A stretch of DNA of 64,000 bases from assembly GCF_029309905.1 (NCBI RefSeq), contig NZ_JARBJP010000009.1, forward strand, positions 1 through 64,000, written 5' to 3'. The DNA comes from Brytella acorum (lineage in GTDB: Bacteria > Pseudomonadota > Alphaproteobacteria > Acetobacterales > Acetobacteraceae). The position numbers and the translations under genes are program-made. The notes below the pieces were generated by a model. It was not told the origin of the DNA and did no database searches. It was given only the letters and a program-made list of their open reading frames with translations. Below, one piece after another: positions 1 through 64,000 of this stretch; the stretch's first letter is position 1; each line of letters starts with the position of its first letter.

Positions 1-445
1 ATGCCCCCGAGACGCTTGTCATCCCATCAACCCCAAACCATAAAAACCGGAAACTCTCTTTTTGAGTGGTAACAAAAAGGGGGGCATGTCATGTTACACA
101 TAACCTGCCATCGAATCAGGATCTTGTGCACAGGATTCATAAAACCGGTCAGTAATTGATTATGCGGAAACCCTAGTGTGTGCAGTCACAACAAATCGAT
201 CGATTTTATTTTTACGATGGCAGTGTGAGAACTATGGTCCCTTCGAAGAGGCTGATACATCCTCTGGCTCATGGCCTGCACCGCCTGAGTGCCCTTGATC
301 AGAAAATCAGATGCCGGAATGATCGACTGAAGGGAGTCTTGCCTACAACCTATAAAAGTCTTTTCCGAACCAAGAGAAATCAGTCATGACTATTTTCACA
401 TTATCAGTCTGATATGAGGCACTACACCGATTGCAAAAGTAATTG
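1..445. other. Left-edge non-coding stretch
   Basis: I see no convincing gene here. A 69-codon open frame (180-389) has no recognisable domain and no good ribosome binding site. The only structure is a weak inverted pair, ATGCCCCC at 1-8 against GGGGGCAT at 80-87, which could be a decayed element end or a hairpin. The stretch is visibly AT-richer than the chromosome right of the tRNA, which suggests accessory DNA. Confidence 0.4.
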
Positions 446-664
446 TTATTGCTCGACCCGTGTCAAGGCCGCGCCTTTGTGAAAGGCCACATGTCCGGTT
501 TTGAGACTTTCAATTTCGTATTGTGGATTTGCGGACGTTGCATGGTGCTGATATCCATTCACCATAAAAGGCGTGGTGTGTATGGCTTGAATCCGACCCG
601 TGACATAACCGGCCTCGGAATTCCAGGACACAATATCGCCGATTTCGAAAGTCTCGAACTGCAT
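446..664 (-). CDS. HVA1/TUDOR-domain small protein (DUF2945 type)
   Basis: A 72-residue protein that matches from memory the hypervirulence-associated TUDOR-fold family (DUF2945). It has the family layout: an N-terminal GD.VSWNSEAG strand, a central VNGY.HHA segment, PQYEI, and a C-terminal HKG.AL ending. The length is normal for the family. Its molecular function is not established. The start codon has a good Shine-Dalgarno (GGGAG about 11 nt upstream). It is divergent from the DUF488 gene, with start codons only about 20 bp apart, and lies in AT-rich DNA left of the integrated element. Confidence 0.8.
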   Translation of the reverse strand: MQFETFEIGDIVSWNSEAGYVTGRIQAIHTTPFMVNGYQHHATSANPQYEIESLKTGHVAFHKGAALTRVEQ

Positions 665-683
665 GACTGTTTCTTCTCCCGTT

Positions 684-1247
684 ATGCAAAAGACCGATAA
701 GGCTTTTAAAGCTTTTTACACAGTTGGTCATTCAACACATTCATTATCTGATTTTATCGCGATCTTGCGCCATTACAATATTACGATGGTTGTGGATGTC
801 CGCGCCTTTCCGTACTCCAGACGTAATCGGGAGTTTGATGGTTCACGTCTTGTCGCGGAACTCATCCCACATGGGATTGGATATTGTCATATTCCAGAAC
901 TTGGCGGACGACGTCCCCGCTCAAAAACGGTTTGCACAGAAACCAATGCTTTCTGGCGCGTGCAGAGTTTTCACAACTATGCCGATTATGCCTTGGGGGA
1001 GGCATTTCATCAGGGATTGGAAAAACTCATTGAACTGGGCAGACAGGACACCGTTGCCATCATGTGTGCCGAAGTCCTCTGGTGGCGATGTCATAGACGG
1101 ATCATCACGGATTATCTTCTGGAAAACAACCAGACGGTCTTTCACATCCTTTCGCTTACGAATTCCACTCGGGCAAAGATGACTCCTGACGCTATCGTGG
1201 AGAACCGAGAGCGCATTATATACCCACCATCAACGTTGGATACCTAA
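684..1247 (+). CDS. DUF488 family protein
   Basis: A 187-residue protein of the DUF488 family. The hallmarks are the N-terminal FYTVGHSTHS motif, VVDVRAFPYSRRN, the PELGG motif, and a C-terminal MCAE..WWRCHRRII segment with the conserved cysteines. The biochemical role of the family is unknown. I chose the ATG at 684 because the earlier in-frame ATG at 663 would overlap the start codon of the divergent HVA1-like gene; neither candidate has a clear ribosome binding site. DUF2945 and DUF488 genes are common in accessory and plasmid regions, which fits the AT-rich context. Confidence 0.8.
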   Translation: MQKTDKAFKAFYTVGHSTHSLSDFIAILRHYNITMVVDVRAFPYSRRNREFDGSRLVAELIPHGIGYCHIPELGGRRPRSKTVCTETNAFWRVQSFHNYADYALGEAFHQGLEKLIELGRQDTVAIMCAEVLWWRCHRRIITDYLLENNQTVFHILSLTNSTRAKMTPDAIVENRERIIYPPSTLDT

Positions 1248-1460
1248 TGGTTGTACCCTGGCTGAAGCGAGTTTTTATGCCTGCTGGAGGCTTTTAAAAA
1301 TTCCTTGGTTTTGAACCGCTTCCTGTAATTCCATTTCTTCCGCGACGATGAGGTGGATGAATCAAGAAGCAGCCCGCTTGAAAAGCGCCTGACTCATCTG
1401 AGCAGACTGAACGATTAACTCGAAGCGTTTTCCTGTCCATGGACTTGAAAGTATTCCGTC

Positions 1461-1646
1461 TTGATCTGGACCGCCTCTGGCCTATGCGGATGGGAGCAAA
1501 GGCGGATGCCTCCGCTTGGCCCGGTGCGTATATTCAAGGCTCTGATAATGCCGACATTAAATAATCTTTCCGAAGAGCCGATGGAATCTCCGAGCGACGA
1601 CCGCCTGTATTTCATGCGTTTCCTTGGTCTAGAGTGGTTTTACTGA
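1461..1646 (+). pseudogene. IS5-type transposase fragment (N-terminal part)
   Basis: The frame encodes FKALIMPTLNNLSEE followed by DRLYFMRFLGLE. This resembles the N-terminal region of IS5-group transposases, which read roughly FK.L.LQ.LYNLSD followed by DRLSFMRFLGL. It breaks off right after this motif. No intact reading frame or terminal repeats are seen. The continuation of the same family is found on the opposite strand at 1877-2035, so the element was broken and rearranged. Assignment is by remembered family motif only. Confidence 0.55.
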
Positions 1647-1712
1647 AATCAGAATCGCTTGGTGACAGTGACGGCGTGATGTGATTCACCGTTTTCCTTG
1701 ATGGAGACGGTG

Positions 1713-1868
1713 ATGGCACGAGCATTGAGTGATGATCTTCGGGAGCGGGTTCTGGAGGCGGGCACTGCGGGGACATCAGCTCGCTCGATTGCAGCCCGGT
1801 TCGGTATAGGGGTTTCAACAGCGATCCTCTGGCTGCGTCGGGAACGCGAGAGTAGCGAAAGGTCGGCT
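1713..1868 (+). pseudogene. IS630-type transposase, N-terminal fragment
   Basis: About 50 residues beginning MARALSDDLRERVLEA, then ARSIAARFGIGVSTAI and WLRRERES. This is the N-terminal helix-turn-helix of IS630-family transposases. The DDE catalytic domain is missing: homology stops near 1868 and the frame runs into unrelated sequence. It sits between two oppositely oriented IS5-type fragments, so the stretch is a small cluster of insertion-sequence remains beside attL. Confidence 0.65.
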
Positions 1869-1876
1869 CCGAAACC

Positions 1877-2035
1877 CTATTTTTCATCATTGGTATTGCG
1901 TTGGTTGGGAGCCGCCGCCAGCGTAATGTTCAGGATCGGGCTCGACATCAGCAGATTGCCAGCACGCCTCAATGTGACATCGAAGCCCTGGAACAGTCTT
2001 TCAACCGCCTCTGTCTGCGTCAGACACTCTTCTTC
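1877..2035 (-). pseudogene. IS5-type transposase fragment (central part)
   Basis: The minus-strand frame reads LTQTEAVERLFQGFD, then RRAGNLLMSSPILN and TLAAAPNQRNTNDEK, ending at a stop. This matches the central block of IS5-group transposases (family form roughly GQIVDATLVAAPKQRNT..EK). The aspartate of the DDE triad that normally follows the GQI/SPI motif is replaced by asparagine, and the rest of the protein is absent. It is a dead remnant. Confidence 0.6.
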
Positions 2036-2156
2036 AACATCAAAAACGCCGGACTGCTTCCTGATCCCTCGTCCTCATCACTACAGAAGAAAAGGAAGCG
2101 CAGAAAGCGGCTCGAAACCGAGGAGTTTTCAGAAACCATAAACATATATGAGGTCA

Positions 2157-2171
2157 ATGGTGGAGAGGGTT
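2157..2171. repeat. attL (left attachment core)
   Basis: Fifteen bases identical to the tRNA-Tyr 3' end at 19203-19217. The flanks differ at once on both sides, so the shared core is exactly this length. It carries the acceptor-stem 3' strand plus CCA of the tRNA, as expected for a displaced tRNA end after integration. Confidence 0.85.
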
Positions 2172-2270
2172 TCCACCTAACTTACCTATCTCACCATATC
2201 AGATTGTATTTTTAAGCCTCTGAATCAACGCTATAAATTTTTCCCTCTTTCTCTCGACCTCTCCAAACGC

Positions 2271-2338
2271 GTCCCATAATCGCCGTTTTTAACATGGGTC
2301 AAAACGTGGGATTTCACCTTCTGTTCCATCGTGGGTTT
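2271..2338. promoter_or_regulatory. Integrase arm-type sites, left end
   Basis: Three short motifs lie between attL and the integrase start: GTCCCATAA at 2271-2279, CATGGGTCA at 2293-2301 and ATCGTGGGTTT at 2328-2338. The last two recur exactly, and the first with one change, just inside attR (19098-19150). Repeated short sites inside both ends are what tyrosine-integrase arm binding would need. The function is inferred. Confidence 0.55.
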
Positions 2339-2363
2339 GGGGATTTCGTGGTATATCCGAACC

Positions 2364-3602
2364 ATGCCGCGAATCACGTCTCACCGCCTGACAGCCCGCA
2401 CCGTCGCCTCCCTCAAGGACGGCGTGTTCGGTGATGGTGGCAATCTCTGGCTGACGGTGAGGAACAACACTCGATCTTGGTCCGTCCGATATAAAAGCCC
2501 CGTCACCGGCAAGGCGCGCGAAATGGGCATTGGCTCCGCTCGCGATGTCAGTCTCGCCGACGCCCGCAGAAGAGCGACAGAAGCGCGCCTGATGGTCCTC
2601 GACGGGATCGACCCACTGGACCGCAAACGCGAGGAGAAGGCCGCAAGGCGCAAGGAAACAGGGCTAACCTTCGCCCAAGTCGCGGAGCGCTACATCATCG
2701 AGCGCGCTCCCGCCTGGCGTGATCCCCGTTCGCCCGGAGTCTGGCGTAGTTCGCTGGAACACCACGCCTACCCGCACATGGGCAAGAAAAACGTCGTCGC
2801 GATTGAGACTGATGACGTGTTAGCCGTCCTGCGCCCGATCTGGGCAACGACGACCGAGACAGCCGGACGCGTGCGTGGCCGCATCGAGCGTGTCCTCGAC
2901 TACGCCCGCACCCAAGGATGGCGAGAAGGAGAAAACCCGGCCCGGTGGCGCGGACACCTCGACAATATCCTTCCCGCACCGTCGAAGGTCACGAAGGTCG
3001 AACACCACGCGGCTGTGGAGCGCAAGGATATCGCCAAGGTCATGGCTGCGCTGGCAAGATCCGATGGCTTGTCCGCGAAGGCCGTCCGTTTCCTTTGTCT
3101 GACGGTCGCGCGATCGGGTGAGGTGCGGGCCGCCGTCTGGTCGGAGATCGACTTTGCGAACCGGGTCTGGACTATCCCGGCTGCGCGCATGAAGGCAGGT
3201 CGCGAACACCGCGTTCCATTGACGGACGGCGCCCTGGCCATTCTCGAGGCTGTGCGCCCCCTGCGTGACTCGGCAAAAGGCGATTTCATCTTTCCAGGAC
3301 ACCGAGCCGGAAAGCCGCTCTCTGACGTGGCTCTGTCGAAGGCGCTGCACCTGGCGGCCGGAACGAAAGCCGTGACCGTGCATGGCCTGCGCTCCACGTT
3401 CCGCGACTGGGCTGCGGAGGAAACGGACTTCCCGAACGAGGTCGCCGAGATGGCGCTTGCTCACGCGGTCGGCAACAAGGTCGAAGCCGCTTACCGGCGC
3501 GGAGATTTGTTCGCCAAGCGCCGGGAGATGATGGAGGCTTGGGAGACCAAGGTAATCACTGTTTTTCATCCGCCTTCCAATCCGGCATCTCTCTCTTCAT
3601 GA
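2364..3602 (+). CDS. Tyrosine-type integrase (P4-like, DUF4102 N-terminus)
   Basis: A 412-residue site-specific recombinase that would insert and excise the element at tRNA-Tyr. Residues about 5-90 form the arm-binding domain of P4-type integrases (GGNLWLTV, MGIGS..DVSLADAR). A SAM-like core-binding domain follows at about 100-200. The catalytic domain carries the first arginine in TVARSGEVR, HGLRSTFRDW, LAHAVG and the likely nucleophile tyrosine in AAYRRGD. I prefer the ATG at 2364 over a GTG at 2331, because 2331 falls inside a repeated arm-type motif and adds non-family residues. The 3' end overlaps the convergent ATPase gene by 47 bp. Confidence 0.93.
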   Translation: MPRITSHRLTARTVASLKDGVFGDGGNLWLTVRNNTRSWSVRYKSPVTGKAREMGIGSARDVSLADARRRATEARLMVLDGIDPLDRKREEKAARRKETGLTFAQVAERYIIERAPAWRDPRSPGVWRSSLEHHAYPHMGKKNVVAIETDDVLAVLRPIWATTTETAGRVRGRIERVLDYARTQGWREGENPARWRGHLDNILPAPSKVTKVEHHAAVERKDIAKVMAALARSDGLSAKAVRFLCLTVARSGEVRAAVWSEIDFANRVWTIPAARMKAGREHRVPLTDGALAILEAVRPLRDSAKGDFIFPGHRAGKPLSDVALSKALHLAAGTKAVTVHGLRSTFRDWAAEETDFPNEVAEMALAHAVGNKVEAAYRRGDLFAKRREMMEAWETKVITVFHPPSNPASLSS

Positions 3603-4746
3603 AATCATCGAATAAGGGAACGGTAAATGCTGTATCTCCATGAGCAGGACTATACACCATACCTTTCCCGATAAGAGATGATCTAATGGGCGCCACACTT
3701 TGCACTTCAGCCCCATAAATGAAAGCAACTTCACCAGATCGGTGCGGTCCGGGCCCCAGTTCCGCTAAAGCTCTTATATATTTCTTCTCCGTTGGGGTCA
3801 TTCGATCCAGCCTTACGCGAAAAAATCCTTTATCCAATCGGTCGAGCGCCGCGGGAGTAGCCTTTTTAACGTCTTCAAGTGTTATAGATGTCGTCTCCGC
3901 AGCATTCCAAGCAGCATGCCCCCACTCTTGTATAAAGTAGGGATAACAAAGCGTTACGCGAAGAATTTCATTAAGCGCTTCTTTCTGAAACTCCACACCT
4001 TCATTGAGCGCAGGCTCCAATACAGCTCTAGCTGCCTCGTCTTGATTGAGCGCATCTACTGTCGGAAAGTCGAATAAACGTTCAACATACGATTTTGCAT
4101 TGCCCATCTTTCCTCTTAGCTGAGGCAATCCCGCACCGAACAAGAGCACGGGCAGAGACCTTTGATTACATCTATGGATAGCCATAATAAGCGCCTCCAT
4201 ATCTGTTTCGCTTAAATATTGAATTTCATCTATTATTATAGCAATCGCAGTTTTTTGTTCTTTAGCGGCCTCACCAACTATCACAAATAGATCCGGAAGG
4301 TCTGCTATAATATCTCCACTATCCGCAAGCCCCTCCTCAGATTTTATACTGAAATCAACCCCAGAAAAAGATACGTTTAGAGCAGATGCGAAACTTCTAA
4401 GACCACGAAGCGCCTTCTTGGCTAAATCTTCAAACTTTTCTTTTCGTGACAACTTTAAAAGAATTGGACGTAGTTTTTTTGTTATTTCTGACGCCAAGGA
4501 TATTTGATCGTATGCTTCTATATAGGCCGTATGATATCCATTGTCATCAGCCAGTGTTTGTACATGATTCATAATTACTGTCTTGCCGACCCCTCTCAGG
4601 CCGACTGCGATAAAACTTTTTTCAGATCGCCCTATCTTTACTCGCTCTAGCGCAAGTCGAGCTTTAGTTAATATTTCATCACGGCCAGCGAGAATCGGCG
4701 GTGGCGTCCCGGCACCGGGAGCGTAGGGATTTTTTACTGGATCCAT
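3556..4746 (-). CDS. AAA+ ATPase with C-terminal winged helix (unknown role)
   Basis: A 396-residue soluble ATPase. Walker A is GLRGVGKT at about residues 49-56, and Walker B is AIAIIIDEIQ at about 170-180. A sensor-like block LPVLLFGAGLPQLRG follows. The C-terminal 100 residues look like a winged helix (LTP.EKKYIRALAELG onward). The overall layout resembles Orc1/Cdc6-like and archaeal-type ATPases. Close relatives are widespread in bacteria, but I know no proven function. The gene is AT-richer than the rest of the element and runs opposite to the main gene series, so it looks like separately acquired cargo. The only upstream sequence in the gap is a nine-unit tandem repeat. Confidence 0.75.
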   Translation of the reverse strand: MDPVKNPYAPGAGTPPPILAGRDEILTKARLALERVKIGRSEKSFIAVGLRGVGKTVIMNHVQTLADDNGYHTAYIEAYDQISLASEITKKLRPILLKLSRKEKFEDLAKKALRGLRSFASALNVSFSGVDFSIKSEEGLADSGDIIADLPDLFVIVGEAAKEQKTAIAIIIDEIQYLSETDMEALIMAIHRCNQRSLPVLLFGAGLPQLRGKMGNAKSYVERLFDFPTVDALNQDEAARAVLEPALNEGVEFQKEALNEILRVTLCYPYFIQEWGHAAWNAAETTSITLEDVKKATPAALDRLDKGFFRVRLDRMTPTEKKYIRALAELGPGPHRSGEVAFIYGAEVQSVAPIRSSLIGKGMVYSPAHGDTAFTVPLFDDFMKREMPDWKADEKQ

Positions 4747-4770
4747 GATACTAACCCCGCAAAAGAAACA

Positions 4771-4860
4771 TAAACCATACTAAACCATACTAAACCATAC
4801 TAAACCATACTAAACCATACTAAACCATACTAAACCATACTAAACCATACTAAACCATAC
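4771..4860. repeat. 9 x 10-bp perfect tandem repeat
   Basis: TAAACCATAC is repeated nine times without any mismatch (GTATGGTTTA on the coding strand of the ATPase). It lies 25 bp upstream of the ATPase start codon. The 10-bp period is close to one helical turn, so each unit would present the same face. Each unit also holds a TATGGT hexamer that partly matches a -10 box. It could be an operator array, a replication-type iteron array, or a slippage-prone expression switch. Confidence 0.95.
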
Positions 4861-4896
4861 TTAGAACTCTAAGAAGGATAAAATTTACTTAACTCC

Positions 4897-5273
4897 CTAA
4901 GGTGTAGTGTTTTCATGTAGGTCAAAGAAAATATCACGGGACGAATACGCCATAAGGGTACCGCCGCCGTTCTCCGGCACGAACTCGACACCTGCGGATT
5001 CCAGGGCGGCGCGGATGGCTTCGATGGTGCGGGGGTAAAGATCCTCTCCCCGTTCAAGGCGGGTGATTGTTGTGGGGGATACTTGGGCTGCCTCAGCCAA
5101 ATCACGTACTCCCAGTTGAAGGGCGGCCCATTATACCAAGATGGGTCGCGGCCTGCCTCAATTTTGATAGCGACCACAGTGCGTTGGCCAATGTCCGTGC
5201 AGCGCCATTCCTTGGAGCAGATCCAGAAGGACTCTCCGATCTTGAAATCAGTGTGTTCCATATTTTTCATCAA
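4897..5273 (-). pseudogene. Broken fusion: small-protein N-terminus joined to XRE HTH remnant
   Basis: Two gene pieces meet near 5105. Upstream (5273 to about 5110) the frame gives a conserved small hypothetical protein start: FKIGESFWICSKEWRCTD, VVAIKIE, then DPSWYNGPP. Its normal C-terminus is missing. Downstream, in another frame, is an XRE-type helix-turn-helix: LAEAAQVSPTTITRLERGE, then TIEAIRAALESAGVEF and PENGGG. This piece lacks its first helix and has a changed tail after GGG. The arrangement suggests a deletion that fused two neighbouring genes. A residual 67-codon frame (4897-5100) may still be translated, but it lacks a full DNA-binding domain. Confidence 0.6.
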
Positions 5274-5282
5274 AAGATATAT

Positions 5283-5798
5283 TTATCTTTCATCAGGAAC
5301 GAATTTTACTTGGCTAACATGACCATAATCTTTGTCTGTTCTGGTTCTTATATCTACTATTAATCCACTATCTCCATCTTTAGCGTAACTGTGCTTGTGA
5401 TACCCTCCCTCAGGTGGGCCAAACATGCCATGCCAACGACCACACTCTTCCACCCCAAGCTGAAAATGCTCATGCTCTTTGCGGGTAATAGTAATCCTGC
5501 TCTCAAGATCCAAGACTTTTGGTGATTCCCCGTGAGGCAATACGAACCATTTGGTAGTATCTTTTACACCGTCTCCATCAGAGAAAACTTGCCCAGCCCT
5601 TTCAAGAGTGTCCCGAAGAGCCGCTATAGTTGAAAGGCGCGGTATTCCTTCTCCCATCTCGAAGCGAATAAGAGTCCTTTTAGGTACTTTACTACGTTCG
5701 GACAGCTCGTCCTGCGACCAACCTAAAAAAGCCCTCGCGGCTCGTACCTGCCCAGGTGTTACTATGGCACTATAAGTGCCTTTTTCGCTTGCGTTCAT
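5283..5798 (-). CDS. XRE-family transcriptional regulator
   Basis: A 171-residue protein with an N-terminal Cro/C1-type helix-turn-helix at about residues 14-70 (VRAARAFLGWSQDELSERS, RTLIRFEMGEGIPR). The C-terminal part of about 95 residues has no fold that I recognise. It is transcribed away from the early gene series, with a 96-bp gap that holds a perfect 10-bp inverted repeat. By position it is the best candidate for the element's repressor. Its AT-rich composition matches the ATPase segment rather than the rightward genes. Confidence 0.8.
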   Translation of the reverse strand: MNASEKGTYSAIVTPGQVRAARAFLGWSQDELSERSKVPKRTLIRFEMGEGIPRLSTIAALRDTLERAGQVFSDGDGVKDTTKWFVLPHGESPKVLDLESRITITRKEHEHFQLGVEECGRWHGMFGPPEGGYHKHSYAKDGDSGLIVDIRTRTDKDYGHVSQVKFVPDER

Positions 5799-5843
5799 AT
5801 GTTGATTGTGGCATCAAAGGTGCCGTTCCGCAAGGAATGATGC

Positions 5844-5877
5844 GATCGGCTAGGAGGTACCAGCTCACTAGCCGATC
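5844..5877. promoter_or_regulatory. Inverted repeat, candidate operator of the XRE switch
   Basis: GATCGGCTAG at 5844-5853 is perfectly inverted as CTAGCCGATC at 5868-5877 with a 14-bp spacer. It lies between the divergent XRE gene (start 5798) and the first rightward gene (start 5895). The symmetry and position suit a dimeric repressor site controlling both directions. No T-run follows, so a terminator is less likely. Confidence 0.55.
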
Positions 5878-5894
5878 TAACCACTATCCGAAGG

Positions 5895-6074
5895 ATGAAT
5901 TCGGCAATGGCTAAGCACGCCCATAGCGTACACACGCGCCTCTGTACAATCCCTTTCGCCCCCATCGGGGCATCATTGCTCTTCGCTACCCTCTTCGCGC
6001 TCACCATCGTTTTTCTCCTCGCGCCGGACCCAGTCACGAGCGGCCACGCCTACGCTGTGGAGGCGGTGCGATGA
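5895..6074 (+). CDS. Small single-pass membrane protein
   Basis: A 59-residue frame that begins MNSAMAKHAHSV and holds one hydrophobic segment, ASLLFATLFALTIVFLLAP, at about residues 27-45. Its stop codon overlaps the next start as ATGA, the arrangement seen through this whole gene series, which supports it as real. No family is recognised. It is the first gene right of the XRE regulator and so likely the first of the early operon. Confidence 0.55.
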   Translation: MNSAMAKHAHSVHTRLCTIPFAPIGASLLFATLFALTIVFLLAPDPVTSGHAYAVEAVR

Positions 6075-6307
6075 GCGACAAAGAACGCCTTACCCTCCTC
6101 ATCATGCAGGGCAGGAAAATCCAGCGCACGTTTTATGGCGTCGGTATCCTTCAGATGTGCTTACGCGAGCGCATGGCTCGTGAGCCTGGGGTCGAAGTCG
6201 ATCCCGAGTGGATCAATCCTGCACTGGAGGCCCTGGACTCCCTCACCGACCATCTGATGTCGTGGTGGGATGATCGCCTCGATGCGGCGGAGGGGTCAAA
6301 GGCATGA
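6071..6307 (+). CDS. Hypothetical phage-type protein
   Basis: A 78-residue soluble protein with no recognised domain, mostly helical in character and ending acidic (WWDDRLDAAEG). It overlaps both neighbours by four bases (ATGA), so it is likely translated by coupling in the early operon. Small proteins at this position in phage-like elements are often regulators or host modulators, but nothing in the sequence shows which. Confidence 0.6.
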   Translation: MSDKERLTLLIMQGRKIQRTFYGVGILQMCLRERMAREPGVEVDPEWINPALEALDSLTDHLMSWWDDRLDAAEGSKA

Positions 6308-6543
6308 TATCCCGCATGAGCATCTCAACCGAAGCGCGGGAGATTGCACGCTTGCGCAAGCGTGCGACGCTGGCCGCCGACTTCCTGGAAATGGACAGAG
6401 CGATACGGCGCGTTGCCGGAATGGAGGCAAAGAGCCACCCCGAGATGAGGGCGAAGGCGCGGCTTGTGCTCGACTATCCTTTCCGCCCCGATCTAATCGT
6501 AAGCCTCTGTCACGACGCCCTGGCGACTGGAGGGCATGAGTGA
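6304..6543 (+). CDS. Hypothetical phage-type protein
   Basis: A 79-residue basic, helical protein (EAREIARLRKRATLAADF; MRAKARLVLDYPFRPD). No family is recognised. It starts inside the previous stop (ATGA) and ends one base into the next start (TGATG), consistent with one polycistronic message. Confidence 0.6.
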   Translation: MISRMSISTEAREIARLRKRATLAADFLEMDRAIRRVAGMEAKSHPEMRAKARLVLDYPFRPDLIVSLCHDALATGGHE

Positions 6544-6749
6544 TGGGACGTCCTCGCAAAATCTGGCCTTCCACCCGCGTCACCGAACTGGTCCGCCTCA
6601 GGGAGCGCGGGCACTCGTGGAAGGAGATCGGCGCGAAGCTGAGCATCCCGCACGTCACATGCTCCCGATATTGGCAGGAGGTTCTTGACCGTCCTGTCAG
6701 TCGCGTGCCTGACAAACGCTACTGCCAACTCCGGAGATCGCTCCAATGA
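6543..6749 (+). CDS. Small helix-turn-helix protein
   Basis: A 68-residue protein with a likely helix-turn-helix at about residues 12-45: TRVTELVRLRERGHSWKEIG followed by AKLSIP and a recognition-type helix ending YWQEV. This resembles homeodomain-like segments of phage DNA-binding proteins. ATG at 6543 overlaps the preceding stop; a GTG at 6540 would add one residue. A regulatory role in the early operon is likely but inferred. Confidence 0.6.
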   Translation: MGRPRKIWPSTRVTELVRLRERGHSWKEIGAKLSIPHVTCSRYWQEVLDRPVSRVPDKRYCQLRRSLQ

Positions 6750-6865
6750 GACGTCTTGCGTTGGAACTCGCCTTGGCCGTCGTCGTGCTGGTCACGCGCC
6801 TTTCTTTGAAGCTAACCCGCTGCCTCTGCAATTTGTCCTGGCGGCTGAAAGAAGCAACACGATGA
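6746..6865 (+). CDS. Possible 39-residue membrane peptide
   Basis: The frame starts inside the previous stop (ATGA) and encodes MRRLALELALAVVVLVTRLS and a basic tail. This makes one possible membrane helix. Translational coupling is the main support. There is no family match and it may be fortuitous. Confidence 0.35.
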   Translation: MRRLALELALAVVVLVTRLSLKLTRCLCNLSWRLKEATR

Positions 6866-6991
6866 TTCTTGTCAATACTGGCGTGATCACGGCATCCTCA
6901 TATGTGGCGGGGCTAGGCTGGCCCCCGAATTCCGGATCTCCGCTCCGGTCGCCCCGCCTCATGATATGCGGGCAAGCGGCGGAGGCGCAGG

Positions 6992-7513
6992 GTGACAGAA
7001 AACAACGACGAGAAAGACAACCCGCTATTGCTTTGGGGAGCCCTGTTTCGCTCTCTCGAGAAGCAGGCAGTCGAACAGGATGGTCAACTTGCCATTACAA
7101 AAGACGCGACAATACCTGCCGACGTCGCCAATTATTTGCTGAGAGCATCGTTCAATATGCAGGCGCTCAGTTGGGGAGAAATGCCCCAGGAAGAATTGAC
7201 CGCCGATTGGCACGTGCGGCGGGCACAAATCCCCGAAGCAGACCGCAAAGTTGGGACGACCGCTGCTCGCAACTCTGTGCTAGCGGCGCTCTCTCTTGCC
7301 TCCGGGCAAGGGGCAGGATCTGGACCGTTTGCAGACATGAAGCGCCTAGCACGCTTGAGCATGATACACACGATTTATCACGGATTACGTTCGAGCGGCT
7401 GCACGGAAGCCGGCGTGCGCAAACGTGTTCAGGAAATATACAATATCGAATCAGAACAGGCTCGGGATTTGATACGCGACGCTTTAGAACAATTCGGCTC
7501 GAACCATTCATAA
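6992..7513 (+). CDS. Hypothetical protein
   Basis: A 173-residue soluble protein. The first half is acidic, with ENNDEKDNPLLLWGALFRSL at the start. The C-terminal 60 residues (SGCTEAGVRKRVQEIYNI, ARDLIRDALEQFG) look helical and could be a helix-turn-helix. A longer overlapping frame (6685-7836) spans the same DNA, but its middle has no protein-like character, and its only credible part is the AlpA-like C-terminus listed separately. No function is assigned. Confidence 0.6.
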   Translation: MTENNDEKDNPLLLWGALFRSLEKQAVEQDGQLAITKDATIPADVANYLLRASFNMQALSWGEMPQEELTADWHVRRAQIPEADRKVGTTAARNSVLAALSLASGQGAGSGPFADMKRLARLSMIHTIYHGLRSSGCTEAGVRKRVQEIYNIESEQARDLIRDALEQFGSNHS

Positions 7514-7594
7514 ATAGAGAGGGGAAAGTTAGAGCATACTTCCCCCCAGAGAAGGTTAAGAGAACTTATTCGCTAGGTTTCCGAATCCGCTTGT

Positions 7595-7634
7595 GGTCTC
7601 CTTTTCTCAGGCACGCTCCTGAGAGGAAAGGACC
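7595..7634 (+). promoter_or_regulatory. RBS-covering hairpin upstream of alpA-like gene
   Basis: GGTCTCCTTTTCTCAGG (7595-7611) can pair with CCTGAGAGGAAAGGACC (7618-7634) across a six-base loop, with one small bulge. The 3' arm contains the purine-rich ribosome binding site of the excisionase-like gene that starts at 7642. If the hairpin forms, it would hide that site. The regulatory role is inferred. Confidence 0.55.
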
Positions 7635-7641
7635 AATCCTT

Positions 7642-7836
7642 ATGACTAGTCAAAATGAGCCGCTGTATGCTGCGCCGGAAACGATCCGCAAGATGTTCGG
7701 CCTCAGCCCCGCTACGATTTACCGCCTTATCGAACGGGGTGAGATCACCAGCGCCAAGATCGGCAAAAGTCGTCGCATCCTGGTAGCGTCGATGCACGCT
7801 TATTTCGAACGGAACCGCGAAACAAAAGCCGCCTGA
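7642..7836 (+). CDS. AlpA/MerR-type helix-turn-helix protein (excisionase-like)
   Basis: A 64-residue protein: YAAPETIRKMFGLSPATIYR, then LIERGEITSAKIGKSRRI. This is the standard layout of AlpA/excisionase-type winged-helix proteins, which bind DNA and direct excision or activate element genes. Length and motif order fit the family. The start is placed at the ATG with a strong purine-rich site just upstream, which lies inside a hairpin. It is the likely directionality factor for the integrase, although it lies 4 kb away from it. Confidence 0.8.
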   Translation: MTSQNEPLYAAPETIRKMFGLSPATIYRLIERGEITSAKIGKSRRILVASMHAYFERNRETKAA

Positions 7837-8014
7837 AACGCAAATCGCCGATCCGCATAAGCAGACCGGCGACCGCAAAAGCTCTACTCGAAATGGCATC
7901 GACACCCGTTTCATAGAGCCCTAGCGGCCCGCCTGTCCAGACAAATGCGGTCGGAATATCGGAGAATATTCCTTGCCGAGCTTGAAGAAGCGCGGGCGCT
8001 CAAGCTGCGTCCGC

Positions 8015-8176
8015 ATGAGAACACCTGTACCGCGTCTTATCCTGCTGTCGGATGCTCGTTCTCCTGATGGAGAGCCACGCGCAGCCCTCATAATGCCGGG
8101 TTGCCGTCTGCCGGTCCTTTATCCGTCGATCGCCGCCGCCAGCGCTGCCATTGAGACACGGAGGGCCGCGCGATGA
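8015..8176 (+). CDS. Small hypothetical protein
   Basis: A 53-residue frame, MRTPVPRLILLSDARSPDGE and onwards, whose stop overlaps the next start (ATGA). The frame stays open upstream to a TTG at 7973. A competing 40-residue frame (7945-8067) overlaps it. No family is recognised. Between 7837 and 8014 I see nothing else. Confidence 0.45.
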   Translation: MRTPVPRLILLSDARSPDGEPRAALIMPGCRLPVLYPSIAAASAAIETRRAAR

Positions 8177-8718
8177 GTTTTGTCGACGACACCGCTCTCT
8201 ACTCCAAAAACGCCGCGCGTGTTCAATGGGAAAATATCGAGCGGATTTATGTCAGTGCAGTTTGGTCGCAGGATAATGTGCCCTGCTATTTCAGGGTCGA
8301 TGTAGCTTACATGACCGGGCACATGCGCGACATCGCGCCCAAGTGCACTATTGCCGAGGCACGCCGGATCAGCGCCCGTCTCAGCGCGCTGCATGACCGA
8401 CCCGTACGAGACTGGACGCTGCCTGCGCCGCCCACGATCGAAACCGAGGCGACCTTCCCGCTCTCGACTGAGCTTCCGTCCAATCCCGAATGGGGTAATG
8501 GCTGGCAACTCGTGGATAAATTCTTCCGCGAAAGAGTTGACCACACCAAATGGCACGCGGTGCTTCATCATCTTCTGGGCATGCATATCCACGCACGGGT
8601 GCAAGAGGGCGCTACCGCCGAATGTGCGCGTGAAGAAGCCATGAGTTTAGCCACATCCGCCCATGATCGGTGGTTTCTCCTGGCTGCGGCCAATTCTAGG
8701 CAGGAGAATGCACGATGA
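8173..8718 (+). CDS. Hypothetical phage-type protein
   Basis: A 181-residue soluble protein that I do not recognise. It has a mixed-charge N-terminal half with beta-strand character (IERIYVSAVWSQDNVPCYF) and a helical C-terminal half rich in His and Arg. It is joined to both neighbours by four-base overlaps, directly ahead of the primase-polymerase, so a link to replication is possible but only by position. Confidence 0.6.
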   Translation: MSFVDDTALYSKNAARVQWENIERIYVSAVWSQDNVPCYFRVDVAYMTGHMRDIAPKCTIAEARRISARLSALHDRPVRDWTLPAPPTIETEATFPLSTELPSNPEWGNGWQLVDKFFRERVDHTKWHAVLHHLLGMHIHARVQEGATAECAREEAMSLATSAHDRWFLLAAANSRQENAR

Positions 8719-9518
8719 GCGCAGCCCTGCACTATCCCTCCGAGACTGCACTCAAGGCGGCAACACTGACGAAGCGTGGTCTAGGAGTCTTCCCGTGCCT
8801 GCCGACGAAGGCGCCAGCTTGCCCCAACGGCTTCAAGGATGCGGCCAAGACCGAGCGCGATACGCTGGACCTATGGCACCGTCATTATGGTCCGCTGATC
8901 GGCGTCGCGACCGGCGACGCATCGGGGATCTGTGTGCTCGACCTCGACCTTCAGCATGACCCCGCCCACGAATGGTATGACGCGCATTGCGTGCAGTTGC
9001 ATGGACATCGGATGCACCGGACGAAATCAGGCGGGATCCATGTCGTGTTCCGGCATCGTGAAGGCATCCGTAATCGTGCCCGCATCGGAGGCGTGCTCGG
9101 CCTCGATGTGCGTGGAGAAGGCGGTTACGTCATCTGGTGGCCAGCGGCCGGGCTGGAACTGATCGCCAACGTGCCGCCCCAGCCGATGCCCGCATGGCTG
9201 GTCGAGACGATTATGCCCCCGCCGCCCCCAAAAGCGGACCTCGCGAAGATCGAGGATGGACTGCGCAATGCCGATCGGTACGTCCAGGGCGCGCTACGCG
9301 GCGCGATCCGGAACGTGGCCACGGCGCCCGAGGGCGCACGGAACGACACGCTCAACGCCGAGACGTACGCGCTCGGACGCTTCATCCCGCCCGGGCACCT
9401 GACAGCCAGCCAGATCGCCGAAGCCATGGCCGCCGCAGCGCTCCAGGCTGGGCTCACACAACACGAGATCGAACGCACCATCGCGTCCGCGCTCCGGGCA
9501 AGGAGCATGAACGGGTGA
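8715..9518 (+). CDS. Bifunctional primase-polymerase (PrimPol domain)
   Basis: A 267-residue archaeo-eukaryotic-type primase-polymerase, which would make primers for element replication. The N-terminal domain shows the family landmarks: a GLGVFPCLPTKAPA entry, IGVATGDASGICVLDLD with the metal-binding DLD, the HRTKSGGIHVVFRH motif with the conserved histidine, and GGYVIWWP. The C-terminal 90 residues form a short helical domain. There is no helicase domain in this protein; that is supplied by the next gene, whose GTG start overlaps this stop by four bases. The pair matches the primase-helicase modules of P4-like and other satellite elements. Confidence 0.85.
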   Translation: MSAALHYPSETALKAATLTKRGLGVFPCLPTKAPACPNGFKDAAKTERDTLDLWHRHYGPLIGVATGDASGICVLDLDLQHDPAHEWYDAHCVQLHGHRMHRTKSGGIHVVFRHREGIRNRARIGGVLGLDVRGEGGYVIWWPAAGLELIANVPPQPMPAWLVETIMPPPPPKADLAKIEDGLRNADRYVQGALRGAIRNVATAPEGARNDTLNAETYALGRFIPPGHLTASQIAEAMAAAALQAGLTQHEIERTIASALRARSMNG

Positions 9519-10789
9519 TCGCTTCTCACGACATTGACAAGATTGTGCATGACGCAACCGGGATCGCAAAGAAAGCGCATCGAGCCAATCAGTGGCTCAA
9601 CTCGCTCGACACGGACACCAATTCCGAACCGCGCGGAAATCTCGCCAATGCCATGATCGCGCTGCGTGAGGCCCCCGAACTACGTCGCCTATTCGCATAT
9701 GACGAGATGCTGAACGCCCCAATTCTATGCGCACCTGTTCCCAGGACGATCGTCGACTATACAGAGGACGATTCCCGTGGGCGTCCGGTTCGGGACGTTG
9801 ACGTGTCGGCAGTTCAGGAGTGGCTACAGCGAAACGGCCTCGCAAAACTGTCGAAGGATGTCGCGCATCAGGCTGTTGACCAACGCGCCGTCGAGCGCAG
9901 CTTTCACCCGGTGCGGCAATGGCTGGGGCATATCGAGTGGGACGGAACGGAGCGTCTCGACAACTGGCTGAGTGTCTATCTTGGGGCCGAGGACACGCCT
10001 TACACGCGCGGCATCGGAGCGATGTTTCTTATCGCCATGGTGGCCCGCGTCATGATTCCGGGCTGCAAGGCAGATTACATGATGGTCCTCGAAGGAAAGC
10101 AGGGGCTCAGAAAATCAACGGCCTGCGCAATCCTGGGAGGCAAATGGTTCTCCGATAATCTGCCGGACATCCGATCAGCTGGAAAAGACGTGCCCCAGCA
10201 TATCAACGGCAAATGGCTGATTGAGGTCGCGGAAATGTCGGCCCTCGACAAATCCGAGGCTGCTGCCCTCAAGGCCTTCATAACGCGATCTGTTGAACGC
10301 TACCGCCCCAGCTTCGGGCGCAAAGAGGTGATCCAGCCGCGCCAGTGCGTCTTCATCGGCACCACCAACAAGGAAGCCTATCTCCGCGACGAGACAGGCG
10401 GTCGCCGCTTCTGGCCGGTCAAGGTAGGTAAGATCGACACCGATGCCCTTGCCCGCGATCGAGACCAGCTTTTTGCGGAGGCGGCGTGCGGTTTCGCAGA
10501 TGGCGAGAAATGGTGGCCGGACTCGCAGTTTGAGGCTGACCATATCGCTCCCGAGCAGGAGGCGCGTTACGAAGCGGATGCTTGGGAAGAAGCTGTCGCG
10601 CAATTCCTGAATGGAAAATCGAAAATCACGATCCTTGAGGTCGCACGGCAGGCTCTGCTTATCGACACGCCGAAACTCGGGACATCGGATCAGCGACGTA
10701 TCAGTGCCGTTCTTGAGCGGCTTGGATGGGTCCGAGGTGTCCGGGGAAACAAAGGTGAACGTTATTGGAACTACCGTGTTCGCACCTGA
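9515..10789 (+). CDS. VapE-family superfamily-3-like helicase/ATPase
   Basis: A 424-residue protein of the VapE (virulence-associated protein E) family. It has the P-loop LEGKQGLRKST, the PDIRSAGKDVPQHINGKW segment, EVAEMSALDKSEAAALKAFI and the CVFIGTTNKEAYLRD..GGRRFWP block. These are standard for phage and satellite replication helicases. I use the GTG at 9515 (four-base overlap with the PrimPol gene); a longer frame from 9137 is antisense-like noise before that point. The C-terminal 90 residues form a winged-helix-like tail that may bind the origin repeats, which begin at this gene's stop codon. Confidence 0.85.
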   Translation: MIASHDIDKIVHDATGIAKKAHRANQWLNSLDTDTNSEPRGNLANAMIALREAPELRRLFAYDEMLNAPILCAPVPRTIVDYTEDDSRGRPVRDVDVSAVQEWLQRNGLAKLSKDVAHQAVDQRAVERSFHPVRQWLGHIEWDGTERLDNWLSVYLGAEDTPYTRGIGAMFLIAMVARVMIPGCKADYMMVLEGKQGLRKSTACAILGGKWFSDNLPDIRSAGKDVPQHINGKWLIEVAEMSALDKSEAAALKAFITRSVERYRPSFGRKEVIQPRQCVFIGTTNKEAYLRDETGGRRFWPVKVGKIDTDALARDRDQLFAEAACGFADGEKWWPDSQFEADHIAPEQEARYEADAWEEAVAQFLNGKSKITILEVARQALLIDTPKLGTSDQRRISAVLERLGWVRGVRGNKGERYWNYRVRT

Positions 10790-10891
10790 CGCACTGACGC
10801 ACCTGACGCACTTTCTTATAGTGGGAGTCTGTCGAAAGTCATCGCTATACCGCTCTATAGGGAAGTGCGTCAGGTGCGTCAGGTGCGTCAG
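10786..10891. repeat. Inverted iteron cluster, candidate replication origin
   Basis: Three copies of CTGACGCAC (10786-10794, 10794-10802, 10803-10811) face three copies of the reverse form GTGCGTCAG (10865-10873, 10874-10882, 10883-10891). The 53 bp between them is AT-richer, with CTTATAG and CTATAG at its inner edges. The cluster begins at the stop of the VapE-type helicase gene, the usual place for satellite origins. An alternative reading is a long hairpin followed by TTTTT, acting as a terminator. Confidence 0.6.
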
Positions 10892-11179
10892 TTTTTGGGG
10901 ATACCGACTTCCCGGTAGCCGAGGCGTACCCGTGCGGGTTTCAGTGCATTTCTCGTGCAGAAAGACCCATACTGCCTCCCAGATCGATACACCCCAATTT
11001 CCGGTGAAAACCCGCGCACGAAAATTGACGTGCCCGACGCCGGGATGCTTCCAGCGTTCCGACTGCACCACGCCGCAACTTTTTTTCGCCACATTACGCG
11101 CATGGTCAACGTGCGGATTCGTTCTGGAACAAAGCAGGAAAGTCATGCCGAGCGCAGGGATCACCAAGCCCGGCGGAGT

Positions 11180-11226
11180 TTATCCACAAAGCTATCCCGA
11201 TACCTGTCCCCTGATTCTGTGGGTAA
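11180..11226. other. DnaA-box-like pair in the 10.8-11.5 kb gap
   Basis: TTATCCACA at 11180-11188 equals the standard DnaA box, and TGTGGGTAA at 11218-11226 is an inverted box with one change (TTACCCACA). Both lie in the gene-free stretch 10790-11523, downstream of the iteron-like cluster. Host DnaA binding is plausible. I see no protein-coding gene in this 734-bp stretch. Confidence 0.45.
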
Positions 11227-11401
11227 GATGACAGCCGTGTTACGGCCATCGATTCTACGTAAATCGCAGATTTCCGCCATTCCATGGAAAAAACGGCAGT
11301 CAAGATGAGAAACTGCTTGCCAGTTGATGGCCTGCCTGATCCTGCGCCCAGCGCATTCATTCACAGTGCTCGTTTGTTCTCATTTCCTCATTCCTTATGT
11401 C

Positions 11402-11523
11402 CCAATAGGGCTTGCTCTATCGGAACATTTCGCCTGGAACACTTTTCCGTTCCAATAGGGTTGCTTTTCGGCATTTTGGGGCGGTATAGAGTCAGGGTCT
11501 AGGCCCTAAAGGAACACTTCGCC
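11402..11523. repeat. Repeats upstream of serine recombinase, candidate res-type site
   Basis: CCAATAGGG followed by TTGCT is repeated at 11402 (with an extra C) and 11452, 50 bp apart. GGAACATTTCGCC at 11422-11434 recurs with one change (GGAACACTTCGCC) at 11511-11523, right at the recombinase start codon. Serine resolvases usually bind subsites just upstream of their own gene, so this is a likely binding or crossover region. The exact subsites are inferred. Confidence 0.45.
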
Positions 11524-12087
11524 ATGAAAATCGGCTACGCTCGCACCTCGACCACGGAACAAATGGCTGGCCTGGAAAGTCAGCGGCGTGATCTTGTTGC
11601 CGCTGGCTGTGGTCGGGTCTATGCGGAGCAGATCAGCGGAGCGAAGACGGATCGCCCCGAATTGACGACGGCCCTCGACCATATGCGCCCCGGTGATGTC
11701 CTTGTCGTGACAAAGCCCGACCGCCTGGCCCGCTCGACAGCCGACCTCCTGCGCCATGTTGAGGCCCTGAAGGCCAAGGGATGCGGGCTGATCGTGCTCA
11801 GCATGAACGGCACGACGCTCGACACCACCAACCCGACCAGCAAGCTGATGCTCACGATGCTGGCCGCCGTCGCTGAATTTGAGCGCGACATCATGAAGGA
11901 ACGGCAGGCCGAAGGGATCGCCAAGGCCAAGGTCGAGGGCAAATACAAGGGGCGGAAGCCCTCGGCCCGTAGTCAGGAAGACGAGGTTCGTGCTCTGGCC
12001 GCTCAGGGCATCAAGCCGACCGAGATCGCCCGCAGGCTCGGGATGGGCCGCACGAGCGTCTATCGCTGCCTCGGGAAGGTCGAATAA
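11524..12087 (+). CDS. Serine recombinase (resolvase/invertase family)
   Basis: A 187-residue recombinase. The catalytic serine is Ser9 in IGYARTSTTEQ. The domain continues through the DRPEL motif, KPDRLARST and the long helix segment (TMLAAVAEFERDIMKERQAEG). The C-terminal 45 residues form a Hin-type helix-turn-helix (IKPTEIARRLGMGRTSVYR). Length and order match small resolvases and invertases rather than large phage integrases. In an element that already has a tyrosine integrase, it may resolve dimers or invert DNA; repeats just upstream could be its site. No invertible segment is obvious nearby. Confidence 0.88.
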   Translation: MKIGYARTSTTEQMAGLESQRRDLVAAGCGRVYAEQISGAKTDRPELTTALDHMRPGDVLVVTKPDRLARSTADLLRHVEALKAKGCGLIVLSMNGTTLDTTNPTSKLMLTMLAAVAEFERDIMKERQAEGIAKAKVEGKYKGRKPSARSQEDEVRALAAQGIKPTEIARRLGMGRTSVYRCLGKVE

Positions 12088-12223
12088 GCGGCATGCGCAA
12101 AATAATTTCGAGGCAATGAGAAATAAACAGAGAGAACAGGAGGCATTAGGACGATTATAATGCCTTGATATGCAACGATTTTTTTCATTGAATACTTAAA
12201 TATAGGCACGATACACTCTATGT

Positions 12224-12571
12224 ATGCGCAAGATTGGCCCCTATTCACGCCCTGAAGCCCTCCTGAAAATGGACGGACGCACCCGATATGCGCGGGTGCT
12301 GAAAAAAGTCCGTGCGGATCTGATTGCCCATGTGGGCGGAAAGCCCTCTCCGACGCAGCTTGCCCTCATCGAACGGGCCGCGTGGATCACGCTGCATATG
12401 ACCCTGATGGACGGGCACATGCTGCAAGGGGGCGCTCCCGCCGAGCGCGATGCGCGCCAATATCTCGCCTGGTCGAATACCCATGCACGGATCATGCGGG
12501 CGCTGGGCCTCGAGAGCGCTGCCGCCTCGCCCGAAACGCTCTCCGCCTACATTTCGGAGCGCGCCGCATGA
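12224..12571 (+). CDS. Hypothetical protein ahead of terminase (possible small subunit)
   Basis: A 115-residue helical protein (IGPYSRPEALLKMDGRTRYA, then ADLIAHVGGKPSPTQLALIE). Proteins of this type are familiar immediately upstream of large terminase genes in alphaproteobacterial phages. The small size, position and four-base overlap with the terminase make a DNA-recognition (small terminase) role plausible, but no canonical motif proves it. The 136 bp before it holds no gene. Confidence 0.6.
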   Translation: MRKIGPYSRPEALLKMDGRTRYARVLKKVRADLIAHVGGKPSPTQLALIERAAWITLHMTLMDGHMLQGGAPAERDARQYLAWSNTHARIMRALGLESAAASPETLSAYISERAA

Positions 12572-13269
12572 ACATCGTCCAAGCGATGCGCGATCCCAAT
12601 TTGTTCGGCCCACACTTTACGGGCGACACATGGGGCGCGTGGGAAGCATTTCTCGACGCCCTCTTCGCGCTGCCGATGAGTGAGACGGCCCTCACCCTCT
12701 ATCGCCAGCACACGGGGCGCACCGCCCCTCCCGCCGAAGCATTCGTGATGGCCGCCCTGATCTGCGGGCGCCGGGCTGGCAAGAGCCGCATCCTTGGTCT
12801 GATCGCGACCTATCTCTCCGCGTTCCGGGATTACACGCCTTACCTCGCGCCTGGGGAAGTCGCGACTGTCGCAGTCATCGCGTCAGACCGGAAGCAGGCT
12901 CGCACGATCTTCCGGTACATCTCCGGCGCGCTTGCCAGTGTGCCGATGCTGGCCCGCATGGTGCAGGACGAGACGAACGAGACCATCATGCTTTCGAACC
13001 GTGTCGTCATTGAGATTGCGACCGCTTCCTTTCGCGTCACGCGTGGCTACACCTTTGCCGCAGTGCTTGCGGACGAGACTGCCTTCTGGCGGTCGGACGA
13101 CACCAGCGCGAACCCGGATGAGGAAATCATCAAAGCGATCCGACCGGGACTGAGCACTATCCCCGGTTCGATGCTCCTTCTCGCCTCGTCGCCATATGCC
13201 AAGCGCGGCATTCTCTACAAGACGTTCCGCAAATACTGGGGGCAGGACGACGCGCGCGTGCTCGTCTAG
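12568..13269 (+). CDS. Terminase large subunit, ATPase half (ends at in-frame amber)
   Basis: A 233-residue product containing the packaging ATPase. Walker A is CGRRAGKSR at about residues 67-75 and Walker B is AAVLADETAFWR. The motif III region is SMLLLASSPYAKRG. The frame ends at TAG (13267-13269) after RVLV. Reading continues in the same frame with RGTSLEMNPALDP, the normal link to the nuclease domain, where a tryptophan codon (TGG) would be expected. The break therefore looks like one G-to-A change at 13268. Unless the amber is suppressed, the motor is separated from its nuclease. The start overlaps the previous gene (ATGA). Confidence 0.8.
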   Translation: MNIVQAMRDPNLFGPHFTGDTWGAWEAFLDALFALPMSETALTLYRQHTGRTAPPAEAFVMAALICGRRAGKSRILGLIATYLSAFRDYTPYLAPGEVATVAVIASDRKQARTIFRYISGALASVPMLARMVQDETNETIMLSNRVVIEIATASFRVTRGYTFAAVLADETAFWRSDDTSANPDEEIIKAIRPGLSTIPGSMLLLASSPYAKRGILYKTFRKYWGQDDARVLV

Positions 13270-13287
13270 CGCGGGACCAGCCTAGAG

Positions 13288-13998
13288 ATGAACCCGGCTC
13301 TCGATCCGGCCATTGTCGAGGAAGCCCATGAGGAGGATCCGGCTGCCGCGGCCGCCGAATACGGCGCGGAATTCCGTTCAGACATCGCGTCTTTCATCTC
13401 ACCGGAAGTTATTCAGGCATGCACTGTGCCAGGGCGGTTCGAACTGCCCTTCGTCAAGACGCATCGTTATCGCGCCTTTGTCGATCCGTCTGGCGGTTCT
13501 GGTGACAGCTTCACGCTCGCGATCGCGCATGACGAGGGCGACATCGCCGTTCTCGACTGTGTCCGCGAGATCAAGCCGCCTTTCTCGCCCGATGCCGCCA
13601 CGAAGGAACTGGCGGAGACGATCAAGGCCTATGGGCTGAACACGGTCACGGGCGATCGGTATGGCGGCGAATGGCCCCGCGAACGGTTCCGCGTTCATGG
13701 CATCACGTATGCTCCCAGCGAGAAGGACCGATCGGGCCTCTACCTGGAGGCCCTTCCCCGCCTCAACGCTGGCAAGGTCGAACTTCTCGACCTCAGGCAG
13801 ATCGAGCGCCAGTTCTGTGGCCTTGAACGCCGCACGGCCCGCAGTGGCAAAGATTCTGTCGACCATGCGCCTGGTGGGCATGACGACCTGGTGAACGCCA
13901 TTGCCGGCGTCCTTTCCCAGAAGGCGAAGGCTCGGATGCCGAGCTTCGCCGGATACCGCCCCCAACATTCATCATCGCTCAGGAGACTCGCCATATGA
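13288..13998 (+). CDS. Terminase large subunit, nuclease half (after amber)
   Basis: A 236-residue remainder of the same terminase, in the same frame as the ATPase half. The RNase-H-like nuclease landmarks are FVDPSGGSGDSFTLAIAH with the first acidic residue, VTGDRYGGEW, and GGHDDLVNAIAG with the last acidic pair. An ATG at 13288 could allow restart, but no strong ribosome binding site precedes it. Apart from the single stop the sequence shows no decay: no frameshift and no lost catalytic motif. The break is recent or tolerated. Confidence 0.75.
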   Translation: MNPALDPAIVEEAHEEDPAAAAAEYGAEFRSDIASFISPEVIQACTVPGRFELPFVKTHRYRAFVDPSGGSGDSFTLAIAHDEGDIAVLDCVREIKPPFSPDAATKELAETIKAYGLNTVTGDRYGGEWPRERFRVHGITYAPSEKDRSGLYLEALPRLNAGKVELLDLRQIERQFCGLERRTARSGKDSVDHAPGGHDDLVNAIAGVLSQKAKARMPSFAGYRPQHSSSLRRLAI

Positions 13999-14318
13999 GG
14001 CGACATTCGATCGACCTGGCCCTTGCGGCGGATCGCGCGCGCAAGCGCGAAGCCGACGTGGCGCGCGCCCGCGTCGCGAACATCATCGGCATGGATCATG
14101 CCATGCGGCTGGATCACGCATCCTCAATGTATCGAGAGGCATTGCGCACGCTCGGATATGACACGGGCGGCGTCTCTCCCGATGGCATGGAGCCTCTTTT
14201 CGTCATGGCGGCTCAGACTGCAATGCACCGCGCCACGCACCGCCCGTCGATCGCGCAGGACGCGGCCCCGGCTTCTGACTCCCCCCTGGCGGGCGCGTCG
14301 CCCCGCCGCAAAGCGTAA
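13995..14318 (+). CDS. Hypothetical morphogenesis-region protein (RRKA-tail family)
   Basis: A 107-residue protein, basic and helical at the N-terminus. Its C-terminal half (MYREALRTLGYDTGG, then DSPLAGASPRRKA) resembles the C-terminus of the protein at 15170-15706 (IYRIGLERLGLDGSN, then DSPLFGVAARRKA). The two share a module, and even the downstream DNA CGCAARGCGTAAGGAGC is alike. It overlaps the terminase stop by four bases. In many phages this slot holds the portal, which is absent here. Function unknown. Confidence 0.6.
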   Translation: MRRHSIDLALAADRARKREADVARARVANIIGMDHAMRLDHASSMYREALRTLGYDTGGVSPDGMEPLFVMAAQTAMHRATHRPSIAQDAAPASDSPLAGASPRRKA

Positions 14319-14329
14319 GGAGCGCACAC

Positions 14330-15022
14330 ATGACCAGCGATACACGCAAATATCTTGCCGAGGCGATCGCCAACGAGCACGAAGCCCGTGAAACCCATCG
14401 GGCCACGAATGAGGCCTTGAGTGCTGCACGGGAACGGCTCTGGGCTCAAAAGACTGCGGTCGAGAAAGCTGAAAAAGCCTTGCATAGGTCGCGCGAGGCA
14501 GATCCGGACGAACTGATCGCCGCTGCAAGGGAAGGTCGCGAACCAGTTCTCCGCAACACCAACGATCAGCGTTACGCGCTCGCATCGGCTCGCGATGAGT
14601 TGGAGTCAGCGGAAAGGGTTATTGCGGATCTCAAGGCGCGGCTTCCCGATGCCAACATGCGTCTTGGCGTTGCCAAGTCCGAAGTCAAAGTGGCCGCCAG
14701 TCGCGTTTTACAATCCAGCCCTGAGTGGGCGGCGTTTATCGAGGACATGCGCAGGCAAGAGAAGGCGCTCGCAACCGCTTACACGGTCCTTAAACAGCTT
14801 GCTGACGCTGCGATGTATCACGATGTCGAGGCGGAACTACAGAGCCGCTATAACGGGTGCTTGCGCCTGCGGGAGGCCTCCGACCCTGAACTCGTAACCG
14901 CGTGGAACCATGCATGGTCGGCCCTTCAGACCGACGCAGCGGCGCCCCTTCCTGACCCGCTGGCCCCTACAGCGGAAACCAAAGCCACCAAACCGAAACG
15001 CAGCCTGTTCGCAGTGAAGTGA
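14330..15022 (+). CDS. Coiled-coil protein, scaffold-like
   Basis: A 230-residue protein dominated by heptad-like helices (residues about 10-160: EALSAARERLWAQKTAVEKA, DELESAERVIADLKARL). It has no signal peptide or membrane segment. A Pro/Ala-rich linker and a basic tail ending KPKRSLFAVK follow. Such features suit a scaffold or tail-assembly protein, but no family is recognised. It has a good AAGGAG site eight bases before the ATG. The 147-bp gap after it holds a perfect hairpin. Confidence 0.6.
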   Translation: MTSDTRKYLAEAIANEHEARETHRATNEALSAARERLWAQKTAVEKAEKALHRSREADPDELIAAAREGREPVLRNTNDQRYALASARDELESAERVIADLKARLPDANMRLGVAKSEVKVAASRVLQSSPEWAAFIEDMRRQEKALATAYTVLKQLADAAMYHDVEAELQSRYNGCLRLREASDPELVTAWNHAWSALQTDAAAPLPDPLAPTAETKATKPKRSLFAVK

Positions 15023-15112
15023 ACCGCCCGCGGCGGTCGCGCCAAGTCGGCAAGTGGCGTTCCTGAAACACCGACAAGCCATGGGGGAGGCGCTCACCCC
15101 GCGATGGCGAGC

Positions 15113-15136
15113 GGGAGGGATGCTCCAGTCCCTCCC
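15113..15136. terminator. Perfect 8-bp hairpin between morphogenesis genes
   Basis: GGGAGGGA at 15113-15120 pairs perfectly with TCCCTCCC at 15129-15136 over an eight-base loop. Only a short TTTT follows, 10 bases later. It may be a weak terminator, an attenuator or an mRNA-processing site ahead of the gene at 15170. Confidence 0.35.
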
Positions 15137-15169
15137 CACCCTGAATTTTCTCTCCTGCGAGAACCCATC

Positions 15170-15706
15170 ATGAAACAAGCAACCCGCGACGCCCTGACAT
15201 CCTTTCTCGACAGTCGTCTTTCCATTGAAGGCCGGGATGATATCTGGCGCGCCATCGATGATTGCGTCGATATTCGTCAGCGTGAAGGCAAGGACTCTTC
15301 AGAACTGGCCCTGAACGTCGTGGCCCTCCTTGGCATGCTCGAAGCGGATCTGACGCCCGATGAGTACGGTCGCGCCAAGAGTGTCATTCTCGAGGAACAG
15401 ACCCCGGCCCAGGACGCGACCATCCGGTGCCTGATGGCATCGCGCGAGCATCGAAAAGCTATGGATGAGGTACGACCGCTCGTCGGCGACGATGTTCTAG
15501 CCTGCGACAGCACGGTCGATATCTATCGCATCGGCCTCGAGCGCCTGGGCCTTGATGGCAGCAATGCGCCTCTCGATGCAGCGCGAGCAATGTTCCGAAG
15601 CTGTCGCCAAAAAGAAATGGCGCGCTGGGGCGCAGGCATGTCGACCGGATCCGCGCCAACACCGGACTCTCCTCTTTTCGGCGTCGCAGCTAGGCGCAAG
15701 GCGTAA
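15170..15706 (+). CDS. Hypothetical morphogenesis-region protein (RRKA-tail family)
   Basis: A 178-residue protein. The N-terminal 110 residues are helical and acidic. The last 60 residues repeat the module seen in the 107-residue protein at 13995-14318 and end PDSPLFGVAARRKA. The ATG at 15170 is preferred; the longer frame from 15104 runs through the hairpin. It lies just before the tape-measure gene, a slot where tail-assembly chaperones are common, so that role is possible but not shown by any motif. Confidence 0.6.
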   Translation: MKQATRDALTSFLDSRLSIEGRDDIWRAIDDCVDIRQREGKDSSELALNVVALLGMLEADLTPDEYGRAKSVILEEQTPAQDATIRCLMASREHRKAMDEVRPLVGDDVLACDSTVDIYRIGLERLGLDGSNAPLDAARAMFRSCRQKEMARWGAGMSTGSAPTPDSPLFGVAARRKA

Positions 15707-15718
15707 GGAGCCGATGAC

Positions 15719-17425
15719 ATGAGCATCATCGACACCCTCGTCATCGAACTCGACCTCGACCCCTCCAAGATGAGCAAGGGCGCGCGCGAGTCCATCCGGA
15801 CCCTGCGGCAGATGGAAACAGCGTCGGACAAGACTGCCAAGGTCACATCTGACGGCTGGGACAAGGCGGGGGACGCCTTTGCGAAGACGCGGCGCGAATT
15901 TATCAGCATGCTGGCGGTCTTCACAGCCGGACGGTCCATCAAGGCGTTCGCCAGCGACGTGATGAATCTCAACAGCGAGTTGGGCTACACAGCCAAGCAA
16001 CTGGACATGTCGGCTCAGACGCTCGCTAAGCTGGAAGCGCGATCTCAGGCAGCCGGGGGGACGCATGGCGAGGTCGCCGCGTCTTTCGCCAACATGCAAG
16101 CGAAGCTCACGGACCCGCAGGCCGCATCATCTCAGGCTCTGGCCTTCTCAGCCCTTGGGGTGGCAGATTTCAAGGACGCTAACGGGAATATTGCCACCAA
16201 CATCATCGACAGGCTGCACGACGCACAACAGCGCCAACACATGGACGCCGCAACCTTGAAACGATGGCTCTCGATCGCGGGAGTGACCGGCGAAGGTCAG
16301 CTTCGAGAAATTCAGATGGATGACAAGGCGTTTGCTGACAACAAGCGGTTCGGCGATACCTTTCCTGTCCCATCGGACAAGGACATTGCCCAGTATCAGG
16401 CGCTACAGGCCCACATCGCCATGCTCCAGTTGCACGCGGAGGCGCTCGCGCAGAAAGGCTTGGCGAAAATCACGCCTGAACTCGATCACATCGTCACGAC
16501 GATCGATAAATGGATTCAAGAAAACGGTCCTCTCGCCACCGGCATTGCGGGCGTCACCGCCGCCCTCGTGTCGCTTATCGCCGTCATGGCCGCACTCAAA
16601 ATGCGGAGCTTCGTCGGTGACCTTCTCGCACTGCCGGGTGCCATCAAGGCAGCCCAGGCTGCGGCAGAGGAGGCAAAGGCAGGAGGCGTTATGGCTGCGG
16701 AGGTCACGGCCAAAGCAGCACCGAAACTCGGCCTTCTCGCAAAGCTCGGCATGGTGCCCTTCGCTGAAATTTCAGCAGGTCTGGCTATTACATCCGAGGC
16801 GAACAGCGCAGAACACGATGCAGCGGAGGCGTTCAACGCACGCCGCGACCGCGTTGCCCGCGCACAGCAGGCAATCAAAGCATTCGAGGGAGCGGGGTAC
16901 TCACGCGAGGCCGCGCTCGGCATCACAGCCAATCTTTATCGGGAAAGCGGATTCTATGCCGGCGCGCGCGGGGACCGGAACAAATTCGGTATGCCGACCG
17001 CCTTCGGGCTTATGCAATGGCATCAGGATCGCGTTGACGACATCCTGAAACATACTGGCATCGATGTCCGAACTGCGGCTTACGGCGATCAGTTGAAGGC
17101 GGTTTTGTATGAGATGCAGAGTGGAGGTGACGCAGGGACGCGAAAGGCGGCGCGTCTATTGAGGCACCCGAACGCGACGACTTATGGCGCCACGGCAGTA
17201 TTTACGAAGTTGGCGGAGCGCCCAGCGTCAGATGCCGAAACCATGATCCGCTACGGGCTGGCTCAGCAGATCGACCGACAAACGCGCGCCAATCAGAGCA
17301 CCTTCAACGTCGGCGATATCCACGTTCACACAAACACAAACGATCCGAAGCAGCTTGCTCACGGGTTAAAGCAGGCTCTCACCCAGATGCAGGCGCAGCA
17401 CGAAAGCCGGAGTGTCGTGCAATGA
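15719..17425 (+). CDS. Tape-measure protein with tail-lysozyme-type domain
   Basis: A 568-residue protein. The first 280 residues are helix-rich and begin MSIIDTLVIELDLDPSK, typical of short tape-measure proteins. A hydrophobic segment follows (TGIAGVTAALVSLIAVMAAL, about residues 275-298). Residues about 375-520 form a phage tail-lysozyme-type domain (GYSREAALGITANLYRESGF, with a catalytic-type Glu, then FGLMQWHQDR). Such proteins set tail length and help the tail cross the cell wall. It is preceded by a strong AAGGAG site and overlaps the next gene (ATGA). At 568 residues it would specify a short tail. Confidence 0.8.
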   Translation: MSIIDTLVIELDLDPSKMSKGARESIRTLRQMETASDKTAKVTSDGWDKAGDAFAKTRREFISMLAVFTAGRSIKAFASDVMNLNSELGYTAKQLDMSAQTLAKLEARSQAAGGTHGEVAASFANMQAKLTDPQAASSQALAFSALGVADFKDANGNIATNIIDRLHDAQQRQHMDAATLKRWLSIAGVTGEGQLREIQMDDKAFADNKRFGDTFPVPSDKDIAQYQALQAHIAMLQLHAEALAQKGLAKITPELDHIVTTIDKWIQENGPLATGIAGVTAALVSLIAVMAALKMRSFVGDLLALPGAIKAAQAAAEEAKAGGVMAAEVTAKAAPKLGLLAKLGMVPFAEISAGLAITSEANSAEHDAAEAFNARRDRVARAQQAIKAFEGAGYSREAALGITANLYRESGFYAGARGDRNKFGMPTAFGLMQWHQDRVDDILKHTGIDVRTAAYGDQLKAVLYEMQSGGDAGTRKAARLLRHPNATTYGATAVFTKLAERPASDAETMIRYGLAQQIDRQTRANQSTFNVGDIHVHTNTNDPKQLAHGLKQALTQMQAQHESRSVVQ

Positions 17426-18438
17426 GCGATAGCGTTACCGCGCACTCGCACGCGCGACACTCCTTCACGAAAAAGAAGATCACCGTGACCTTCACGGTGG
17501 CGTCAGGCGCCTTGGGTCCGAGCGCCACGGATGACACAGCGGTCCTTGAGGGACATCGCTGTCAGGTGGAAATTCGCAACGGCGGCTGGACGAGCGCGGC
17601 GTCTTTGGCCCTGCGCATCGAGGGCATGACGCTGTCCATGATGAACCGACTTTCGGTCGCAGCCCCCGCCGTGTCCGGGAACAGACCGCTGAATATCGCG
17701 ATCGCCAACAGCATGGTCCTCGTGGAGGCCGGAGACGACGAATCCGGCATGGCCACGGTATTCTACGGTCGGATCATGCAGGCGTTCGCGGACTTCAAGA
17801 ACTCGCCGAACGTAGCCTTTCAGGTGTTCGCTTTCACGAACTACGAAGCCAAGGCCACCATCATCGAGAGTCGGAGCTTCCGTGGGCCAACCACGGCTCA
17901 GGCCATATTTTCCGACATCGCCACACGGGCCAAGCTGAACTTCATCAATCGCGGCGTGAACTTTCCGATTGCGGGGAATGTCTACCTTCAGGGCAGCGTC
18001 CATCAGCAGCTCGAAAAGCTTCACCATGACTATCAGATACCCTACGCGCTCGAAGGGGGGAGTAAGGCCCATCCGGTTACGCTGAAGATATGGCCGCCGG
18101 ATCTCGACATCGGGGAGGTGAACGACCCCGTACGCATCACGTCGAAGACAGGATTGATAGGATATCCGGCCTATTCACAATCGGGCGTCGAGTTCACCTG
18201 CTTCTACAACCCGAACATCCTTTATCTCGAGCCGATCTACCTGGAGAGCCGTTACGCTCCAGAGGCCTGGAGGCCGAACACATCCGCCCTTCCCCAGAAT
18301 CTCGCCTCATCCGGTCTCTGGACGCCTTTTGGCATCAGCCACTCATTGGAGAGTGAGACGCCAGGAGGCCAGTGGTTCACCCACGTAGAGGCCGTGCGCA
18401 AGGAATTCTCCAAACAAATCGTCCCCACATGGCTTTGA
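17422..18438 (+). CDS. Baseplate-hub-like phage protein
   Basis: A 338-residue protein with a beta-rich N-terminus (KKKITVTFTVASGALGPSAT, then CQVEIRNGG) and LALRIEGMTLSMMNRLSV. The middle has STTAQAIFSDIA-type and HQQLEKLHHDYQI segments like those of phage baseplate hub proteins of the Mu gp44/T4 gp27 kind. It follows the tape measure directly (ATGA overlap), as hub genes often do. Assignment rests on position and general character more than on a strict motif. Confidence 0.6.
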   Translation: MSDSVTAHSHARHSFTKKKITVTFTVASGALGPSATDDTAVLEGHRCQVEIRNGGWTSAASLALRIEGMTLSMMNRLSVAAPAVSGNRPLNIAIANSMVLVEAGDDESGMATVFYGRIMQAFADFKNSPNVAFQVFAFTNYEAKATIIESRSFRGPTTAQAIFSDIATRAKLNFINRGVNFPIAGNVYLQGSVHQQLEKLHHDYQIPYALEGGSKAHPVTLKIWPPDLDIGEVNDPVRITSKTGLIGYPAYSQSGVEFTCFYNPNILYLEPIYLESRYAPEAWRPNTSALPQNLASSGLWTPFGISHSLESETPGGQWFTHVEAVRKEFSKQIVPTWL

Positions 18439-18442
18439 GATA

Positions 18443-18763
18443 ATGACCGATCATAAGATAGAGGGCGGCGACGCCCAGATCGCGCGCGGGATCGTCCGTG
18501 ATGCTCATGACAAGCTGGCACGATGGATGGCCGCCGACGTGCCGGTTTCGGTCGATCGGGAACGGAATCGGGCCGCTGGCTTGATGCTCATTCACCTGAT
18601 GCAGATCGCCCGCGAGAACAATGGGCCCGACGCCGTGATCGAGCTGATGCGCCTGGCGTCCTCGACTGGGGTCATGCTGCTCGATCAGGACGGCGCGCTT
18701 GAGGAAAAATTGGGCCATTATTTGACAGCAGCCGAAAAGCGGGAGCGCGCCGCCAATGGGTAA
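18443..18763 (+). CDS. Hypothetical phage-type protein
   Basis: A 106-residue helical, acidic protein with no recognised domain. It starts 4 bases after the hub gene and overlaps the nuclease gene by eight bases, so it belongs to the same transcript. No signal peptide is seen. One mid-protein helix (AAGLMLIHLMQIARE) is amphipathic rather than membrane-spanning. Confidence 0.55.
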   Translation: MTDHKIEGGDAQIARGIVRDAHDKLARWMAADVPVSVDRERNRAAGLMLIHLMQIARENNGPDAVIELMRLASSTGVMLLDQDGALEEKLGHYLTAAEKRERAANG

Positions 18764-19088
18764 GGCTTCCCGCGACAAAGGCGCACGTGTAGAGCGCAAG
18801 ATTGTGGATCTTCACAGAAATGCAGGCATCAAGGCCGAGCGCGTACCGCTCTCCGGCGCCATGCAGTTCAGGAACACCGCCAGCACAGATGTGGACGTCT
18901 ACGCGCGCGGGCCGCACGCCCCGCCATTCGTCTGCGAGGTGAAGGCCCGGAAGTCTGGCGAGGGCTTCGTTACCCTCGAGCGGTGGTTAGGAGATGCAGA
19001 TGCGCTCTTCCTGGTACGCGACAGGGCCGAGCCTTTAGTTGTGCTGCCGTTCGCGCGTTGGCGAGAGATCGTGGGCGATCAAAGATAA
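18756..19088 (+). CDS. Small PD-(D/E)XK-type nuclease (Holliday-junction-resolvase-like)
   Basis: A 110-residue protein with KASRDKGARVERKIVDLH, ERVPLSGA, a DVDVYARGP segment, and CEVKARKSGEGF. This is the E...D...ExK order of archaeal Hjc-like and phage VRR-type nucleases. It would cut branched DNA during replication or before packaging. The length is at the small end of the family. It is the last gene before attR; the 115 bp that follow contain the right-hand arm-type motifs. Confidence 0.75.
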   Translation: MGKASRDKGARVERKIVDLHRNAGIKAERVPLSGAMQFRNTASTDVDVYARGPHAPPFVCEVKARKSGEGFVTLERWLGDADALFLVRDRAEPLVVLPFARWREIVGDQR

Positions 19089-19097
19089 AGAAATCGT

Positions 19098-19150
19098 GTC
19101 CCATTACCCCTCGATATCGCGTGCTCTATCGTGGGTTTCATCATGGGTCA
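19098..19150. promoter_or_regulatory. Integrase arm-type sites, right end
   Basis: GTCCCATTA (19098-19106), ATCGTGGGTTT (19128-19138) and CATGGGTCA (19142-19150) repeat the motifs found between attL and the integrase gene. The 11-mer and the second 9-mer are exact matches. These sites sit 53 bp or more inside attR and likely bind the integrase. Confidence 0.55.
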
Positions 19151-19202
19151 TACTGGCCGACAATTCAAGAAACGGCTGTTTTCTGCTATTTATTCGGCGA
19201 TG

Positions 19203-19217
19203 ATGGTGGAGAGGGTT
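19203..19217. repeat. attR (right attachment core, within tRNA-Tyr)
   Basis: This is the second copy of the 15-bp repeat at 2157-2171. All but one of its bases lie in the tRNA-Tyr 3' end. Integration keeps the tRNA whole, since the core carries the same sequence as the displaced end. Confidence 0.85.
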
Positions 19218-19289
19218 GGATTCGAACCAACGTAGGCGTACGCCAGCGGATTTACAGTCCGCCCCCTTTAGCCACTCGGGCACCTCTCC
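19204..19289 (-). tRNA. tRNA-Tyr (GTA)
   Basis: An 86-nt gene including the encoded CCA (19204-19206). The acceptor stem GGAGAGG/CCTCTCC pairs fully. The T-arm contains GGTTCGAATCC. The long variable arm marks a class II tRNA. The anticodon GTA (19253-19255) lies in a proper seven-base loop. It is divergent from rlmB and is the integration target of the 17-kb element. Confidence 0.96.
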
Positions 19290-19389
19290 GGCCGGGTTGG
19301 GAAATATGGCGCTTTTTCCGGGAAGTCAACCGGGGATAAGTCGTTTTGTTGCATGACGGAAGGTGTAGGATCGGATTATATCCGCCTTC

Positions 19390-20193
19390 ATGTCCAGACG
19401 TTCCGCCGGTGCCCGGCCTACCCCCCGTTCTCCTGAGTCCCGTTCGCGTGAGCGCGGGTCCAGACCCTCTTCGTCACGCAGCAGCGGGTCGAGCTACTGG
19501 CTCTACGGCCTGCATGCGGCCGAAGGCGCGCTGGCCAATCCCCGCCGTCAGATCCACGAGATCCTCGCAACCCGTGAGGGACTGACCGCGCTGGAGACGA
19601 AAGGGCTGAAACTCCCGGTGACGCCGAACGTCGTGGAGCGCTCTCGCATCGATCAGCTCTGCGAGCGCGATGCCGTGCATCAGGGGGTCGCCTTGCGGGT
19701 CGAGCCTCTCGAATCCCTGCTTCTTGAGGATGCGCTGGAGCGACCCGGACCTGTCCTGGTGCTCGATCAGGTGACGGACCCTCGGAATATCGGCGCGATC
19801 CTGCGATCGGCGGCGGCCTTCGGTGCCGCCGCCCTCGTTCTTCAGGATCGGAACACGCCCCAGGAAAGCGGAGTCATGGCAAAAGCCGCTTCCGGCGCCC
19901 TCGATATTGTGCCCGTCCTGCGGGAGGTCAATCTCTCCCGCGCCCTCGCGCAGTTGCAGAATGCCGGCCTCTGGGTCGTCGGCCTCGATGCGGGCGGGGG
20001 CCGCCTCAATGGCGCGGGATACGAAGGCCGTCGTGTCGCGTTGGTGCTCGGTGCCGAAGGCGCCGGGTTGCGGCGCCTGACGCGCGAAAGCTGCGACGAG
20101 ATCGCGAGTGTCCACATGCCGGGCGACATGGAAAGCCTGAATGTGTCCAACGCAGCCGCCGTTGCACTTTATGAACTCATAAGGCCGGTCTGA
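19390..20193 (+). CDS. rlmB: 23S rRNA 2'-O-methyltransferase, RlmB/TrmH (SpoU) family
   Basis: A 267-residue methyltransferase expected to methylate a guanosine ribose in 23S rRNA. An arginine/serine-rich N-terminal tail (about 35 residues) precedes a substrate-binding domain (YWLYGLHAAEGALAN). The SPOUT catalytic domain has its three motifs: DQVTDPRNIGAILRSAAAFG, LVLGAEGAGLRR and MESLNVSNAAAVALYEL. Length is normal. It stands alone between the tRNA and an oxidoreductase gene, and neighbours give no operon evidence. Confidence 0.9.
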   Translation: MSRRSAGARPTPRSPESRSRERGSRPSSSRSSGSSYWLYGLHAAEGALANPRRQIHEILATREGLTALETKGLKLPVTPNVVERSRIDQLCERDAVHQGVALRVEPLESLLLEDALERPGPVLVLDQVTDPRNIGAILRSAAAFGAAALVLQDRNTPQESGVMAKAASGALDIVPVLREVNLSRALAQLQNAGLWVVGLDAGGGRLNGAGYEGRRVALVLGAEGAGLRRLTRESCDEIASVHMPGDMESLNVSNAAAVALYELIRPV

Positions 20194-20232
20194 GATCGGC
20201 AAATGCCGCGTGACAGGGAAGGAGCAGGAAAC

Positions 20233-21231
20233 ATGAAAGCTGTCGGATACGAGACGATCGGTGACAGTCACGTGCTTGCGGACGTTGAACTGCCCAAGCC
20301 TGTGCCCCGCGCACGGGACCTTCTGGTCAAGGTCGAGGCGATCTCGATCAATCCCGTGGACACGAAGGTCCGCCGCCGCACCGCAGCCTTCGAGGGCGAG
20401 CGATACCGTATTCTGGGATGGGACGTGGCGGGCACCGTCGAGGCCGTTGGCGCCGACGTCACCCTGTTTCAGCCCGGCGATGCCGTGTTTTACGCGGGCG
20501 CGATCAACCGGCAGGGCGCCAACGCGGAATTCCACTGCGTCGATGAACGCCTGGCGGGACACAAGCCCCGGACACTGGACTGGGGAGCAGCGGCGGCACT
20601 TCCGCTGACATCCGTGACCGCATGGGAAATGCTGTTCGATCGAATGCGCGTTCCCACCAACCGACCCGACGCCCTGCTGGTCATCGGCGGCGCGGGCGGT
20701 GTCGGCTCGGTCATGATCCAGATCGCGCGCCAGATGACGGGGCTGACGGTCATCGCCACGGCCTCCCGCCCCGAGACGGAAGCATGGGTACGGCGCATGG
20801 GCGCACATCATGTCATCAATCATCGGCAGGACATGAAAGCCCAGCTCGCCGCGCTGGGATACCCGACGGTGCCTTACATCGCGAGCCTGACGGGAAGTGA
20901 CGCCCACCATGCCTTCCTTGGGGAGGCGATCGCGCCGCAAGGTCATATCTCCCTGATCGACGACCCCACCTCCTTTGATATCCTGCCCTTCAAGACCAAG
21001 AGCGTCACGCTGTCCTGGGAGCTGATGTACACCCGCTCCCTGTTCGAGACACCGGACATGATCCGTCAACATGAAATTCTCGACGCCGTGTCGCGACTGG
21101 TCGATGCGGGCATCCTGCAAACCACGGAAACGCAACGTGTGACCGGAATCCATGCGGCCACGCTGCGAGGTCTGCATGATCTGTCCGAAAGCGGGACGAC
21201 GATCGGAAAGGCCGTGGCCGTCGGTTTTTGA
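20233..21231 (+). CDS. Zinc-type alcohol dehydrogenase-like (quinone oxidoreductase family)
   Basis: A 332-residue medium-chain dehydrogenase/reductase of the zinc-binding ADH-like ZADH group, probably NADPH-dependent. The N-terminal GroES-like domain has INPVDTKVR and ILGWDVAGTVEAVGADV. The Rossmann domain has VIGGAGGVGSVMIQIARQ. The structural cysteines of true alcohol dehydrogenases are missing, which is normal for this group. The ATG at 20233, with GGAGCAGG seven bases before it, is preferred over 20203. Substrate unknown. Confidence 0.82.
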   Translation: MKAVGYETIGDSHVLADVELPKPVPRARDLLVKVEAISINPVDTKVRRRTAAFEGERYRILGWDVAGTVEAVGADVTLFQPGDAVFYAGAINRQGANAEFHCVDERLAGHKPRTLDWGAAAALPLTSVTAWEMLFDRMRVPTNRPDALLVIGGAGGVGSVMIQIARQMTGLTVIATASRPETEAWVRRMGAHHVINHRQDMKAQLAALGYPTVPYIASLTGSDAHHAFLGEAIAPQGHISLIDDPTSFDILPFKTKSVTLSWELMYTRSLFETPDMIRQHEILDAVSRLVDAGILQTTETQRVTGIHAATLRGLHDLSESGTTIGKAVAVGF

Positions 21232-21335
21232 GGGCGAGTTACAATTCGAGCGTAACGGTACCGACCGGCCCTTGATTCCTCACAATCTCGCCACAGGCGG
21301 AATGCAGGTTTCCGGGCTGTCAACGGAGAAATATC

Positions 21336-21758
21336 ATGCTTCGCAAGTGCCTTGTTCTCACAACGATCGCCTTGATGGGCATTGTTCCGGTCGCAGCCAA
21401 CGCCCAGCCAGGCCCGGGCTGGGGCCCAAATCAGGGCGGACGAGGCTGGAACGGGCCTGAACACGGTGGGCCCGGACGCGGCGACCCCGGCCACTTTCGC
21501 CGTGGACGCGATGACTGGCGCCGCGGGGATCGTTTCGACCGGTGGCGTGATCAGCGGTATGTCGTGAACGACTGGAACGGCTATCGCGGTCTCTATGCGC
21601 CACCGCGCGGCTATTACTGGGTCCGCAATGGCAATCAGTTCCTGCTGACGGCCATTGCCTCCGGCCTGATCGGCGCTGTCGTCGTCAGCACCGCCCCGAT
21701 GGCGGGCGGCATGATGCCACCGCCGCCTCCGGTCGTGTATCCGCCTGGATACTACTGA
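21336..21758 (+). CDS. RcnB-family periplasmic protein
   Basis: A 140-residue exported protein: signal peptide MLRKCLVLTTIALMGIVPVA with likely cleavage after ANA, then a Gly/Arg/Asp-rich region (RRGRDDWRRGDRFDRWRDQR). The conserved RcnB block YRGLYAPPRGYYWVRNGNQF is followed by a hydrophobic segment (LLTAIASGLIGAVV) and a proline-rich end. RcnB in Escherichia coli is tied to nickel/cobalt homeostasis, but homologues with this layout are numerous in acetic acid bacteria and their roles are unproven. Confidence 0.8.
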   Translation: MLRKCLVLTTIALMGIVPVAANAQPGPGWGPNQGGRGWNGPEHGGPGRGDPGHFRRGRDDWRRGDRFDRWRDQRYVVNDWNGYRGLYAPPRGYYWVRNGNQFLLTAIASGLIGAVVVSTAPMAGGMMPPPPPVVYPPGYY

Positions 21759-21777
21759 GCCTCGAACCTGCCGTCTC

Positions 21778-22590
21778 TCAGATCATGTAGTCGAGGGGCG
21801 GCAGACGCTGGTCCATGCCCAGGGCGGGCAGGGACGAATGTCGGGTTCCGATCTTGCGGGCCGGATTGCCGACGACGGTCGTATAAGGCGGAACGCTCTC
21901 GAGCACGACCGATCCCGCGCCGACTTTCGCACCCTCTCCCAGCTCGATATTGCCAAGCACCTTGGCGCCCGCGCCGATCAGGACACCGCGCCTGACCTTG
22001 GGATGACGGTCCCCCGTCTCCTTGCCGGTGCCACCCAGGGTCACGCCCTGCAACATCGAAACATCGTCATCGATGATGCAGGTTTCGCCGACGACGATCC
22101 CGGTTCCGTGGTCGAAGACGATCCGCCGTCCCAGACGTGCGGCGGGATGGATATCGACGCTGAACCGTTCGGCGACGAGGCTCTGAAGATGACGGGCCAG
22201 ATGCTGGCGGTTGTTCTGCCAGAGCCAGTGCGCGATGCGATAGGCCTGGATCGAATGAAAGCCTTTGAAGAAAAGGAACGCCGTCACGTAATCCGGGCAT
22301 GCGGCGTCACGCTCATAGATCGCGATCATGTCCTCGCATGCGGCTTCGGCGATGTCCGGATGATCGGCGAGAGCTGATGCAGCCAGCGCGGTAAGAGCGG
22401 GCGCCGAAAGCGCGCGGTCGGCCAGCTTCGTACCAATCAGGGCCGCCAGCGCGCTCGGGAAATTGCGGTGATCGCTGATGCCCGTGGCGAACACGCCCTG
22501 AATAAGAACATCGCAGCAGACATCGCTCTGCACGAGCATGTCCCGCCATACGGCATCGAGATCGGGCGGGGAGGGAAATCTCTGCATCAT
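21778..22590 (-). CDS. cysE: Serine O-acetyltransferase
   Basis: A 270-residue enzyme that acetylates L-serine with acetyl-CoA, the first step of cysteine synthesis. The N-terminal helical domain contains DPAC-type sequence (YERDAACPDYVTAFLFFKG). The left-handed beta-helix has hexapeptide repeats (FDHGTGIVVGETCIIDDDV, MLQGVTLGGTGKETGDRHPK), with catalytic Asp and His visible. The start is set at 22590, where ATGA overlaps the stop of the monooxygenase gene; the open frame upstream lies inside that gene. It shares an operon with it, though the pathways are unrelated. Confidence 0.93.
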   Translation of the reverse strand: MMQRFPSPPDLDAVWRDMLVQSDVCCDVLIQGVFATGISDHRNFPSALAALIGTKLADRALSAPALTALAASALADHPDIAEAACEDMIAIYERDAACPDYVTAFLFFKGFHSIQAYRIAHWLWQNNRQHLARHLQSLVAERFSVDIHPAARLGRRIVFDHGTGIVVGETCIIDDDVSMLQGVTLGGTGKETGDRHPKVRRGVLIGAGAKVLGNIELGEGAKVGAGSVVLESVPPYTTVVGNPARKIGTRHSSLPALGMDQRLPPLDYMI

Positions 22591-23843
22591 AGACCCATGG
22601 CCTCTCTGACGAAGGCGCGCCGCAGTCTCGGCATGCGGTTCAGGGCCGAAAGCCCGGCATCGCGCGCGACGCGAAGGAGGGGATTGTCGTTGCCGAACAG
22701 GCGTTCGAGCCCGTCGCACGCCGCCAGCATGAGCATGTTCGTCGGGCGCGCCCGGCGCTGATACTGCATGAGCAGGCTGGCGTCCCCCAGATCCCGGCCG
22801 TTCAGGAACGCGGTTTCGAGGAGATCCGCCAGGGCGACGATATCCTTGAATCCCGCATTGAGGCCCTGCCCTGCGATCGGATGCAGCCCGTGGGCCGAAT
22901 CGCCCGCGAGCACCAGACGCGTCGCCGTATAACGCTGCGCATATTGCGCGGAGAGGGGATAAATCCAGCGCCGTCCGATCGGCTCGAGCGCGCCGATGTC
23001 ATCTCCGCCGAGGCGTGCGGCGATCTCGCGGGCGAAGACATCATCCGGCAGGCCGTAGAAACGGCGCGCGCGTTCCTCCCCCTCGGCCCAGACGATCGCG
23101 GAACGATTGGGATGTTCCCTGGTTCCAGGGAGCGGCAGGCGCGCGAAAGGCCCCTGAGGCAGGAAATGCTCGAGAGCCCGTCCGTCATGCGGCTTCTCAT
23201 GGGTGATGACGCTGATCAGGCCGCACTGGCGATAGGGCAGCCTCGTGACGGGAATTTTGACCTGATTCCGCAGCGCGCTGTTGCGGCCCTCGGCGGCGAC
23301 CGCGAGCGGCGCGCGCCAGGTTTCGCCCGAAGCCAGCCGGATGGTGACGTGCTGATCGTCGAATGCGAACTGTCCCAGATCCGGCGCACGCAGGATCAGA
23401 CCCTCCGTCCGCGTCAGTGCCGCATTGAGCGCCATGCGCAGATCGCGCGCCTCGACCATCCATCCGAAAGGACCGTCCGCGTCCTGCGGCCCGAAATCGA
23501 GCGACAGGCTGGACGGACGTTCGCCGGGGCGGCCGTCACGCACCATGATCTCGTTGATGGGCTGGGTCGGACCGGGCAGGCATCCCCAGACGCCCGCCGC
23601 CTCGAGCATCCGGCGCGAGCCTTCGGAAATGGCGTAGGCCCGACCGTCCAGCGCCGGATCTTCCATGCCGGGCAACGCCGCTCGGTCCAGAAGGAGAACG
23701 CGCATTCCCATGGTCGCCAGACGGCAGGCGAGCGTGGCGCCGACCGGACCCGCGCCGTTGATGCAGATATCCACGGCAGCCGCCGTGGCGTCGGGACCGG
23801 CTTCCCGGGAGGCGTTGTTTCCGTGCACATCGTTCGTCATCAT
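22587..23843 (-). CDS. UbiH/UbiF/COQ6-type FAD-dependent monooxygenase
   Basis: A 418-residue flavoprotein hydroxylase of ubiquinone synthesis. It has the FAD-binding N-terminus ICINGAGPVGATLACRLATM, the second dinucleotide motif region near EARDLRMALNAAL, and the C-terminal RLVLAGDSAHGLHPIAGQGL signature. Which ring position it hydroxylates (UbiH, UbiF, UbiI or UbiL type) cannot be told by reading. Upstream of the start, the region 23844-24000 holds the promoter of the divergent glnK-amtB pair. Confidence 0.85.
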   Translation of the reverse strand: MMTNDVHGNNASREAGPDATAAAVDICINGAGPVGATLACRLATMGMRVLLLDRAALPGMEDPALDGRAYAISEGSRRMLEAAGVWGCLPGPTQPINEIMVRDGRPGERPSSLSLDFGPQDADGPFGWMVEARDLRMALNAALTRTEGLILRAPDLGQFAFDDQHVTIRLASGETWRAPLAVAAEGRNSALRNQVKIPVTRLPYRQCGLISVITHEKPHDGRALEHFLPQGPFARLPLPGTREHPNRSAIVWAEGEERARRFYGLPDDVFAREIAARLGGDDIGALEPIGRRWIYPLSAQYAQRYTATRLVLAGDSAHGLHPIAGQGLNAGFKDIVALADLLETAFLNGRDLGDASLLMQYQRRARPTNMLMLAACDGLERLFGNDNPLLRVARDAGLSALNRMPRLRRAFVREAMGL

Positions 23844-23856
23844 GGGGTCAATCTAG

Positions 23857-25703
<1,847 letters not shown>

Positions 25704-25757
25704 TCCGCGCGTTTTCGCCGCATTTTTATCCCGCATTTTTCAAGGAAAGAAAAACAT

Positions 25758-26273
25758 ATGTTCCTGATCCGTTTCGCGACTCCCGCCATGCTGGCCGGGA
25801 TGATCGCCGCAGGCGCCGCCTTCATGCCATCCGCTCACGCCATGACCGCCAAGGAATGCTACGCGAACTTCCGGGCGGCCAAGAAGGCCGGATCGTTGAA
25901 TGGCCAGGACTACAAGACCTACAAGTCCACACAGTGCGGTGACGCCGCGGCACCGGCAGCAGCTCCCGCGACGACAGCCGCTCCGGCAACACCCGCGCCC
26001 GCGACATCCGCACCGACGGCGGCGCCCGCCAGCACCCCGGCGGCCAGCACCCCGGCGCCGGTCTCCAGACCCGCTCCCGTCTCCACGGGCGGCGCGGTGT
26101 TTCCGAGCGCGATATCCTCGAAATACAGCACCCTGTCCGCCGGTAAGGGCCGACTGAAAACATGCGCCGATCAGTATAATGCGAACAAGGCTTCCGGTGC
26201 GAATGGCGGACTGAAATGGATCGTCAAGGGCGGCGGTTACTGGTCCGAGTGCAACAGGCACCTCAAAGGCTGA
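25758..26273 (+). CDS. Exported Ala/Pro-rich protein with two paired-Cys modules
   Basis: A 171-residue secreted protein: signal peptide to about residue 28 (ending PSAHA), a first module AKECYANFRAAKKAGSLNGQ...STQC, a long Ala/Pro/Thr/Ser linker (about residues 62-110), and a second module RLKTCADQYNANKASG...YWSECNRHL. Both modules have the C-x(n)-N-x-A-K pattern and end with a cysteine, so they are likely repeats of one fold, similar in style to PsiF-like domains. It follows amtB by 54 bp and may share its transcript. Function unknown. Confidence 0.65.
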   Translation: MFLIRFATPAMLAGMIAAGAAFMPSAHAMTAKECYANFRAAKKAGSLNGQDYKTYKSTQCGDAAAPAAAPATTAAPATPAPATSAPTAAPASTPAASTPAPVSRPAPVSTGGAVFPSAISSKYSTLSAGKGRLKTCADQYNANKASGANGGLKWIVKGGGYWSECNRHLKG

Positions 26274-26329
26274 AAACTTTCATCCGTTCTGAATGGTGCT
26301 TCCCCCCTGGACGCACGTCCTGAAAATGT

Positions 26330-26370
26330 CTGCCGAACTGCCCCGAGTGGCGGATCGGCAGGCTTTTTTA
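26330..26370 (+). terminator. Rho-independent terminator
   Basis: CTGCCGA (26330-26336) pairs with TCGGCAG (26355-26361); GCC/GGC pairing extends the stem. GCTTTTTTA follows at once. It closes the glnK-amtB-exported protein unit, 57 bp after the last stop. Confidence 0.8.
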
Positions 26371-26478
26371 TTATGTCGATGCGCTGTGCCCCACCAGATT
26401 TCAGCCCGAGCGCGTTTTGCAACTGATCCATGTCCCGTATCGTTGGCTTTCTGAACACCATCAGGAAGGAGCATCGTC

Positions 26479-26649
26479 ATGACGGGATTTATACGCAAAA
26501 CAGTTCTCATAGCCCTCGCCTGTGCGCCGCTCGGTGCGTGCGCGCCGGGGTCGCAGACGGATTCGGATTCTGTCCACCAGCACGGCATCAGCAACCAGTC
26601 GGCCGCCGCGCCCGGCCTGGAGACGGACAATTCCAGTTCGCATGAATAG
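26479..26649 (+). CDS. Small lipoprotein
   Basis: A 56-residue lipoprotein precursor. A basic N-terminus (MTGFIRK) and hydrophobic core (TVLIALACAP) lead to the lipobox LGAC, so the mature protein starts at Cys20. The mature part, about 37 residues, is polar and probably unstructured (PGSQTDSDSVHQHGISNQ). A strong AGGAAGGA site precedes the ATG. It is convergent with the DUF3147-like gene. No known family; short lipoproteins like this are often found in alphaproteobacterial envelopes. Confidence 0.65.
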   Translation: MTGFIRKTVLIALACAPLGACAPGSQTDSDSVHQHGISNQSAAAPGLETDNSSSHE

Positions 26650-26664
26650 AGGCTGATCCGGCGC

Positions 26665-27012
26665 TTACAGACTTACGCCAAGGCGCGTGGCCAGCCACAT
26701 CGTCAGACTGTAGAGTACGAACGTCACCAGACATCCCGCGATGAGTGCGACGTAGAACGGCACCCCCTGCCGCATCATCCATGGAATGAGCAGGAACATC
26801 GGCAGTGACGGAATGACGTACCAGAAGGTCGCGCCCACATGGGCCCCCATGCGCACCGGGTCCTTCGTTTCCTGCCATAACCACACCATCCCCAGAATGG
26901 AGATCAGCGGGAGCGAGGCCACGAGAGCGCCCAGTCCCGGATAGCGCCTGGCGATGGTCGAAACCGCTGCGATGATGAGACCGGACAAGGCGGCTTTCAG
27001 GACGAAAAACAT
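26665..27012 (-). CDS. DUF3147-type small membrane protein
   Basis: A 115-residue protein with four predicted membrane helices (LKAALSGLIIAAVSTIARRY, GALVASLPLISILGMVWLW, VIPSLPMFLLIPWMM, VALIAGCLVTFVLYSLTMW). The pattern with YPGLGALVASLPL and WLWQETKD matches the DUF3147 family. Function is unknown. It is transcribed alone; the 133 bp before it separates it from the divergent Hsp70-like gene. Confidence 0.78.
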   Translation of the reverse strand: MFFVLKAALSGLIIAAVSTIARRYPGLGALVASLPLISILGMVWLWQETKDPVRMGAHVGATFWYVIPSLPMFLLIPWMMRQGVPFYVALIAGCLVTFVLYSLTMWLATRLGVSL

Positions 27013-27145
27013 CAGTGGTCGTGCCTTTTTTCAATCCGGTCGATCTGCCGTCGAAGAGCCGTTGTCGTTCCGGGCCTCACGCGGCCCTCTGCCCTGACGT
27101 CTCCCAAATATAGACAGACGGGATCGCCCTGCCTATGCAGTCGCG

Positions 27146-28435
27146 ATGTCATCCATTGCATCGTCTCGCGGCATCAGGCTCGGTATCGATTTCGGCACGA
27201 CCAACACGGTCGTCGTCCTGCTCGACGCCGATGGTCGCCCTCATCCCGCGCGCTTCTCCTTCCCTCATCATGAGCCGTCCGACACATGCCGGACGCTGCT
27301 CTGTCTGTGGCACGACGAAAACATGTCCCATGGCCGCGCCCTGCAGGACGCGATCGGCCCCGAAGCCATCGACGCCTATCTGGAAGATCCGGCGGAAAGT
27401 CGTCTGATCATGTCCATGAAGTCGTATCTGGCGCAGGCCTCGTTCCGGCAGACGCGGCTCGTCGGCCAGGTGATGACGCTGGAAACGCTCATCGCGCGTT
27501 TTCTCGCCCGACTGATGCGCAGCCTCGCCATCGATCCCGCCCATGTGACCGCCACAGTGGGACGACCCGTTCATTTCGCGGGTGACCGGGCTGACGACGA
27601 TTTCGGCGAAGCGCGGCTGCGCGACAGTTTCCGTGCCGCCGGGTTCGGCGAGATCCATGTCGCCCTGGAACCCGAAGCCGCGGGCTGGCGCTTCGCGCAC
27701 AAACTCGACGCTCCCGCGACAATCCTCGTCGGAGATTTCGGGGGCGGCACGAGCGACTTCTCCATCCTGCGCTTCGACCCGCTGGCCGAACAGCGCGCCA
27801 CGCCGCTGGGTTACGCTGGCGTCGGCATCGCCGGGGACCAGCTCGATTATCGCATCATCGACCATGTCGTCGCACCCGAACTGGGTCGGAATACGACCTA
27901 TCGCGTCATGGGCGGCGCGCCGCTGCCCGTTCCGGCGGAATGGTATTCCAGCCTCGGCCGCTGGCACCGCCTCGCCCTGATGCGGACCCCCCAGACATTG
28001 CGCAACATCGCCGACGTGGCTCGCACGGCGTCAGAGCCCGAGAAGCTCCATGCGCTGGCGAGCCTGATCGAAGAACAGCAGGGGCAGGTGCTTTATCGCG
28101 CCGTTGCCGCCGCGAAAATGGAACTGTCGTCCAGCGACCGGACCATCCTGAAATATTCCCACCAGACGACCAGCATTCACCGGGAAATTACGAAAGCCGA
28201 GTTCGAGAGCTGGATCGCACCCGATCTCCAGCTCTTCGACCAGGCTGTGGAAACGGCTTTGCAGCGCGCCAACCTGCCCGCTTCCGCCATCGATCGGGTG
28301 TTCCTGACCGGAGGCACGTCGTTCGTTCCCGCCATCCGCGATCTCTTCACCCGCCGTTTCGGCCATGAACGCGTGGATATGGGCGGAGAATTCGTATCGG
28401 TCGCGGAAGGTCTGGCCCTGATGAACGCCGCCTGA
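27146..28435 (+). CDS. YegD-like Hsp70-family ATPase
   Basis: A 429-residue actin-fold ATPase related to Hsp70 and YegD. It has the phosphate-1 motif GIDFGTTNTVVVLLD, the phosphate-2 motif ILVGDFGGGTSDFSILRF, and the adenosine motif VFLTGGTSFVPAIRDLF. It has no C-terminal peptide-binding domain, so it is much shorter than DnaK, as is normal for the YegD group. Substrates are not known. No partner J-protein lies nearby. Confidence 0.85.
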   Translation: MSSIASSRGIRLGIDFGTTNTVVVLLDADGRPHPARFSFPHHEPSDTCRTLLCLWHDENMSHGRALQDAIGPEAIDAYLEDPAESRLIMSMKSYLAQASFRQTRLVGQVMTLETLIARFLARLMRSLAIDPAHVTATVGRPVHFAGDRADDDFGEARLRDSFRAAGFGEIHVALEPEAAGWRFAHKLDAPATILVGDFGGGTSDFSILRFDPLAEQRATPLGYAGVGIAGDQLDYRIIDHVVAPELGRNTTYRVMGGAPLPVPAEWYSSLGRWHRLALMRTPQTLRNIADVARTASEPEKLHALASLIEEQQGQVLYRAVAAAKMELSSSDRTILKYSHQTTSIHREITKAEFESWIAPDLQLFDQAVETALQRANLPASAIDRVFLTGGTSFVPAIRDLFTRRFGHERVDMGGEFVSVAEGLALMNAA

Positions 28436-28468
28436 ACAAAAAGGCCCGTTCCCACTATCAACTTCCGG

Positions 28469-30424
28469 TCAGCGACCTCCGGGTCTGTAGCAGGGATTGC
28501 GCATGGCGAACTGCCGAACGCCCACGGGCAGGGCGTTCAGCCGGCTCGTCTCCGCCAGCATGCTCCGACCGTCAGCCGTCCATCGCGCCGGGAGAATACG
28601 CGGGCTGCTGAACCCGCCGCTGACCTGAACCGGAATATCCAGCGCGAAGCTGCTCGTCGTGGAAGCCTGGCTCCCGAATATCAGGTTAAACCATTTCCGG
28701 TTCAGATCGAAACGGGCATTGCCCGATATCGTCCCCTCCGCCGTTCGGACACGCAACGGCAACGCGGAGCCGACACCGGCATGCGCGTTCACGACGCCCA
28801 GCAGGCACGCAACCGGCGTCATGCCCTTCGGACGCCGGAAGATCATGCGCAGATCCGTCGAGGCCGCGCCGATCACGGTCCGATCGATGCGGCCGCCGGT
28901 CATGGACACGGCAGCCGCCACATCCGCTTCATGCACCGCCGCGTTCAGGGTGCGCTGCGTGGCATCGGCGGTCATGCGCAGGTCCAGCCGCCCCTGCAAC
29001 GGCACGGAAGCAAAGCCGAGCGTCTGTCGCAGCTTCTGGATGTCGAGTCCGTTCACATCCACCACCGCGCTGACATGAGCGCCCCCGCCATCGACGGCCT
29101 GCATGCGCCCTGAAGCATTCAGTCGCGCGCCAAGATAATCCAGCGCCAGCCTCTCGACCGACACGACACCCGGCATGACGGATGCCGCCAGAGCCATATT
29201 GGAAAAATGCAGAACGTTGTAGCTCAGGCTCCCGACAGAAACTTTCGCATCGATCAGGGGATCGGGCGCGCGGTCGATATCGAGCACCATATCCTTGTTC
29301 GCCGTGTCCGACGCTTTCCGATCTCCGAGAAACTCGTTGAGATCGAGACGGCTGAACGCGATATCCGCCGTCACATGATCCGGCTGCCCACGCATCCCCT
29401 CCACAAACCGGAGAAGAGATACGGTCATCGGATTGTCCTTGACCGCCCCTTCGCCCCCGGTGATCGTCCAGAGGCTGCCGTCATGAGCGAACTGCCCGGC
29501 CATCCGCAGGGCGACGTCCTGCGGCCCCGCCATCCCCGCGATCGCCATAAGCGACTTCGACGTCTCGGTTTTCACGCTCACCGCGCCGACGATGCCGTCG
29601 GCATTGAGCGGATCGACAGCCGTGCCCCTGAACGTCATCACCATGTCGCCGGATGTCGCCTGCAGGTCTATCCCATAGGGGTCGCGGATACGCCGGAGCG
29701 CCGAAAACGGCTGTAAGGTCGCGGTCATGCGGACCGGCACGTCATTATACGCGCCATCGACCGCAAAGCTCACCGGCGTGTCGGCGTTCCGGGTATCGAT
29801 CGTCACGGTCTTCAGCGTGGTGCGAAACGACGCCCCGTGTGCGGTCCGATAGATGACCTCGCCATTCACGATCCGGGCGTCGAGCAGGGTCGGGTAATGA
29901 CGCCTGTCATCCGGGCTCGCCGTCTGCGGGCTCACCGTCTGCGGGGTCGCCGCGGGCTTCGGAGGCGTGAGGGCGGCAGCGCCGAACCGCCAGTTCGGGA
30001 GCTTCTGCGGCGTGCGCTCCACCAGCACCCGAACATCGGAAAGGGCCAGATGCCGCAGGATGGCAGGGCCATGGAGCAGGGAGATGGCGCGCACCTCGAA
30101 AGAGAGATGACCGACCCGCACCATGTCCGGCTCGCTGCCTCCGGCGATATTCGCCAGCCGCGCGTTTTCAACTTCGATCTTCAGCCATGCCCCCGGCGTG
30201 ACATGCATCGCCGCGACCTGAACCTCGCGTCTTAGCATGGCGCTGGCCCGGCGCGCCACGAAAGGTCCGAGATTGCCGTGCGTGAGATAGGTCACCCCCG
30301 CGATACCCGCCACGACGCATACGGCGGCAAATCCGCCGCCACCCCACAGAACGCGCCGCCAGATCGCACGTCGGCGGTCACGAGGGGTTGTCACCTCAGG
30401 CGGGGCGTGCGTCTGATCCGTCAT
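28469..30424 (-). CDS. AsmA-family envelope protein
   Basis: A 651-residue inner-membrane-anchored periplasmic protein. One N-terminal transmembrane helix (VLWGGGGFAAVCVVAGIAG, near residues 28-48) is followed by a long beta-rich region typical of AsmA/YhdP-like bridge proteins, with the N-terminal AsmA block (VARRASAMLRREVQVAAMHV, LKIEVENARLANI) and the C-terminal AsmA_2 block. Relatives help move phospholipids or control outer-membrane assembly. The start at 30424 has a GGGAGAGA site; the longer frame to 30469 runs into the upstream terminator. Confidence 0.82.
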   Translation of the reverse strand: MTDQTHAPPEVTTPRDRRRAIWRRVLWGGGGFAAVCVVAGIAGVTYLTHGNLGPFVARRASAMLRREVQVAAMHVTPGAWLKIEVENARLANIAGGSEPDMVRVGHLSFEVRAISLLHGPAILRHLALSDVRVLVERTPQKLPNWRFGAAALTPPKPAATPQTVSPQTASPDDRRHYPTLLDARIVNGEVIYRTAHGASFRTTLKTVTIDTRNADTPVSFAVDGAYNDVPVRMTATLQPFSALRRIRDPYGIDLQATSGDMVMTFRGTAVDPLNADGIVGAVSVKTETSKSLMAIAGMAGPQDVALRMAGQFAHDGSLWTITGGEGAVKDNPMTVSLLRFVEGMRGQPDHVTADIAFSRLDLNEFLGDRKASDTANKDMVLDIDRAPDPLIDAKVSVGSLSYNVLHFSNMALAASVMPGVVSVERLALDYLGARLNASGRMQAVDGGGAHVSAVVDVNGLDIQKLRQTLGFASVPLQGRLDLRMTADATQRTLNAAVHEADVAAAVSMTGGRIDRTVIGAASTDLRMIFRRPKGMTPVACLLGVVNAHAGVGSALPLRVRTAEGTISGNARFDLNRKWFNLIFGSQASTTSSFALDIPVQVSGGFSSPRILPARWTADGRSMLAETSRLNALPVGVRQFAMRNPCYRPGGR

Positions 30425-30467
30425 TCCATCTCTCCCGGCGTACGGTCTTCCGGAGAGATCGGCACGC

Positions 30468-30489
30468 AAAAAAGCCGCCCTCCGGCAGC
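30468..30489 (-). terminator. Rho-independent terminator
   Basis: On the minus strand GCTGCC-GGAG-GGCGGC (one G-T pair) is followed by TTTTTT. It lies about 95 bp after the stop of the DUF2252 gene and 44 bp before the AsmA start, so it separates the two units. Confidence 0.7.
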
Positions 30490-30584
30490 CCGTCGGTTCT
30501 CTTAGAGAAAAAGACGTTGTCCGTCATGCCGGACCATCACCTGTCGAATTAACCGGTTTCATGATCAAGGACGCGGCCTTCCGA

Positions 30585-32018
30585 CTATCCTGCTTGTTTC
30601 GGCGTGACGGCGGCAAGACGACCGGCCTTGATCGCGTCCCTGAAGTGGTTCCAGTCCGTCCGGGTCTGATCCGCGTACAGCATGGAAAAGCTGCCGATCG
30701 CGTCGCAGAACGCCTTTCCGTTGCCGACATAGCCGCCGATGATCGCAACATCGCCAGAGCGCGCATGGGCGCGCGCCAGCGTCCGCCCGCACAGCAGCGC
30801 GTAATCCGCCAGTCCTTCCTGCGCCACATCCGAACCGATCGCCGCCAGCCGCGCATCCTTCACGCGCCGCACGTAAAACTGTCGTCCCGCCCCGGACAGG
30901 GTCTGGGTTCGAGGATCGGCGCCGTCCTCCGGACTATGGGTCCATCCCAGAAAAGCGTCGGACGCCGCCTGCATGATCCGCTGTCCCACCACCACGCGTT
31001 CGCCCTGATTATGGAACGGCGCTTCACCGGCGAACGGCGCCATGACGGAACGCTGGGCCTCCTTGATCTGCAATAGCAGGGTCTCGCCATCGGCCGTCGC
31101 GAACAGTCCGATCGCGCAGAACGTGCCGACACTGCCGACGCCGACAACCTTGAAGACGATATCGCGTAATCTGTAGCGATCGAGCAGGATGCTGCGCTCC
31201 GGCGGCTGCGTCGCCACATAGCGCGCAAAAGCCTGCCGGATGGTGTCCTCGTGATGCGGGAGCCGCATCACCAGAGGGGGGCGCTCCCGCAGGGAGGGCG
31301 CGCCGCGATCATCGGCCACCAGACCGAAATGGTTGCTGGCGCTCTCCAGCCGGTCCGCGAGCTGGGTCTTGGCCCGGGATCGGACGTTCTTGTCCGAAAA
31401 CCCCTCGATCGCCGCCGCGAGGTCGATCCGATTGGACCATATCTCCAGCGGCGTCATGCTCTCAAGCCGGTTCATCTCGCCCGCATAGGCCAAGGCCATC
31501 GTTACCGCCAGCCTGCGGGCCGCCTTGTCCGACATGCCGCCCTCGCGCCCTGCCAGAACCAGCGACGTCCCCAGTCTTTTGATGTCCCACTCGAAGGGCG
31601 CGGGAAGCGTCTCGTCGAAATCATTGATATCGAAAACGGGCAGGCCCTCGGGGGACGCATAGCTCCCGAAATTCGCCAGATGACAGTCCCCACAGCTCTG
31701 AACGCGTGGACCCGCGACAGGCGTCGTCGCGAGATCAGCCGCCATCACCGCCGCAGCCCCGCGCAGAAAGGCAAACGGGGAGGCGCTCATGCGTCCGTAA
31801 CGAATGGGAAGAAGATCCGGAATGCGGCGCTCGCCCTGCGCGACCAGAATGGACACCGGGTCCGCCCGATCCTTCGGCGGACTCCATTCACTGTGACATC
31901 CGCGCCGCGTCTTCTTTCTCAAATGAACGCCAGATGCCTGGCGCTCGGCTCTGGTCCTGAGCGGCGGTTCAGTGGGGCGGACGGAGGATGGGATGGATTG
32001 GTCGATCATCCGTGCCAT
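30585..32018 (-). CDS. DUF2252 family protein
   Basis: A 477-residue protein of the DUF2252 family, distantly kinase-like in fold. It has RYGRMSASPFAFLRGAA, the SCGDCHLANFGSYASPEG motif with FDINDFDETLPAPFEWDIKR (like an aminoglycoside-kinase catalytic loop), and KVVGVGSVGTFCAIGLF with LLLQIKEA further on. No reaction has been established for the family. The alanine-rich C-terminus ends at a clean stop, and a terminator follows. It is transcribed alone. Confidence 0.85.
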   Translation of the reverse strand: MARMIDQSIPSSVRPTEPPLRTRAERQASGVHLRKKTRRGCHSEWSPPKDRADPVSILVAQGERRIPDLLPIRYGRMSASPFAFLRGAAAVMAADLATTPVAGPRVQSCGDCHLANFGSYASPEGLPVFDINDFDETLPAPFEWDIKRLGTSLVLAGREGGMSDKAARRLAVTMALAYAGEMNRLESMTPLEIWSNRIDLAAAIEGFSDKNVRSRAKTQLADRLESASNHFGLVADDRGAPSLRERPPLVMRLPHHEDTIRQAFARYVATQPPERSILLDRYRLRDIVFKVVGVGSVGTFCAIGLFATADGETLLLQIKEAQRSVMAPFAGEAPFHNQGERVVVGQRIMQAASDAFLGWTHSPEDGADPRTQTLSGAGRQFYVRRVKDARLAAIGSDVAQEGLADYALLCGRTLARAHARSGDVAIIGGYVGNGKAFCDAIGSFSMLYADQTRTDWNHFRDAIKAGRLAAVTPKQAG

Positions 32019-32078
32019 ATAGCGCAGTCTGTCGCCGCCGTCATTTCATGCCTCCCCCACCGGCATGACCGCCTCTCT

Positions 32079-32675
32079 TCACGGGAGCGGATCGAGAACT
32101 TCGATGGAGGACTGCCCCCGGGTCAGATCCCGCAAAACCCGCAGCGGTTCGCCGATCGCCTCCTGCGGGACGGCGAGATCGATCCATGCGCCTTCCGCAT
32201 CGAAATCACAGGCAAGCTGTCGCGCGTTCCAGCCCTCGAACCGCGACTGGACGATGGCCAGAAGAGCAAACGGGCAATGGAGGCGGATCGTCGCCATCGG
32301 CACGATGGGCACGGATTCCGCTTCCCGCAGACACGACGCCGCCGCCCCGCCATAAGCCCGCACGAGCCCGCCCGCCCCCAGCTTGATGCCGCCGAACCAG
32401 CGCGTGACGACGACCATGACGCCGTCAAATTCCTGCATTTCGATGGCCTGAAGGATCGGCCGTCCCGCCGTCCCGCCCGGTTCGCCATCGTCGCTGCTGC
32501 GATACCGCGCCCCGATACGCCATGCCCAGCAGTTATGGGTGGCGTCCGGCGCTTTCACCGCGTCGAAAAACGCGATGGCCTCCTCTTCGCCGCCGACCGG
32601 GGCCGCCTGGGCGCGAAAGAGGCTTTTTCTGACGATCAGATCGAGCGTCGCGGGTCCGGTCAGCGTGCGCGCCAT
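32079..32675 (-). CDS. YigZ/IMPACT family protein
   Basis: A 198-residue protein of the UPF0029/IMPACT group. The signature is ATHNCWAWRIG, then DDGEPGGTAGRPILQAIE and VVVTRWFGGIKLGAGGLVRAY. The C-terminal domain (RLHCPFALLAIVQSRFE) is the usual ferredoxin-like fold. Eukaryotic IMPACT regulates a translation-factor kinase; the bacterial role is unclear. It is 9 bp downstream of radA on the same strand and likely co-transcribed. Confidence 0.88.
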   Translation of the reverse strand: MARTLTGPATLDLIVRKSLFRAQAAPVGGEEEAIAFFDAVKAPDATHNCWAWRIGARYRSSDDGEPGGTAGRPILQAIEMQEFDGVMVVVTRWFGGIKLGAGGLVRAYGGAAASCLREAESVPIVPMATIRLHCPFALLAIVQSRFEGWNARQLACDFDAEGAWIDLAVPQEAIGEPLRVLRDLTRGQSSIEVLDPLP

Positions 32676-32684
32676 AACGGGAAA

Positions 32685-34121
32685 TCAGGTCTCCGCCGGA
32701 GCCCTGGTCGTGAACATCTCGACGAGATCGTTCAGATGCCCGATTTCCCCGAGACGCAGCCCCTCCGGCGGCCTCGCACGCGCGGAACCGGACACGACGC
32801 GGCGGGGCAGAATGGCGTGCTCGAAACCCAGCTTGCGGGCCTCCTTCAGCCGCAGGTCCGACTGCGCGACCTGTCGCACCTCGCCTGACAGCCCCACCTC
32901 GCCGAAATAGGCCGCATCCGCCGCCGTCGGCGTGCCGGTCGCCGCCGAAATCAGGGCCGCCGCCACCGCCAGATCGGCCGCCGGTTCGTTGACCCGCAGG
33001 CCACCCGCGATGTTGAGATAGACATCCATACTGCTCAGCTTCAGACCGCACCGCGATTCCAGCACGGCCAGCAACATGTTCAGCCGGGCCGTCTCCCAGC
33101 CGATGACGGCCCGGCGCGGTGCGCCGTCACCCGCCTTGGGCGAGAGCAGGGCCTGGATTTCCAGCAGGACGGGACGCGTTCCTTCGAGCCCCGCGAAGAC
33201 CGCCGACCCGGCGATGTTGCCCCGCCGCTCGGCCAGGAACAGCGCCGACGGATTGGCCACCTCGCGCAACCCGGTATCCGTCATGGCGAAGACGCCGATT
33301 TCGTCCGTCGCGCCGAAACGGTTTTTCGCGGCACGAAGAATGCGGAACTGATGCCCGCGATCGCCCTCGAACGACATGACGGCATCGACCATGTGTTCCA
33401 GAACACGCGGCCCGGCCAGCGTGCCTTCCTTGGTAACATGGCCAATCAGGATCAGCGAAAACCCGATGGTCTTGGCCAGACGGATCAGTTCGAAAGCGCA
33501 CGCCCGGACCTGCGAAACCGAGCCCGGCGCGCTTTCGACGCTTTCGAGCCACATGGTCTGGATCGAGTCGATGACGACCACCGTATGTCCGCGTTCCTGC
33601 TCGAGACTGGCGGCGATATCGCCAACATTGATGCTCGCCGCCAGGTCAAGTGTCGGCGCGGCAAGCTCCAGGCGGCGGGCACGGAGCCGCACCTGGTCGA
33701 TGGCCTCTTCCCCCGAAACATACAGGACATTCTGCCCCGCACGCGCCAGGGCGCAGGTTGCCTGAAGCATGAGCGTGGATTTTCCGATGCCGGGATCGCC
33801 CCCCACCAGCACCACCGAGGCGGGTACCAGCCCGCCACCCAGGACCCGATCGAATTCCGCGATCGTCGTGGAAATGCGCGGCGGCGGCGACATCTGCCCG
33901 TCAAGATGCACGACGTTAAGCCGTCCTGCCCTTTTGCGCGTCTTGCCCGGCGCGGCTCTCTGCGTCGGCTCCACGCTCTCCTCGACGAGTGTGTTCCACT
34001 CACCGCATGCGTCGCAGCGCCCCGCCCATTTGGTATGAACGGCGCCACAGGACTGGCAGACGAACTGGGCGGAAGGGCGTTTGGCCACGAAAGATCGATC
34101 CTGCGCGCTGGATGTGGGCAT
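32685..34121 (-). CDS. radA: DNA repair protein RadA
   Basis: A 478-residue branch-migration helicase that acts in recombinational repair. The N-terminal zinc finger FVCQSCGAVHTKWAGRCDAC has four cysteines. The RecA-like core has Walker A VGGDPGIGKSTLM and the KNRFGATDEIG motif specific to RadA. The C-terminal Lon-like domain has VYLNIAGGLRVNEPAADLAV. Length is as usual. It heads a two-gene unit with the YigZ-type gene. The 130 bp between it and mlaF holds nothing clear. Confidence 0.95.
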   Translation of the reverse strand: MPTSSAQDRSFVAKRPSAQFVCQSCGAVHTKWAGRCDACGEWNTLVEESVEPTQRAAPGKTRKRAGRLNVVHLDGQMSPPPRISTTIAEFDRVLGGGLVPASVVLVGGDPGIGKSTLMLQATCALARAGQNVLYVSGEEAIDQVRLRARRLELAAPTLDLAASINVGDIAASLEQERGHTVVVIDSIQTMWLESVESAPGSVSQVRACAFELIRLAKTIGFSLILIGHVTKEGTLAGPRVLEHMVDAVMSFEGDRGHQFRILRAAKNRFGATDEIGVFAMTDTGLREVANPSALFLAERRGNIAGSAVFAGLEGTRPVLLEIQALLSPKAGDGAPRRAVIGWETARLNMLLAVLESRCGLKLSSMDVYLNIAGGLRVNEPAADLAVAAALISAATGTPTAADAAYFGEVGLSGEVRQVAQSDLRLKEARKLGFEHAILPRRVVSGSARARPPEGLRLGEIGHLNDLVEMFTTRAPAET

Positions 34122-34251
34122 CGGGCGGCTGGCCGCCTGCCGAATTCAGAAGATGGCCCATCGATGCAAACAAAACAAGAACTCTTCGGGCGGAGAAGTC
34201 ACCGGTGACGAACCAGACAGGCGTCGCCGGGAGGCCCTTCCGGCACCGGCC

Positions 34252-35046
34252 TTACCGGCGCAGTTCCATCGTGATCGGGCCTTCGCGGCGCCCGTGGGTG
34301 AACTGGTCGACCAGCGGATCGCCGCTGTTCATCAGATCCGCCGCCAGACCCTGCCAGACGAGCCTGCCCTGATAGAGCATGGCCGCCTTGTCCCCGATCC
34401 GCTGGGCCGAGGCCATGTCATGCGTGATCGCAATCGCCGTGCAACCCAGTCGCTTGACGCAATCGACGATCAGCCCGTCGATCACCGCCCCCATGATCGG
34501 GTCCAGCCCGGTGGTCGGCTCGTCGAAAAACATGATGTCCGGCGTTCCGGCAATGGCGCGCGCCAGACCGACGCGCTTCTGCATCCCGCCCGAAAGCTCG
34601 GACGGTGACAATGCCCCCACGGAGGGGTCCAGCCCCACCTGTTTGAGAATGTCGCCCGCGGCAAGCCGGGCCGCGCTCCAGCTCACGCGTTTCGCATCCG
34701 CTTTCGCACGCCCCTTGGCGCGCAGACCGAACGCGATGTTGTCCGCCACGCTCATGCTGTCGAACAGCGCCCCGTTCTGAAACAGCATGCCGATCTGCTG
34801 GACGAGTTCCTCCCGGCGGCGCGGCGCGGCCGTCACCATGTCTTCGCCATCGATCTCGATGCGGCCCTCATCCGGCGCGATCAGGCCGAGAATACAGCGC
34901 AGAAGGACGGATTTGCCGGTGCCCGAGCCGCCGATGATGACGAAAGACGTGCCCGCTTCGACGTCGAGGTCGACTCCGTCGAGAACCTTCTTGTCGCCGA
35001 ACGCCTTCTTGAGGCCACGGATGCGGATTTTCGGCTGTGAGGTCAT
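34252..35046 (-). CDS. mlaF: Phospholipid ABC transporter ATP-binding protein
   Basis: A 264-residue ATPase of the Mla lipid-transport system, which moves phospholipid between the outer and inner membrane. Walker A is GGSGTGKSVLLRCILGL, the signature is LSGGMQKRVGLARAIA, and Walker B is IMFFDEPTTGLDP. It overlaps mlaE by four bases. mlaD and the other partners are not next to it in this window. A separately placed mlaD or periplasmic partner is expected elsewhere. Confidence 0.9.
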   Translation of the reverse strand: MTSQPKIRIRGLKKAFGDKKVLDGVDLDVEAGTSFVIIGGSGTGKSVLLRCILGLIAPDEGRIEIDGEDMVTAAPRRREELVQQIGMLFQNGALFDSMSVADNIAFGLRAKGRAKADAKRVSWSAARLAAGDILKQVGLDPSVGALSPSELSGGMQKRVGLARAIAGTPDIMFFDEPTTGLDPIMGAVIDGLIVDCVKRLGCTAIAITHDMASAQRIGDKAAMLYQGRLVWQGLAADLMNSGDPLVDQFTHGRREGPITMELRR

Positions 35047-35828
35047 TGCGCGAAGAACAGATCCGTCAGCAGGTAATCAAAAGCGAGCAGCAGAATGGAC
35101 GCGCCGACGACCGCCGATGTCGTGGCCGATCCAACGCCTTCCGCACCTCCCCGGCTCGTATAGCCATGATAGCAGCCCATCAACGCGATCAGGAAACCGA
35201 AAACCGCCGCCTTCACCAGTCCGACAATCACGTCCATCGGCTTCACGGCCGCCAGAGTGTTGATGATATAGGCGTCCGGCGCGAATCCGAGCTTGCTGGT
35301 CGATACCGCGAAACCGCCCATCACGCCCAGAATATCGGCGATCAGCACCAGAAACGGCAGCGCCAGCGTTCCGGCCAGAAGTCTCGGCGCCACGAGATAT
35401 TTCATCGGATCGGTTGAAAGGGTCCAGAGCGCATCGACCTGATCGGTGACGCGCATCGTCCCGATCTCGGCCGCCATGGCCGCGCCGACACGCCCCGCCA
35501 CCATCAGCCCGGCGAGTACGGGTCCGAGTTCCCGCACGACGGCCAGCACGACGATCGAAGCGATCGCGCTTTGCGCGTGATATTGCGAAAACCCGGTATA
35601 GGACTGAAGGGCGATCACGCCGCCGGAGAAGATCGCGGTGAGCGCGACCACCGGCAGGGAGAAATAGGCAATCTCGATCAGACTGGTGAAAAACACGCGC
35701 CAGTAGAAAGGCGGCCTCACCAGATGAGAGAGCGCCGCCATGCCGAACAGCGACATCGCCCCGGCCTTGCGGATCAAGGCGAGGGTTGCACGGCCGACCG
35801 CCGCGATCGGTTCGAGAACGAAATTCAC
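35043..35828 (-). CDS. mlaE: Phospholipid ABC transporter permease
   Basis: A 261-residue inner-membrane permease with about five helices. It has the family sequence YFSLPVVALTAIFSGGVIAL, LAVVRELGPVLAGLMVAGRV and the conserved EIGTMRVTDQVDALWTLSTD block, then KAAVFGFLIALMGCYHGY. It is the first gene of the pair with mlaF and is typical in length. An 80-bp gap separates it from the psp-type locus upstream. Confidence 0.92.
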   Translation of the reverse strand: MNFVLEPIAAVGRATLALIRKAGAMSLFGMAALSHLVRPPFYWRVFFTSLIEIAYFSLPVVALTAIFSGGVIALQSYTGFSQYHAQSAIASIVVLAVVRELGPVLAGLMVAGRVGAAMAAEIGTMRVTDQVDALWTLSTDPMKYLVAPRLLAGTLALPFLVLIADILGVMGGFAVSTSKLGFAPDAYIINTLAAVKPMDVIVGLVKAAVFGFLIALMGCYHGYTSRGGAEGVGSATTSAVVGASILLLAFDYLLTDLFFAQ

Positions 35829-35908
35829 GTGGGGCGCGCGTCGCGATGGGAAAGCATGATCAAGCCGTAGCGCGCCGCGCCCCTCACGTCAAAGCAGGGA
35901 CCGCCGTC

Positions 35909-37312
35909 CTATGCCGAATCACGATCGAGATCGCGAAACTGCCGGTAGAGATGGAAGTCGCGCGACGTCACGAACCCCTCCAGTTTCGCCAGTCGCGGCT
36001 CCATGCCGTGCAGGCGCTCGCGCAGTGCCAGCACACGTGGATCCGTGACTTCCATCTCGACCACAGGCGGCGGCCGAAAGAACGGCTGAAGAAGCAACGG
36101 CGCGCGCTCGGCCGTGTAGCCGCGCTGTTCGAGCCAGCGAACCAGAGGCGGGAAAATCCGCCGACGGAACATCACCGTCAGCCCCAGCAGGATCATCAAC
36201 AACACGAAGCTGCCGGAAAGCCCGTCATCGTGATGATGCACGCGCCCCCGGCGCACGGTCACATGAGAGCCGTCCGTCGTGATATCGACACTCGAATCGT
36301 CGTTTTCCTCATGGACCACGGTGGGGGCCGACGGCGGCGTCGGCGGAGTGGGAGGCTCCGGCGCGGCGATCGTATCCAGGTGCGGGGTCAGAAGCTCCGC
36401 CCAGGTGCCGCTGATCCCGGACGTGCCGATGACAGTGCCGTTTGCCGTGCGGATCGCGTCCGGCGTCAGAGCCGTACCATCCGCCAGAGACACGCCGCCC
36501 TTGCCGAAAACATCCTGGGACGCGAAAACCGAACCATTGGCATGGCCGACCGCCACGCTTCCCATGCCGCCCGAACGACGCTGAACGTTCCCTGTCACCA
36601 TGCTGGTGCGGATACTGCCGCTCCCGAGCGCTGCCAGATAGGCATCGCCGGTGACGCCGTGCATCCGGACATCCCCCGATCCCGTATCGAGAATGGCCAG
36701 CGAGCCGACAAAACCGCCACCGACTGTCAGGTCCGAAGAGTCGCCCAGCAGGACATTCATTTCGGGAGATGCCGCCGTCCCAATATGAAGAGAGCCGCTC
36801 CCGTTGCTGACGATCTCAGCCGGCCCCGTCAGCGTCCCGACCGAAACGTTGCCGTCCCCCGAAGCCTGTAGCACGAGCGCGGACGCATGGCTGATAGTCA
36901 GGTTTCCATCACCCGTCCGTGCGACGACAGGCGCCAGAAAACTATCGACCGATACATTCGTATCGCTTGGTGAAAGGATGACGGCCGTATCGGGGCCGAT
37001 CTGCACGGTCATCATGCCCGAGCAGGAACGGCCTTCCAGCACGGCTTCCGTTCCATTGGAACGAAACGAGATCCCGTCCGGAACCGTCGAGGCCTCCCCG
37101 GCGCCGGAGGTGACCCCGGCACGGATATGCAGGCTGTCCAGACAGGTCTGCCGCACATAAAAGCGATGTTTCGCCGTGGAAAGCACGCCCATGGCCGTAT
37201 CACGCGCCGATGCCGGAGCCGCCGCCAGGGTCACGGCACCGAAAGCCGTCACAGCGAGGAGCACGGCAAGGGGGGATCTGTGTCGTGATGGATTCATCGC
37301 GCGACGATTCAT
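35909..37312 (-). CDS. Exported beta-repeat protein with PspC-like cytoplasmic tail
   Basis: A 467-residue protein with an N-terminal signal peptide (ending APASA), then about 290 residues of beta-repeat sequence with GNL/GDG/GSG turns (TGDGNLTISHASALVLQASG, GSGDVRMHGVTGDAYLAALG), resembling the GIN or adhesin-type beta-helix. A Pro-rich linker (PEPPTPPTPPSAPT) follows. One transmembrane helix (SGSFVLLMILLGLTVMF, about 373-390) leads to a basic cytoplasmic part. The last 40 residues (MEPRLAKLEGFVTSRDFHLY, RQFRDLDRD) are close to the C-terminus of PspC. It overlaps the preceding gene (ATGA) and completes a pspA-pspB unit that lacks an ordinary pspC. Confidence 0.7.
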   Translation of the reverse strand: MNRRAMNPSRHRSPLAVLLAVTAFGAVTLAAAPASARDTAMGVLSTAKHRFYVRQTCLDSLHIRAGVTSGAGEASTVPDGISFRSNGTEAVLEGRSCSGMMTVQIGPDTAVILSPSDTNVSVDSFLAPVVARTGDGNLTISHASALVLQASGDGNVSVGTLTGPAEIVSNGSGSLHIGTAASPEMNVLLGDSSDLTVGGGFVGSLAILDTGSGDVRMHGVTGDAYLAALGSGSIRTSMVTGNVQRRSGGMGSVAVGHANGSVFASQDVFGKGGVSLADGTALTPDAIRTANGTVIGTSGISGTWAELLTPHLDTIAAPEPPTPPTPPSAPTVVHEENDDSSVDITTDGSHVTVRRGRVHHHDDGLSGSFVLLMILLGLTVMFRRRIFPPLVRWLEQRGYTAERAPLLLQPFFRPPPVVEMEVTDPRVLALRERLHGMEPRLAKLEGFVTSRDFHLYRQFRDLDRDSA

Positions 37313-38688
37313 TGACCCTCACTCCTTCTGGAATCGTCGCTGCTCTTGGTCGGCGTTGCCTGCGGCTTCGCGGTCGCGGCGTCGTTCTCGTTGGCGGCCT
37401 TGCTCGGGGGCGTGGACGCCTTGGGCGTGTCCGGCGTCGGAACGACGGCAGGCGTCGCCGGAGCTCCCCCGGTCTGCGATTGCGCCGGCGGCACAGAGAC
37501 GTCAGCCGGATCATCCGTCGCTCCGGCACTCCCTTTTGGCGGCGATATCGGTTGTTGAGCGGGTGTTGCCACGGAAGCGGGCGCAGCCCCCTCGCTACCA
37601 GTCTGGGACGTGGCGGGCTCCGCTGCCTTTGGCGGAGACGGCGTTTGTGCGGCCGGCGCCTGTGAGGCCGGTGTCTGCGCAGTTGGGGTCTGCACTATTG
37701 GGGCCTGTGCCGTCGGAGCGGTCGGCACCTGTGCGACCGGTGCCTTTGCAACCGGTGCCTGCACAGCCGGGGGCGTCGGAACCGGAGCCTGCGGGGACGA
37801 GGTTGGCGGAGAAGACTCGGCTGACGGGGCCGGAGCGGGCGGCGACGATTTGGTCGCGGTCGATGTGGACGGTGGCGGCGTGGAAACGGCCGATGCCGCC
37901 ACCGGCGGCTTGGGAAGCGGTCCCGTCACCACCGCACCCGTCCCGTTGCGGGTCAAGGGGCCGCTGGGGGCCGGAATGAGAACCTGTCCGGTGCCGGCAG
38001 CGGTGACGGCAGCCGTCGTCAGGCGACCACCGATCGCCACGTTCGCATTGCCGCCCGTCACGAGCGTCAACGCGTCGATCCGTCCATCCTCGATCCGAAG
38101 ACTGCTCGCATCCGCCATCTGGGCCGAAAACGCATCAAGATCCGCGCGGTCCACCAGCACGCTGGCATTCTCGCTGGCCATGATCTGCGCGGCACGCTGC
38201 AACACGCCGACATGCACACGCACATCGCCCCGCAGATTGAGATCCGCCGTCGAGAGGACGCTCGCATCAAACGCTCCGTCCTCAAGGCTGGCTTCCAGCG
38301 ACGCCATCTGGCCCCGAGCGACGAAATGCGTGCCCTGGCTGTTATGGATCGAGACGCTGACAGTCGACGCAACGGTCACGGTCAGGACGGCACGGGGCGC
38401 GCATGCCTTGGTCGCGATCACGACCTTGCTGTCGCCCTGATCTTTTTTCATCTGGATCGTCGCATGCGCCGAGCCGGCGTCCGAAGCGTCGAACGAAACG
38501 CCGTCATGCAGCCCGTCATCGACCTCGATCTGGACACGACCGATGCAGGGCGTCTGAAGTTCCAGCTCCTCGACCGCGATGCGGTTTTTCCCCCCGTCGT
38601 GGCCCGGCGCTTCCGCCATGACCGTCATCGGGAACATTCCCGCTATGGCGAGCGCGCCAGCAAGGCCACGCGCGATCCTTCGTCCCAT
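37309..38688 (-). CDS. Exported beta-repeat protein with long Pro/Ala-rich tail
   Basis: A 459-residue protein with a signal peptide (AGALAIAGMFPMTVMAEA), then about 230 residues of beta-repeat character (RAVLTVTVASTVSVSIHNSQ, SLRIEDGRIDALTLVTGGNA) similar to the domain in the next gene. From about residue 255 to the end, about 200 residues are almost pure Pro/Ala/Thr/Ser with approximate repeats such as APVAQVPTAPTAQAPIVQTP. No transmembrane helix follows, so it is probably free or cell-wall-associated in the periplasm. It sits between pspB and the PspC-tailed protein, so it likely belongs to the same stress unit. Confidence 0.65.
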   Translation of the reverse strand: MGRRIARGLAGALAIAGMFPMTVMAEAPGHDGGKNRIAVEELELQTPCIGRVQIEVDDGLHDGVSFDASDAGSAHATIQMKKDQGDSKVVIATKACAPRAVLTVTVASTVSVSIHNSQGTHFVARGQMASLEASLEDGAFDASVLSTADLNLRGDVRVHVGVLQRAAQIMASENASVLVDRADLDAFSAQMADASSLRIEDGRIDALTLVTGGNANVAIGGRLTTAAVTAAGTGQVLIPAPSGPLTRNGTGAVVTGPLPKPPVAASAVSTPPPSTSTATKSSPPAPAPSAESSPPTSSPQAPVPTPPAVQAPVAKAPVAQVPTAPTAQAPIVQTPTAQTPASQAPAAQTPSPPKAAEPATSQTGSEGAAPASVATPAQQPISPPKGSAGATDDPADVSVPPAQSQTGGAPATPAVVPTPDTPKASTPPSKAANENDAATAKPQATPTKSSDDSRRSEGQ

Positions 38689-38699
38689 GATCTGCTACC

Positions 38700-38939
38700 T
38701 TATCCGGCCACACGCGAACGCCAGCCCGGCGCATCCTCGTCGAGAATGCGCTCGAGATGGTCAATCCGCTCCTCCAACCGTCGAGCCTGGACCTGCGCCT
38801 GATCGAGCGCGCCCTGGCTGGCCGCGCTCATCGCACTCTGCCCGTTCATAAGCTCGCGTTTGGTACGCGTCCTTACGGAGACGATATACATCACCATGAT
38901 GAACGGCATCGTGACCGCCGCAAGCCCGGTAATATCCAT
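38700..38939 (-). CDS. pspB: Phage-shock protein B-like membrane protein
   Basis: A 79-residue protein with one N-terminal transmembrane helix (GLAAVTMPFIMVMYIVSV) and a coiled-coil tail. The ending ARRLEERIDHLERILDEDAP, then GWRSR, matches PspB (family form roughly ME.RI.TLERILD...P.WR). PspB in other bacteria senses envelope stress with PspC and releases PspA from PspF. It lies 40 bp after pspA on the same strand. Confidence 0.8.
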   Translation of the reverse strand: MDITGLAAVTMPFIMVMYIVSVRTRTKRELMNGQSAMSAASQGALDQAQVQARRLEERIDHLERILDEDAPGWRSRVAG

Positions 38940-38979
38940 GACGCCCAGTCCCTAACCCAATGTTCCTGTCCGCAGCCGC

Positions 38980-39684
38980 CTACGACGCATCCGGACCGGA
39001 CTGGCGTACCTTCATGCGGTTCTTCAGTTCGGCCAGTTCGTTCTCGACGGCAACATCCGTCTCGAGACTGGCCAGTTCTTCCTGCAACGTCGGCTGACGA
39101 CGCCCCGGGCCTCCCACGCGCCCGAAATCATAAACCTCGGACTTGCCTTCCAGTTCGTCCAGCGCGCGTTCGACCTGTTCAAAACGGTTGAAGGCGTTTT
39201 CGACCCGCGGATCATACAGCGCTTCACGCGTGCGCAACTTGTTCTGCGCCGCCTTATGACGCAGGGAAAGCGATTTTTCACGTGATTTCGCATCCGCGAG
39301 CTTCGCCTGCAGCTTGGCGATATCGTCATGCTGCTGATCGAGGCTTTCGGTCACCAGCAGGATCTGGCCATCCAGCGCCGTGCGGGACTGCTCGACCGTC
39401 GCACGCGCCGCCAGAGCCGCCTTGGCGAGGTCTTCACGGTCGCGCGTCAGAGCCAGCTCGGCCTTGCGACGCCACTCATCTTCGTCACGCAGCATCTCGC
39501 GCGCCCGACGCTCCAGCATCTTGCGCTCGGCGATCATGCGGACCGCCTGGCTCCGCACTTCGACCAGCGTGTCTTCCATTTCCTGGATGACGAGGCGGAT
39601 CATTTTCTCAGGGTCCTCGGCGCTGGCCAGGATCGCATTGAGATTGGAGTTCACGATGTCCGCGAGGCGGGAGAAGATACCCAT
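38980..39684 (-). CDS. pspA: Phage-shock protein A (IM30/Vipp1 family)
   Basis: A 234-residue coiled-coil membrane-repair protein. It has the amphipathic N-terminus MGIFSRLADIVNSNLNAILA, followed by EDPEKMIRLVIQEMEDTLVE and continuous heptads to about residue 190. It both binds stressed membrane as oligomers and inhibits the activator PspF. The divergent pspF gene starts 145 bp away. I looked for GG-N10-GC (sigma-54) spacing in the gap and found no clear match on the pspA strand. Confidence 0.95.
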   Translation of the reverse strand: MGIFSRLADIVNSNLNAILASAEDPEKMIRLVIQEMEDTLVEVRSQAVRMIAERKMLERRAREMLRDEDEWRRKAELALTRDREDLAKAALAARATVEQSRTALDGQILLVTESLDQQHDDIAKLQAKLADAKSREKSLSLRHKAAQNKLRTREALYDPRVENAFNRFEQVERALDELEGKSEVYDFGRVGGPGRRQPTLQEELASLETDVAVENELAELKNRMKVRQSGPDAS

Positions 39685-39828
39685 GACGTTCCTTCCTTAT
39701 ATTTCAGAGATAAGCAGAAAACCGATGCTCTTGTCAGCACGGTGAATTACGGCTGAACTGGTTCGACAGTGAAACCATGAGCGAAACTCATGTCGAGACC
39801 ACCGCAAACGGACGAGGCCTGCTGAAAA

Positions 39829-40950
39829 ATGGCGCCCTTCGCCAAACCTGAAGACACGACGACACCGCTCGGTCAGGCTCCCGCCTTTCTCGCCATGCTC
39901 GATCATGTCTCCCGTCTCGCTCCGCTCGACCGTCCGGCGCTCGTCATCGGCGAGCGCGGAACAGGCAAGGAACTCGTCGCAGCCCGCCTGGCCATGCTCT
40001 CGCCACGCTGGGACCACCCTCTGGTCAAGCTCAACTGCGCGGCCCTGCCCGATACGCTGCTCGACAGCGAACTGTTCGGTCACGAAGCCGGAGCGTTCAC
40101 CGGTGCACAGAAACGCCGCCTGTCGCGATTCGAGCGCGCCAATGGCGGCACGCTTTTCCTCGACGAGATCGCCACCGCCTCCCAGGCCGTGCAGGAAAAG
40201 CTCCTGCGCGTCATCGAATACGGCAGCTTCGAACGTGTCGGCGGCAACGAAACGATCCATGTGGACGTGCGCGTCGTCGCCGCGACCAACGCCGATCTGC
40301 CTGCCATGGCCCGGAACGGCGCGTTTCGCGCCGATCTGCTCGACCGCCTTGCTTTCGACGTCGTCACTATCCCGCCCCTGCGGGCACGTCCTGACGACAT
40401 CGAACTTCTGGCCACGCATTTCGCGACCCGCATGACCGCAAGTCTGGGACGCCGTCTGTTCGCCGACTTTACGGACGAAGCCCTGAACGCCCTCAGGGCT
40501 TATGACTGGCCCGGCAACGTCCGTGAGTTGCGCAATGTCATCGAACGCAGCGTGTACCGTCATGAACGCGCCGACAGACCGCTTGACGAGATCATCATCG
40601 ATCCCTTCGCGACGGCGCAGAGCTGGAACGGTCCCGCGCCCGCATCCCTTCCCGCCGCCACGCCCGAAAAAACGACGATGTCCGGGCCCGAGACGGTCGC
40701 GTCCGACAACGGAAGCCGAAGCTCCGACATCGGAGAACAGGCCGGCGACTTCACCGCACGCATCCGGAATTTCGAGCGCGAATTGCTGACGCGCGCCCTG
40801 ATCGACGCCCAGTTCAGCCAGCGCCGCGCGGCGGAAGCTCTCGGCCTGACCTACTACCAGTTCCGGCATCATCTGAGGCTGCACGGCCTGGCGGACAAGG
40901 AAGCCCGGCGATCGCTGAGTCGCGAAAACGCGACGATGGAGGAAAAATAA
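39829..40950 (+). CDS. pspF: Sigma-54 enhancer-binding activator PspF
   Basis: A 373-residue activator. It starts directly with the AAA+ domain and has no receiver domain, as in PspF. Walker A is GERGTGKELVAARL, the sigma-54 contact motif is GAFTGAQKR, and Walker B is GGTLFLDEIATASQ. A linker of about 70 residues precedes a C-terminal Fis-type helix-turn-helix (QRRAAEALGLTYYQFRHHLR). It would activate pspA transcription when freed from PspA. Divergent layout with pspA is standard. Confidence 0.92.
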   Translation: MAPFAKPEDTTTPLGQAPAFLAMLDHVSRLAPLDRPALVIGERGTGKELVAARLAMLSPRWDHPLVKLNCAALPDTLLDSELFGHEAGAFTGAQKRRLSRFERANGGTLFLDEIATASQAVQEKLLRVIEYGSFERVGGNETIHVDVRVVAATNADLPAMARNGAFRADLLDRLAFDVVTIPPLRARPDDIELLATHFATRMTASLGRRLFADFTDEALNALRAYDWPGNVRELRNVIERSVYRHERADRPLDEIIIDPFATAQSWNGPAPASLPAATPEKTTMSGPETVASDNGSRSSDIGEQAGDFTARIRNFERELLTRALIDAQFSQRRAAEALGLTYYQFRHHLRLHGLADKEARRSLSRENATMEEK

Positions 40951-41092
40951 TGACATGCGGCTTCTAGAGCAGAAACCGTGCCAAACTGGATATTGCCCGC
41001 GATTACGAAATCACAGCGATAAAAATGGCGTGTCACGTCATGGATGTTGAGGCATTCACCACAGATTATGACACAATGCGCCAATCCGGCTC

Positions 41093-42418
41093 TTAAGGGC
41101 GTCCGATCGAACGATAGTCAAAGCCCGCCTCGCGCATTTCCGCCGGATCCCAGATATTGCGCAGATCGGCAATGATCTTGCCGCGCATCAGATCGCGAAG
41201 ACGGCTCGGCGACAGCGCCCGGAACTCCGACCATTCCGTCAGGACGACGAGCACATCGGCGCCCGTAATCGCCGTCAGGGCATCCGGCGCGTAGATCACC
41301 TCTGCGGGCAGCAAGGAACGGGCCGCATTCATGCCCTGGGGATCATAGGCCTGAAGAACGGCCCCGGCATCCTTCAGTCTGGCCAGAATGGGAAGCGACG
41401 AAGCTTCCCGCATGTCATCCGTCTGAGGCTTGAACGTCAGGCCCAGGATGCCTATGACCTTGCCGCTGACATCGCCACCGGCCTCAGCGATAATCCGCTC
41501 GGCCATGGCCTTCTTGCGCGCCTCGTTGACGGCCACCGTGGCCGCCACCAGCTGCGAAGGCGCACCGGCGTCTTCACCGATCGCGGTGAGAGCACGGGTA
41601 TCCTTGGGAAAACAGGAACCACCGTAACCCGGTCCCGGATGCAGGAAATATTTTCCGATCCGCTGGTCCAGCCCCATGCCTTTGGCGACATCATGGACGT
41701 TCGCGCCCACTTTTTCACAGATATCGGCCATCTCGTTGATGAAGGTGATCTTCATGGCCAGAAAGGCATTGGCCGCGTATTTGGTCAGTTCCGCCGTTTC
41801 GAGATCCGTGATGACGACGGGCGTTTCGATCCGATAGAGCGGGCGATACAGGGCCCGCATGACCTCTTCGGCGCGCACGCCCGCCGCATGGTCGGTCCGG
41901 TCAATGCCGATGATGACACGGTCCGGACGCATGAAATCGCCGATCGCATCCCCTTCGCGCAGAAATTCAGGATTGGAAGCGACTGAAAACGTGCGATCGG
42001 GACGCTCTTCGGCCAGGATGCGCGCCACTTCCCGTCCCGTCCCGACCGGAACGGTGGATTTCGTCACGACCACCAGATCGGACTTCGCGGCCCGCGCAAT
42101 CTGACGGGCAGCTTCATAGACATAGGTCAGGTCGGCATGACCGCCGCCCCGCCGCGACGGCGTGCCCACCGCGATGAACACGGCGTCCACATCGTCGAGA
42201 GATGCGCCCAGATCGTCTGTGAAGCTCAGTCGCCCGGCGGCAACGTTACCGTCGACGATTTTCTCAAGACCGGGTTCATAGATCGGAATATGGCCTTCGC
42301 GCAGCATCTCGAGCTTGGCGGGATCGGCTTCGACAACAACGACATCAGAGCCGAACTCGGCAAAGCAGGCTCCCGAAACGAGCCCGACGTAACCGCCGCC
42401 GATCATCGCGATACGCAT
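41093..42418 (-). CDS. ugd: UDP-glucose 6-dehydrogenase
   Basis: A 441-residue enzyme that oxidises UDP-glucose to UDP-glucuronate for polysaccharide synthesis. It has the NAD-binding N-terminus MIGGGYVGLVSGACFAEFGS, the catalytic cysteine in GYGGSCFPKDTRAL and the C-terminal UDP-binding domain (GILGLTFKPQTDDMREASSL). Length is normal. A strong hairpin (42444-42474) stands between it and the porin gene upstream on the same strand. Confidence 0.95.
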   Translation of the reverse strand: MRIAMIGGGYVGLVSGACFAEFGSDVVVVEADPAKLEMLREGHIPIYEPGLEKIVDGNVAAGRLSFTDDLGASLDDVDAVFIAVGTPSRRGGGHADLTYVYEAARQIARAAKSDLVVVTKSTVPVGTGREVARILAEERPDRTFSVASNPEFLREGDAIGDFMRPDRVIIGIDRTDHAAGVRAEEVMRALYRPLYRIETPVVITDLETAELTKYAANAFLAMKITFINEMADICEKVGANVHDVAKGMGLDQRIGKYFLHPGPGYGGSCFPKDTRALTAIGEDAGAPSQLVAATVAVNEARKKAMAERIIAEAGGDVSGKVIGILGLTFKPQTDDMREASSLPILARLKDAGAVLQAYDPQGMNAARSLLPAEVIYAPDALTAITGADVLVVLTEWSEFRALSPSRLRDLMRGKIIADLRNIWDPAEMREAGFDYRSIGRP

Positions 42419-42443
42419 CAGTTTTTTACCTTCCCAACCTCAA

Positions 42444-42474
42444 TCGCCCCAACCTACCGCAGAGGTCGGGGCGA
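42444..42474 (-). terminator. Strong hairpin between porin and ugd
   Basis: TCGCCCCAACCTACC on the plus strand pairs with GGTCGGGGCGA-type sequence through 42474: CGCCCC/GGGGCG and ACCT/AGGT with one mismatch each side. No T-run follows on either strand. It may slow or stop transcripts from the porin, or protect the 3' end, or be part of the ugd leader. Confidence 0.4.
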
Positions 42475-42500
42475 GAGAAGTCAGGCGCGGTCGTAACGGC

Positions 42501-44246
42501 TTACTGGAAGGGCATGTAACGCAGCGAGAAGAAGACCATGTTGTCGTCTGTATGCGGGTGGCCGCCCACACCGCTGAACGACGTCAGATAGGTGTAGGAA
42601 TACTGGGCGCCCACCTTGATGGTCCCGTAGTCACCATGTTCAGCCGTCCACCAGAAACCGGTTGTTCCCTGCACGACCTTGTTGACGCTCGCCTGACAAG
42701 CCAGCGGGCTTTCCTCGACCGCACAGCCTCCCACTTCATATAGCGGATTGCCGTAGCCATAGGCCTTCCCGTTTACGTCAAACGAACTGCGGTTACGGAC
42801 CATCTCCATGCCACCATAGGCATAAAGCTGCCAGCTTTTGCTGGGATTTCCATAGATACCGGCGAGAGCGTTCGCGTTGTTGACCGGGCGGATCTGACCA
42901 TTGGGGCCCATGGTCACATCCGGAATATTGGCGCTTCCGTACCGCCCGACACCCGTGCCGACCAGTCCCGATGCCTGGAAATACAGTTTTTTATCGATGA
43001 GCGGCAGCACCATGCCGCCGCCGACGCCGCCAGCGACCGTCGTGTGGCTTCTGCCATACCCGACATAGGACACACGACTATGCGGAAAGCGGAGCAATCC
43101 ATAGACTTCGTAATGGCCCCAGCCTGGGTCCGCTGCGAACTTCGCAATCACGTCCGGCGCGACATCCGTCGAATAATTCGTCGAGGGATTGTTCACGTTG
43201 ACGCCGGCATTCTGATAGGTCGAGGTCTTCGCGCCCGGCGGCAGATAGACACCTCCCGACCCGGCCGCGATCACCTGCTGCGGGTTCTCGATCGATGCCG
43301 CGATATGGTAATGGCCATGGTCGAAGCCCTTGACCACACGGACCTGAGTATTTCTGGTCCAGTTGAAACCAGGCACATATTGCGCTTCGATCACGAGCGG
43401 CACCTGCTCATCACGCGCGGCGAGGCCGTGGTTGTAGAGTGTGACCAGCGACCAGTTCTGACCACCCAGAACCGTCCAATCGTTGGCATCATCAATCAAC
43501 TGCCCGTAAAATACGCGGGAGCGCAGAACGTAACTGTTGGACTGGCGGGAGTTTGAGGAGGCCCCTGCTCCCTGAAAATCGGTCTCGATATACCCTTGAG
43601 CGCGGAGGGTCTTGGTGATGTCACCCTCGACCAGCGCGGCCAGACGGCTCTGACGCTCCGTCTGATGGTATTCGTTCATGTGATAGTTCGGGCTGTTCGC
43701 AAACGGAATGGTGCCGAAATTCGATGAAATGTCGGAGACGTTATTCCGACTCCGGAAAATACCGGCGGATTCCAGGTAACCGCCCAGCGTAATGCGCACG
43801 CCACCGATCTGGATCTGGCCACGATGCAGGGGACCGTAGAGATCGAGAACCTTCCCTGTGGGCGTTCCCGTCAGTTGCGCGTAAGGCGTATTGGCCGTGA
43901 TCGCAGGCAAACGAACGGGCGCGGATGGCATATCGAGAGTGCTGTTGCCGTACGAGCTGGCCGTCGCGAGCGGGGGCGGCATCGTGTAGGAATGATTGCG
44001 CGCATTGTTACGAGCGGCATACGGATTCCGCTCTTCACTTTCGCGCTGCTCGGCGAGCTGCGTGTGAATGCGCTTCATCTCGACGTCGTGTTCTTTCTTC
44101 ATCTTCGCCAACTGCGCCTGCATGGCATGGATCTGGCGTTCCATGTCGCTGAGCGCATCGGCGCGGGCGGGTGCTGCGAACAGCACGGCCGCCATCGCCG
44201 TGGTGGAACAAAGGAGAATCGAGTTCTTTCGGAACTTCGGGAGCAT
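42501..44246 (-). CDS. Outer-membrane porin with N-terminal coiled coil
   Basis: A 581-residue outer-membrane beta-barrel. The signal peptide (SILLCSTTAMAAVLFAAPAR) is followed by a coiled coil at about residues 30-75 (ALSDMERQIHAMQAQLAKMK). Many amphipathic strands with aromatic girdles follow (QIQIGGVRITLGGYLESAG, VFFSLRYMPFQ), ending with a C-terminal phenylalanine region as barrels do. It resembles DcaP-like and sugar porins with trimerising coiled coils. Substrate unknown. It is divergent from the MFS gene. Confidence 0.8.
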   Translation of the reverse strand: MLPKFRKNSILLCSTTAMAAVLFAAPARADALSDMERQIHAMQAQLAKMKKEHDVEMKRIHTQLAEQRESEERNPYAARNNARNHSYTMPPPLATASSYGNSTLDMPSAPVRLPAITANTPYAQLTGTPTGKVLDLYGPLHRGQIQIGGVRITLGGYLESAGIFRSRNNVSDISSNFGTIPFANSPNYHMNEYHQTERQSRLAALVEGDITKTLRAQGYIETDFQGAGASSNSRQSNSYVLRSRVFYGQLIDDANDWTVLGGQNWSLVTLYNHGLAARDEQVPLVIEAQYVPGFNWTRNTQVRVVKGFDHGHYHIAASIENPQQVIAAGSGGVYLPPGAKTSTYQNAGVNVNNPSTNYSTDVAPDVIAKFAADPGWGHYEVYGLLRFPHSRVSYVGYGRSHTTVAGGVGGGMVLPLIDKKLYFQASGLVGTGVGRYGSANIPDVTMGPNGQIRPVNNANALAGIYGNPSKSWQLYAYGGMEMVRNRSSFDVNGKAYGYGNPLYEVGGCAVEESPLACQASVNKVVQGTTGFWWTAEHGDYGTIKVGAQYSYTYLTSFSGVGGHPHTDDNMVFFSLRYMPFQ

Positions 44247-44450
44247 GGGGCGCTTCGTCTCGCTATGGCGGTTGGGGTCGAAGCGGTCCCTACAAAGTTT
44301 CCTATTTGTGGAGTGCGAAGCTTTCGTGACGGCAGTATGACAGTCTTATGACAGCGCGCGGACCGTGTTGATATGCGGCCATTTCTGTCGATTTCATGCT
44401 GGGTCGACGCTCGCTGCTTCCCGTTTCGGATTTTTCTCATTGTGTCTTCC

Positions 44451-45674
44451 ATGCAACAAAATACCTCCCCCCAGGGCCTCTCATGGGGGCAGGTGCTCCT
44501 TCTGGGCCTCATATCCACCATCGGACCTCTGGCGACGGATATGTATCTGCCAGCCTTCCCGCAGCTGGAGCATGACCTCGGACACGGACCCGGCTCGGCA
44601 CAGCTGACACTCGCCAGCTGGTTCGTGGGACTCGCCGTCGGGCAGTTCTGCCTCGGTCCCCTTTCGGATCGTTTCGGACGACGAGGCCCTTTACTGATCG
44701 GACTGGCGGGCTACGCGTTGTCTTCCGCCCTCCTGGCTGTGACGCGAAATTATGACGCGTTCTGCTGGCTGCGTTTTCTTGCTGCTCTCATGGGGGCCAT
44801 CACATCCGTGGCGCCCCGCGCGATCGTGCGTGACGTCGCCACCGGACATGAGGCCGTGCGTCTGATGTCACAGCTCACGCTGGTGTTCGGCGTTGGGCCG
44901 ATTCTGGCCCCGACTCTGGGCAGCATTCTCCTGAACTTTGGAAACTGGCGGCTGATTTTCTGGACCAGCGCGATCGCGGCGATCCTGATGCTGGTGTTCT
45001 GCGCGGCCATCATGCCCGACACGCTGGCGCCCGAGCATCGCCGTCGCCTGCCGCCCATCGAGATTCTGCGGCGCTATCTGTCCCTCGTTCACGAACCGGT
45101 TTTCATCACTGCGGCCCTGACGTCGAGCTTCAGCACATTCGTCATGTTCGCCTATCTGTCGAACGCCCCGCAGCTTTTCGAGCAGTTGTTGCAATTTTCC
45201 CCCAGCACCTTCGCCGTCTTTTTCGGCATCAACGCCTGTGGCTTCATCACCGCGACCCAGATCAACAGCCGAATCGCCAAGCGCATGTCCTATATCCGCA
45301 TCATGGAATACGGGATCGGCGCGTCACTCCTCTGCGGCGCGTCCCTTCTGATCGTCAGCCTGAGCGACCTCGTCGGACCCGCCGACCCCTTCCCGCTCTG
45401 CGCCCTCGTCGTCGCCACGACGTTCACGCTCGGCTTCATCGGCCCGAACGCCATGGTCCTGGCCATGACGCATCACGGACATCAGGCGGCGTCCGCATCC
45501 GCTCTGCTCGGCACGATGGCCTTCAGCATCGGCGGCAGTGCCGCTGCTCTCATGACGTTCCTGCCGCCCGGTAAACTCTTCTCGACGCCGGTCGGCATGC
45601 TCGTGGGAATCCTCGGAATGCTGGTCTGCAACATGTGGCGTCGGCGCAGGACCGCCCATCTGCCCTCCGCCTGA
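44451..45674 (+). CDS. Bcr/CflA-type multidrug MFS transporter
   Basis: A 407-residue drug:H+ antiporter with twelve predicted helices. Family landmarks are LISTIGPLATDMYLPAFPQL in helix 1, the loop motif GPLSDRFGRRGPLLIGLAGY, VAPRAIVRDVATG, and the motif-C region LVFGVGPILAPTLGS. The start at 44451 is preferred; the open frame upstream (from 44373) has no role in the family. Drug substrate cannot be read from sequence. Confidence 0.88.
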   Translation: MQQNTSPQGLSWGQVLLLGLISTIGPLATDMYLPAFPQLEHDLGHGPGSAQLTLASWFVGLAVGQFCLGPLSDRFGRRGPLLIGLAGYALSSALLAVTRNYDAFCWLRFLAALMGAITSVAPRAIVRDVATGHEAVRLMSQLTLVFGVGPILAPTLGSILLNFGNWRLIFWTSAIAAILMLVFCAAIMPDTLAPEHRRRLPPIEILRRYLSLVHEPVFITAALTSSFSTFVMFAYLSNAPQLFEQLLQFSPSTFAVFFGINACGFITATQINSRIAKRMSYIRIMEYGIGASLLCGASLLIVSLSDLVGPADPFPLCALVVATTFTLGFIGPNAMVLAMTHHGHQAASASALLGTMAFSIGGSAAALMTFLPPGKLFSTPVGMLVGILGMLVCNMWRRRRTAHLPSA

Positions 45675-45728
45675 TTCCGCCTGCAAAGCCTTCTTGTTCC
45701 CGCCATGGCGCAGCAGTAATGTCGCGCC

Positions 45729-46364
45729 ATGGCTATCACGCTCCACTACGAAGCCCTTGCCGCCGCGCCGGTGGCAACGGACCCCTTCACGCATATCACC
45801 GTCCCCCATTTCGTGGCCGAGGACGATCTGCGCAAGCTGATTGCCGAAATGCCGCCCATCGGTTCAGGCGGTTCGTACCCTCCCGAAGCCCTGCGTCTCG
45901 CCCCGGACACGGCAGCGCTCGTCCGCGAGCTTCAGGGGCCGCGCCTCAAGGCCCTGATCGCGGAAAAGCTCGGCCTCGACCTGAGCGATGCACCGACCAT
46001 GCTGACCATGCGGGGTCGCACACGCGAAAAGGATGGCCGCATCCATTGCGACTCAGACGCCAAACGGGTCACGGTGCTGCTCTATCTCAACCCGCGCACC
46101 GCTTCATGGGAAGCACAGGACGGCTGCCTGCGTCTGCTGCGCGGACCCGACGACATGGAAGACTATGCCGTTGAGGTCCCCCCGATCGACGGAACGCTCC
46201 TCGTCTTTCCAAACGGCCCGACCACGTGGCACGGACACCGTCCGTATGTTGGTCCGCGCTACACGATCCAGTTGAATTACATGGCCACCAGCGCCAAGGC
46301 ACGCTACGAACTCCGGCGCCATCGTCTTTCAGCCCTGATCAAGCGCCTTCCGCTGGCAGGCTGA
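45729..46364 (+). CDS. 2OG-Fe(II) oxygenase-like protein
   Basis: A 211-residue protein of the 2-oxoglutarate/iron oxygenase fold. The metal ligands look like His and Asp in GRIHCDSD and the distal His in TWHGHRPYVGPRY, with Arg following to hold 2-oxoglutarate. The core has KRVTVLLYLNPRTASW and GCLRLLRGPDDMEDY. The role might be hydroxylation of a sugar, peptide or small molecule. It stands 47 bp before asd, on the same strand. Confidence 0.75.
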   Translation: MAITLHYEALAAAPVATDPFTHITVPHFVAEDDLRKLIAEMPPIGSGGSYPPEALRLAPDTAALVRELQGPRLKALIAEKLGLDLSDAPTMLTMRGRTREKDGRIHCDSDAKRVTVLLYLNPRTASWEAQDGCLRLLRGPDDMEDYAVEVPPIDGTLLVFPNGPTTWHGHRPYVGPRYTIQLNYMATSAKARYELRRHRLSALIKRLPLAG

Positions 46365-46411
46365 CGGCGCATACGCCCCCAAACCGGGCGACCTCGAACT
46401 GGGAACAGGAC

Positions 46412-47449
46412 ATGAATCGGATGGGTTATCGCGTGGCCGTCGTCGGTGCGACGGGAGCAGTGGGGCGCGAACTGCTGCGCATCCTCGCGGAACGGGACTT
46501 CCCCGTCTCTGAAGTGGTGGCCCTTGCTTCACCGCGCTCTGCCGGTCGGGAGATCTCCTTCGGCGACAAGACCGTATTGAAAGTCCAGAACCTCGAGACC
46601 TTTGATTTCAAGGGATGGGATCTCGCCCTGTTTTCGCCTGGTGGAAGCGTATCGGCCATCCACGCGCCGCGCGCGGCCAAGGCTGGGTGCATCGTCATCG
46701 ACAACACGTCGCATTTCCGTATGGAACCCGACGTGCCTCTGGTCGTGCCCGAGGTCAACGCGAACGCGCTCAAGAAAATGAAGCGCAACATCATCGCCAA
46801 CCCCAATTGCTCGACTGCCCAGATGGTGCTCGCGCTCAAGCCGCTGCACGATCTTTTCACCATCAGGCGCGTCGTCGTCTCGACCTATCAGGCCGTCTCC
46901 GGCGCAGGCAAGGACGGCATGGACGAGCTTTTCGTCCAGACGAAAGGCACATTCGTCAACGACCCGCCGACCATCGCGCAATTCACCAAGCAGATTGCCT
47001 TCAACGTGATTCCGCAGATCGACCGCTTCATGGATGACGGTTCGACGAAGGAAGAATGGAAGATGGCGGTCGAGACCCGCAAGATCCTCGATCCTGACAT
47101 CAAGGTCTTCGCGACCTGCGTGCGCGTTCCCGTTTTCATCGGACATTCCGAGGCGATCAGCATCGAGTGCGAGGAACCCGTCGATCTCGCCAAGGCGCGC
47201 CATGCCCTGCGCAATGCCGATGGCGTCATCCTGCGCGACGAGCGCGAGGATGGCGGTTACGTCACGCCGATCGAATGCGTGGGCGAGGATGACACCTACG
47301 TGTCGCGTCTGCGAATCGATCCGACTGTACCGAATGGCCTTGGCCTCTGGTGCGTTTCCGACAACCTGCGCAAAGGGGCTGCCCTCAACGCCGTGCAGAT
47401 CGCCGAGGCGCTGGTCGCCATGGACCTGATTCCTTCCAAATCGCACTGA
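46412..47449 (+). CDS. asd: Aspartate-semialdehyde dehydrogenase
   Basis: A 345-residue enzyme that reduces aspartyl phosphate to aspartate semialdehyde in lysine/threonine/methionine and cell-wall synthesis. The NADP-binding N-terminus is YRVAVVGATGAVGRELLRIL. The catalytic cysteine is in IIANPNCSTAQMVLAL. The family signature region VSTYQAVSGAGKDGMDEL and the C-terminal PNGLGLWCVSDNLRKGAALN are intact. The start at 46412 fits the family; the longer frame from 46226 is within the previous gene. Confidence 0.95.
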   Translation: MNRMGYRVAVVGATGAVGRELLRILAERDFPVSEVVALASPRSAGREISFGDKTVLKVQNLETFDFKGWDLALFSPGGSVSAIHAPRAAKAGCIVIDNTSHFRMEPDVPLVVPEVNANALKKMKRNIIANPNCSTAQMVLALKPLHDLFTIRRVVVSTYQAVSGAGKDGMDELFVQTKGTFVNDPPTIAQFTKQIAFNVIPQIDRFMDDGSTKEEWKMAVETRKILDPDIKVFATCVRVPVFIGHSEAISIECEEPVDLAKARHALRNADGVILRDEREDGGYVTPIECVGEDDTYVSRLRIDPTVPNGLGLWCVSDNLRKGAALNAVQIAEALVAMDLIPSKSH

Positions 47450-47611
47450 CAACGCGGCAAACAGGCGCTGAACATGATAATCTTATTACAAGGTCGTTAT
47501 GTTCGGCATTTTATGTGAAGGAAACTGTTGCGGCGACGGCCTACTATGCCAAGATGACATTGGACAACGCATGTGTCGCGGCATCGTGCCACGCACTGAT
47601 CGGAGCTGACG

Positions 47612-47743
47612 ATGTCTCTGCTTGATGTCTTTTCCCTCGGTTCTGTCGCTCTCGTAGCGGTTGGCTTCCTCGCAGCGCGCGATGCGGCACGCCTCGTGCT
47701 CCGACCTATCCCCGTGCGCTCCAGACGTCGTCCGCGAGACTGA
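47612..47743 (+). CDS. Small membrane protein
   Basis: A 43-residue frame with GGAG six bases before the ATG. It encodes MSLLDVFSLGSVALVAVGFL followed by a basic tail (RPIPVRSRRRPRD). The single hydrophobic segment with positive residues after it would place the C-terminus in the cytoplasm. No family is known. It lies between asd and hemH; other parts of that gap hold nothing evident. Confidence 0.5.
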   Translation: MSLLDVFSLGSVALVAVGFLAARDAARLVLRPIPVRSRRRPRD

Positions 47744-47833
47744 TGACATCCCGGATACGGGCCGAATGAAGATTTCGGGCCGGACCAGGCGCCAGTTCTT
47801 CCTTCGCGCCTCAATCTGGCGCAACATCATGCG

Positions 47834-48859
47834 ATGACGTTCTTTCATCGCGCTCCGAGCATTCCGGTCCCGCCATCAGGGCGGACCGGGATCATCCTGC
47901 TCAATCTCGGCACACCCGATGATACAGGCTATTTCGCAGTACGCCGGTACCTTCAGGAATTCCTTTCCGATCTCAGGGTGATCGAGGCCAATCCGCTCAT
48001 CTGGCAGCCGATCCTTCAGGGCGCCGTTCTCTCTTTCCGCCCCCGCCGCAGTGGTGCCGCCTATGCCCGTATCTGGGATCGCAAACACAATGCGAGCCCA
48101 CTGAGGGTCTATACCGAGGCCGAGGCTGACGGATTGCGCGAACGGCTGGGCGCGGAGACCCCGGTCGTCGTCGCCATGCGTTATGGCCAACCCTCCGTCA
48201 CGGACGCCGTTCGCAGTCTGATGGATCAGGGATGCGATCGGATCGTCAGCCTTCCTCTCTATCCGCAATACAGCGCGACGACGACGGCCACCGCCAATGA
48301 CCAGCTTTTCCGCGCTCTGATGAAGCTGCGTCGCCAGCCAGCCGTCCACACCGTCCCGCCTTTCCCCGACCATCCGCTCTATATCCAGGGTCTGGCGGCG
48401 AGTGTGCGGGAGACGCTCGCTGGCCTGTCCTTCAAACCGCAACGGGTGATCGCCTCGTTTCACGGCCTGCCCAAGCAATATGTCCAGGCGGGGGACCACT
48501 ACCCGGACGACTGCGAAAGGACGATCTCGGCCCTGCGCGATGCGCTGTCGTTCAGCGACGAGCAGATGCCGCTCACCTACCAGTCCCGTTTCGGGCCCAC
48601 CGAGTGGATCCAGCCTTACACGGCTCCCTTTGTCGAAGCGCTCCCGGCGCAGGGCGTGACGAAGATCGCCGTCATCACGCCCGGCTTCATGACGGACTGC
48701 ATCGAAACGCTCGACGAAATCGGCAACGAACTCCGGGAGAGTTTCATCAAGGCTGGCGGAGAGGAATTCGCCCTCGTCCCCTGCCTGAATGCCTCTCCCG
48801 CCGCCATCGATCTTCTGGAAGCCCTCACGCGCCAGGCCATGCGCGGCTGGACGCCGTGA
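47834..48859 (+). CDS. hemH: Ferrochelatase
   Basis: A 341-residue enzyme that inserts iron into protoporphyrin IX, the last step of haem synthesis. The N-terminus has TGIILLNLGTPDDTGYFAVR with RYLQEFLSDLRV. The active-site region VIASFHGLPKQYVQAGDHYP holds the catalytic histidine. QSRFGPTEWIQPYT and the glutamate near CIETLDEIGNELRE follow. Its stop overlaps a GTG start of the glycosyltransferase by four bases. Confidence 0.94.
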   Translation: MTFFHRAPSIPVPPSGRTGIILLNLGTPDDTGYFAVRRYLQEFLSDLRVIEANPLIWQPILQGAVLSFRPRRSGAAYARIWDRKHNASPLRVYTEAEADGLRERLGAETPVVVAMRYGQPSVTDAVRSLMDQGCDRIVSLPLYPQYSATTTATANDQLFRALMKLRRQPAVHTVPPFPDHPLYIQGLAASVRETLAGLSFKPQRVIASFHGLPKQYVQAGDHYPDDCERTISALRDALSFSDEQMPLTYQSRFGPTEWIQPYTAPFVEALPAQGVTKIAVITPGFMTDCIETLDEIGNELRESFIKAGGEEFALVPCLNASPAAIDLLEALTRQAMRGWTP

Positions 48860-49800
48860 CGGAAACCCATCCGCACCTGCTGGAGCCTCCGGCCTCGTTC
48901 AAAGAGGCCGCCAGAACCGCTTTCGACACCCTGCGGGCCAGCGATGCCTGGTGCATCAACGATAATGTGGTCGTGGACGGTCTGCGGGAAGCCGCGATCC
49001 TGATGCTGGTCAAGAACGTCGACGACATTATCGGCGTCAATCTGCGGCATCACTACCATCTCGGCTTTCGCCGCTTCCTGCTGCTCGACAACAACAGCAC
49101 CGACCGCACCGCCGACATCATCACCCGGTTCCGGCTTGAGCGACCTGATGCGGGCGTCCTGCACATCACGGACTTCGAGGTCGCCTACCAGCAGGCCGCG
49201 AAAATGGCCGCGCTCTCCCTTTTCGCGGAGCAGTATTTTCGCGTCTCGTCACCGCCCCTGCGCTGGCTGTTCTTTGTCGATGCCGACGAATTCATCACCT
49301 GCTGCACCCGCCGGGGTCACGAGGCCGCTGCCGCCTTCAACCATGTTCTCGCGGATGGCGACGCCTCCGTTCTTCTCTTCAACTGGGCCCAGACGGCGCT
49401 TTATTCACAGAGACATCAGGCGCTCACGCAATTCGGTCCGACCCTCGGCGAAACCGATCTCAGCGTCTGGCCGTCGATGAAGGTGAGTGTCGAAAAAGTC
49501 GCTGTGCGGACGCGGGAGAGCCTTTTTCCGACGATGGGCAACCATTTTGTCGAGGAATTTCGAAGGAGCCCTGCCGTTCTACGGAACATGTCCGAATTCG
49601 GCTTCTTCATGCTGCACGTGCCCATGCGCTCCACCGAGCAACTCCGGCGCAAGCTCGAGGAAGGGGTCCGCGCGCTCGACGCGGCCAACCTGCATCCCTC
49701 GCTCGGTGGACACTGGCGGTTTTACGAAAGCGCCTATCGGCAGGACGGCGACGACGCCCTACGGCATTTTCTGGACGCTCACATCCAGGACTGCCTCTGA
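48856..49800 (+). CDS. Glycosyltransferase family 2/92-like protein
   Basis: A 314-residue protein. The Rossmann-type GT-A fold is shown by AILMLVKNVDDIIGVNLRHH, LLLDNNSTDRTADIITRFR and FFVDADEFITC, where DADEF is the metal-binding motif. This is the layout of glycosyltransferases of the GT92-like DUF group. There is no signal peptide or membrane helix. The GTG start overlaps the hemH stop (GTGA); no better start is seen. Sugar donor and acceptor are unknown. Confidence 0.8.
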   Translation: MTETHPHLLEPPASFKEAARTAFDTLRASDAWCINDNVVVDGLREAAILMLVKNVDDIIGVNLRHHYHLGFRRFLLLDNNSTDRTADIITRFRLERPDAGVLHITDFEVAYQQAAKMAALSLFAEQYFRVSSPPLRWLFFVDADEFITCCTRRGHEAAAAFNHVLADGDASVLLFNWAQTALYSQRHQALTQFGPTLGETDLSVWPSMKVSVEKVAVRTRESLFPTMGNHFVEEFRRSPAVLRNMSEFGFFMLHVPMRSTEQLRRKLEEGVRALDAANLHPSLGGHWRFYESAYRQDGDDALRHFLDAHIQDCL

Positions 49801-49864
49801 AAAACGGACGTCCGGGAAACAGGACCGAGCACGCCCCCGAAAGACACGCCCGGCCCGGACCCGC

Positions 49865-50257
49865 TTATTGCGGCGACGAGGTGGAAGGCGTTCCCGAAGG
49901 CGTCGTGCCCGCCGATGGCGCGGGAGGGTGCTCGTGATCCCATAACGTGGCCTTCTGCTCGTATGTCAGCGCGGTGCGCTTCTTTTCGAGCCAGCTCTGA
50001 TTGGGGTCCGCCGGATGTTCCTTGTCCCAGAGCGCCGCCTTATCACGCTCGCCCTTACGATATTCGTGGCGACGCATCATACCCGTCACGCACCCGCCGG
50101 CCGCGCCCACCACGCCGTGATGAACCATATGACCACCGACCGCGCCCACCGCACCATATTTCAGACAGCCTCCCGGCTCGGCCATGGCAGGGGCTGCGAG
50201 AGCCGCGACCGACATGACACTGGCAACCAGTGCGGCGCGATGAATCGAGATCGACAT
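49865..50257 (-). CDS. Exported glycine-zipper-type protein
   Basis: A 130-residue exported protein: signal peptide ending APAMA, then a glycine-rich segment CLKYGAVGAVGGHMVHHGVV and GAAGGCVTGMMRRHEYRKGE with two cysteines, resembling glycine-zipper domains. Two similar Trp-containing repeats follow (KAALWDKEHPADP and KATLWDHEHPPAP), and then a Ser/Pro/Thr tail. The repeated (A)LWDxEHP element is notable. Function unknown; such proteins are frequent in acetic acid bacteria. Confidence 0.6.
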   Translation of the reverse strand: MSISIHRAALVASVMSVAALAAPAMAEPGGCLKYGAVGAVGGHMVHHGVVGAAGGCVTGMMRRHEYRKGERDKAALWDKEHPADPNQSWLEKKRTALTYEQKATLWDHEHPPAPSAGTTPSGTPSTSSPQ

Positions 50258-50362
50258 TGCAGCGTATCCTTAAGAAGTCTCATGACAGCAGAGACCCGCT
50301 CAAACTGGGATCGTCCGACATAATTTGCAAGATACGGTCACGGATCAGACGCAACGACCGGT

Positions 50363-51610
50363 TCAGAACCCCACCACCATGTCGCCACCGAACGTGAACA
50401 TCCCTGTATTCCGGTTGGTGTTGAACGGATGCGTGCCATTCAGCGAACGGTCGAAACGGACTTCCGGACGCATTTCGAACACGCGGAAAACACCGCCCAG
50501 ATCGGGATGGTAGGTCAATCCAAGCGTCAGCGCCCCATAGGTCGTCGGCGGAGCGGTTTCGACGGGAACGCTCTCGCCGAGATAGGCCTGCATATAGGCC
50601 CGGTCACTCAGAAAACTGCTGACGAACAGGCCGGTATTATCGCGATAGATTTCCCCGCGATAATTGAACGTTAGTGTCGGCGATATCTTATAGGCGAGAA
50701 AACTGACGAAACTGTATGTTTCGGCGCGCAATCCGTCGTCATGGAGATAATTGAACTCACCGGTGAGGGAGAGACGTTCATTCACGGTGTAATAAAGCGA
50801 AAGATCGTTCCAGAACCTCTCAGCCGTATTCGCCCGTTTGCCCAGAGACCGGCGCGCATCCTCCGGGCCGACACGTGAAAGCTCTATGATGTTGAGCTTT
50901 CCCCCCAGAAGACCCGTGACATTGACGCCGAAATATCCGGCCGCGGCGTTGTTGTTATCGGCGCGGCCCCAGCTCGTCTGGTTTCCGGTATCGACCCCGA
51001 AGGTCACATCGAACATCGATGTCAGATGCCAGTCGAACATGGCGCCCAGATGCTCGAAAGGCGCGGAATACTGCGAGGTGTAGGCCAGGGTGTAGAAGGG
51101 CCGCTGCGTCGGGTCGAGGGTTTCGACACCCATGGGGGATTGCAGGATTCCGGCCCGCATATCGAGGCCGCCTTTCGTCAGCCAGGGCAGATGGGCATCG
51201 ACATGCACCTGCTCCGGAAGAAGCTGATAGCGCGCATCGATGAGACGGTCGGACACCCCCAGCAGATGATAATAGCGTGCATCCGAACCGTAGAGTCCCT
51301 GAAGCGTGAACCCGATCTGATAGGTCTGTTTCGCGGGATCGATGGCGCGCTCTATTTTGACGGTCACCTGATTCAACTGGGCCTGGTTTGCGTGGTCGCC
51401 CAGAAAATCACCGAAATTGATCCCATTCGTCGGACGCGCGGGATTGGCCATGATGCCGCCGTCGAGCTGGGCCTGGAAAACGATGCCGCGCAACCACTCA
51501 TCGGACGAGGCGCCAAAAAGCGAAATTTCCGCCCATGCCATCGGCGTCGATAGTGCGACACCCAGAAGCACGAGACATACCGTACCTTTCGCCGTGATGC
51601 GGCTGATCAT
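50363..51610 (-). CDS. Outer-membrane beta-barrel porin (OprB/BBP2-like)
   Basis: A 415-residue porin. The signal peptide AKGTVCLVLLGVALSTPMAW, then the mature start AEISLFGASSDEWLR, are followed by repeated amphipathic strands (VTVKIERAIDPAKQTYQIGF, GYFGVNVTGLLGGKLNIIEL). The last residues are GDMVVGF with the C-terminal phenylalanine typical of barrels. It resembles the putative beta-barrel porin-2 (BBP2) group. The ATG at 51610 has GGGAGGG before it; an ATG at 51667 is a weaker alternative. Confidence 0.75.
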   Translation of the reverse strand: MISRITAKGTVCLVLLGVALSTPMAWAEISLFGASSDEWLRGIVFQAQLDGGIMANPARPTNGINFGDFLGDHANQAQLNQVTVKIERAIDPAKQTYQIGFTLQGLYGSDARYYHLLGVSDRLIDARYQLLPEQVHVDAHLPWLTKGGLDMRAGILQSPMGVETLDPTQRPFYTLAYTSQYSAPFEHLGAMFDWHLTSMFDVTFGVDTGNQTSWGRADNNNAAAGYFGVNVTGLLGGKLNIIELSRVGPEDARRSLGKRANTAERFWNDLSLYYTVNERLSLTGEFNYLHDDGLRAETYSFVSFLAYKISPTLTFNYRGEIYRDNTGLFVSSFLSDRAYMQAYLGESVPVETAPPTTYGALTLGLTYHPDLGGVFRVFEMRPEVRFDRSLNGTHPFNTNRNTGMFTFGGDMVVGF

Positions 51611-51941
51611 AACGGCCCTCCCGATCACCACGGGCAGTCCGGCCCTCCCGACCTTCGGAAAAGCCATGTTCTTCTCAGGGTTCGAGCAAACCGGTGAGAC
51701 GATCCCGCGCCATGTCCACCAGCCTGACGAAGATGGACATCTGGTTCGGATAGGCGATCTGGCACCAAAAGACCAGAATCGTCCCCTGATCCGAGCCGGT
51801 CGGCAACAGCCCAAAACGCTGTCCCGAAGGCCCAGACCGCCTTGATGGACACCGAAAACGACGGTTTCCGGACTGCCTCCCACAGCATCCGACCATGCGT
51901 CGAGATATTGCACTGAGTGCCAAAATCCGTTCCATAAAGGC

Positions 51942-53159
51942 ATGAATGTTTTCGCGCCGCTCGCCCTCTCACCGCAACAGGATCTGACACCCGCACAGCA
52001 GGCGCTGGTCGAACGTATCGTGACGTTCTGTCGCGGCCACCTGAGCGGTGCGCGCGGCGTGTTCGTCGTCGAAGGCGATGCGGGGACGGGCAAGAGTCTC
52101 GTCATGAACACCGCCTTCGATCGCATCCAGACGATCGCGCGTGGAAAGGACGGACAGGACGCATTGCGGAACACGAAAAATCTGTTCGTCGTCAATCATC
52201 CCGAGATGATCAAGTTCTACAGGCGCGTCGCCGAAACGCTGCCTTGCCTCCGCAAAGCCGATTACGCGCGCCCGACGACCTTCATCAACAGTTTCCGCAA
52301 AACCGGGAAAACGGCGGATGTGGTGTTCGTGGACGAAGCCCATCTGCTTCTCACGCGCGCCGATCGCTACAACCATTTCGCGCAGGACAATCATCTTCAG
52401 GAAATCCTCGCGCTCGCCCGCGTCGTCGTGCTCGTCTTCGATCCGCATCAGGTTCTGAAATTCAAGAGTTACTGGGACCGCGCCGCCCTGGACGGCCTTC
52501 TCCATGGATGCGACGTCGAACACGTCCATCTGACGGATCAGTTCCGCATGCGGGCAAAGGCCGATGTGACGGCCTGGATTCATGCGTTTCGCGAATGCAG
52601 GCTTCTGCCTCTTCCGGCAAGGCAGGCCTTCGATTTCCGTATTTTCGACGATGCGCAGACGATGTACGACGCCATCCGCGCGCATGACCGGCAATACGGG
52701 CTATGCCGGATGCTCTCGACCTACGATTATCCCTACACGCTCGATGGCGCGGATCATTTCATCACGGAAGGACGCTTCCATCTGCGCTGGGACCGTTCGC
52801 TGCCGGAAGAACGCCTGCCCTGGGCCGAACGACCCGATACGATCGATGAAGTCGGCTCCGTCTATACCGTGCAGGGTTTCGATCTGAATTATGCCGGTGT
52901 CATTCTCGGCCCTTCCATCCTGTGGGATGACGCCTCCCAACGGATCATCATCGATACGGACCGCTACGAGGACCGTTCGGCTTTCGCGGGGCGGCAGGGG
53001 ATCGCACAGCCCGAACGCATCCGACGCGAGATCATGCTCAATGCGATCAACGTGCTCATGACCCGTCCCATGCATGGCCTCTATCTGTACGCCAGCAACC
53101 CGGCGCTCCGGGCGAAACTCGCCGCGCTGCGCGATCATGCGAAAGGACCAGCCTCATGA
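51942..53159 (+). CDS. DUF2075-type ATPase/helicase-like protein
   Basis: A 405-residue P-loop ATPase. Walker A is [19 protein letters not shown], Walker B is [12 protein letters not shown], and [13 protein letters not shown] and [17 protein letters not shown] follow, as in DUF2075 and related superfamily-1-like helicases. The C-terminal part includes [20 protein letters not shown]. The stop overlaps the start of the UvrA-type gene (ATGA), so the two are translationally coupled. The direct target is not known. Confidence 0.82.
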
Positions 53160-55660
53160 CGTCAGATCCGAGCCGCAAAGACGGATTCGTGCGCGTTCGC
53201 GGCGCGCGGGAACACAACCTCAAGGACGTGGATGTGGACGTCCCGCGCGACCGGCTCGTCGTCTTCACCGGCGTCTCCGGCTCGGGGAAATCCTCGCTCG
53301 CCTTCGGGACGATCTATGCCGAGGCGCAGCGGCGCTATCTGGAATCCGTATCACCCTATGCGCGCCGCCTGTTCCAGCAGATGCCCGTGCCCGACGTGAA
53401 CACCGTGGACGGCCTGCCACCGGCCGTGGCCCTGCAACAGCAGCGCGGCGGCAGTTCGGGGCGCTCCTCGGTCGGCAGCATCACCACGCTCTCGAACCTG
53501 CTGCGGATGCTCTATTCACGCGCGGGAACCTACCCGCCCGGCGCGCCCCACCTCGAAGCCGAAGCGTTTTCGCCCAACACGCCGATGGGCGCCTGTCCGC
53601 GCTGTCACGGTCTCGGGCGCGTCCATGAGGTGACGGAAGCCTCCATGGTGCCGGACCCGAACCTCACCATTCGCGAGCGTGCCGTCGCCGCGTGGCCGAC
53701 AGCGTGGCAGGGCCAGAACATGCGAGACATCCTCGTCACCAGGGGCGTGGACGTCGATCGTCCGTGGAAGGATCTCCCTCAGAAGACGCGGGACTGGATC
53801 CTGTTCACCGACGAAACACCCACCTGTCCGGTCTATCCCGGCCTGACGCATGCACAGGTTCAGGCCGCCATCGCCCGCGGCGTCGAGCCGTCCTATCAGG
53901 GCACATTCACCGGAACGCGACGCTACCTTCTCAACAGCTTCGCCAATTCCCAGAGCGCGAAAATGCGCAGGCGCGCGGAATCCTTCATGGTCGTTTCGGA
54001 CTGCCCGGAATGCCACGGCAGCCGCCTCAACGCCGCCGCGCTCGCCGTCACCTTCGGGGGGCTGAACATCGCGGCCCTCACGGCCCTTCCGCTCGAAGAC
54101 ATCCAGACCACGCTCGCCGCCACGCCCCGAACCGGCACGGACGCCAGGAGCATCGCCGCCAGCCGTATCGTGGCGGACATGATCGGACGCATCGCCGTGC
54201 TGACCGATCTCGGCCTCGGCTATCTGCAAATGGACAGGAGCGTGCAGACGCTCTCGCCGGGCGAATACCAGCGTCTGCGTCTGGGCACGCAGATCCGCTC
54301 CAACCTGTTCGGGGTGGTGTATGTCCTCGACGAGCCATCTTCGGGGCTGCACCCGGTGGACACGCAGGCGCTGGTCCGCGCGCTCGACCGGCTGCGGGAC
54401 GCGGGGAACTCCCTGTTCCTGGTCGAACACAATCTGGACGTCATCCGACAGGCGGAATGGATCGTCGATGTCGGTCCCGATGCGGGCGAGCACGGCGGCA
54501 CGATCCTGTATTCCGGGCAGCCCGAGGGCCTGCGCGATGTGAAGAATTCGCGCACCCGTCCCTATCTGTTCGAGGACGTCAAATCCGTGACGCGCCCTGT
54601 CGGCACGTCCGTTCGCGCACCGATCGGCTGGCTGGCTCTGGCGGATATCACGTGGAACAATCTCGATGGGCTGGAGGTGCGCTTTCCGCTGGGCGTCTTT
54701 ACATCCGTCACCGGCGTTTCGGGCTCGGGCAAATCGTCCCTCGTCAGTCAGGTCCTGGCTTCCATCGTCGCCGGGGCGCTCGGGCAGAAGCTGACGGAGG
54801 CGGAAGACGACGGCGATGAGGACGCCACCGACAGGGAAGAGGGCACGCCGCAAGGCCGCGTCGTTTCGGGGCTCGACATCGTGAAACGGCTGGTGGTGAT
54901 CGACCAGAAGCCCATCGGCCGGACACCCCGCTCCAATCTTGCGACCTATACCGGCCTGTTCGACATGGTGCGCAGGCTGTTCGCACAGACGGACATGGCC
55001 AGACAACGCGGCTACGATGCGGGCTGGTTCTCGTTCAACATGCCCAAAGGTCGCTGTCCGTCCTGCGAGGGCGCCGGATCGGTCATGGTGGAATTGCTGT
55101 TTCTGCCCAGCGTCTATGCGCCATGCCCGGTCTGTCACGGCCGACGCTATCGTCCCGAAGTGCTGGAGGTGCTCTATCGTGGCCGGAACATCGCCGACAT
55201 CCTCGACATGAATGTCGAGGAGGCGCACGCCTTCCTCGCCGATATTCCGGGACCGGCGGCGGCGCTGTCCACCCTGCTCAAGGGCGGTCTCGGCTATCTG
55301 CGTCTTGGCCAGGCCGCGACCGAGCTTTCCGGCGGCGAAGCCCAGCGCATCAAGCTCGCCACCGAGCTTCAGAAACAGCGTCGCGTTCATACGCTCTACA
55401 TTCTCGATGAACCGACGACGGGGCTGCATCCCTCCGATGTGGACAGGCTGGTCTTGCATCTTCAGGAACTGGTGGACGCCGGTCATACGGTCGTCACCGC
55501 CGAGCACGACATGCGCCTCGTCGCGCAGGGCGACTGGGTGATCGACATGGGACCGGGCGCCGGACGTCACGGCGGCAGGGTTGTGGCTGCGGGCACGCCG
55601 TACCAGGTCGCGGAAACGAAAGGGAGCGCGACGGCGCCGTTCCTCGGGGGCTGCCTGTGA
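53156..55660 (+). CDS. UvrA-like ATPase (shortened paralogue)
   Basis: An 834-residue UvrA-family protein, about 100 residues shorter than standard UvrA. The first P-loop is [20 protein letters not shown] and the second is [19 protein letters not shown]. Zinc-binding Cys pairs are at [18 protein letters not shown] and [20 protein letters not shown] signatures are [14 protein letters not shown] and [16 protein letters not shown]. It is of the UvrA2 or excinuclease-like (class III) kind, proposed for DNA damage or drug resistance. Its UvrB-interaction insert seems reduced. Linked to the DUF2075 gene. Confidence 0.87.
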
Positions 55661-55730
55661 CCGGTAACGCTCTTCGGGAATCCGGCGCGGGGGCCTCCCC
55701 GTAAGCCTTCAGTTCGCCTATAAGCGACAG

Positions 55731-55790
55731 GCGTTTAACCGGCGGACGTTTAACCGGCGGGCGTTTAAGCGACGGGCGTTCGACGCAGGA
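55731..55790. repeat. 15-bp tandem repeats, about four units
   Basis: GCGTTTAACCGGCGG (55731-55745) is followed by ACGTTTAACCGGCGG, GCGTTTAAGCGACGG and GCGTTCGACGCAGGA (to 55790), diverging from unit to unit. They lie 22 bp before the next gene. They could be protein-binding sites or a degenerate minisatellite. In one minus-strand frame they would encode repeated RRLNA, which I do not regard as real coding. Confidence 0.85.
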
Positions 55791-55811
55791 ACCGGCTTCG
55801 GGAGGACATCC

Positions 55812-56288
55812 ATGAAAACGACACGTAACGCGACAGGTCTGGTCATGACAGGTCTGGCCAGCATTCTCGGGCTGGCCGTGATGCTCCCGGCCTTCTCGGG
55901 CACGCTCTCACCCGTGGGTACGGCACAGGCCCGGACGGCTTCTCCAACGCCAGCGGTCGGGACGACATGCCATGGCGATCCTGAAAAATTCGTCTATTCA
56001 CAGAACGACGATCCGAAAAAGATGGTCGGACACTGCTACACCCTCGTCACCCAGACTCCCGGTGGCTCCGTCTCCTGGCTGAATCCGCGCACGGCGCTCG
56101 TCGCCTCGCCGGACCTCGACATCAAGCCTCCCATCGTTATTTTCTCCGAGCAGGACATCGAGAAAGACAGGACGGCGCTCGTCATCGCCGTCCCGCCCAC
56201 GCATCTTTCCGTCATCCTGAATCCGGCCAATGGATCGACCCGGCAGGTGAATTTCATAACGCTCAAAATCCTGAAATACCTGGACTGA
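55812..56288 (+). CDS. Exported hypothetical protein
   Basis: A 158-residue protein with an N-terminal signal or anchor (GLVMTGLASILGLAVMLPAF). The mature domain of about 110 residues has two cysteines in TTCHGDP and GHCYT, probably a disulphide, and beta-strand character (CYTLVTQTPGGSVSWLNPRT). I do not recognise the family. A GGAGG site precedes the ATG. It is preceded by a 15-bp tandem repeat and is convergent with the pirin gene. Confidence 0.6.
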   Translation: MKTTRNATGLVMTGLASILGLAVMLPAFSGTLSPVGTAQARTASPTPAVGTTCHGDPEKFVYSQNDDPKKMVGHCYTLVTQTPGGSVSWLNPRTALVASPDLDIKPPIVIFSEQDIEKDRTALVIAVPPTHLSVILNPANGSTRQVNFITLKILKYLD

Positions 56289-56318
56289 CGGTCCCTCCTC
56301 CAGGTCAAATCGCAGGCG

Positions 56319-57185
56319 TCATGGACCGCGGCCGAACGTCCCGCTGCGGACATCGGCCATGGCCTGGCGGATCTCGGCCTGGGTGTTCATGACGAACGGG
56401 CCATAACCCACGATCGGCTCGTCGATCGGCTCCCCCGTCAGCACGAGCAGTGTCGTGTCACTGTGCGCATGCACATGGACGGAGCTCCCCTCGCGGCTCA
56501 GCAGGAGCATTTCGGCGTCGCCTGCGTCCTGCGTGCCGTCCACGGTAATGCGTCCGTTCAGCACGATCAGCATCGAGGTGTGACCCTCCGGCAGATCGAG
56601 GCTGAAATCCGTGTCCCGCTTCAGACGCACATCCCAGACATTGATCGGTGTGAAAGTATGGGCCGGCCCCACGACCCCGCGGAACGCACCAGCGATCACG
56701 CGCGCGCTCCCTGCCCCTTCAGGCAATTCGACCACCGGAATCGTCGACGAGACGATGGGCTGATAGCCTGGCGCGGCCATCTTGTCCTTCGCGGGCAGGT
56801 TAACCCAGAGCTGCACCATGCGGAACGGACCGCCCGTCTTCGCGAAAGACGGCGCGTGATATTCCTCATGGAGGATGCCGCCGCCCGCCGTCATCCACTG
56901 CACGTCACCCGGCCCGATCACGCCGCCATGCCCGGCGGAATCGCGATGCTCGACCTGCCCGTCATAAACGATGGTCACGGTCTCGAAACCACGATGCGGA
57001 TGCTGTCCTACGCCCAGACGTTTCGTGGTGGGCTCGAACACATGCGGCCCGGCATAATCCAGCAGCAGGAACGGGCTGACATGGCCGCCGAGGTCATTAT
57101 AGGAAAAGAGCGAGCGAACGGGGAAACCGTCACCCACCCAGTGACCACGATCATTGCCGTACCGGCCAAGCACTGTCTTGTTCAT
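56319..57185 (-). CDS. Pirin-family protein
   Basis: A 288-residue bicupin. The iron-binding motif is VGQHPHRGFETVTIVYDGQV with HRDSAGHGGVIGPGDVQWMT, and GGGILHEEYH follows. The C-terminal cupin contains SSVHVHAHSDTTLLVLTGEP. Some pirins act as quercetinases, others as redox regulators. The start is set at 57185, with AGGAGA before it; longer frames extend into the LysR gene region. It is divergent from the LysR-type gene, which is likely its regulator. Confidence 0.9.
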   Translation of the reverse strand: MNKTVLGRYGNDRGHWVGDGFPVRSLFSYNDLGGHVSPFLLLDYAGPHVFEPTTKRLGVGQHPHRGFETVTIVYDGQVEHRDSAGHGGVIGPGDVQWMTAGGGILHEEYHAPSFAKTGGPFRMVQLWVNLPAKDKMAAPGYQPIVSSTIPVVELPEGAGSARVIAGAFRGVVGPAHTFTPINVWDVRLKRDTDFSLDLPEGHTSMLIVLNGRITVDGTQDAGDAEMLLLSREGSSVHVHAHSDTTLLVLTGEPIDEPIVGYGPFVMNTQAEIRQAMADVRSGTFGRGP

Positions 57186-57273
57186 GATGTTTCTCCTCTG
57201 TATGCGAAAATAGAAATAGAACCGTGGATCCGAAAGATTGCGATTTTCGACGCATCGTCCTACGGATAGGACG

Positions 57274-58194
57274 ATGATGGACCTGAATGACATGGCGTAT
57301 TTCGTCGCCGTCGTGGATCACGGCGGCTTCGCGGCCGCCGGTCGGGCGCTCGGCCTCCAGAAATCCCGCCTCAGCCGACGCATTCTCATGCTGGAGGCAC
57401 GTCTGGACGTGCGCCTGCTCAACCGCTCGTCCCGGCGATTTTCCGTCACGGAAATCGGGCGCGCCTATTATGAACGCTGCATGGCCATGCTGGTCGAGGC
57501 CGAAGCCGCCGAAGAGCTTGTGGCGCAGACCCATGCGCGCCCGTGCGGGGTGATCCGCATGAGCTGTCCGATCGGGCTGCTTTCCTTCCGGTTCGGAGTG
57601 CTTATCAGCCGCTTCATGATGGAGAATCCCGAGGTGGAAATCCGTCTGGATGCGACCAACCGACGCGTGGACGTGATCGCCGAGGGACTGGACCTCGCCA
57701 TCCGTGTGCGTTTTCCGCCCCTGCCGCCGTCAGATCTGGTGATGCGCAAACTCGATGACAGCACGCAGTGCCTCGTCGCCAGCCCGACGCTCCTGTCCGC
57801 GCCGCTGGCCTCGCCCGCCGATCTGACCGGACTGCCGAGCATGGACTGGGGCTCGACCGGCGAGAGCCATGCCTGGCAGCTTCATCATGACGACGGACGC
57901 AGCGCGACCGTTCCTCACCGCCCTCGCCTGCTGACCGACGATATGGGCGCGCTCCGCGAAGCCGCGCTAGCGGGCATGGGCGTCGTGCAGATGCCCACCA
58001 TGATGATCTGGCGCGATGTCGCGGAGGGCCGCCTTATCTCCGTTCTGCCTGAGTGGCGACCGCCCACCGGGCTGATCCACGCGGTTTTCCCCTCGCGCCG
58101 TGGTGTCCTGCCCTCGGTGCGCGCCCTGCTGGATTTCATGACGGACGCTTGCATCGCCCAAAGCATGGATGCCGCCCGAACCATGCGCCCGTGA
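57274..58194 (+). CDS. LysR-family transcriptional regulator
   Basis: A 306-residue LysR-type regulator. The winged helix at residues about 1-60 reads MAYFVAVVDHGGFAAAGRAL, then LQKSRLSRRILMLE with LLNRSSRRFSVTEIG. The substrate-binding domain follows (IRMSCPIGLLSFRFGVLISR, and RLDATNRRVDVIAEGLDLAI). Start at 57274 with GGATAGG before it; a second ATG follows at once. It is divergent from the pirin gene across an 88-bp gap, so control of pirin is likely. Confidence 0.9.
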   Translation: MMDLNDMAYFVAVVDHGGFAAAGRALGLQKSRLSRRILMLEARLDVRLLNRSSRRFSVTEIGRAYYERCMAMLVEAEAAEELVAQTHARPCGVIRMSCPIGLLSFRFGVLISRFMMENPEVEIRLDATNRRVDVIAEGLDLAIRVRFPPLPPSDLVMRKLDDSTQCLVASPTLLSAPLASPADLTGLPSMDWGSTGESHAWQLHHDDGRSATVPHRPRLLTDDMGALREAALAGMGVVQMPTMMIWRDVAEGRLISVLPEWRPPTGLIHAVFPSRRGVLPSVRALLDFMTDACIAQSMDAARTMRP

Positions 58195-58296
58195 TTATGC
58201 GTCCGTGACATGCGCTCGTGACATGCGCTCTGGCCTCATCATCTCAGGGCGGGATAAAGGAACAACCATGAGTGACTTCCGAGCGACTGGCCCTGC

Positions 58297-59220
58297 ATGC
58301 TGACCCGTCTTTTTCCCGTATGGGCCCTGTGCGTGTCCGTGGCGGCCATTTGTGCGCCGCATCCCTTCCTGTCTCTGACATCCGCGATCACCCCGCTGCT
58401 CGCATTCATCATGTTTACGATGGGCATAACGCTGACAGCTGGAGATTTTACGCGTATTGCCCGACGTCCCCTGCCCGTAATCGCCGGTGTGACGCTGCAT
58501 TATCTCGTCATGCCTCTGGCGGCATGGGCCATCGCGCACGCCCTTTGCATGCCCCCTCAACTGGCGACAGGCATGGTTCTCGTTGGATGTGTCGCCAGCG
58601 GAACGGCCTCCAACGTCATGATCTATCTCTCGCGCGGGGATGTCGCGCTTTCGGTGAGCATAAGCACCCTGTCCACGCTGGTCGGCATCGTGGCGACCCC
58701 TCTGCTGACACGGCTTTACGTCTCGGCGGATGTGACGGTCGATAGCTGGGGCCTGTTCAGAAGCATCATCCTGATCGTTGCGCTGCCTGTTTTGGGCGGC
58801 CTCGCCGTCAATACATGGGGCCACCGTTTCGTAAGACGCGTCGAACCTGCCCTGCCACTGGTCGCCATGGTTTCGATCCTCACGATCATCGGATGCATCG
58901 TCGCTGGCGTCAGCCCGTCCCTGCCTTTGGCTGGCCCCCTCGTTCTTGTCGGCGTGATCATCCACAACGCCGTCGGCCTGCTCGGAGGCTACTGGGGCGG
59001 CCGCCTTCTGCGCTTTGACGAGAGCGTATGCCGCACGCTCGCGCTTGAGGTCGGAATGCAGAATTCCGGCCTCGCCGCGACACTGGGCCGGATCTATTTC
59101 TCTCCTCTGGCGGCACTGCCGGGCGCCATTTTTTCCATCTGGCACAATATATCGGGTTCGCTGCTGGCAGCCTTCTGGTCCGCACGGCCCACCGCTTCGC
59201 CGGATCCGACGAAGCGCTAG
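58297..59220 (+). CDS. BASS-family (bile acid:sodium symporter-type) transporter
   Basis: A 307-residue membrane transporter with ten predicted helices. It has the family unwound-helix motif [19 protein letters not shown] with [20 protein letters not shown], and [19 protein letters not shown]. Relatives carry bile acids, pantothenate precursors (PanS) or other anions with sodium. The specific substrate cannot be read. The ribosome binding site is weak. Confidence 0.85.
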
Positions 59221-59271
59221 GGCGGCGCGGCCAAGACCGCCCCTCGATCTCACGCGACGCGGGTTTCTACA

Positions 59272-59343
59272 TTACACACCAAACAGGTGACCGATCCCGC
59301 CGGTGACGATCATCGCCACGATGCCCCAGAACGTCACACGTAA
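59272..59343 (-). pseudogene. VIT1/CCC1-type transporter remnant (C-terminal tail)
   Basis: The last residues of a minus-strand frame, LRVTFWGIVAMIVTGGIGHL then FGV and a stop at 59272, look like the C-terminal helix of VIT1/CCC1-family iron/manganese transporters. Sequence homology is lost upstream of about 59343, where a piece of a different gene begins on the other strand. A dead end-fragment. Confidence 0.45.
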
Positions 59344-59569
59344 CCGCCCCGCGACGCAGGCTGCCATGCGTGGTACCAATGCCGCTGTTGTGGGTCTGCT
59401 GGGCGCCACTTTGTACACGCCGGTCTGGACGGGCGCGGTCAAATCATCGGGCGATCTCGGACTCGTACTTGTCGGCTTCGCTCTGCTGACACTCTGGCGG
59501 GCACCCCCACTGGTCGTGGTCGTCATCAGTGCCGCAGGAGGAATCGTTTTGGGACAAACAGCGTCATGA
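59340..59569 (+). pseudogene. Chromate transporter (ChrA-type) remnant, C-terminal part
   Basis: The frame NRPATQAAMRGTNAAVVGLL, then LGATLYTPVWTGAV and LWRAPPLVVVVISAAGGIVL, resembles the C-terminal segment of ChrA proteins (family form roughly A..G..AAVVGLL..ALY.PVW). The rest of the gene is missing, and it abuts the VIT1-like fragment. From 59570 to 59814 I see no gene. Confidence 0.6.
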
Positions 59570-59814
59570 AAAGCTACGCATGTATTTTATGGCCGGAGCG
59601 AAATGCGCGACGAGCGGGAGTCGCGATCACGATCTGGCCTGACATCGAAAGTATAGCCGCCTTCCCGCAGCGTTGCGCTCAAACCGCCTGACAATACTCC
59701 CTGTACCCGCGGATCGGGAGATTGGGAAATTATAAGCTGACAATGCTTGCTCTTTCGCTTTTCTCAAGGGCCATGATCACCCGTGCCTCACAATCCGCCA
59801 TTGAGAGATCGCTC

Positions 59815-60621
59815 ATGCCCAGTCGTCCGGACCGTCGTCGATCAGAGCGAATTCGACGTTCAGGGAAATGGATATTGTGGTTCGGAGCCCTGCTGATCCT
59901 TTTATTCGTCTCGCTCGGGGCGAAGGCTTCCGAATGCGGTTCGCAGTCTCTCATCATTTCCTATCGAACGACACCTGCGGGGCGTCCCGGACTACTGGGC
60001 GCGCTGCGTACCCGGCTGGCCCCTCGTTTGGAGAAGCTGCGCGCCAGGGACGCATTGTCTCACTACCGCATCCTGTTCAGCCGGTTCGTCGACTCACAGA
60101 CATGGGACGCTCTCGTGATTCTGGAATTCCGGAACGATGCCCAGTCAACGGCCTGGCGTCATGTCGATCAGAAAACCCCCGGCGGCATCGACACTAAAAA
60201 TCTGGCGACCTCCCTCGCGTTGGAAAGCACCGTGTCCGACTGCGTCGGTCATGGCGGCCCTCTTTCTGGCAACCCAGATCCGGTCTACATGGCCATACCG
60301 TATGATTATTTCGTTTCTCCGGCCGAATATGCAGCTTATGCCCGCGCTTATGTGGAGCCGCAGACCAATGGCTGGATGAACGCAGGCGCCCTGAATGCCT
60401 ACCAACTCTACATGGCACGCTACCCCGCCGGTCGAAGCTGGATGTCGCTCCTGCTCCTCGCCTATCACGGTGACGCAGGCCTGAACGAACGCAACGCCGT
60501 GGTCGCCGCCACACGCAAATCGTTGGCCACAAACCCCGAGTGGACGGCGCGGGCGCAGGGGAAGCAGCATATCCGCGCTGAAAAGGCTGCCATGATCGCC
60601 GATATGATCGCCGGCCAGTGA
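59815..60621 (+). CDS. Exported hypothetical protein
   Basis: A 268-residue protein with a basic N-terminus (RPDRRRSERIRRSGK), one signal or anchor helix (WILWFGALLILLFVSLGAKA), and a mature domain of about 235 residues with two near-terminal cysteines (ASECGSQSLIISYRTTPAGR; TVSDCVGHGG). I recognise no family. The start at 59815 keeps the signal near the N-terminus. It is convergent with the histidine kinase gene. Confidence 0.6.
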   Translation: MPSRPDRRRSERIRRSGKWILWFGALLILLFVSLGAKASECGSQSLIISYRTTPAGRPGLLGALRTRLAPRLEKLRARDALSHYRILFSRFVDSQTWDALVILEFRNDAQSTAWRHVDQKTPGGIDTKNLATSLALESTVSDCVGHGGPLSGNPDPVYMAIPYDYFVSPAEYAAYARAYVEPQTNGWMNAGALNAYQLYMARYPAGRSWMSLLLLAYHGDAGLNERNAVVAATRKSLATNPEWTARAQGKQHIRAEKAAMIADMIAGQ

Positions 60622-60753
60622 GGACTGCCGGAAGGGCCATCGGAAAGTTCCTCAAACATGCACGCGCCGACCACACGGGATGTCGACCACCATTCCCGCG
60701 CACAGCTTACGCCACTGGAAATATCGGAGCAGCGGTTCGCAGGATGACAAGCC

Positions 60754-62157
60754 TTATGGACGATACGGGATCGGAACAGGGATCATGATGTCGCAGCGCA
60801 GCCCCGGATTGTTGTCCCCAAGCCGGATGTTGCCGCCATGCAGCCGGACGATCGCCCGCACCATGCTCAGTCCCAGCCCGGTGCCGGGCACGGTGCGGCT
60901 TGCATCGAGCCGCACCATTTTCTCGAAAACCCTTTCGCGATCGGCAGCGAGGATACCAGGCCCCGTATCCGACACGACAAGAACAGTCCCTCCTTGACCT
61001 TGATTGGCGGAGAGGGTGATTTTCGTTCCTGAAGAACAATGGTTGATGGCGTTTTCGATCAGGTTGGACAGCATCTGAACCAGCAGAACACGGCTGCCCT
61101 CGATCACCATGTCGGGTGGCGGCATGGCCACGACAAGAGTCTGCGCGTGGTCTTCGGCAACCGCCAGATAAGACGCGTTGATCGTCTCGAACAGCTCCAC
61201 GACCGGGAGCGTCTGGCTATCCGGAATGCGGTCCCCTGCTTCAATCTGGGCAAGTCTCAGAAGAGATGAGAAAATCTCAAGTGCATCATGAAGATCGTCT
61301 TTTGCCCTCTCCAGCGCGACATTTCGACTGTCAGGCTGAGGCGTGTCTGTGGCTTCGTCGAGATGCTGCCCCAGTCGCGCCAGAGGCCGTCGCATGTCAT
61401 GGGCGATATCGTCCGACACCTGACGCACACTGGCGATCAGAACCTCATTCCGATCGAGCATCGCATTCAGGCTGCCGGAAAGATGATCGAATTCGTCTCC
61501 GGTTCCATTGAGGACAAGTCTGCGTGAAATATCGCCCCGCATGATTTCGCGCGCGGTCAGGCTAACGCTTTCGATTTTGCCGAGCACAAGACGGCTAAGG
61601 ATAAAACCGCCGCCAAGGCCAATCAGAAGGAAGGCGACACTGCTCCACGCCAGGCTGAGCCAGAGATCGCGACGCAGGGACTGGAGGGGCGTGGCGTCGA
61701 TGCCAACAAAGAAATAACCGCCGTCACTCAGAATCGTGCCATATCCGATCACAGGATGGCGGTCGGGACGCACTGTGCGGTGCGTCCAGGACAGCCACCT
61801 CCACCCCGCAACCGCTCGCAGATGGAACATATTGCCGGTGGCGACATGTTCCTCGGCGTCCTGTAGCAGATAATAAAATCCCGGCTCGTGCTTAACGAGT
61901 TCGCTCACGACAGGACGCAGAAGCGTGGTATTCTGACCATGGGCTTCCGAAAAGGTCTCGTCCCGTTCATTTGCAACGGTAAGCATGATCTGTTGCGAGA
62001 GCAGTTTTTGGCTATGGTATCCGGACAACGCCATAACCATCAGTCCGCTGACGAGGAAACAGGCGGCAAACAAGCCGACAATGCGAAATGACGAACTGCG
62101 GAAGACCGGCAGTCGCCGTGACGATGCCTGAGAGGTCAATGTCCGGGATATCGTCAT
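60754..62157 (-). CDS. Sensor histidine kinase
   Basis: A 467-residue membrane sensor kinase. Two transmembrane helices (IVGLFAACFLVSGLMVMALS, and LAWSSVAFLLIGLGGGFILS) flank a periplasmic domain of about 120 residues. A HAMP domain follows. The phosphorylated histidine is in VSDDIAHDMRRPLARLGQHL. The ATP-binding domain has NLIENAINHCSSG, VVSDTGPGI and GTGLGLSMVRAIVRLHGGNI. It follows the response regulator by four bases. The signal is not known; its link to an RND pump suggests a metal or a toxic compound. Confidence 0.9.
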   Translation of the reverse strand: MTISRTLTSQASSRRLPVFRSSSFRIVGLFAACFLVSGLMVMALSGYHSQKLLSQQIMLTVANERDETFSEAHGQNTTLLRPVVSELVKHEPGFYYLLQDAEEHVATGNMFHLRAVAGWRWLSWTHRTVRPDRHPVIGYGTILSDGGYFFVGIDATPLQSLRRDLWLSLAWSSVAFLLIGLGGGFILSRLVLGKIESVSLTAREIMRGDISRRLVLNGTGDEFDHLSGSLNAMLDRNEVLIASVRQVSDDIAHDMRRPLARLGQHLDEATDTPQPDSRNVALERAKDDLHDALEIFSSLLRLAQIEAGDRIPDSQTLPVVELFETINASYLAVAEDHAQTLVVAMPPPDMVIEGSRVLLVQMLSNLIENAINHCSSGTKITLSANQGQGGTVLVVSDTGPGILAADRERVFEKMVRLDASRTVPGTGLGLSMVRAIVRLHGGNIRLGDNNPGLRCDIMIPVPIPYRP

Positions 62158-62161
62158 GATG

Positions 62162-62860
62162 TCAGGGATGCCGCAACACATAGCCCTGACCTCTGATCGT
62201 GTGGATCAAGGGCGGAGCGCCCCGGCCCAGACGTTCACGCAGTCGGCTGATATGTGTTTCGACAAGATTGGTCCGAATGGGAAAATCGATATTCCACACC
62301 GACTGAAGCAGCATTTCCCGCGTGACCACGGCAAAAGGGCGACGCATGAAATATTCCAGAAGATTCAGTTCCTGTGACTGGATATAGAGTTTTTGTCCCG
62401 AACGATGAACTTCCCGTTGCAGAAGATCCAATTCGACATCGGCGAAGATCAGGCGTGTTTCCTGAGGATGAGATCGCGTGCGACGCAGCAGGGCGTCGAG
62501 TCTGGCCGAAAGCTCGGTGACCGAAAAAGGCTTGACGAGGTAATCGTCAGCACCGCGCCTCAAGCCTGTCACGCGGTCGCTGATCCCATCCATGGTCGTC
62601 AGAAACAAAACTGGCGTCCGGATATCGGCCGTGCGCATGTCTTCCAGAATATTCAGGCCATCCAGACCGGGAAGCCTGCGATCGAGAATGACGCAGTCCC
62701 ATGATTCGTTGAAAGCCAGATTTCGGCCCTGTGTGCCGTCTGCAACGACCGTGAGGGCGACATGCGCCAGTGTGGGTGATCGCTCGATATAAGTCGCCGT
62801 ATCCAGGTCGTCTTCGACCAACAGAACGCGAGGCATCGCTTTATGGGAGTTATCTGTCAC
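62162..62860 (-). CDS. OmpR-family response regulator
   Basis: A 232-residue two-component regulator. The receiver domain has PRVLLVEDDLDTATYIERSP, the phosphoacceptor Asp in DCVILDRRLPGLDGL, and the conserved Thr and Lys in FLTTMDG and DDYLVKPF. The winged-helix output domain has LNLLEYFMRRPFAVVTREML and HTIRGQGYVLRHP. It overlaps the RND gene stop (ATGA) and sits just before the kinase gene, so it is likely the controller of the efflux pump. Confidence 0.93.
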   Translation of the reverse strand: MTDNSHKAMPRVLLVEDDLDTATYIERSPTLAHVALTVVADGTQGRNLAFNESWDCVILDRRLPGLDGLNILEDMRTADIRTPVLFLTTMDGISDRVTGLRRGADDYLVKPFSVTELSARLDALLRRTRSHPQETRLIFADVELDLLQREVHRSGQKLYIQSQELNLLEYFMRRPFAVVTREMLLQSVWNIDFPIRTNLVETHISRLRERLGRGAPPLIHTIRGQGYVLRHP

Positions 62861-64000
62861 GGCATGGGTTCCGCTGTCGCATGGTGTCGGTGTCTGGCGT
62901 CGGAGCGCTGACCGCCGCAGGAGAACCTGCCCAGCACCAGATAGAGGACCGGGGTCGTGTAAAGTGTGAGAGCCTGACTGATGGCGAGACCCCCAAGGAT
63001 CGTGATGCCGAGAGGCAAACGAAGTTCGGCACCGTAGCCATGACCGAACACCAGCGGCAAAGCCCCGAACGCCGCCGCGAATGTGGTCATCATGATGGGC
63101 CGGAACCGCAGCGCACAGGCCTGGCGGATGGCGTCCCCGACGCTGTAGCCGACTCTTTCTGCTTCTATGGCAAAATCGACCAGCATAATGGCGTTCTTCT
63201 TGACGATGCCGACAAGCAGGAGCAGCCCGATCATAGCCATGAGGGAGAATTCCTCCCCGAATACCCAGAGGCCCAGCATCGCGCCAGCACCCGCCGATGG
63301 TAGGGTAGACAGCACGATGAGCGGATGAACATAGCTCTCGTAGAGAATCCCCAGGATGACATAGATCCCGAAAATAGCCGCTCCGATCAGAAGTGGCTCA
63401 CGGCTGGCCGAACTGCGCAACTGTGCGGCATTGCCTGCGTAAGCCCCTTGAACCGACGAAGGGAGCCTGATTTCGGCCACAACGCGGTCAACGGCATTCA
63501 TCGCCTGGTTGAGCGACACGCCGGATGGAAGATTGAATGAGACTGTCGCAGCCGTCGCCTGCCCTTGGTGATTGACGGCCAGGGCTGTCCTGTTCACACG
63601 ACGGGTCGCGACCACCGAGAGCGGGATCATGGTTTCACGCGCCGTCGATACCGCCGATCCCAAAGAGGCGGAAGCCCCTCCGGCAAGGCCGTTGGCAATC
63701 TGGTTGGTGACGCTCTGCGCGCTGGTATCGTTCGTCGTAACCGTCGCGATCGGCAGCCTTACCCGGATCAGATTGGATTGTGATGCGCCCCTGGGACTGC
63801 CTCCCGAAGTGCTGATCCATGTTTGTGCAAGCGATTCCGGCGATTGCCAGAAGCGCGGAGCGACTTCCATCACGACGCGATATTGATTGAGCGCATTATA
63901 AATGATGGACGCGGCCCGCTGCCCATAGGCGTCATACAGGACGTTGCCGACCAGTTGTGGCGTGATCTGGACGCGGGACGCCGTGTCGCGCTGGATCTGT
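62857..64000 (-). CDS. RND efflux transporter permease, MdtC/MdtB-like (C-terminal part; truncated by window)
   Basis: A frame of at least 381 residues that runs off the right edge of the window. It starts in the docking domain (RDTASRVQITPQLVGNVLYD, then VVMEVAPRFWQSPE). The C-terminal membrane half has helices such as LIGAAIFGIYVILGILYES and SLMAMIGLLLLVGIVKKNAI with AIRQACALRFRPIMMTTFAA. These are hallmarks of inner-membrane RND pumps. Its stop overlaps the regulator start (ATGA). Periplasmic adaptor and outer-membrane channel genes would be expected upstream, to the right of the window. Confidence 0.9.
   Translation of the reverse strand, partial: QIQRDTASRVQITPQLVGNVLYDAYGQRAASIIYNALNQYRVVMEVAPRFWQSPESLAQTWISTSGGSPRGASQSNLIRVRLPIATVTTNDTSAQSVTNQIANGLAGGASASLGSAVSTARETMIPLSVVATRRVNRTALAVNHQGQATAATVSFNLPSGVSLNQAMNAVDRVVAEIRLPSSVQGAYAGNAAQLRSSASREPLLIGAAIFGIYVILGILYESYVHPLIVLSTLPSAGAGAMLGLWVFGEEFSLMAMIGLLLLVGIVKKNAIMLVDFAIEAERVGYSVGDAIRQACALRFRPIMMTTFAAAFGALPLVFGHGYGAELRLPLGITILGGLAISQALTLYTTPVLYLVLGRFSCGGQRSDARHRHHATAEPMP

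Follow-up and report, generated by a model that had tools for sequence, protein, structure and literature searches.

In STAND regulators, the winged helix is followed by a sensor or effector domain. Promoter binding has been described for IniR, a protein with an SSO1545-like AAA+ domain (PMC5760070). Arrays of short repeats are known from plasmid partition systems. According to PMC9426499, parC of plasmids R1 and pB171 contains direct repeats of approximately 10-11 bp at the NTPase promoter; a protein of the same operon binds these repeats, and ParR autoregulates at parC. The parS heptad arrays of pSM19035, which are bound by a ParB of the RHH type, need four or more repeats (PMC9499535). The locus described here resembles parC (ParR/ParM) in that a repeat array of approximately 10 bp lies at the promoter of an NTPase gene. 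Herein, we analysed this array in Brytella acorum and its counterparts in other bacteria. On balance, we believe that the array serves as the operator of an AAA+ ATPase gene, at whose promoter it lies, and that the ATPase recognises it through its own winged helix.

Results

A perfect 10-bp repeat array upstream of an ATPase gene

The window, meaning the whole 64-kb stretch of DNA that was analysed, yielded 13 rows in Tandem Repeats Finder. The array at positions 4771-4861 led them with a period of 10, 9.1 copies, 100% matches and a score of 182, and the runner-up scored 81. The nine perfect 10-bp repeats that a preliminary description had placed upstream of the ATPase gene are thus confirmed, with 100% matches over 4771-4861. 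Further short tandem repeats of the window are located at 55730-55780 and 58182-58228, with periods of 15 and 13.

The tandem-repeat scan and direct reading of the bases define a putative operator array (4771-4861, plus strand) of nine perfect direct half-sites TAAACC, separated by the 4-bp linker ATAC, and one base of a tenth copy. The repeated unit, TAAACC plus ATAC, is present as nine perfect copies of TAAACCATAC and reads GTATGGTTTA on the gene strand. Relative to the ATPase start codon (ATG at 4746, minus strand), the array occupies the stretch 25-115 bp upstream. Its gene-proximal edge is formed by two degenerate units that remain in phase (4751-4770, plus strand), and the bases at its gene-distal edge show a TAGAAC half-site (4862-4867, plus strand), 11 bp past the last TAAACC. 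In the B. acorum genome (3.32 Mb, 42 contigs), all eight matches (8/8) to two adjoining units fell inside the array. The same was true of all eight matches (8/8) to a three-half-site pattern with up to three mismatches, and the reversed-pattern control gave 0. The exact two-unit sequence had 0 matches among viral contigs.

The preliminary description had also proposed a -10-like hexamer in each unit, which found little support. The hexamer in question, TATGGT, shares only 4/6 letters with TATAAT, and a consensus scan of 4650-5000 detected 0 sigma-70-type promoters (shuffles: mean 0.7, sd 0.7). The core promoter and the leader would be expected in the gap between the array and the ATG (4747-4770, minus strand), where the scan recognised none.

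The ATPase gene is located between a converging phage-type integrase gene (2331-3602) and an XRE-type regulator gene (5283-5798), and VapE-type helicase and terminase-like genes stand beside it. Since the integrase, helicase and terminase-like genes adjoin, this copy of the ATPase gene resides in prophage-like DNA. The terminase large subunit is split into two ORFs (12382-13269 and 13288-13998, plus strand) that match successive portions of a single phage family, which suggests that the prophage is defective at this point. Upstream of the array, at 4897-5270 (minus strand), ORFs in two frames resemble, by eye, remnants of a second XRE-type regulator; the 124-residue reading there had no Pfam match. 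Other features of the region are a transposase-like helix-turn-helix fragment with a weak IS630-type match (1698-2141, plus strand) and a DUF488 protein (663-1247, plus strand) that matches the candidate defence models PDC-M45B and PDC-M19A. A tRNA-Tyr gene (19204-19289, minus strand) lies just past the phage-like genes and is a possible attachment site, though the integrase is at the opposite end.

The ATPase and its relatives

The gene downstream of the array (3556-4746, minus strand) encodes a stand-alone, ORC/STAND-like AAA+ ATPase of 396 residues, as judged from the ORF, Pfam, an alignment and a structure model. In the Walker A motif (residues 49-56; 4579-4602, minus strand), G49, G52, G54, K55 and T56 were invariant among 115 aligned proteins, and so was the Walker B acidic pair D173 E174 (4225-4230, minus strand). 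The model (pLDDT 92.2, pTM 0.89) places the AAA+ domain before a predicted C-terminal winged helix (residues 318-376; 3619-3795, minus strand), our proposed half-site reader, and the chain ends 20 residues past this fold. The only curated cut-offs passed were those of the general AAA_16 and AAA_22 domains, with AAA_16 as the Pfam match. In the fold ranking, PABY2304 and SSO1545 were followed by archaeal ORC2 (20.4), NLR/apoptosome proteins and TnsC (16.1). A sequence search of solved structures returned three matches at chance level (E 0.49 or worse). The PADLOC defence models gave no clear match to the ATPase, the best being to part of a Cas3 model (E 7e-4, 16.9 bits), and a defence-system identity was dropped for want of a clear model match.

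We confirmed 169 relatives of the ATPase in species genomes. The best 80 of the 169 showed 49-55% identity, together with one partial relative at 71%. Titles among the best 80 of the 169 include Planctomycetota, Verrucomicrobiota, Omnitrophota, Elusimicrobia and Acidobacteria, classes of Pseudomonadota, as well as Chloroflexi, Chlamydiae, Bacteroidota, Bdellovibrionales, Sumerlaeota and Eremiobacterota. These labels come from record titles, many of them metagenome bins, and the phylum names are those we take to apply. Matches were also obtained in 115 plasmid records and 2 phage records, in 56/395 genomes of the order of the window and in 31/385 of its class (own genome and fragments included). 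The 71% relative, L014, aligns over residues 100-388 and begins within the gene at a contig end, so it has no upstream DNA. The nearest relative with upstream DNA is L128 (68% over residues 1-273). In L128 (G203:C142), the ATPase stops after residue 273 and resumes on G203:C13, which indicates either an interrupted gene or an assembly break. Among the literature matches listed, none was by its title a paper on this ATPase family or its operator, most subscription papers lying outside the coverage. The family appears uncharacterised, and the silence of the literature is a weak sign of novelty.

Half-sites at 10-bp spacing recur upstream of the ATPase gene

Several loci were dropped before the counts: L014 (no upstream DNA), L072 (an upstream region that differs from all others), L079 (only 6 bp of upstream DNA), L081-L089 (which duplicate the window) and L099 (a fragment). 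Merging near-identical upstream regions reduced 132 to 119 non-redundant loci. In the 80 bp before the start codon of these 119 loci, the self-match at lag 10 was 0.384 (z 22.5), and lag 20 was likewise raised (z 10.5). Lags 8 and 9 were also raised but less so (z 5.4 and 8.7), and the control segment from -180 to -101 gave a lag-10 z of -0.9. A held-out set of 21 loci, from which L178, homologues below 44% identity and loci that contained N or lacked a start had been excluded, reproduced the lag-10 signal (z 8.1; own control 0.6), and 0/21 reached 60% ungapped identity over 80 bp with any earlier locus. No 10-bp periodicity was found in six distant homologues (25-38% identity; z 0.0).

Taken singly, 66/119 loci passed the 95% limit of their own shuffles. 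The phylum breakdown used the 33 loci with telling titles. Singly significant loci carried titles of Bdellovibrionota, Verrucomicrobiota, Pseudomonadota, Planctomycetota, Omnitrophota, Chloroflexota, Elusimicrobiota, Chlamydiota and Bacteroidota, and further ones were titled FCPU426, Binatia and a PVC bacterium. The 10-bp half-sites thus reach significance on their own in loci whose titles name at least nine phyla. Lone or paired loci of Sumerlaeota, Eremiobacterota, Acidobacteriota, Saganbacteria and a Desulfuromonadaceae bin were not singly significant. A half-site core model recognised a run of two or more cores spaced 10 bp apart in 124/133 upstream regions (window included) versus 43/126 control segments.

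Layout and symmetry of the site

The usual layout consists of two inverted arms with three half-sites TAnA(A/C) each, at 10-bp pitch, and the dyad-centred profile of one arm reads TTT...TATAA.T..aTAAA.tT..ttAaAa. Since the profile that set the dyad positions had been trained on these loci themselves, it can be biased towards symmetry; the linker columns serve as internal control. A 9-bp pitch occurs in some loci, e.g. L005, which has 4.9 perfect copies of ATAAACTAG.

In 13 loci the dyad is at -32.5, and in 12/13 of these the ATG follows directly on the last half-site. In the same loci, the hexamer at -16 matches the -10 consensus with a mean of 4.62/6, and a Shine-Dalgarno-like four-base word was present in only 27/119 loci. 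Because the half-site abuts the ATG, the hexamer at -16 is -10-like and Shine-Dalgarno-like words are scarce, the sequences suggest, without proof, a leaderless ATPase transcript that starts inside the operator.

The two arms were more alike within a locus than between loci, with an identity of 0.617 versus 0.429 (n=32) and of 0.577 versus 0.461 (n=64), each with 0/2000 permutations. In the 64-locus set, the largest within-locus excess fell on half-site base 3 (+0.35, +0.41 and +0.29 at columns 8, 18 and 28). These columns follow each other at 10 bp, and the remaining core bases are nearly fixed. The linker columns 13, 14, 23 and 24 showed an excess of 0.02-0.11. In the 32-locus (parity-0) set, the excess was more widespread (linkers 0.07-0.44), and the match of a unit to the next unit was not better within a locus (0.411 versus 0.405, 624/2000). 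The clean base-3 result therefore rests on the 64-locus set.

A hairpin would match the linkers too. Since the linkers were barely matched between arms, a hairpin was rejected for the 64-locus set, and the pattern indicates a protein operator; a few nearly perfect palindromes in the 32-locus set could still fold as hairpins. The earlier proposal that 10-bp spacing on one face of the helix reflects protein binding that controls the ATPase gains from these comparisons, as relatives carry half-sites of the same spacing at the same place and the variable half-site base is matched within each locus.

Which protein reads the site

A strict half-site triplet had 17 matches in the genomes of 30 relatives. 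By coordinate arithmetic with the search for relatives, 14 matches (in 12 genomes) were placed in the ATPase promoter and 3 elsewhere, two of which overlap each other. The reversed triplet pattern had 4 matches in the same 30 genomes. With 3/17 triplets outside the ATPase promoter versus 4 reversed-pattern matches, a regulon of sites elsewhere was rejected. The triplet had 0 matches in 16/30 genomes because the half-sites of these relatives do not fit the strict pattern.

In three genomes with two full-length ATPases, the operator-pair cosines were 0.03, 0.20 and 0.38 versus backgrounds of 0.15, 0.18 and 0.23; the operators of the third genome are rather similar (0.38 versus 0.23, sd 0.11). 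The orthologues L111 and L129, which are 77% identical and belong to different genomes, had an operator cosine of 0.60. Over all identities, operator similarity climbed from 0.12 (protein identity in the forties) to 0.52 (nineties), with a dip to 0.24 in the seventies. Operator distance tracked winged-helix distance when AAA distance was fixed (partial r 0.215, 0/300) and AAA distance when the winged helix was fixed (0.154, 0/300). For the middle part with AAA distance fixed, the value was 0.107 (1/300), and for the control segment it was 0.068 (12/300). For the type of half-site, a label that mixes half-site positions which can vary within an operator, the associated protein columns were enriched neither in the whole winged helix (p 0.60) nor in its recognition helix (p 0.11), and the association was higher in the AAA part (p 0.002); with the reservation about the label, we count this among the points against our reading. 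The combined evidence favours the ATPase as the reader of the site, without proof.

The array could be an operator of the ATPase gene and yet be read by another regulator of the host or the element, such as an XRE-type repressor. The XRE-type gene upstream in the window (5283-5798) is an obvious candidate, no column-wise association with the winged helix emerged, and binding by the ATPase is what we infer. Still, we think this reading unlikely, because no regulator gene is common to the ATPase loci across phyla, the two ATPases of one genome have unlike operators in 2/3 cases, and operators resemble that of the orthologue elsewhere. A shared host factor is disfavoured in particular, since it would not produce unlike operators in one genome together with likeness between orthologues. 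Binding by the XRE protein, one of the earlier suggestions, is likewise unlikely, the operator being conserved across phyla while no neighbour gene is.

Neighbours of the ATPase gene

No conserved neighbour was found across phyla; outside the family of the window itself, the largest neighbour cluster clear of the ATPase gene comprised at most 7 loci. In seven plasmid contexts of the ATPase, no shared partner gene was found. Within the window's own family, carA and genes in its vicinity are the neighbours, and carA was confirmed by Pfam in 3/3 tested. In one group of this family, the ATPase gene begins 10-16 nt behind the carA stop in 6/6 loci measured (L127, L131, L133, L135, L136 and L140). 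This gap leaves no room for an operator, and the ATPase gene directly behind carA is presumably cotranscribed with it. In L091 and L138 the gap to carA is 51-61 nt and is occupied by the operator. The 12 loci behind carA without operator room still gave a lag-10 z of 3.4 and a lag-9 z of 7.1, these loci being near-copies of one another. Three carA readings (L133:2449-3933, L091:25-1446 and L138:3062-4429) had weak N-terminal matches to Cro/YdaS-type helix-turn-helix models, below the Pfam cut-offs; the readings run from stop to stop, and the true start may leave out this stretch.

These neighbourhoods bear on a second alternative, in which the array serves chiefly to nucleate or tether the ATPase as it loads onto DNA for some non-transcriptional task, parC-like or origin-like, promoter control being secondary. 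The ORC/Cdc6- and TnsC-like fold would suit such a role, and in plasmid R1 the parC repeats, located at the promoter of an NTPase, act as a centromere (PMC9426499). We regard it as improbable, given that no replication, partition or transposase partner is conserved and that relatives occupy ordinary chromosomal loci, e.g. behind carA. An iteron role, which the preliminary description had offered as another option, was dropped: neither the neighbour clusters nor the seven plasmid contexts showed a shared replication partner, and no replication gene is conserved beside the stand-alone ATPase gene in chromosomes, plasmids or prophage-like DNA.

The window carries an expanded version of the site

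All nine half-sites of the window's array point in the same direction, oriented like the gene-distal arm of the relatives' sites, and the inverted arm is absent from the array. L128, which pairs with the window in the tree (support 1.0), has by eye about five 10-bp units in the orientation of the window and no clear inverted arm. Because L128 also has no clear inverted arm, the inverted layout appears to have been lost in the branch of the window and L128 before the array expanded. Perfect arrays of at least 2.5 copies were present before 5/135 ATPases and in 0/127 control segments: 9.1 copies in the window, 4.9 at 9 bp in L005, 3.4 in L070, 3.1 in L039 and 2.9 in L098. Since these arrays do not share one unit sequence and their carriers stand far apart in the tree, perfect expansion probably arose repeatedly. 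On these sequence comparisons, the all-direct array of the window is a derived, expanded form of the putative operator. The expansion first suspected from the perfect units is upheld in this sense, the common form being approximately six degenerate half-sites in two inverted arms and the nine identical direct units being derived.

It is very improbable that the array is a neutral microsatellite that lies upstream of the ATPase gene by chance and signifies only recent slippage. The perfect identity of the nine units would fit this, but relatives hold 10-bp half-sites at the same position, perfect expansions recur before the ATPase in five loci and in 0/127 control segments, and TAAACC fits the half-site of the family. 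Position and recurrence thus led us to reject the microsatellite. Perfect tandem repeats before a start codon slip readily, and the unit number varies widely between loci; even so, a copy-number switch (phase variation) of ATPase expression is hardly credible, as a 10-bp step leaves the half-sites in phase, which means tuning and not switching, and near relatives with the 3+3 form carry no array.

Discussion

We return to the array as an operator that the ATPase itself reads. We infer that the ATPase is the binder, that it represses and that its ATP state plays a role. The winged helices of neighbouring ATPase subunits would each take a half-site of approximately 6 bp every 10 bp, all on one face of the DNA. 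In this way, the subunits could assemble side by side and cooperatively over their own promoter. The assembled ATPase would then set the expression of its own gene, most likely through repression, either as a block or as tuning. In the prophage-like copy, tandem duplication would have generated nine identical direct half-sites. Such a row should make binding tighter or more cooperative, and more units may mean tighter control.

A broader proposal, which we offer as doubtful, is that six subunits (3+3) of this widespread, stand-alone ATPase of the ORC/STAND type come together on a site that is nearly confined to the ATPase's own promoter, that protein and site letters change together, and that the site is a self-sensing switch. 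If so, a ligand that draws the ATPase away (foreign DNA, replication or other) would release ATPase expression, and the threshold would shift with tandem expansion of the half-site, of which this prophage-like element is an example.

An isolated repeat has thus become a lead on an uncharacterised ATPase family that extends over many phyla. A candidate DNA site is now defined by half-site, spacing, symmetry and variable base, so that binding, stoichiometry and ATP dependence are directly testable. In addition, the many natural pairs of protein and operator offer a way to learn how a winged helix of the ORC/STAND type chooses DNA letters. Finally, the recurrent perfect expansions show how an operator may be rebuilt from inverted to direct repeats.

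The comparison with known systems can be made for both the DNA and the protein. The binder of parC is an adaptor of the ribbon-helix-helix type, whose gene adjoins that of the actin-like ParM, whereas the window ATPase has no conserved second gene. The NTPase of the window is an AAA+ protein with its own winged helix, AAA_16 by Pfam, and ParM is actin-like; the locus is therefore not a member of the parC type. The parS array of pSM19035 is similar in its contiguous short repeats, and repeat number matters in parS, but parS differs in its 7-bp units, RHH protein, ParA partner and function in plasmid partition. In a plasmid iteron origin, the repeats lie beside a Rep initiator gene; the window gene is of the AAA_16 type, with no Rep gene conserved beside it.

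On the protein side, TnsC and MuB are AAA+ proteins that assemble on DNA, and they align with the ATPase model at Z 16.1 (TnsC, 7mbw) and Z 14.9 (MuB, 8xvb). Both act with a transposase, and no transposase is conserved beside ATPases of the window family. STAND regulators differ by the sensor or effector domain past the winged helix, which the window ATPase, ending 20 residues on, does not have. IniR has 818 residues with a MalT-like domain and induces another operon, whereas the window ATPase has 396 residues and no sensor domain. Archaeal Orc1/Cdc6 proteins share the order of AAA+ domain and winged helix (Foldseek, 2qby_A, E 1.7e-9; ApORC2, 1w5t, Z 20.4, rmsd 5.8, 340 aligned), but the ATPase scored 29.1 bits against the Orc1/Cdc6 model TIGR02928 and did not reach its cut-off of 181.3. 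In contrast to Orc1/Cdc6, the window site is at the ATPase's own promoter, with no origin seen and no replication gene conserved nearby. The best whole-chain fold matches were ATPases of the SSO1545/PABY2304 type, with Z 24.3, rmsd 4.4 and 321 aligned residues for 2qen, and Z 23.2, rmsd 3.9 and 320 aligned residues for 2fna.
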